Virus record (IMG/VR): IMGVR_UViG_3300007537_000015 | Span: 1-25,683 of that record | Strand: one strand, 5' to 3' | Source: a virus | Length of the DNA: 25,683 nt | Shown: positions 1-25,683 of the stretch, in pieces | Layout of the letters: the number at the start of each line of letters is the position of its first letter | Numbering within the stretch: the first letter of the stretch is position 1 | Program-made: the position numbers and the translations under genes | Notes under the pieces: generated by a model | The model's database searches: none | What the model saw: only the letters and a program-made list of their open reading frames with translations | What the model was told of the DNA's origin: nothing

Positions 1-1
1 A

Positions 2-349
2 CTTAGTAAAACTAGAGCTAGAGCTATTGCTAAAGATGCCTTGCCAACTAGTGTTGGTTTAGCAGCACGAAAAAGCATGATGGCTTTAAATAGGTTGATG
101 GTACTTTCATGGGTAGCAGGTGGAATAAAGAATGTAGGTAAAGATATAATAAAAGGGGGAATAGAATCAGTAAAAGAAGCAATGGAAGTATCGAAAGGTA
201 TTGGCAGTATGGAATTCGGTACAGGGAAAACACTACAAACTCGTCTTGGCAATACCGAACGATCAAGAGCAATAAGTGCAATGCAGAACGTAGGTATATC
301 AGCTAGATCTTATCTAGGCCAAGAGGCAAAAATAATGAGCCAAGACTAA
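2..349 (+). CDS. C-terminal part of an unknown phage protein (5' end outside window)
   Basis: The frame is open from the window edge and ends with TAA at 347-349, so only about the last 115 residues are visible. A TTG at 41 could serve as a start, but the frame continues upstream without a stop and no ribosome binding site precedes the TTG, so I read this as a gene truncated by the window. The visible part is basic and helical, with one short hydrophobic stretch (LMVLSWVAGGI) that is too weak to call a membrane segment. It lies 59 bp upstream of the terminase. I recognise no family. Confidence 0.6.
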   Translation, partial: LSKTRARAIAKDALPTSVGLAARKSMMALNRLMVLSWVAGGIKNVGKDIIKGGIESVKEAMEVSKGIGSMEFGTGKTLQTRLGNTERSRAISAMQNVGISARSYLGQEAKIMSQD

Positions 350-408
350 TATATTTTGCAGTCTATCATAATATAATTTATGTGATTTCTGCATCCACTT
401 TTATAACA

Positions 409-2286
409 ATGGAAACACAAACTCAAGAAGGATATATAGATAAAGAAACAAGTCAATGGGTTGGTCCAATAGATGGATTTGAAAAGGAAGATCCAAAAGA
501 AGAACTTGATCCAATATGGCAAATGGATTTTGAGGACCTTAAAAAGTATAAAGATATACTAACCCAAGATGAATATCTAGAACTACTATATCAAAATTAT
601 CCATCGACATGGATGGAAGAAAATCTCTTTGATCCCAATAACCATGAGGAAAAGTTAAATGTAAGATGGTATCAAAGAGAAATGATTAATTGTAAAAACC
701 CATTACGAATAGTACGAGCAGGCAGACAACTTGGAAAATCATTAACAATCAGACTATTAATAGCATTTTTCGGCTTTAAACGAAAGAACAGTAGAATTCT
801 AGTAATTGGTCCTCAAAAATCACACGTAGAGCAAATATTTGATGAACTATTAGAATTACTATCATATACACCAGAACTTAACAGTAGAATAAAATCTAAA
901 AGACAACCAATGCAAATAACTTTTCATCTTGAAGATGGAAGTGTAAATAAAGCATTATTTATGACGACAGGAGAAGATTCAGGTGGTAAAGCATTAGCAG
1001 TAAGAGGAAAAACTGCAAACGTGCTATTGATAGATGAAGCAGATTATATCAACGATACCGCTATTCAAGATGTAGTAATTCCTACAACAAATGCTTATGA
1101 AAATCCATTTATATGGATGTCATCTACTCCAACCGGGAGAAAAGGTCATTTCAGAAACTCCTGGGATTCAGGTTATTATTCAACTTTCCATTATACTTCT
1201 CATGTTAGTCCAACATGGACCAAAAAGAAAGATCAACTTGCTCGTCATGAAAAAACCAAAATGGGATATTTACATGAAATTATGGCAGAATGGGGAAGCG
1301 ACGAGGAAGGTGTTTTCAATCGGGATGATATGAAAACATGTACGGATATGTCCAAAATATTGTTTGAAGAAGAGAATCAAGAGGGAATCAAACGTCAATA
1401 TAAAACAACAGATGATGAAGAGTATCTAGATAATATAATAGAACCCAAGTGTCGCATATTAGGGGTTGATTGGAATAAATCAACTAATGGTACCAGATTA
1501 GTATGGTGTGATTTTGATAAAAATCACAATATATGGTTTAGAAACAAGTGGAAAATAGATGATAAAGAATTTACGCAAAATGTTGCAATGAATAAAATTA
1601 TAGAGTTACATGCAAGATTAAAATTCGATTACATATTTGTAGATGTTGGATATGGAGGCGTTCAAATAGAAGATCTACATTTATATGGATTAAAGAATAA
1701 ACATACTAAATTACATGAAATAGTAAAAGCAGTTCAAACAGATAGTCAAATAGAGATAGATGATATTGCCACGGGCGATAAAAGAAAAACATATGTGAAA
1801 AACTTTATTGTTGAAAGTACAGTAAGATTCCTTGAACAACATAGAATAAGAATAGCTGAAGAAGAAAATATTTCTAAATCTAAAGATGCAATAACAATAT
1901 TTGACCAAATGGTTAATTTTTATATAAAACGACGAACACCCAACGGAAGACCAGTTTATGCATGTGATGCAAAAGATCATGATCTTGATGCTTTTATGTT
2001 CACCATTTATGGCTATTTAATAGAAGTTATAAAGACCAATAAATTATGGGATAAATTACCAACGGCCAAACCTAGAGGAATGAGTCGTGAGAAAATGTTG
2101 GATATTCAAATCAACAGAACTAAAGATGACAATGAAAGGAAATCAGAAAAACAATCAAATCCTACATATGTAAATAAAGGATATACGAAAAGAACCATCA
2201 ATCGACAAGATATAAATACTGTCAATAGATTTGGATTTGGGAGAAGACGAGGAAGAAGAGGAATATCAAGAAGGATAAATAGATGA
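409..2286 (+). CDS. terL: Terminase large subunit (ATPase and nuclease)
   Basis: This is the DNA-packaging motor: the ATPase pumps phage DNA into the prohead through the portal and the C-terminal nuclease cuts the concatemer. From ATG 409 it is 625 aa, a usual length. The ATPase domain shows a Walker A variant GRQLGKS (about 105-111), Walker B VLLIDE (205-210) and the coupling motif SSTP (238-241). The RNase H-like nuclease domain shows acidic residues in GVDW (D354), VDVGYGG (D412) and HDLDA (D525/D527), the usual metal-binding set. A GTG at 382 in the same frame would add nine residues. I prefer ATG 409 because the sequence downstream looks natural, but neither start has a clear Shine-Dalgarno. 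The stop overlaps the start of the next gene. Confidence 0.93.
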   Translation: METQTQEGYIDKETSQWVGPIDGFEKEDPKEELDPIWQMDFEDLKKYKDILTQDEYLELLYQNYPSTWMEENLFDPNNHEEKLNVRWYQREMINCKNPLRIVRAGRQLGKSLTIRLLIAFFGFKRKNSRILVIGPQKSHVEQIFDELLELLSYTPELNSRIKSKRQPMQITFHLEDGSVNKALFMTTGEDSGGKALAVRGKTANVLLIDEADYINDTAIQDVVIPTTNAYENPFIWMSSTPTGRKGHFRNSWDSGYYSTFHYTSHVSPTWTKKKDQLARHEKTKMGYLHEIMAEWGSDEEGVFNRDDMKTCTDMSKILFEEENQEGIKRQYKTTDDEEYLDNIIEPKCRILGVDWNKSTNGTRLVWCDFDKNHNIWFRNKWKIDDKEFTQNVAMNKIIELHARLKFDYIFVDVGYGGVQIEDLHLYGLKNKHTKLHEIVKAVQTDSQIEIDDIATGDKRKTYVKNFIVESTVRFLEQHRIRIAEEENISKSKDAITIFDQMVNFYIKRRTPNGRPVYACDAKDHDLDAFMFTIYGYLIEVIKTNKLWDKLPTAKPRGMSREKMLDIQINRTKDDNERKSEKQSNPTYVNKGYTKRTINRQDINTVNRFGFGRRRGRRGISRRINR

Positions 2287-4853
2287 ATCAAGACGAATAT
2301 AAAGATATAAATAAATATAAAAGATATTCAGGTGGAGAATTAAGTCCAGCTGGTGAGAATGTAGACTATCGTGGGTATGAGCGAGTCAAAAAAGAAGAAC
2401 CCAAAGTAAAGAAACGCAAAAGAGTACACCAAGAAAAGACAGATAAAGTAAGAGCTGAAGAAAAAGTATTAGAACAGGAACGACTCAGAGAATTTGCAGA
2501 TGCACAAGAAATGGAACTGGACAAATTTATAGATTTGAGTAATTTGTCAATCAAACGAGGTGAAACTCTGTTAGAACGAATAAACAAGGCTAAAACATTA
2601 TCAACCAAAAAATTAGATAAAAACCCAATAGAATTAAAAGACAACGATAAAAAACGATTAAAGGATTTTATAGGTAAGGACAAAATAGATAAAGAAGCAG
2701 CAGAATGTCTTAATAAACTAGCTAATTTTAATGAACTTGATAATGCCAGATCAGAGCACCTAAATGATGCAGATCAACTTGATGCATCACGTAATGCAAT
2801 ACAAGATGCATATGATGATAAGTTTATAGAGGATAACTTTCCTGATTTCGGAATAGATCTTATATTATTATTACTTTATTTAATCCCTAAAAATACAGTA
2901 ATTATATTTTTCACTAAACTATGTGAGATGACTACAGGTATATTCAGTAAAATAGGTTTATTTGGATTAGGTAAAATTCTAGTCAAGATGTTTAAAAATA
3001 TATGGAACTCATCAGCAAATTGCATATTAGAAATTATATATTTAATATTTGTTGTTCCAATGAAAAGGAAGATGGCAAAGAATCTAACACAAAACATGGC
3101 AGGAGCATGTGCAAATCATAAAATTGATGTATGTGATGATAACCCGGAAGACAATTATGATATGGATATAGAAGATGAAGTTGCAGCTATGTATAATAGT
3201 ATGTATCCAGATCAAGCTCCTGATCCAGATGGTAAAAGATGCCAAGAAGGATATAAACCGTCTACAACAGAAAGAGCAATTGCAAGAGAATTAGTAGAAG
3301 CTGGAATAAGAGAAGAACAAAATGCGCAAAAAACCCGCAAAGTTGACGACGATGATATCAAAAAGAAATCTGGGGGAAATGCGTTTACAAATTTTAGTCT
3401 ACTCGATAGAATGCAAAGCGATGGAAACTCGATGATAACAACGATGAAAGGTACTCAGAAGAAAATGTTTACCCCTAAGGGTAATCGTATTGTTGATAAA
3501 GTTGATTCAAACATTTTAGGCGTTATGGCAAACATAAATGGTCAACTTCAAAGAATAGATAGAGCAGTTACAAAAGTTATAGCATTAGAATTCTTAAGTC
3601 CTCAGGCTAAAAAATGGATGTGTTGTATAGTAAGATTTCTATATATTATGCTGCCCAGAATATCTCATGCTACTGGTAATAAAAAGATAAAACCAAAACT
3701 CAGTACTGAAGATTTCGAACAGTTTGATTTAGAGAATTATGCATTTGTAGATGAAGTACGAGCATGGATTAAAATAATAGAAAAACTAATAAATACTCTA
3801 TTGGGTACAATGAGTTTGAATATAGATATAACAGGAATGATGAGTATAGCTGATATGTTTATTAATGCCCTTAAAATGTCTATATCTGAAGCATTATCTA
3901 TTTTAACAACATCATTATATTCCAAGCTTAAACAAGGACTTTTTGGCACATTTAATAAACTAACAACGCAATTTCCTGACCTAGCATTCGCAATAGAATC
4001 ATGTCCGCCTTTCGATTGGTTTATGAAATCTCTTGAATGTGGATTAGAAAACTTATTCAGTAGATTACAAATGTTATTAGCTCAGCTATGGGCTAGTAGT
4101 GCTAATCAGATGAAAGAGTTTGATATGGTTATTGGGATATCAGCAACAAATGGTAGTTTTAAAATTATGATGGATCTCCTAAATATTCTTCTTAAATGGG
4201 ATAAAGCATTAATAAACTTTTGCTCATTAAATAAAACAGCATCCGAAGCTGAGAAAGAAGAAATAATGCAGCGGTTATCCAAAACATTAAATAAGAGCGA
4301 AACTCTAGATCCGAAGGGTTTACAGAATTCAGCTAAAATCGCATCTTCTGCAAAACCAGCTTATTCAAAACAACCGTTTATTGGACCATCGGAATCATCC
4401 AATAAAGATGATGATGAAATAACAATAGATCAACATACAAATGCATCTAATCCTATTTATAAATCTGCTTTAGATTCTCTTGATGAATTATATGGGGACA
4501 AAGAACCAACAGATGAAAAACCGGAAGAACTCAAAATAGAAGAACCAAAAGAGAAAATACCAACAGGAAAAACCTGGAATGTTAAAGAGGCAATGAAAAG
4601 TTGTGGTGATGAATTTACAGCTATTTTAAAAGATAGATCTAAAGACATTGCACAGTCCCATAATGAGTCTGCGGATAATATACGAAAGGTTGCTGGAAAG
4701 GAACCAACAAGTCCAGAAAACATACCGGAATTTATGAAACCAAAAACTGACAATTTAGATACATTAGAAGATGTAATCAGTGAATTGAACAAATATTGGA
4801 ATATAGATGAAGATAATTACTATGATCCAAACAATCCAATAAATAGACAGTAA
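2283..4853 (+). CDS. Large unknown protein between terminase and portal, with membrane-like segments
   Basis: An 856-aa protein whose ATG overlaps the terminase stop (ATGA), so the two are probably translationally coupled. I do not recognise the family. The first 140 residues are highly charged, Lys/Glu-rich and probably coiled coil. Residues about 190-262 hold two strongly hydrophobic stretches (LILLLLYLIP...VIIFF and CILEIIYLIFVV) that look like membrane or buried helices. The middle is mixed helix with several Cys. The tail (about 700-856) is acidic, Pro-rich and probably disordered. Its place suggests a packaging or virion role: a structural or ejected internal protein is possible, but function is inference from position only. 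Confidence 0.75.
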   Translation: MNQDEYKDINKYKRYSGGELSPAGENVDYRGYERVKKEEPKVKKRKRVHQEKTDKVRAEEKVLEQERLREFADAQEMELDKFIDLSNLSIKRGETLLERINKAKTLSTKKLDKNPIELKDNDKKRLKDFIGKDKIDKEAAECLNKLANFNELDNARSEHLNDADQLDASRNAIQDAYDDKFIEDNFPDFGIDLILLLLYLIPKNTVIIFFTKLCEMTTGIFSKIGLFGLGKILVKMFKNIWNSSANCILEIIYLIFVVPMKRKMAKNLTQNMAGACANHKIDVCDDNPEDNYDMDIEDEVAAMYNSMYPDQAPDPDGKRCQEGYKPSTTERAIARELVEAGIREEQNAQKTRKVDDDDIKKKSGGNAFTNFSLLDRMQSDGNSMITTMKGTQKKMFTPKGNRIVDKVDSNILGVMANINGQLQRIDRAVTKVIALEFLSPQAKKWMCCIVRFLYIMLPRISHATGNKKIKPKLSTEDFEQFDLENYAFVDEVRAWIKIIEKLINTLLGTMSLNIDITGMMSIADMFINALKMSISEALSILTTSLYSKLKQGLFGTFNKLTTQFPDLAFAIESCPPFDWFMKSLECGLENLFSRLQMLLAQLWASSANQMKEFDMVIGISATNGSFKIMMDLLNILLKWDKALINFCSLNKTASEAEKEEIMQRLSKTLNKSETLDPKGLQNSAKIASSAKPAYSKQPFIGPSESSNKDDDEITIDQHTNASNPIYKSALDSLDELYGDKEPTDEKPEELKIEEPKEKIPTGKTWNVKEAMKSCGDEFTAILKDRSKDIAQSHNESADNIRKVAGKEPTSPENIPEFMKPKTDNLDTLEDVISELNKYWNIDEDNYYDPNNPINRQ

Positions 4854-4889
4854 TATAATAAGTATGGTAAAATTTAATATTAATAAAAT

Positions 4890-6545
4890 ATGGCAAATAT
4901 AATAACACGTAAAATAAACGAGTTTAAAGCTAAACGCAATATAAAGAGCGCGAATAAAATAGTTAATGATATTGATTCTATAGTACGAAATACGATAAAT
5001 AGAAATAATATACAACAAAAGGATTTATCACCAAAGTTAGGATCCCGTGCTATTGTCGGTAAATTAAAGAAGAGATTTGCACCTAATAGAAACGTATCCC
5101 AAAGTGGAATACATATCAATAGGTTTAACATGTCTGATTTGTATACTTCTTATGTGGGTGAAAATCTGATGAAGTTTTCTGTTGATAAATACACAGAAGC
5201 AACTATTCGTAATGGTCAATTTGTTGATAGTAAAAATCCAACTGTAGTTAAATATCTTAACAAAAGAATATCTGAGTTTGATATTGTATCGGGCTCGAGT
5301 TTTATGGAATTCATTAGCGATTTCATGGTTTCTCTTATCTTATATGGCAATGTTCCCATAATAAAACACAGACAAGAAAATGTGTCATCCGGTAAAAGAT
5401 ATGTGAGATGGGACGGTAAAAAAATGAAACCTATTGCATCTCTATATGTTGAGGATTTTCGTAAATTAATAATTGGAGATGGACCTGGTAATAAAACGCG
5501 ATATATTAGAACACCAATGGATGTAGCTGATATAAATATGAACATGATTAATCCTTCGTTATTTAACATGAACAAAAGCGATATATTAGATGGTAGTCCT
5601 TCTATGTATAATCCAATCGCTGCTATATTAAGCGGTAGATGGGGACAGTTTTTCAGAAGAAAATCAAAACGAAATAGAGAGTATATAATCTATGATGATG
5701 ATACTGATATACAACATGTTAGATATCATCATACACCAGGTGAAAAAATTGCAATGCCTCCATTTTGGGCTACTTTGAACGATATAGATTCTCTACGTAG
5801 AATAGAAGAAAATATAGAACTACTGGTATATCAATATGGTCATCCTATTTTACACGCAAAAGTTGGCGACGATAAAAAACCTGGTTCTGACCCAGAAGTA
5901 GAAGATATAAGACTTAAAATAGAGAATATAGAAGGAAACGGTTTTATAGCCACTGATAATAGAGTCATGTTAGATATGATAGGTGCTGAAAACTCAACTT
6001 TAAGACTTGAAGCTTATCTTGAATACTTCTATCGTAGAGTCTTAACAGGATTATGGTTAAGTGAAGTAATGGTTGGCGTTGGTGATACTAGCAATAGATC
6101 TACATCAAACACGTTAGATAAACTGTCTCAAGAAAAAGTAATGGAGCTGCAAAATATATTTAGCGCAGCAATACAACCGATTCTAATAGAATTGCTTGCT
6201 GAAACCGGAGCAAAAATGGGATGGATTCTTAAACCTGAAAACATACCTAGTTTTAAATTCCATCCAGTTGACCTAGAAGGTTTAATTAAAAAACAATCAC
6301 ATATACTATCAATGTGGGAAGCTAATATGATAACTAATGATGAAATGAGAAGAGAGACAGGAAAAGAACCGTTCTCAAAGAACGACTTAAATAATACATA
6401 TACATATTTACATGCGATCCCATTAAAGAAGGCTGGTAAAGGTGAAATGGAAACTCCTTCTTCCAACAAGGCAAAACAAAATAAACTTACACCTAAAAAT
6501 CAACATGGAAAGAAGAACGGACCATCAGAATCACAAAATGCATAA
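4890..6545 (+). CDS. Portal protein
   Basis: A 551-aa protein that should form the dodecameric ring at the capsid vertex, through which DNA enters and leaves and to which the neck attaches. Features typical of the portal family are the region SFMEFISDFMVSLILYGNV (N-terminal core), the block VRYHHTPGEKIAMPPFWATL followed by a long helix starting NDIDSLRRIEENIELLVYQYG, and the later segment YRRVLTGLWLSEVMVGVGDT with a Ser/Thr-rich loop before another long helix. The last 40 residues are Lys/Asn/Gln-rich and disordered. The start at 4890 has no Shine-Dalgarno, only an A/T-rich leader. The 36-bp gap to the previous gene holds nothing I recognise. Confidence 0.85.
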   Translation: MANIITRKINEFKAKRNIKSANKIVNDIDSIVRNTINRNNIQQKDLSPKLGSRAIVGKLKKRFAPNRNVSQSGIHINRFNMSDLYTSYVGENLMKFSVDKYTEATIRNGQFVDSKNPTVVKYLNKRISEFDIVSGSSFMEFISDFMVSLILYGNVPIIKHRQENVSSGKRYVRWDGKKMKPIASLYVEDFRKLIIGDGPGNKTRYIRTPMDVADINMNMINPSLFNMNKSDILDGSPSMYNPIAAILSGRWGQFFRRKSKRNREYIIYDDDTDIQHVRYHHTPGEKIAMPPFWATLNDIDSLRRIEENIELLVYQYGHPILHAKVGDDKKPGSDPEVEDIRLKIENIEGNGFIATDNRVMLDMIGAENSTLRLEAYLEYFYRRVLTGLWLSEVMVGVGDTSNRSTSNTLDKLSQEKVMELQNIFSAAIQPILIELLAETGAKMGWILKPENIPSFKFHPVDLEGLIKKQSHILSMWEANMITNDEMRRETGKEPFSKNDLNNTYTYLHAIPLKKAGKGEMETPSSNKAKQNKLTPKNQHGKKNGPSESQNA

Positions 6546-6567
6546 CATGTGCAAAATAAGCTTTCAA

Positions 6568-6597
6568 TTGACAGGGTATATCGCATTATGGTAGAAT
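6568..6597 (+). promoter_or_regulatory. Candidate sigma-70/sigma-A type promoter upstream of the protease-scaffold gene
   Basis: TTGACA (6568-6573) and TAGAAT (6592-6597) are separated by 18 bp, 20 bp before the ATG at 6618, in one of the few noncoding gaps of the head block. The -35 is perfect and the -10 has one mismatch. Seen in sequence; activity is not shown. Confidence 0.5.
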
Positions 6598-6617
6598 TAA
6601 ACTAATTAGGAATATAT

Positions 6618-8783
6618 ATGGACAAATTAACAAAATCCGTACTCAGAAATATGTCGGTTGATTCAGAGATAACTTTACACGATTCTATAAAACTAAATAG
6701 CATTAGCTATGTTTCAAACAAGAACAAGGTTAATAGTATTGATAAAGTAATTCGTCCCGAACAAAATGAGAGAACATTTGAAAATGCTGTTAAACGCATA
6801 AAAGCTAAAATGGGATCTAAACAAGCAATTGTTGCCAGGGCTGATGCAACTCACTATGATTTTGTAAATGGGAACTGGTTTTTTTATATCCTTGATTATA
6901 TAAAACAAAATGCAAAGACTTGGATATATTCTAAAAATGATACCAAGTGGGGTAAACCTGTACAAACAGATCATGTTCCATTTACAGATAGGACAATTGG
7001 GAGAATAGCAGCGGTAACACCCGTAATATATAAAAACCCAAGCGATGATTTATTTGTACCAAATGGACATATCGAATTAATATATTTTATTCCTGATAAA
7101 GATGCGATAGAAAAGATTATTGATGGCAGATACCATACGTTAAGTGTATCTGCTGCTTCAAAACCTGAGGAAGTCACATGTTCAATATGTGGTCTTCCTG
7201 TAAATAGTTTTGATTGTGATCATCAACGTGGCAAAACCTATGATGTCGAAGATGAAAAGAATCCTGATAAAACATACAAGCAATTATCCTACTGGAGATG
7301 GGGTAAACAGAGATATACTGAATTATCCTTTACACAAGTTCCTGCAGATGAAGAGGCTGCGAATAATCGTATAGAAACTATAAACATAAATGGCGATGAA
7401 TATGATATTGGAGAACAAAATAAAGATTCTAAAAATGTTATAAGTCAGAGTACAGTTTTCAGTGCTGATATCTCACAAGGTGGATCTTTAACAAATATAA
7501 AGAATATAGATAATATAAATGTAAACAATGATAAATTGTTACTAACAGACAGTATAATATCTGACACATTTAAAAACGAGGATAATAAAATGAATGATAA
7601 TTCTAAAAAAACAAATTCGACATCTGATACAATAATTAAAAATCAGGACAATGATCAACAGTCTAATATTGATTCTGATAAAAATAATAATATTTCTGAT
7701 TGCGGTTGCGATGACACTAATCAAGATTCCCAACACTCTGATGAGAACGAACAAAAAAATAATGTTTCTAATTCTGATAAAGTAAGAAATGAACAAAATA
7801 CACAAGACGCAGTTTTCTCATTAGTAATAGATATGCTCGAAAATAGAACTATTGATAATAACGATGCCGCAGAAATATTGATGGAAGAAACTGAAACTTA
7901 CATCAAACTAAAACAACGTTCTTCAACTAAGGATATGCTTAATATCATTAATCAAGAAGTATCCAACAGGGACGCTAAATTATCCACCAAACAAAGAAAG
8001 CGTTTACCTGATTCAGCCTTTTGTGGTCCGAATCGAAGTTTTCCTGTTCCCGATTGTGCACATGTTACAGCCGCCAGACGGTTAATTGGGCGATATAAAG
8101 GACCAGGAAGCAAAAAGAGGATTAAAGCTTGCATCGAACGTAAAGCAAAAGCACTAGGCTGCGACAAGGATAATAAAGACAATAAATCAAAAGACTACAA
8201 TAACAATTACACTAATAAGGAGGATTTTAAAGTGAAATACTCATTTGAAACCAAAGATGAGTTACTTGATAGTCCCGTAGTTCGAGAGGCAGTTGATAAA
8301 ATCCAAACCGAAGCGGAACAAAAAGTTGACTCATTAAAACAAAGAGAAGATAAATTTGTATCTATAGCTATTGATTCTATTATCGATATGTCTCTGAGAT
8401 TAAATAAACCACTGGTTAAAGATCTCAAAGACAAGAAAGATAATGAGTTTAAAGATGCCAAAGAATCTATTAGTAAAAAGCTAAAAGACCGAGGTATCGA
8501 TGCCCTTTCTTATATGATCAATGATCTAAAAGAAGAAATGGATGAAGTCAGTTCAACTGATAAAAATCAAGAAGCTGTAAAAAATGCTATCAATAATGAT
8601 GGCAGTGATACAAATAACAACACAGAACAAAATAACACGGACAACAAAAGTGACGATACAGAACAAAATCATCAAGATGAAAATGATGATGAAAAACCTG
8701 GCGAAGAAAACAATCAACAAAGTGCATCTGATAGTACAGATTCCAAAGATGATATGCCTTCTTTCGCTAAACCTGTAAGTTAA
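6618..8783 (+). CDS. Prohead protease fused to a scaffold-like C-terminal half
   Basis: This 721-aa protein should cleave head proteins during capsid maturation. Residues about 65-250 resemble SPO1-like prohead proteases: a candidate catalytic His in VQTDHVPF (H119), the core GHIELIYFIPD, and a candidate catalytic Ser in YHTLSVSA (S176/S178). CSICG and CDHQRGK follow and look like a small metal-binding knuckle. Residues about 300-430 are a low-complexity Asn/Asp/Gln linker. Residues about 464-514 hold a conserved-looking basic module (DSAFCGPNRSFPV, DCAHVTAARRLIGRYKG, CIERKAKALGC). The rest is helical then acidic and Gln/Asn-rich, like a scaffold. The start ATG 6618 follows AGGA and a promoter-like sequence. 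An internal start at 8232 is listed separately. The protease call is fairly firm; the scaffold role is inferred from composition and position. Confidence 0.78.
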   Translation: MDKLTKSVLRNMSVDSEITLHDSIKLNSISYVSNKNKVNSIDKVIRPEQNERTFENAVKRIKAKMGSKQAIVARADATHYDFVNGNWFFYILDYIKQNAKTWIYSKNDTKWGKPVQTDHVPFTDRTIGRIAAVTPVIYKNPSDDLFVPNGHIELIYFIPDKDAIEKIIDGRYHTLSVSAASKPEEVTCSICGLPVNSFDCDHQRGKTYDVEDEKNPDKTYKQLSYWRWGKQRYTELSFTQVPADEEAANNRIETININGDEYDIGEQNKDSKNVISQSTVFSADISQGGSLTNIKNIDNINVNNDKLLLTDSIISDTFKNEDNKMNDNSKKTNSTSDTIIKNQDNDQQSNIDSDKNNNISDCGCDDTNQDSQHSDENEQKNNVSNSDKVRNEQNTQDAVFSLVIDMLENRTIDNNDAAEILMEETETYIKLKQRSSTKDMLNIINQEVSNRDAKLSTKQRKRLPDSAFCGPNRSFPVPDCAHVTAARRLIGRYKGPGSKKRIKACIERKAKALGCDKDNKDNKSKDYNNNYTNKEDFKVKYSFETKDELLDSPVVREAVDKIQTEAEQKVDSLKQREDKFVSIAIDSIIDMSLRLNKPLVKDLKDKKDNEFKDAKESISKKLKDRGIDALSYMINDLKEEMDEVSSTDKNQEAVKNAINNDGSDTNNNTEQNNTDNKSDDTEQNHQDENDDEKPGEENNQQSASDSTDSKDDMPSFAKPVS
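8232..8783 (+). CDS. Probable separate scaffold protein from an internal in-frame start
   Basis: Inside the protease-scaffold gene a perfect AAGGAGG (8217-8223) lies 8 nt upstream of an in-frame GTG (8232-8234), codon 539 of the long frame. Initiation there would make a 183-aa product starting (M)KYSFETKDELL, mostly charged coiled coil and ending in an acidic disordered tail. This resembles lambda Nu3 inside gene C, where scaffold is made from an internal start in the protease gene. The site is seen in the sequence and the function is inferred. A weaker internal site exists at ATG 7590 after GAGG. Confidence 0.55.
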   Translation: MKYSFETKDELLDSPVVREAVDKIQTEAEQKVDSLKQREDKFVSIAIDSIIDMSLRLNKPLVKDLKDKKDNEFKDAKESISKKLKDRGIDALSYMINDLKEEMDEVSSTDKNQEAVKNAINNDGSDTNNNTEQNNTDNKSDDTEQNHQDENDDEKPGEENNQQSASDSTDSKDDMPSFAKPVS

Positions 8784-8815
8784 TGTTGTCTAATTAAAAT
8801 ACGGAGGAATGAATT

Positions 8816-9991
8816 ATGGACGAAAATAAATTCAATTTAGTATTTAGTGGTAGTTCTAATGGCAGAATTAACACTAAAATGAAACAAATTCCAGCGAAAT
8901 TCCTGTATTCTGATATCAGTTGGGGGTTTGAATGTTCTCCAGGCGATAGACCTGCTGAACCCATTATGCCCAACAGGTATGCACCAATCGTAAAAGAAAT
9001 AAGAAACAAAAGCCTTTTTGAAAAGGGCATTGTGATCCCTTATGGTACGATTATATCTGCTTTGCCTGTTATGAATAAAGAATATTATAGCAGTGGAGCT
9101 GGTCCTGATAATCTTGGTGCTGCCAGTGGTGATACATCATCTGGTAATCTAGCATTAGGTATTGGGTACGATGGAAGTTTAATTCAGGACGATCTCAATG
9201 ATATGATTGATGGTTATGATAGAATTAAGCTCATCGCTACAATCGCAAATGGTGGTGAAGATGCTACAGATCTTTACACATCTAAAGATACAGACAGAAA
9301 TCGAGTTGGTCTAGATGGTTCTCTGGTAGAAGCTGGAGATGCCTTTACAAGAGGTAAAAATATACCTTTTGGTTTTGTAACAGAAGATATATATCTATTC
9401 GAATCAGGAAATCGTATAAACTTCAACGAAGTAAGTTACAATAAATTCAGTACTTTTGCTACTGATTACTTTGTTGAAATGCCATATGTCGTTAACGATA
9501 GTTACAATGTTGGCGATGGCGGTAACTACGATGGAGATGATTCTGCATCTGATGTATATAAAGCTATCAAAAATCTGGGTATGCCATTTCTTTGGGCTGA
9601 AAGTGCAAGCGACCTTATAAATGGTGCATTTGTACAACCTGACATGAATGGCAAATGGAGAATGCAGTATAGTGGTAAGGCTAGTGCTGTTTCTGGAAAC
9701 AAAACAGCCCAGACAACTGGTAAGCTTATTTCATTTACTAACAAGTATCCGAAAGATCTTGAAAACTTTGTGGAAACTTGGAACAATGCAGACGCCAGTA
9801 ACTATGGTAAAAACTATAGTGGTGCTACTTCTACAGGTGGTACTGCTACATACGGTTTACCGTATAAATTATTTGTTATGATATGTACAATACTTTCTGC
9901 TGATAGCACTGAAATTTCCTATAGTAATATAAAGGATTTTCTAAACAGTGGCGAAGTGGGCATTGCCCGAATTAACGTACATACGTCATAA
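8816..9991 (+). CDS. Unknown virion protein between scaffold and major capsid protein
   Basis: A 391-aa protein with a good ribosome binding site (GGAGGA, 8803-8808) before ATG 8816. It is acidic and rich in Gly, Ser, Asn and Asp, with no membrane segment, which suits a beta-rich surface protein. Residues about 90-125 form a Gly/Ser-rich loop (SSGAGPDNLGAASGDTSSGN). It sits 32 bp after the scaffold and 19 bp before the major capsid gene, so a capsid accessory or decoration role is plausible. I do not recognise the family. Confidence 0.7.
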   Translation: MDENKFNLVFSGSSNGRINTKMKQIPAKFLYSDISWGFECSPGDRPAEPIMPNRYAPIVKEIRNKSLFEKGIVIPYGTIISALPVMNKEYYSSGAGPDNLGAASGDTSSGNLALGIGYDGSLIQDDLNDMIDGYDRIKLIATIANGGEDATDLYTSKDTDRNRVGLDGSLVEAGDAFTRGKNIPFGFVTEDIYLFESGNRINFNEVSYNKFSTFATDYFVEMPYVVNDSYNVGDGGNYDGDDSASDVYKAIKNLGMPFLWAESASDLINGAFVQPDMNGKWRMQYSGKASAVSGNKTAQTTGKLISFTNKYPKDLENFVETWNNADASNYGKNYSGATSTGGTATYGLPYKLFVMICTILSADSTEISYSNIKDFLNSGEVGIARINVHTS

Positions 9992-10010
9992 TATGAAGGA
10001 GGAAATATAA

Positions 10011-11315
10011 ATGAATCCTAAAAATAACGAACAAACACAAGCTAAACAGCAAAAACAAGTACATTTTACACGGGCTTGGGATGCTATCCTTCACAATGAC
10101 GGGTATATGACATCTGAGAACGGAGATGTTTATCAAGTACAACTCTCCGACATGTTAAAAGAGGAAGATTTACAGCCTTTAACTACTCAGGCCATCACGC
10201 ATGTAATGCAAGATGAAATCGAACCAATGTCAGTAGTTTATGATAATTTCTTTACTGAGCTTAAAATGACTACTACTGAACAATCTATAATTGTTCACAA
10301 TATTGGTCCTCTTACTGTTGAACCACTTGGTAGATATGGTACAGAATATCCTGAAACCAATCTAGCAATTGATCAAGACGGCCAAGAAATCAATCTGAGA
10401 TTACAGCGATATGGTATAGAACTTCGTATGCACGAAGATGCTGTATCTAGAAACCAGATTCCTTTAGTATCTTTATGGATGAGACGAGCTCGTAATGCGT
10501 TCGCTCGAAATAGAGAAAAACTTGGATTGGTTGAACTGTTAAAAACTGGTATTGTTACTTTCGATAATAACAGTCCCGGTGATTATTCTCATGATGTTGA
10601 ATCTTTGACTGGTCGAGATATTAGTGGTGCTTTCAATGGTACTATGACTCTCAATGATCTAATGAAAATGTATACAAAAGCTCTGCTTGATGGTTTCACT
10701 CTTGATACCATTTTAATGCATCCTTTTGCATGGCAAACTTTCATGACTGATCCCGAAATGAAGGAAATTGTTGTTAATAACAACACCATTACTTCATATC
10801 GCCCGCCAAATGGTTCTGGTGCGACTGGTAGATTTAGTGCAATGGAATTCAAAAGAAATCTTGGTCTGCCCTGGTCTAAAGGCGCAGGTAATGATGATTT
10901 GGATCCCACTTTAGCTAAATTGGGCCAAAATCCATACAGTTTAAATAACTCAGTATTGGGTGCATCGTATAATATTAAACCAAAATACTGGCCAACACCA
11001 TTGAACATTGTTGTTTCACCTCATGTTCCATTACGAACAGTTAATGGATCCACTGTAAGTGATATAATTTTTGCTCAAAGTAACGAAGCCGGTCTTGTAT
11101 TACGTGAAGGTGAACCTCTTGTTCGAAGCTTTAATGTTGAAGAAAAAGAGGCTATCGTAACACGTATGCGTGAAGGTTTAGCATTCGGCACAATGAATTT
11201 AGGTAAAGGTGTCAGAGTAGCCAAAAACGTTGTTGTAGGAAGGAACTATGTATTCCAAAATACAAACTCTGTTTCACTTGGTTCAATTGACACATCAGCT
11301 GATCGTATGCCTTAA
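10011..11315 (+). CDS. Major capsid protein
   Basis: This 434-aa protein should build the icosahedral shell with the HK97 fold. It follows protease and scaffold, has a strong AAGGAGG (9995-10001) and resembles SPO1-like capsid proteins: a Gln-rich N-terminus that could be trimmed by the protease, helical delta-domain-like DMLKEEDLQPLTTQAITHV, the region GPLTVEPLGRYGTEYPETN, and long spine helices around residues 145-185 and 215-230. The C-terminal part (IVVSPHVPLRT, then EEKEAIVTRMREGLAFG) fits the axial domain. It is followed by a perfect palindrome rather than directly by the next gene, as expected for a highly expressed gene. Confidence 0.85.
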   Translation: MNPKNNEQTQAKQQKQVHFTRAWDAILHNDGYMTSENGDVYQVQLSDMLKEEDLQPLTTQAITHVMQDEIEPMSVVYDNFFTELKMTTTEQSIIVHNIGPLTVEPLGRYGTEYPETNLAIDQDGQEINLRLQRYGIELRMHEDAVSRNQIPLVSLWMRRARNAFARNREKLGLVELLKTGIVTFDNNSPGDYSHDVESLTGRDISGAFNGTMTLNDLMKMYTKALLDGFTLDTILMHPFAWQTFMTDPEMKEIVVNNNTITSYRPPNGSGATGRFSAMEFKRNLGLPWSKGAGNDDLDPTLAKLGQNPYSLNNSVLGASYNIKPKYWPTPLNIVVSPHVPLRTVNGSTVSDIIFAQSNEAGLVLREGEPLVRSFNVEEKEAIVTRMREGLAFGTMNLGKGVRVAKNVVVGRNYVFQNTNSVSLGSIDTSADRMP

Positions 11316-11341
11316 TTAGGTATAAGATTAACTGACAGATA

Positions 11342-11373
11342 AACTAGAGTGCTGATTAATCAGCACTCTAGTT
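11342..11373. repeat. Perfect 16-bp palindrome after the major capsid gene (hairpin, possible terminator or RNA processing site)
   Basis: Left arm 11342-11357 (AACTAGAGTGCTGATT) and right arm 11358-11373 are exact reverse complements, 27 bp after the capsid stop. In RNA this makes a stem of about 14 bp with a tiny AT-rich loop. The sequence after it is ATATAAATATATAAG, not a T run, so it is not a typical intrinsic terminator. It might stabilise capsid mRNA, stop transcription on both strands, or bind a dimeric protein. Confidence 0.6.
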
Positions 11374-11415
11374 ATATAAATATATAAGAAAATATAAATA
11401 CTTAAGGATATAAAC

Positions 11416-11964
11416 ATGGCGAATAAAAAAAGCAACAAAAACAAAGAAGAAATAATATACTTCAAACTGGGTAATGCTGCTCTCAAATTTGAAACACCTG
11501 ATGGCTCAGTAAATCTTAACAAACTAAGTGGTAAAACATCAGGATCTGTTTCCAGTAAAGATGGCTTAACATATAATATGGTAAGACGAGCCATTATGCA
11601 TGGTACATTAATTCAGACAAAGAAACAACTTAAAAACGAAAACCCTGCGAAACCCATAAACATAGAGGGAATGGCGGATGAAAAAGCACGAGCTAAAAGA
11701 GATTCAGCAACTTTACTTCGAAAGATGAAAAAGGATAAACTTTTGGAACAAATCAAAAGTATAAAAAACCATAATCTTCTGTCTAAAATGATAGAAGACG
11801 AATCTCAAGGTAAAAATGTATCCAGACGTCCTCGTGATGCTGTCATTGATACCTTAAAAGAACGACTAAGAGAACTACAAAAAGAAGCCAAATCAGGAAT
11901 GATTTCATACACTGAGACGAAACAGACTAAAAAGAAACTTGAGTCTGAAAACAATAGTGAATAA
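11416..11964 (+). CDS. Unknown basic 182-aa protein
   Basis: The start ATG 11416 follows AAGGAT (11403-11408). The protein is Lys/Arg-rich. Residues 1-70 look like a small folded domain (YFKLGNAALKFETPDG), and residues about 85-182 are long charged helices, likely coiled coil (SATLLRKMKKDKLLEQIKS, TLKERLRELQKEAKSG). It lies between the major capsid gene and the first connector gene, so it may be a minor head protein. I recognise no family. Confidence 0.65.
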   Translation: MANKKSNKNKEEIIYFKLGNAALKFETPDGSVNLNKLSGKTSGSVSSKDGLTYNMVRRAIMHGTLIQTKKQLKNENPAKPINIEGMADEKARAKRDSATLLRKMKKDKLLEQIKSIKNHNLLSKMIEDESQGKNVSRRPRDAVIDTLKERLRELQKEAKSGMISYTETKQTKKKLESENNSE

Positions 11965-11987
11965 TAATTAGTCCCAAATGATATATA

Positions 11988-13283
11988 ATGTTAACGATAG
12001 TATCAACATCACCAACCCATCAAGCTGAAAATGTTTATCTAGATAAAACATTAAGAGTAAAATTCTCACACGAATTACGTAATTCATCGTTAACAAAAGA
12101 CAATTTTAAAATATACTACTATCCATCCTGGAATGGCCAAATAGCAATTCGATCAATTGAAAAGGAGGAGGACGATGAGAATAAAATTCTCATCGTCCCT
12201 GAAGTTCAATTTCCTGAAAATACAACACTAGTATTATGGATAAGAGGCGATAATAATCTAGATGATGGAAATGTAACCGGTGTAAGATCGTTTGAAGCAC
12301 AGGGTTACATGGATGGGCATACTGAAATAATATTCACTACAGGCACCAAAGTAAGAGCAGATGACATAGAAACTGACGAAATAGATGCACCTGCAGAACA
12401 AGCCAGACCCGGTACTGGTCAACCAAGTATAGATGCTATCTTCGGAGATGATTATCTTGATGTAATAGCAACTTATCCTCCGGATTTATCATCTAATGTA
12501 TCTGGATTAACTGAACTAGTATTTAAATTTGACGAAGCAGTAGCTAATGTTGATACAACTAGTGGAGTAATAGCACCTATATCGGGATTAATGGAAGTAA
12601 CATCCACATCTTATATATACGGAAATGAAGTAACAGAACCAGTAATTAACAGTGAGGATATAAATATAAATAATGATATAGTCACTATATCAGTATCCGA
12701 CGATGATTTCAGCAAAAATACAGAATATGTATTTACCATACATAGAGAGAAAATAACCAGTATAACTGATAAACAACTCCAATATGATTATTCATTAAAG
12801 TTTGGTACAAAATTGGAACCAATGTACACAGATATAAATACTGTACGTAGACTGGGTGGATATTTAGTTCCGGAAGATTTAGAAGCGTATACAATTAACG
12901 CTCATATTCTATTAGCAAGTATTTGGTATCATGAACAAATGGGAAATGCCAAATTATTAACACCTCCATATGCATGGAATGTTATTCAAGCAGTATCGTG
13001 GCGGGTTATATGTACTATAGCTCGTGGTATCGTTCTTGGAGATCTAGGATTTATAGAACGCAAAAGATTAGCAGATTTACAAATCGATTATGATTCTGAT
13101 GGTGCTAAAGAACTAATGGATGAAGCCTGTCAAAATGCTTTAGACTATTTACACAAAGTAAAAGGCTATAATACAAAAACAGGTGTGAAAAGTAAACAAA
13201 CGGATAGATATCCTGGAAGAAAGAGATTCATTACTAAATATTCAAGAAGAGCACTATTAAATCGCATATCAAGGATACGATAA
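11988..13283 (+). CDS. Head-tail connector/adaptor-like protein with two N-terminal Ig-like domains
   Basis: A 431-aa protein in the position of the neck adaptor. Residues 1-115 and about 155-275 each read like bacterial Ig-like Big_5 domains: STSPTHQAENVYLDKTLRVK with SSLTKDNFKIY, and ATYPPDLSSNVSGLTELVFK with a matching end. The C-terminal 155 residues begin TDINTVRRLGGYLVPEDLEA and are mostly helical with a basic tail, resembling connector proteins that dock under the portal. I infer that the Ig-like part is displayed outside the neck. The start at 11988 has no Shine-Dalgarno. The gene ends one base before the next ATG. Confidence 0.6.
   Translation: MLTIVSTSPTHQAENVYLDKTLRVKFSHELRNSSLTKDNFKIYYYPSWNGQIAIRSIEKEEDDENKILIVPEVQFPENTTLVLWIRGDNNLDDGNVTGVRSFEAQGYMDGHTEIIFTTGTKVRADDIETDEIDAPAEQARPGTGQPSIDAIFGDDYLDVIATYPPDLSSNVSGLTELVFKFDEAVANVDTTSGVIAPISGLMEVTSTSYIYGNEVTEPVINSEDININNDIVTISVSDDDFSKNTEYVFTIHREKITSITDKQLQYDYSLKFGTKLEPMYTDINTVRRLGGYLVPEDLEAYTINAHILLASIWYHEQMGNAKLLTPPYAWNVIQAVSWRVICTIARGIVLGDLGFIERKRLADLQIDYDSDGAKELMDEACQNALDYLHKVKGYNTKTGVKSKQTDRYPGRKRFITKYSRRALLNRISRIR
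12170..12198 (+). repeat. Perfect 13-bp hairpin inside the connector gene
   Basis: GGACGATGAGAAT (12170-12182) and its exact reverse complement (12186-12198) flank a 3-nt AAA loop. The hairpin follows directly on a purine run AAAAGGAGGA (12160-12169). It lies fully within coding sequence (residues about 61-71, acidic EEDDENKILIV). No T run follows. Confidence 0.6.
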
Positions 13284-13775
13284 ATGCGCTCTAGATTTTT
13301 CAGAGATATACAAAAATTCATAGAAGAATATGGATGGTGGATTATTCTCAGAAGTTTCGATTTGTCAGAATATTCCAGATATTGGAATAAAGTATCAAAA
13401 GAAGCAATTGGTGGACCTGCTTATAAATACAATGATATAATACTTAAAGGTAGAAGAGTTGAACATATAAAAGGTGATACTGAAAAACCGTATTCAAAAC
13501 AACTGGTTTCAGATGTTTTTGACTCGGTATATTATCTTCTTGGTCATGTTAGACCAAAGAAAGAAGATGTTATTATGGAAATATCACCAGAAGTAAATCA
13601 AGTTCCGACTCCACCTAGAAAGGTTCGGCCATATGAATTATTTGATATTGAACATGCTGAACCTAAGATAGAGAAAGGACTTATTGTTACAAAATGTTAT
13701 TGTAACAAAAAGGTTCCAATTAATGATGAAACATTAACTGGATTAATACCTGTTAGATATAAAAAGATAAATTAA
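13284..13775 (+). CDS. Neck protein, possible head-tail stopper
   Basis: A 163-aa protein whose ATG directly follows the stop of the connector gene. The N-terminal half is aromatic and basic (FFRDIQKFIEEYGWWIILRS); a Pro-rich linker follows (VPTPPRKVRPYELFD); the end holds CYCNKKVP. Position after the adaptor and before the tail genes suits a head completion or stopper protein. Assignment is from context rather than a recognised motif. Confidence 0.5.
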   Translation: MRSRFFRDIQKFIEEYGWWIILRSFDLSEYSRYWNKVSKEAIGGPAYKYNDIILKGRRVEHIKGDTEKPYSKQLVSDVFDSVYYLLGHVRPKKEDVIMEISPEVNQVPTPPRKVRPYELFDIEHAEPKIEKGLIVTKCYCNKKVPINDETLTGLIPVRYKKIN

Positions 13776-13785
13776 GGATAACAAT

Positions 13786-14100
13786 ATGCAAACTACGCAC
13801 GAAATTAATAAGATTAAAGATAAATATAAAGATGTTAACAAATATAAAACAGCTGATATTGCATTGGCGGCAACAATGATGCTTAAAGGCAAAAAACTTT
13901 TGTATTTGGAACCATTGAATAATTACAGAAACAGAAAACCAGATATCTTTCACTTTGTGTTTCAAGATACAAGTGATCGTGAACAATTGGTATTACATTA
14001 TTCTACAAATAGTGAAGAATTACAAGTAATACCAAATGCTTTCCGATCAACAATGAAATACTTGAAAGAGAAAACTAAAAACTACCCAGAAATGGAATAA
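13786..14100 (+). CDS. Small unknown protein, DUF5659-like
   Basis: A 104-aa protein, ATG 13786 after AAGGA. The pattern KYKTADIALAATMMLKGKKLLYLEP followed by a short beta hairpin (FHFVFQD) and a final helix resembles small phage neck-region proteins of the DUF5659 type. The role is unknown. It lies 10 bp from the gene on either side, so all are probably on one transcript. Confidence 0.55.
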   Translation: MQTTHEINKIKDKYKDVNKYKTADIALAATMMLKGKKLLYLEPLNNYRNRKPDIFHFVFQDTSDREQLVLHYSTNSEELQVIPNAFRSTMKYLKEKTKNYPEME

Positions 14101-14109
14101 TAATATATA

Positions 14110-14820
14110 ATGATTGCAGCTAACAAAAAGGATACATATTGGAACGAACTTGGTATTATTGACCAGGTTTATAGAATAGTGGATGCTTATAATAAAATTA
14201 AACACCCATATTCTATGACAGATAATATACACTTACAAGCTGCATACCCAGATTATATATTTGATAAAACGTCGCAAGCTAATGTAGAAACATCTCCACA
14301 TTTGTTGATATGTTATGATGTCATAAAGAAGGAAGATGGTTCATATGGTGAAAACACTTTTAGTAATACTAAAAAACCTAGGCCAGTTTTAATGGAAACT
14401 AAGAATATAACTCTAAACGAAGGCCAAAATGATGAACGAGAAGCTAAAGAGGAAATATATACTAAAAGATATGACCTAACATTTAGGTTTGATTGCATGG
14501 CACCTACTGACACTGAAGCGTTGCGACTTACTTGGCTTTTTGAGAGAATGATGGAAATCCATGCAGAATATCTAGAAAGAGGTTGCCACCGATGGATATA
14601 CATAGGAAGAAAACCTTCTTACTTTAATCGTGAGACTAAATATAGAAGCAGATCCTGTGAGTTTTTTGCTCAAGTTGAAGAACAGTGGCATATCTATAGA
14701 GACAAGATTCAAGAAATTAAACTTAATTATCTGAACCTCACCCAGAGAGATATGTGGGACATAGGTGGATTAAATGTCCCATCTGGATTTACAGGTAATA
14801 GAATATACGAAAACTTATGA
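14110..14820 (+). CDS. Neck/tail completion protein, possible tail terminator
   Basis: A 236-aa mixed alpha/beta protein immediately before the tail sheath, the place where SPO1-like phages keep the tail terminator or completion protein that caps the tail and joins it to the neck. Visible features are an N-terminal helix region (ELGIIDQVYRIVDAYNK), a central strand block (KRYDLTFRFDCMAPTDTEAL) and Trp-rich segments. ATG 14110 has no Shine-Dalgarno. The function is inferred from gene order. Confidence 0.5.
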   Translation: MIAANKKDTYWNELGIIDQVYRIVDAYNKIKHPYSMTDNIHLQAAYPDYIFDKTSQANVETSPHLLICYDVIKKEDGSYGENTFSNTKKPRPVLMETKNITLNEGQNDEREAKEEIYTKRYDLTFRFDCMAPTDTEALRLTWLFERMMEIHAEYLERGCHRWIYIGRKPSYFNRETKYRSRSCEFFAQVEEQWHIYRDKIQEIKLNYLNLTQRDMWDIGGLNVPSGFTGNRIYENL

Positions 14821-14849
14821 TAATATAACACATTAGGAGGATTTTACAA

Positions 14850-17267
14850 ATGGCAGAAAATTATCCATACGTAAGTGGAGTAAGAAGTAACCTTATAGAA
14901 GGTCAAATTAAGGAGGAATCATTACCTCCTTCAGCAAATACCATATTAATTCTTGGTACGGCTGAAAAAGGTGACCTATTTACTCCCACACGATTAACCC
15001 CCCAAAATGCTGAGGAAAATTTCGGTGAAAACATAAATGATGCTTATCAAGGCTATAACCTTATGAAAGGTTTCCATGAAATAACATCATCTATGCCTGG
15101 AACCGAGGTAATCGGCATTAGAATTGGGAACGCAAAGAAAGCAAAGTTAGATTTATACGAATCTCAACAGACAAGTGGATCATATGAACCACAATCATCT
15201 GCTACCAAATCCCTCACTATAAAAGCAAATAGCGAGGGTGAGGAAGGTAACGGTATTATAGTAAAAGTCTATAAAAGCTCAGATGATACATATGGTGTTC
15301 CGTCACGATTAACTATTCAATTGCCGGATGGTGTAACTTCAGATTTCGATCTAATCAATGATTACACTACACCCGCAATTTTGGCCGCTGCAATAAATAA
15401 CGATGCTGATGCATCTGAATATATAACAGCTGAACCAAATGTAATTGAAAAATCAGAAACAGCCAATATTGTTAGCGGTGATGTTTCTGGAGTTATTAAT
15501 CCTGACATTAGTCTTGATGAAGATAACATCATCGATATTACAAATGTATATACTGCTTCAGAATATAATGACACTGACAGTGTAGATGCAGGTAGAACAT
15601 CCGCAGAATTAGCGAAAACACCTGAAAAATCAATGGATGAAACAGAAACTACTATCAATGAATTTTGGACCGTTATTGGTTCTGAATTCGCAGTTGATTC
15701 AAGTGGTGATAATGTTTCGTCTGTTTCTCCATCTACTGTCAAAGAAGTATATCTGGAAAAAGCTAATACATTCGATTATGGAGATGTCGATCCTAAATTT
15801 AATGAATCCGCGGATGACGCAATAAAAGACGTAAAAGTCTATCTTGTTAAATCTACCGGGGTAACAGAAGATATTACAGACGGTACCGAAGTAGACAGCA
15901 TAAGTCTTGATACTGGTAAAATAGTTCTTTCAGACTATCTTGAAGCTGGACAAGGTATAAAGGTTGAATATAAATATAATACAACCTTTACCGAATCTAA
16001 GCTAAGAAGCAGTCTAGAAATGGGCAATGCTTACAACTACTTTGTTACAGGCAACACTATAATGTTTGGTGGTGGACAAGTTAATCCACTTGAAGTTAAA
16101 TATAATACCAAAACATCACATACGATCAGCGACGTTGATCTTGACGCGGGTACTCTAACCTTAGCAAGTGACGGTAGTGAACCAGAAGTAGGAGACATAT
16201 TAAATATAGATTATGTATTTAATCCACAACTTCCTGCTGCAACTGGAGCTACTATTAGTGATACAATTACACAAATGTCGCAGTTGTCAGGTGGTTCAAA
16301 TGGACGAAAGATGAGTAAATCAGAAATGTATACTCAGCTTAAGAAAGGCTATTTAGCAGCCGATAATACTCCTTGTTCGATAGTAATCCCACAAGGTGTA
16401 TACATCGATGATACAATGGAAGGTCTGGATTATGAAACAGGCTTACCTGTAACAACAAATGCAGGTTTCCATTCACAGCTAAGTACCTTTTTAGCTAGAC
16501 ATAGCAGATATGTATCTGAATGTCGTGGCATTATGTCTGTTAAACCAATGACAGCTGAAAATCCAACTAGACCGACTCTAGAAGAGAAGGAAAGCTGGTA
16601 CAATAGTCTTACAAATGTGAGCACTACAGATGGTACCAGAGCAGCTAATATTATATCAGCGATAAATGATTATCATTTAGTTGTTACAGTTGGAGATTTA
16701 CTGTTAGTTCATCCTGAGATTTCAGGTGGTGCAATGTATGCAGAAGGAGCACATAATATTATTGGAGCAATGAAATTGAACCATGATAATACAGCTTCTT
16801 TAACCACTCGCAAATTGCCTGGAAATCTTATTCAAGGTATGCAATATAAAATAGTTGCAGCTGACCGCGTAAATACAATAAATAGTATGCGGTATACTTT
16901 GATAACTGAAGACAGTGATACTGGAGATCTAAAATTGGCATCAGCGCCAACTGCAGCCTCCAGTGATTCTCAGTTCAGGAAACAATACAACCTCGATGTT
17001 ACAATTGAAGCTATAAGGAAAGTACGACGTCACTTGAAGAAATTTATTGGTGAAGCCAATAAAAAGTCTACTCGTGAATCAATGAAACGTACTGCTGAGC
17101 AAAAACTTAATGAAATGTCACCTGATAAATTAATCGATGCTAGAGTAAATATCATAGCTGATAGAACTCAGGCGATTTCAGGTAGCGTTCAAGTTGATTT
17201 ACTGCTGGTAACAGCTGTAGAAATTGAAAACATTAACATAAGAACCAGAATAGAACTAGGTATATAA
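14850..17267 (+). CDS. Contractile tail sheath protein
   Basis: An 805-aa protein that should form the contractile outer tail cylinder. The start ATG 14850 has a strong TTAGGAGGA. The N-terminus (YVSGVRSNLIEGQIKEESLPP, ILILGTAEKGDLFTP) and C-terminus (TIEAIRKVRRHLKKFIGEAN, AISGSVQVDLLLVTAVEIEN) match the sheath family pattern of an N-terminal strand plus a C-terminal arm that interlocks subunits. It is longer than the roughly 590 aa of staphylococcal Herelleviridae sheaths. The extra length seems to be variable acidic beta domains at about residues 110-480. A strong terminator follows 17 bp after the stop. Confidence 0.88.
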   Translation: MAENYPYVSGVRSNLIEGQIKEESLPPSANTILILGTAEKGDLFTPTRLTPQNAEENFGENINDAYQGYNLMKGFHEITSSMPGTEVIGIRIGNAKKAKLDLYESQQTSGSYEPQSSATKSLTIKANSEGEEGNGIIVKVYKSSDDTYGVPSRLTIQLPDGVTSDFDLINDYTTPAILAAAINNDADASEYITAEPNVIEKSETANIVSGDVSGVINPDISLDEDNIIDITNVYTASEYNDTDSVDAGRTSAELAKTPEKSMDETETTINEFWTVIGSEFAVDSSGDNVSSVSPSTVKEVYLEKANTFDYGDVDPKFNESADDAIKDVKVYLVKSTGVTEDITDGTEVDSISLDTGKIVLSDYLEAGQGIKVEYKYNTTFTESKLRSSLEMGNAYNYFVTGNTIMFGGGQVNPLEVKYNTKTSHTISDVDLDAGTLTLASDGSEPEVGDILNIDYVFNPQLPAATGATISDTITQMSQLSGGSNGRKMSKSEMYTQLKKGYLAADNTPCSIVIPQGVYIDDTMEGLDYETGLPVTTNAGFHSQLSTFLARHSRYVSECRGIMSVKPMTAENPTRPTLEEKESWYNSLTNVSTTDGTRAANIISAINDYHLVVTVGDLLLVHPEISGGAMYAEGAHNIIGAMKLNHDNTASLTTRKLPGNLIQGMQYKIVAADRVNTINSMRYTLITEDSDTGDLKLASAPTAASSDSQFRKQYNLDVTIEAIRKVRRHLKKFIGEANKKSTRESMKRTAEQKLNEMSPDKLIDARVNIIADRTQAISGSVQVDLLLVTAVEIENINIRTRIELGI

Positions 17268-17284
17268 GATATACACTAGTTTAC

Positions 17285-17314
17285 AAGGGCCCATATAATG
17301 GGCCCTTATTTTTT
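17285..17314 (+). terminator. Intrinsic terminator between tail sheath and tail tube genes
   Basis: Perfect 10-bp stem AAGGGCCCAT / ATGGGCCCTT (17285-17294 and 17298-17307), loop ATA, followed by ATTTTTT (17308-17314). This is a canonical rho-independent terminator and is far more GC-rich than its surroundings. Confidence 0.92.
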
Positions 17315-17357
17315 CACTTGAAGAATATATATTTAATCTAATTAGGAGGTAAAAACA

Positions 17358-17468
17358 ATGGCTACAGCATATTCATCATTCAGCGGTATAGATATTATCG
17401 CAATAGTAGATGAAGTGCCTATAGCCACCTTTCAGGGTATAAGTTACTCGATAACAAGAGAAAAGGCT
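17358..17468 (+). CDS. Tail tube exon 1 (37 codons)
   Basis: ATG 17358 has AGGAGG at 17344-17349. The exon ends ...REKA at GGCT; its last 8 nt AAAAGGCT pair fully with GGCCTTTT at 17683-17690, with the expected U-G pair at the splice site. Read-through without splicing would add only seven residues before TAG. Confidence 0.88.
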
Positions 17469-20400
17469 GAGAGTATATTTAATAGTAACTAGTTGACTAA
17501 TTCCTTAATTCATGTTTCAATATAAGTAACTTAATTAAGGAGATATTGTGTCAACTAAACGAAAAACATGGTCGGCAGAAGATACTAGATATCTGAAAGC
17601 CAACTATTGCTCTTTGACAATAAAAGAAGTTGCTGAGAATCTAAATAGAACATATCAGCGACTTGTAAATATGTAAATAAGGGGCCTTTTAAAACTCCGT
17701 GAACCTCTAGACAAATGAGGATGTCGGTTTATAACCGGCTTACGGCGAATGCAATGACGCCGTGCCAAGCTTGGAAGGAAACTTCCTTGAAGGTGTAGAG
17801 ACTATCAATGAGACTAAGTCATAAAATGATACGTCGATAAAATTTGTTAACAGCGCGGGGCACTATTTATATATCAACGTCTTTCTCTAGACATTTGAGA
17901 TATATAAGTCAATAACATAGTCCAAATTAAAGCCAATTTACACATTGATTGACCGAGTGTGTATGTATAAGTAATTATACATAGAGAACGCAACTTAAAT
18001 CGGTGAACCCCAAGGGGAATACCGAGGGTAAGACTCAAGAAATTGAGATCCCGTAGAGACTTCGGAGTTTAACTCCGTTAATGTTAATAATCTGGGCCGA
18101 CTGGCCGTAAGGATAACATAAATGGGAAAATATAATATAAACTGTAGTCCAGATATAAATAATCCAAAAATGTCATGGGCATTTGGATTTACAGCAGCAG
18201 ATGGTTCATTAGTTAAAACTAATAGAACACGTGATCCTAATATTATATCTTATACATTAAATGCAAAAGACGCAGATGTGCTATATAAGATAAAACATAT
18301 ATTTCAGTTAGATCACCCTGTAAAGTTTTATACTAATAATCAAGGAAAAGATACCGTATATTTGAGATTTACTGACAATAGATATGAACATCTATTGTTC
18401 TCTAAAGATCAATTAAATATCAAAAATGCTTTTCCTCAATCATTTATCAACAACAACACAAGACATTATCTTCGTGGACTCATAGATGGAGATGGATGTT
18501 TACATCATAGAAAACGTGGTGGATTTATGATTGTGTTTATAAATGAGAATGAGGAGATAGTTAAGAATTTCTCCTACTGTGTTGCTAAATATTTAGGTCT
18601 AAGTTTTAAAATACCAAAACTAGTGGAAAAAGATCATATATGGAGAATTCAATATGAATCTAGATCAGCTAGGATATTAGCTTGGTGGTTATATCATGGT
18701 GAAATTGATGAAATGTCTCTCCAACGAAAAAGAGATTCATATCAATCCATGGTTAATCCATTAAATAATAACCTAGATCAGTTTTTTGACGCATTTTTTG
18801 GTAAAGAACTTAGATACATACCTAAGAGAAAAAACAATGGACTTATTGTACCAATACCAATGAATAACCATGCAAATTCTTTAAATATATGTAAAGGAAT
18901 TCAAAATGTTTGTTCAGCGTACAACGTAAAGTCTATACCTTTACCAGTAAATAAAGGAAATGTAAAATATTATATTCCCTATTTCCCAAAAGAATATGTT
19001 TCTAGCATTAAAATGTTGCGCCCCTTCAAATATTTACTTGAAGGGTGAAGATATAGTCCAATATGTCGGTTATTTTAGCATGGCCGAAGGAAAACTCCTT
19101 TAAATCAGGGAACCTAATATTAGGAATCCTGAGATAACTTCATGTTATGAAGTATTGCAGAGACTTTACCGATAATTCGCTGAGTTATTGGTAAGATAAT
19201 ATAAATGACACACAGTGTTTATAAATTATAATACTAGGAGCAGCAAATGAAAACAATAAGTAAGGAATTAATAGGAACCTCAATTGGAACATTATTGGGA
19301 GATTCCTGGTTAGAAAAATATGCATTAAGCTGTGAACATAGTAAACAAGATAGTGAATATATACATTGGAAAAAAGATATATTCGATCAACTATCTGGTA
19401 GAAAATGTGCTCTATATAATAGAGTTGGTAGAACAAAAACTATTAATAATATAGAAACAACATCATGTGATTCTATTCAACTAAAACTACTTTATAGAGA
19501 TTTAGTTAAACTACTAGTTCCACTTATGTATAATGCGGATAATAAAAAGACTATAACCAACAAGGCATTAAATTTAATAACTCCATTTGGTTTTATTATG
19601 TGGTATTTTGATGACGGGAGTTTTAACTACTCTCAAATATCAAGTTCTATATATACTAATGGGTTTACAATTTATGAACATAAACTATTGAAGAAATGGT
19701 TGTTAGATAAATATAATATTAATGCAAATATTGTTAATAAATCAAATAGTAAGTGTCTATACTTTAAAAGGAAAGACACTCTTAAACTATTAGCATTCAT
19801 AGAATCTAATTGTAAGAACATACCTATTTGTATGAGACGTAAAATTCCTATAGAATGGAAAAATATACATTACAATAGTAATTACAAATGGAACAGAATA
19901 TCATACAAATTATCTGATTATGATGCTAAAAAGAAGATCAAGGAAAATCTTCTTAATTATCATAAAAATGTTGACAATACTAATATTGATAAAAATACAT
20001 ATTTCAATATTATTGGTTATAAAAACTGGAATGATTCATATAGTATTTCCAAAGCAATTAGGAGAGTATTTGGATCAATAAACGCTGCATTAATATATTC
20101 TAACTTGCCTACAAATATTTGCTGAAGATATAGTCCAAAATGCATGCAAATCCACGTAGTTTTAGTCGTAAACAATCTGCGACCTAATGAAGTAATTCAT
20201 TAGTAAAAATGTTACTTGTACGGTGAAACCTAAATCTGATTAACCATTTTTGGCCAAAGGACAAGGCAATACCGTGGCTTACAATACAGTAAGTCGTACA
20301 GACTTGACAGGAGAATATATGGCAAATCAACATTCATGTGGTTGGTCAGTAAGTGAAGATAAAGTAATTAAAATGTATTACGGTAGTAAAACATATGCCG

Positions 20401-23400
20401 ATATATCTAAATTACTTAAGAATAGAAGCAAACAGGCTGTTAAAAACAGGTGTAAGGTTCTTGGATTACAAAGTTCAAAGAAACAATGGACATCCGAGGA
20501 ACTTAATATTCTTAAAAATAGCTATGCTAACAATCCACATATTTGTGAACTTCTTCCCAGGTGGAACTGGGAATCCATAAAAAGACAAGCCAATAATATT
20601 GGTTTAAAAGTTAAATATGGAACATATAAGTTCAACCATATGTTTTTCAACAAATTAACGGAGAAATCTGCATACATTCTAGGATTTATAGCAGCAGACG
20701 GTTATCTCAATATTAATGCTAATCGAATAGAAATCGGGCTCCAAAATAAAGATAGGAACCATTTGATTAGTATTGCCAATGCAATGGAATATAATGGTCC
20801 AATATATGAGAAACCTAAAAGTAAATCAGTTCGATTACAAATTGCTAGTACTAAGTTATTAGAAGACGTAATCGAATTATTAGGGGTTAGAAACAACAAA
20901 TCTCTAACTTTAAAATCTGCTGATATCCCAAATATTCTTATGCCACATTTTATACGTGGCTATTTTGATGGAGATGGACATATAAGTGGATCTTCAAAAA
21001 GGATAGTATTTTTGGGAACAGAAGAATTCTTAGAATGGATAGATGTATATATACATAAAACTCTCAATACGAGTAAGAGAAAATGTCCTAAAAAGAAAGG
21101 ACATGAAAATGTATATTATATCGGATATTATGGCACTGATTACAGTAAAGTTTGTAATCTAATATATAATGGTGCGACAATATATCTTAATAGAAAGTAT
21201 CAACGATATGTTAATTTGTGTCGGAGCGTTAAACGCTAAATGTAACACATCCTGTTCCGGGATGAAGATATAGTCGATTCCGTTAGAAATAACGGTAGTC
21301 AATTTTGACGTAAATATAAATGGGAAAGCGTAATTATACTGCGCCTATATGTAAAAATACATATAGAAAATTCGGCTCTGTCGGAGGAGTCAATATATGA
21401 GAAAATTAAGTCCAAGAAATCAACATCTCTTACCTAAGAGTGCTACTGAACAAGAATGGAAGGAATTACTAATATCTTTAATGAGAGAATGTGCTGAAAA
21501 GAATGATAAACTCTCTTATAATTTGTTTAGAGATTTTATTCCAAATAGAAATCTTGCAAGATCATGTGAAAGAATATTCGGATCTTGGAATGAAGCACTT
21601 AGAGCTGCTGGATTTCCAGTAAAGAAGAGATGGAGAATCAATGATACTTACATTTTAAATAGCATTAAAAAATGCTATAATGAAAATGGATATGTTACTT
21701 ATAGCATGTTAGAGGATACTAAAAAATGTGGCGTATCTGTAACAACAATCGAACGTCACTTTGGATCTTTTAACAATGCTTTAAAAAGAGCTAATGTACC
21801 AGTACATAGAAGTGCCGGTTATTTTGCTCACCCAAGAGTAGCAAAAGATGGTCATAAATGTGATTCAATTGCAGAAAGTATTATTGATAATTGGTTATAT
21901 GAACATAAAGTAAAACACTATATACATTATGAGTATCCTCATGATGATATGTTCAATAACGGGTTTAATAATCACATGCAATGTGATTTTTATTTACCTG
22001 ATAATAATGTATACATAGAATATTTTGGCATGTCAAGCATAAATGCGAAGACTGCTAAATATAGAGCAATAAGAAAAAGATATAGGACAACTATTACTAG
22101 AAAAATGGCACTATGTAATAAACTTAATATTAGCTTAATATGTATATATCATAATGACCTAAGAAACCTGGATAAATGCTTAAAACAATTGAAAACTCCG
22201 AGCATATAAATATTAATTTATATGTGTAACGACTCAGATTTAATTATCTGGACACATCATGTAGCATGATGTGTAAAAACCGAAAATCCTGTAAAAAGGA
22301 TTATGGTATAGTCTATACACTTGGTGACAAGTGAATATATGGGAATCGCCGGTTCAATGATTACTACAATTTTTGATCGTTCTTCTTTGTATCAACTGAT
22401 ACATAGTAAGAATGATGAAGATTATATGTACTATGCGAAAGAAGGCGAAGGCTATCAGTTAGCTAATACTAATAATGACCCTTGGGCTTGGTCCAAGAGA
22501 GTTCAAAATATGGCAACTGATGGAACTTATGATACCGATATGCGAAAGGCCGAGTATTCAGATCAAATTATGCCGCCAAACTCACTAGAGTTGACAGCGT
22601 AGATAACTGATCTGCATAGTTGACATCTTATTACTTCTTATGTTATAATATGCATAAGGATTAAACAATGAATGATGTTAGAAATAAAGCAGACAAATGG
22701 TTCTTTGAGAAACTAAATGATTATGTTAGAACAAATGGCGTTCTACCATCTCGCATACAATTTGCAGACTCTCTCCAATTGACTATCGCAATGTTCGATA
22801 GATTCATGAAGAAGAGATTCGGCAATTGGAATGAGTTTATTATTAAGTCAGGATATAAACCACCTAAGAGGTTTATAGTAAATGATAAAGATAAACAAGA
22901 GATGATTGAGCAATTTGTTCAGTTCGAATCCGAATATGGATACGAACCTCAGTTACGTTCTTTCCGGGCAAAAGATGGCTATAAATGGACCAAACAAATA
23001 ATACTTAAAACGTTTGGTACATGGAATGGTTATCGTAAAGCATGCGGAAAAACAGAATGTAATAGAGGGTCCATGTCTATATTTAGAGATGATAAAAAGC
23101 TCTTATCCGAGTTGAAAGAAACTTGTTTGAGACTAGACACTACAGATTCCAATGTTGTATGTGATCATCTCCTTGGCAGTAAATATTTATATCAATTAAG
23201 ATTTGGTAACTGGCAAGCAGCAATAACTAAATGTGGTTTAAAACATATGTTATGCAAAACAGTAGGAAATCGAACAAAGGCAGAAGATGGACACATGTGT
23301 GATTCAATGGGTGAAGCTATTGTTGATAATTGGCTTTATCATAATAATATAGATCACGATGTACATGTTTCCTATCCTGGAAAAAATAGATGTACTTGCG

Positions 23401-25683
23401 ATTTTGTAGCAAATGGTTACTGGATAGAGTTTACTGAAGCTAAACTGAACAGTAGCATAACTACGTCATACACTGATAGGTTAAATCGTAAGATAAAGAT
23501 AGCAAAACATTTTCATCTAAACATAGTCATTATAGATAGACGAGAACACATTGACATAGTTCTACGCGATCTATTCTTAAAAAAGGACGGCCACCAGGAA
23601 GAGATTCCTGGTTGCAAATTGAGTGAATTCAAGGAAGGCTAAGTTATTATAAATAATATGCTAACCCTGAGCTAAGTCAATCTTGGGTTAAAAGAGATTG
23701 AAAAGTGCAAAGACTAGATGGTGAGCCCAACAATAATCCATCCACGAGCGCCCAACATCCTACTAGGATGATGAGATAGTCTGATCTCATGGGAAATCAT
23801 GAGAAACAAAGGATAAAGAGCCTTTGTGTTAACACAATGTTTAATATAACGCTAATTGCTCAGAATGAAATTCGTTCCACCATAGCGTAAGTTATGGTTG
23901 CAAACGTGGCTTACATCGGTGAAACCCTACCAGGAACATTGGAGGGCAATACCGAGGGGTTAAGGAAGTAATTCCGAAAGCCCTGTAGAGACTTAAGGAG
24001 TAACCGTGTATAAATATAATGGATATTTTAATAATATCGACAGTATGTATTTACACAAGATTTATTCTTCCATTATTTGAGAGGGTTAATTGATGGTGAT
24101 GGTTCAATTGGTATATATAGAGGACAATCTTCTATATCAATACGAGGAACCAAAGCTCTCTTATACTCCATTAAATCGAAAATCAAAGATATAATGGATA
24201 TAAATGCATCATGTTATCAAGATAATTATACTTATAAATTAACTTGGTATCATGGTTGTATTGATCTTGGAGAACGAATCTACAGAGAAAAAACATTATA
24301 CATGCAACGCAAATATAATAAATTTCTCTCTGTTCGGTGCTACCTAGAATCTATCGAATCCTATCGCGGTAGATTAACATGCCACGCCCTTAAACAAGCA
24401 GACCTAAAAAATAGGTACATAGATAAAATAAAGGATTTCCATTCTAAAAATGGAAGAATCCCAACTGCAAATGAGTTCAGACATATGGGCTCAAATGCTA
24501 CTGTGTATAAATATTTCGGTTCATTTAATAATCTTATAAGATTAGCCGGATATATTCCAAGATCTGCAACTAAGGTGAAGATATAGTCCAGGCACGTAGT
24601 AATACGTGAATCACTAGAATATGGCCTTGCCGCTTGGCGCGCACTATTGGGAGTCGAGATCAAAATTAAGGTCTCATCACATAGTAATATGTGAATAAAT
24701 AATATAGCTATATGCTGGAACAACTTAAAATAATCATAGGAGGTAACAAATATGAATGAGTTAATCAGCAGCGAAGGGCATCTCCAGAAGGAGGGTAAAC
24801 CCCGCTCAGAGACTAAATGCTATAGAACCTATTCAGTTAACACTGATTTCTTTAAAATATGGTCACATGAAATGGCTTATGTTTTGGGATTTACAGCAAC
24901 GGATGGTTATGTAAGAGTAAACAATAATGCTATTACTAAACCAAATGGTTCAATTATTAAACAGAAAGGTATATACCAGATAACATGGTCTGTTACTGAT
25001 CTTGAAGTTTTAGAATATATAAAGAAAACAACCAAGGCAGAACATCCTATTAAGGAAAGACCGATATCTTACTATAAAAAGTATAAATATAAGAATGTTA
25101 AGAAACAATGGTATATAACTATAAACAGTAAAGAAATGGTGAACGATTTAGCATTATTAGGAATACTTCCTGCTAAATCTAAAACCATAGTTCTACCGGA
25201 TAATTATCCGAATGAATTCATGTCTTCTTATATAAGAGGAATAATGGATGGAGACGGATGTTGGTCTTTAGATAAAGCACATAAGAAACAACATCCAAGA
25301 GCATTTATTACATCCGGCAGTAAAGAATACTTAACTCAGATAGGAAATTATCTGAAAAAACAAATTGGTATAATACCTAAAATTTATACCAATAAACGTG
25401 GTATTCATAATCTATCATATGGTGGTAGAGAAGTTGCTGCTCTTGCTTATTATATAATGCAGGATAACGGATTCATGATAGAACGTAAGTTTAAGAAAAT
25501 GATTGAAACTATAAAAGGATATAAACAAGCAAAATGCAATGTATGTGGAAAACCTTTTATACATGTTGCTGGATTACAAAAGAAATGTAAACAGTGTAAG
25601 AAGAAACTGAAGGTTTAAGATATAGTCCAATCTATTCAGTAATGGATAGTTAATACAAATGCTTAAACGAAGGTGGTGGGTTA
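17358..25683 (+). CDS. Tail tube protein gene split into nine exons by eight group I introns (3' end outside window)
   Basis: The protein should form the inner tail tube that carries DNA. The first 37 codons match the SPO1-like tube family (SSFSG.DI, GISYSITREKA) after a strong AGGAGG, but the frame then stops. Joining 17358-17468, 17933-17945, 19066-19070, 20143-20169, 21323-21331, 22342-22600, about 23859-23866, about 24617-24660 and 25662 onward restores REKAPIYTFGHANPRSFSR, then GKRGIAGSMITTIFDRSSL, PPNSLELTA..., NEYGLAAWRALLGVEIL and NEGGGL, the conserved family order. Most junctions show U at the 5' site, G at the 3' site and guide pairing. The junctions around exon 7 are uncertain by a few bases; the best canonical choice adds one Ser (LTASQNEYG). 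Splicing is inferred, not shown. Confidence 0.85.
17469..17932 (+). ncRNA. Group I intron A in tail tube gene
   Basis: About 464 nt. It starts after U17468 and ends with G17932. The guide GGCCTTTT (17683-17690) pairs with exon 1 over 8 bp. P7 strands are GTAGAGACTA (17794-17803) and CATAGTCC (17916-17923). The P1 loop is unusually long (about 214 nt) because it holds the remnant endonuclease ORF at 17548-17676. A second guide-to-3'-exon pairing covers only about 2 bp. Confidence 0.8.
17548..17676 (+). pseudogene. Remnant of a homing endonuclease: SANT/Myb-like DNA-binding domain only
   Basis: GTG 17548 after TTAAGGAG encodes 42 aa reading KRKTWSAEDTRYLKANYCS then EVAENLNRTYQRL, a helix-turn-helix of the SANT/Myb type. 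The endonuclease of intron D carries the same kind of domain at its N-terminus (GWSVSEDKVIKMYYG). No nuclease motif follows before TAA. It looks like the leftover start of a degraded homing endonuclease, though a small intact DNA-binding protein cannot be excluded. Confidence 0.6.
17933..17945 (+). other. Tail tube exon 2, 13-nt micro-exon
   Basis: CCAATTTACACAT encodes P-I-Y-T plus the first base of a split Phe codon, exactly the residues expected after REKA. It follows an intron-terminal G and ends in U. ACACAT, with the T before it, pairs with GTGTGTA (17957-17963) of intron B, including the terminal U-G. Confidence 0.85.
17946..19065 (+). ncRNA. Group I intron B in tail tube gene
   Basis: About 1120 nt. 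Guide GTGTGTA (17957-17963) pairs with exon 2; ACCGA (17952-17956) just upstream pairs perfectly with the 5-nt exon 3 TCGGT as P10. P4-P6 lie around 17998-18030 (CGGTGAACCCC...GGGGAATACCG). P7 strands are GTAGAGACTT (18053-18062) and AAGATATAGTCC (19048-19059). The endonuclease gene sits between the P7 strands, in the P8 region. Ends with G19065. Confidence 0.88.
18122..19048 (+). CDS. LAGLIDADG homing endonuclease in intron B
   Basis: A 308-aa monomeric LAGLIDADG enzyme, expected to cut intronless tail tube alleles and spread intron B. Two catalytic helices are visible: MSWAFGFTAADGS (about 17-29) and HYLRGLIDGDGCL (about 115-127), each ending in the catalytic Asp. The distance between them (about 98 residues) suits a single-chain two-domain enzyme. 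ATG 18122 follows AAGGA (18111-18115). The stop TGA runs directly into the P7 3' strand, so the gene fills the intron loop up to the ribozyme core. Confidence 0.88.
   Translation: MGKYNINCSPDINNPKMSWAFGFTAADGSLVKTNRTRDPNIISYTLNAKDADVLYKIKHIFQLDHPVKFYTNNQGKDTVYLRFTDNRYEHLLFSKDQLNIKNAFPQSFINNNTRHYLRGLIDGDGCLHHRKRGGFMIVFINENEEIVKNFSYCVAKYLGLSFKIPKLVEKDHIWRIQYESRSARILAWWLYHGEIDEMSLQRKRDSYQSMVNPLNNNLDQFFDAFFGKELRYIPKRKNNGLIVPIPMNNHANSLNICKGIQNVCSAYNVKSIPLPVNKGNVKYYIPYFPKEYVSSIKMLRPFKYLLEG
19066..19070 (+). other. Tail tube exon 3, 5-nt micro-exon
   Basis: TCGGT completes the split Phe codon and encodes Gly (PIYT-F-G). All five bases pair with ACCGA of intron B (P10) and all five pair with GCCGA (19083-19087) of intron C (P1), so the exon is bounded by pairing evidence on both sides and the frame closes exactly. 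Confidence 0.85.
19205..19232 (+). promoter_or_regulatory. Candidate promoter for the intron C endonuclease
   Basis: ATGACA (19205-19210) and a perfect TATAAT (19227-19232) are 16 bp apart, just before the AGGAG and ATG 19247 of the endonuclease. Such sequences arise by chance in AT-rich DNA, so support is moderate. Confidence 0.35.
19247..20125 (+). CDS. LAGLIDADG homing endonuclease with C-terminal endonuclease-associated repeat, intron C
   Basis: A 292-aa protein. The two catalytic helices are IGTSIGTLLGDSWLEK (about 9-24) and FGFIMWYFDDGSFN (about 115-128), of the type seen in organelle-like LAGLIDADG enzymes and unlike the motifs in the enzymes of introns B, D and H. Residues about 245-285 (NIIGYKNWNDSYSISKAIRR, FGSINAALIYSNL) match the homing-endonuclease-associated repeat that also occurs in the enzymes of introns E, F and G, so this looks like a fusion. 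ATG 19247 follows AGGAG (19236-19240). The stop TGA overlaps the P7 3' strand. Confidence 0.85.
   Translation: MKTISKELIGTSIGTLLGDSWLEKYALSCEHSKQDSEYIHWKKDIFDQLSGRKCALYNRVGRTKTINNIETTSCDSIQLKLLYRDLVKLLVPLMYNADNKKTITNKALNLITPFGFIMWYFDDGSFNYSQISSSIYTNGFTIYEHKLLKKWLLDKYNINANIVNKSNSKCLYFKRKDTLKLLAFIESNCKNIPICMRRKIPIEWKNIHYNSNYKWNRISYKLSDYDAKKKIKENLLNYHKNVDNTNIDKNTYFNIIGYKNWNDSYSISKAIRRVFGSINAALIYSNLPTNIC
20143..20169 (+). other. Tail tube exon 4 (27 nt, nine codons)
   Basis: Encodes HANPRSFSR, the family's conserved ...PRSFSR block. The first five bases pair with GCATG of intron C (P10) and the last five, GTCGT, pair with GCGAC (20179-20183) of intron D with a terminal U-G. Confidence 0.9.
20170..21322 (+). 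ncRNA. Group I intron D in tail tube gene
   Basis: About 1153 nt. Guide GCGAC (20179-20183); TCT (20176-20178) pairs with GGA at the start of exon 5. P4-P6 lie around 20219-20275 (CGGTGAAACC...GGCAATACCG). P7 strands are GTACAGACTT (20296-20305) and AAGATATAGTCG (21265-21276). A P9 hairpin (CCGTTA..TAACGG) follows. Ends with G21322. Confidence 0.88.
20319..21239 (+). CDS. LAGLIDADG homing endonuclease with N-terminal SANT/Myb-like DNA-binding domains, intron D
   Basis: From ATG 20319 (after CAGGAG, 20308-20313) a 306-aa protein. Residues about 8-100 carry two SANT/Myb-like helix-turn-helix units (GWSVSEDKVIKMYYG...KNRCKVLGL and KKQWTSEELNILKNSYANN). The nuclease part has helices EKSAYILGFIAADGYLN (about 113-129) and MPHFIRGYFDGDGHISG (about 208-224). 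The open frame extends upstream to 20250, but that stretch is ribozyme core without a ribosome binding site, so I reject the longer start. The N-terminal domain probably adds DNA-binding specificity. Confidence 0.88.
   Translation: MANQHSCGWSVSEDKVIKMYYGSKTYADISKLLKNRSKQAVKNRCKVLGLQSSKKQWTSEELNILKNSYANNPHICELLPRWNWESIKRQANNIGLKVKYGTYKFNHMFFNKLTEKSAYILGFIAADGYLNINANRIEIGLQNKDRNHLISIANAMEYNGPIYEKPKSKSVRLQIASTKLLEDVIELLGVRNNKSLTLKSADIPNILMPHFIRGYFDGDGHISGSSKRIVFLGTEEFLEWIDVYIHKTLNTSKRKCPKKKGHENVYYIGYYGTDYSKVCNLIYNGATIYLNRKYQRYVNLCRSVKR
21323..21331 (+). other. Tail tube exon 5, 9-nt micro-exon
   Basis: GGAAAGCGT encodes G-K-R, filling the family motif SFSR-GKR-GIAGS. It follows an intron-terminal G, ends in U, and its last four bases pair with GCGC (21341-21344) of intron E. 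Confidence 0.87.
21332..22341 (+). ncRNA. Group I intron E in tail tube gene
   Basis: About 1010 nt. Guide GCGC (21341-21344) pairs with exon 5 with a terminal U-G; a P2-like hairpin CTATATGT/ATACATATAG follows at 21345-21366. A P7 pairing GACT (about 22232-22235) with the 3' strand GGTATAGTCT (22305-22314) is plausible. The endonuclease gene lies upstream of P7, unlike introns B, C and D, so this intron is probably of a different lineage. Ends with G22341 before GGAATC. Confidence 0.75.
21397..22209 (+). CDS. Homing endonuclease of the repeat plus EDxHD/PD-(D/E)XK-like type, intron E
   Basis: A 270-aa protein, ATG 21397 after GGAGGAG (21382-21388). Residues about 17-70 and 75-122 are two homing-endonuclease-associated repeats, each ending in the signature FGSWNEALRAAGF or FGSFNNALKRANV. 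The nuclease part reads KDGHKCDSIAESIIDNWLYE, then Y-H-YEYP, CDFYLPDNNVYIEYFG and a Lys-rich helix, which fits an E...D...E-x-K-like core such as I-Bth0305I (EDxHD) enzymes. No LAGLIDADG, HNH or GIY-YIG motif is present. The family is inferred from pattern only. Confidence 0.72.
   Translation: MRKLSPRNQHLLPKSATEQEWKELLISLMRECAEKNDKLSYNLFRDFIPNRNLARSCERIFGSWNEALRAAGFPVKKRWRINDTYILNSIKKCYNENGYVTYSMLEDTKKCGVSVTTIERHFGSFNNALKRANVPVHRSAGYFAHPRVAKDGHKCDSIAESIIDNWLYEHKVKHYIHYEYPHDDMFNNGFNNHMQCDFYLPDNNVYIEYFGMSSINAKTAKYRAIRKRYRTTITRKMALCNKLNISLICIYHNDLRNLDKCLKQLKTPSI
22342..22600 (+). CDS. Tail tube exon 6 (largest exon, about 86 codons)
   Basis: Encodes GIAGSMITTIFDRSSLYQLI through DQIMPPNSLELTA, matching the middle of the tube family. 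The frame is also open upstream to a TTG at 22321, but that part is intron E. The 3' end is uncertain: U22600 fits the group I rule, but I find no clean guide pairing. TAG at 22600-22602 ends the unspliced frame. Confidence 0.85.
22620..22649 (+). promoter_or_regulatory. Consensus sigma-70/sigma-A type promoter inside intron F
   Basis: Perfect TTGACA (22620-22625) and perfect TATAAT (22644-22649) with an 18-bp spacer, ending 18 bp before the ATG of the intron F endonuclease. This is the best promoter match I see in the window. Confidence 0.65.
22668..23642 (+). CDS. Homing endonuclease of the repeat plus EDxHD/PD-(D/E)XK-like type, intron F
   Basis: A 324-aa protein, ATG 22668 after AAGGA (22655-22659) and a consensus promoter. 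Three endonuclease-associated repeats with signatures FGNWNEFIIKSGY, FGTWNGYRKACGK and FGNWQAAITKCGL cover about residues 10-200. The nuclease part (EDGHMCDSMGEAIVDNWLYH, D-H-D-VHVSYP, CTCDFVANGYWIEFTEA, then a Lys-rich helix) is clearly related to the intron E enzyme (shared DGH.CDS..E.I.DNWLY). It is 54 aa longer because of the extra repeat. Confidence 0.72.
   Translation: MNDVRNKADKWFFEKLNDYVRTNGVLPSRIQFADSLQLTIAMFDRFMKKRFGNWNEFIIKSGYKPPKRFIVNDKDKQEMIEQFVQFESEYGYEPQLRSFRAKDGYKWTKQIILKTFGTWNGYRKACGKTECNRGSMSIFRDDKKLLSELKETCLRLDTTDSNVVCDHLLGSKYLYQLRFGNWQAAITKCGLKHMLCKTVGNRTKAEDGHMCDSMGEAIVDNWLYHNNIDHDVHVSYPGKNRCTCDFVANGYWIEFTEAKLNSSITTSYTDRLNRKIKIAKHFHLNIVIIDRREHIDIVLRDLFLKKDGHQEEIPGCKLSEFKEG
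23859..23866 (+). other. Tail tube exon 7, about 8-nt micro-exon (boundaries uncertain)
   Basis: CTCAGAAT lies after a possible intron-terminal G (23858). Its GAAT pairs with GTTC (23874-23877) with a terminal U-G, and it supplies Q-N before the conserved E-Y-G. With U22600 it would read LTA-S-QN-EYG, one residue more than the family norm. A junction within ACAG/GCG instead would give LTA-QN-EYG. Confidence 0.55.
23867..24616 (+). ncRNA. Group I intron G in tail tube gene (ends approximate)
   Basis: About 750 nt. Guide GTTC (23874-23877) pairs with exon 7 and ATTC (23870-23873) pairs with GAAT at the start of exon 8. P4-P6 lie around 23915-23960 (CGGTGAAACCC...GGCAATACCG). P7 strands are GTAGAGACTTA (23985-23995) and AAGATATAGTCC (24578-24589). 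A P9 hairpin CACGTA/TACGTG follows. The pairing implies an A as last intron base. Moving the junction by one gives the usual terminal G (24617) but a G as last exon base. The mRNA is the same either way. Confidence 0.75.
24006..24586 (+). pseudogene. Truncated LAGLIDADG homing endonuclease in intron G
   Basis: A good start region (AAGGAG, then GTG 24006) opens VYKYNGYFNNIDSMYLHKIY but stops at TGA after about 25 codons. In another frame, from about 24035, the sequence reads DLFFHYLRGLIDGDGSIGIY and runs to TAG 24584-24586. The second catalytic helix is intact, but the first LAGLIDADG helix is absent and about 100 residues are missing compared with intron B. A C-terminal endonuclease-associated repeat remains (IKDFHSKNGRIP, YFGSFNNLIRLAGY). 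The simplest reading is an internal deletion with frameshift. A short product from TTG 24077 (169 aa) could exist but would lack half the active site. Confidence 0.75.
24617..24660 (+). CDS. Tail tube exon 8 (about 44 nt)
   Basis: Encodes EYGLAAWRALLGVE plus two bases of an Ile codon, matching the family's NEYG...GVEI. GAGAT at its end pairs perfectly with GTCTC (24671-24675) of intron H with a terminal U-G. Confidence 0.88.
24661..25661 (+). ncRNA. Group I intron H in tail tube gene
   Basis: About 1001 nt, with the cleanest splice-site evidence in the window. Guide GTCTC (24671-24675) pairs with exon 8; TTAAG (24666-24670) pairs with CTTAA at the start of exon 9 as a 5-bp P10. P7 strands are CTCAGAGACTA (24805-24815) and AAGATATAGTCC (25617-25628). 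Ends with G25661. Confidence 0.92.
24752..25618 (+). CDS. LAGLIDADG homing endonuclease with C-terminal zinc-ribbon-like end, intron H
   Basis: A 288-aa protein, ATG 24752 after AGGAGG (24738-24743). Catalytic helices are HEMAYVLGFTATDGYVR (about 38-54) and MSSYIRGIMDGDGCWSLD (about 158-175). The end CNVCGKPF...CKQCKKK has two CxxC pairs and probably binds zinc. Residues 1-23 are encoded by the ribozyme core including the P7 5' strand, so gene and ribozyme overlap. No other ATG with a binding site lies before the first catalytic helix. The stop TAA overlaps the P7 3' strand. Confidence 0.87.
   Translation: MNELISSEGHLQKEGKPRSETKCYRTYSVNTDFFKIWSHEMAYVLGFTATDGYVRVNNNAITKPNGSIIKQKGIYQITWSVTDLEVLEYIKKTTKAEHPIKERPISYYKKYKYKNVKKQWYITINSKEMVNDLALLGILPAKSKTIVLPDNYPNEFMSSYIRGIMDGDGCWSLDKAHKKQHPRAFITSGSKEYLTQIGNYLKKQIGIIPKIYTNKRGIHNLSYGGREVAALAYYIMQDNGFMIERKFKKMIETIKGYKQAKCNVCGKPFIHVAGLQKKCKQCKKKLKV
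25662..25683 (+). CDS. Tail tube exon 9 (start only, cut by window end)
   Basis: Completes the split Ile codon and reads L-N-E-G-G-G-L, continuing the family's GVEILNEG block. The frame is open to the last base, so further exons or introns may follow outside the window. Confidence 0.87.

Follow-up and report, generated by a model that had tools for sequence, protein, structure and literature searches.

How does a phage obtain both a prohead protease and a scaffold from a locus that offers only one open reading frame for them? This question is raised by the window, a stretch of 25,683 nt of viral DNA. In the window, an ORF with a head protease in its N-terminal and a scaffold-like part in its C-terminal region lies between the genes for the portal and the major capsid protein (see Table 1). 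Our comparison of this locus with its relatives suggests that the ORF very probably encodes a prohead protease and, nested in the same gene, a scaffold that is translated separately.

Table 1. Coordinates of the protease-scaffold locus, its parts and its neighbours in the window.
Feature	Position	Strand	Basis
Portal gene, upstream neighbour	4890..6545	+	phrog_9232 portal, E 9.4e-26
Prohead protease-scaffold ORF, full-length product	6618..8783	+	721 aa
Protease region, about residues 67-248	6816..7361	+	Invariant H119, S176, E235; CxxC...CxH insert
Middle domain (FCGPNRSFPVPDCAH motif), residues 453-509	7974..8144	+	Between protease and scaffold
Shine-Dalgarno (SD) sequence of the internal start, TAAGGAGG	8216..8223	+	AAGGAGG at 8217-8223
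Nested scaffold gene, GTG start, 183 aa (predicted)	8232..8783	+	SD, relatives, model
Scaffold helical core, residues 8-122	8253..8597	+	AlphaFold2 model
Scaffold disordered acidic tail, residues 123-183	8598..8780	+	AlphaFold2 model and charge count
391-aa gene, between scaffold and capsid genes	8816..9991	+	Common to 6 relatives
Major capsid gene, downstream neighbour	10011..11315	+	Phage_capsid_4, E 7.4e-7; phrog_3922 major head protein, E 1.1e-6

Where the protease part gives way to the scaffold part, a second start codon is present in frame within the ORF, preceded by a ribosome-binding site of its own. The sequence-only reading had placed a perfect AAGGAGG 8 nt before an in-frame GTG at codon 539, and these coordinates are correct: the spacer comprises positions 8224-8231, and the GTG at 8232-8234 is codon 539 of the 721-aa ORF (6618 + 3 x 538), followed in frame by the remainder of a stretch of 183 codons up to the stop. 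When all in-frame ATG, GTG and TTG codons inside the 18 ORFs of the window were considered with an SD spacing of 4-12 nt, two of the 245 internal starts, those at 5754 and 8232, had an SD match of at least 6 nt, and 8232 alone had one of at least 7 nt. The predicted duplex with the tail of the 16S rRNA at this site (-12.2) is the lowest of the 245, the next one being -8.4. The ORF's own start at 6618 is far weaker, with a duplex of -4.2; for the start of the capsid gene, the value is -11.7. Moreover, the ORF encodes valine 38 times and uses GTG for it only once, namely at the internal start. In 20,000 synonymous shuffles that kept the protein, an SD of at least 6 nt together with an in-frame start at most 6 codons from the site was present in 0.39%; this interval of ±6 codons was picked with knowledge of the sites.

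The internal start is conserved among the close relatives of the locus. These are six distinct contigs (L008, L009, L010, L011, L012 and L015) that were found with portal, capsid and protease queries; L001 (the same as L007 and L013), which is 99.9% identical to the window over 11,266 bases, was left out, and L014 and L016-L021 are from contigs already in the count. All six carry one fused ORF of 689-754 aa with 33-47% identity to that of the window, and their gene order matches the window's as far as the fetched stretches reach. In each of them, an ATG or GTG is present in frame at the aligned place behind an SD of 6-8 nt. The seven genes, including that of the window, have ATG in four and GTG in three cases, with tails of 183-230 aa. 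Where the internal start is a valine, it is encoded by GTG in three of three genes, and the share of GTG among the valine codons of these genes is 1/38, 1/39 and 2/45. The residues that encode the SD vary: they are NKED in three genes and TQED, KEED, QEVA and KENQ in the others, and such differences suggest that the DNA itself is under selection. In six of the seven genes, the first start has a weaker duplex than the internal one, and in L015 the two are equal; L015 also has another internal site at 5571 (-12.0) that beats the aligned one (-8.8).

Is this arrangement limited to the closest relatives? With an alignment of the proteins of KLEB27-3, MTATph1, L022 and ME3 as query, the best 80 of 220 relatives were taken; since long matches rank higher in this list, split genes could be missed. 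Together with the four query genes, this gave 84 genes, from which L067, L079 and L089 were left out for their open 3' ends; the rest was reduced by shared 6-mers to 52 representatives. The count covers 51 of them, including the 5'-cut L052; in L037, which stands outside this count and the shuffles, the linker likewise contains the best internal site (-11.4, 203-aa tail). Each gene of this wider family is a single ORF that extends well beyond the last motif of the protease. Starts before codon 60 were ignored because a strong start at codons 26-27 in two genes is probably the true start. We defined the linker as the 25-105 residues past the last protease motif, an interval set after the sites had been seen; with this definition, 44 of the 51 genes have their best in-frame internal start in the linker, whereas 200 synonymous shuffles gave 23.9 genes on average and 34 at most. 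When the best site also had to reach a duplex of -8 or better, the count was 39 of the 51 genes (shuffle mean 14.3, maximum 22). These genes are related by descent, and the counts are therefore not independent events. A control that needs no shuffling shows that the excess depends on the reading frame: sites at -8 or better make up 48 of the 192 in-frame starts in the linker (in 41 of the 51 genes), whereas the +1 frame has 10 such sites among 323 starts (10 genes) and the +2 frame none among 16. A stretch of the protease has 2 such sites among 89 starts in frame, and 8 among 421 and 3 among 144 out of frame. The seven genes with the best site outside the linker are those of L003 (MTATph1), L065, L034, L023, L035, L100 and L102; in ME3 the best site is in the linker, yet it is weak (-5.4). 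A scan of viral sequences with the MTATph1 protein gave no match, and a scan of genomes gave one locus, L022, with its best internal site in the linker (-9.3). In this way, the comparison of six out of six close and 44 out of 51 wider relatives supports the proposal of the sequence-only reading that the internal start would produce a separate scaffold in the manner of lambda C and Nu3.

A scaffold role of the short product is suggested by the position of its gene, its predicted shape and its relatives. The AlphaFold2 model of the 183-aa part as one chain has helices at residues 8-12, 15-56, 60-66, 71-85 and 88-122, with block pLDDT values of 79-92 for residues 1-110, and is disordered from residue 123 onwards (below 50 at 123-176 and 180-183); the mean pLDDT of the model is 69.8. 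Of the earlier description of this part as a coiled coil, the model of one chain supports helices up to residue 122. The acidic tail that had been noted is borne out: the last 68 residues contain 18 D/E and 5 K/R, giving a net charge of -13, and the tail is modelled as disordered. Mean column conservation rises from 0.44 in residues 521-540, the stretch up to the start codon, to 0.64 in residues 541-560. The scaffold profile of the window clade matches the scaffold part of the wider family (93.9%, E 1.5e-7, 74 columns), for which 19 relatives out of 22 listed coordinates were aligned. The window's scaffold part matched no scaffold family at threshold in Pfam, PHROG or NCBIfam, no fold in the viral or PDB libraries was matched by the 183-aa model at E<=0.001, and the best matches in profile searches against PDB sequences had E-values of only 0.6-0.7. 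The counterpart in L022 has a sub-threshold match to Phage_scaffold (E 6.4e-5, 23.4 bits with a cut-off of 35), and coiled-coil families score alike.

The N-terminal part of the ORF resembles an annotated prohead protease. The protease region matches the profile of the KLEB27-3, MTATph1, L022 and ME3 proteins (hhalign, 99.7%), and the KLEB27-3 gene is annotated as prohead protease. H119, S176 and E235 are invariant in all seven genes of the window and its close relatives, and they may form a triad as in prohead proteases of the HK97 type (peptidase S78). The AlphaFold2 model of the 721-aa protein (mean pLDDT 47.8) was too poor in its protease part to serve for catalytic geometry. Among the seven clade members, phrog_18299, a protease family, was matched by three with a best E-value of 3.5e-6, the window member not being among them, and the XkdF protease was weakly matched by one (E 0.079). 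For the ORF of the window, no Pfam or NCBIfam family scored above cut-off; its matches to Pfam DUF7033 and in NCBIfam were below the cut-offs and were taken as chance. The middle domain corresponds to phrog_16160 (E 9e-11 across residues 453-489) and is matched by six of the seven clade members. In L008 and L012, cysteines of the FCGPNRSFPVPDCAH motif or neighbouring residues are lost. In Tunturiibacter phage Tunturi_1, this domain has a gene of its own (L004:4998-5201; 67 aa, 45.6% identity), matched across residues 453-509.

Upstream of the middle domain, candidates for a second internal start can be seen: in the window, an ATG at 7590 (codon 325) stands behind GAGG with a duplex of -5.9, and the ATG at 3692 in L008, behind TAAGGA (-6.0), is aligned with it. 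The ATG at 5571 in L015 is preceded by AGGAGG (-12.0) and is downstream of the place aligned with 7590. It is conceivable, if rather improbable, that the gene is nested twice and that a second start gives a protein of middle domain plus scaffold, so that three head-assembly proteins would be made from each ORF.

In the window, positions 18122-25618 contain six ORFs that resemble homing endonucleases, with LAGLIDADG ORFs at 18122, 19247, 20250 and 24752 and HNH-associated repeats at 21397 and 22668. The probable tail sheath gene is followed by a group I intron (23566-23803), and the gene or genes behind this sheath gene look as if they were cut by several introns. The terminase ORFs L010:2110-5220, L011:953-4066 and L009:1094-5443 (1036, 1037 and 1449 aa) have large inserts at shared places, the one in L010 with an intein splicing domain and LAGLIDADG; the 634-aa terminase of the window is free of an insert at the place of that in L010. 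The 980-aa portal-like ORF L022:2039-4981, on a contig labelled as a Gammaproteobacteria MAG, has by eye an intein-looking insert; it had no Pfam match at E<=0.001.

To which phages is the window related? The sequence-only reading had described its layout as SPO1-like. In the phage record search, the portal and the capsid protein of the window each matched the same four records at E<=1e-3, i. e. those of Moorella phage MTATph1, Bacillus phage KLEB27-3 and, twice, Acinetobacter phage ME3. SPO1 was present in the collection and was matched by neither protein at this threshold; a SPO1-like layout or origin is not supported. The terminase, portal and head protein of ME3 are annotated as homologous to those of phage 0305phi8-36.

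The nested design as such has precedents. In lambda, C and Nu3 share one frame, and in this the protease and scaffold parts of the window are alike; the lambda protease is presumably of an unrelated family. Bacillus thuringiensis phage 0305phi8-36 is linked to the window by ME3, a relative in portal, capsid and protease: according to its label in a comparison of 2007, a gene of this phage is a "pr./scaf. - protease with nested scaffold gene" (PMC2147016), and by this published description the two are alike. For Mu, an in-frame start of the scaffold inside the protease gene is described, and for the protease/scaffold gene of the Mu-like phage PaMx73 a Val start 9 nt after ACGAGGA has been proposed (PMC4378225); by description, both resemble the window in their internal in-frame start. 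The lambda proteins C and Nu3 are stated to form an initiator with the portal protein B, and C may degrade Nu3 (PMC3224144). In vB_BauM_KLEB27-3, gp014 (OM634661) has a homologous protease in which codon 256 is a GTG that stands in frame 8 nt behind AGGAGG, is followed by a 213-aa tail and has a duplex of -12.2, and the order of portal, protease and capsid genes with one gene between is the same. It differs from the window ORF in its length of 468 aa and in having no middle domain, and the record gives a single gene. In the literature searched, no paper was found by name for MTATph1 or KLEB27-3.

Other explanations of the internal site have to be weighed. It is exceedingly improbable that no initiation takes place here and that the SD-like sequence results merely from the codons and residues used (NKED in the linker). 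The shuffles do recreate the site in 29% (L008), 14% (L015), 13% (L011) and 7.6% (L010) of the cases, but in only 1.3% for L012, 0.39% for the window itself and 0.13% for L009, and the product of the probabilities is 2.5e-11 if independence is assumed and with the sites already seen. Moreover, the excess is limited to the reading frame and the linker, and the linker residues vary between relatives. We also consider it unlikely that the 721-aa fusion is the only useful translation product, with a protease cut that frees the scaffold and an internal SD that is little used. In coliphage P2, the scaffold is freed by the protease cutting its fusion. By analogy to P2, the authors of a description of 0105phi7-2 suggest that the gp5 protease releases a C-terminal scaffold peptide (PMC10219371), and the seven genes without their best site in the linker, among them that of MTATph1, would fit such a mechanism. 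However, a strong in-frame SD has been kept far beyond the needs of the protein sequence, which an unused site would not explain, and cleavage and an internal start can coexist.

A different role of the short product, e. g. as an internal protein of the head or in the regulation of the protease rather than as the assembly scaffold, is quite unlikely. It would agree with the lack of scaffold-family matches at threshold and of fold matches for the window's scaffold part. On the other hand, the predicted helical rod with an acidic tail and the sub-threshold Phage_scaffold match of the L022 counterpart argue for a scaffold. Moreover, no separate scaffold candidate was noticed between the portal and capsid genes, where the only other gene is the 391-aa one, which had no match in Pfam, PHROG or NCBIfam.

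For a protease gene with a nested scaffold, we propose the following mechanism, of which the steps after translation are modelled on lambda and Mu. Weak initiation at 6618 would yield few molecules of the 721-aa prohead protease, and strong independent initiation at the GTG at 8232 from TAAGGAGG would provide the 183-aa scaffold in excess. The C-terminal scaffold part of the full-length protein probably takes the protease into the prohead by co-assembly, while the scaffold would associate with the capsid protein through its helical core during assembly. Later, the protease may digest the scaffold and thus make room for the entry of the DNA.

The nested protease/scaffold design itself is already known; what the comparison adds is the breadth of its conservation, and a search of the open-access literature revealed no survey of the extent to which the internal start is conserved. 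Our results indicate that this design has been widely retained in a diverse and largely uncultivated group of phages. Records that give one "prohead protease" for such phages, as in the case of KLEB27-3, may miss a scaffold gene.
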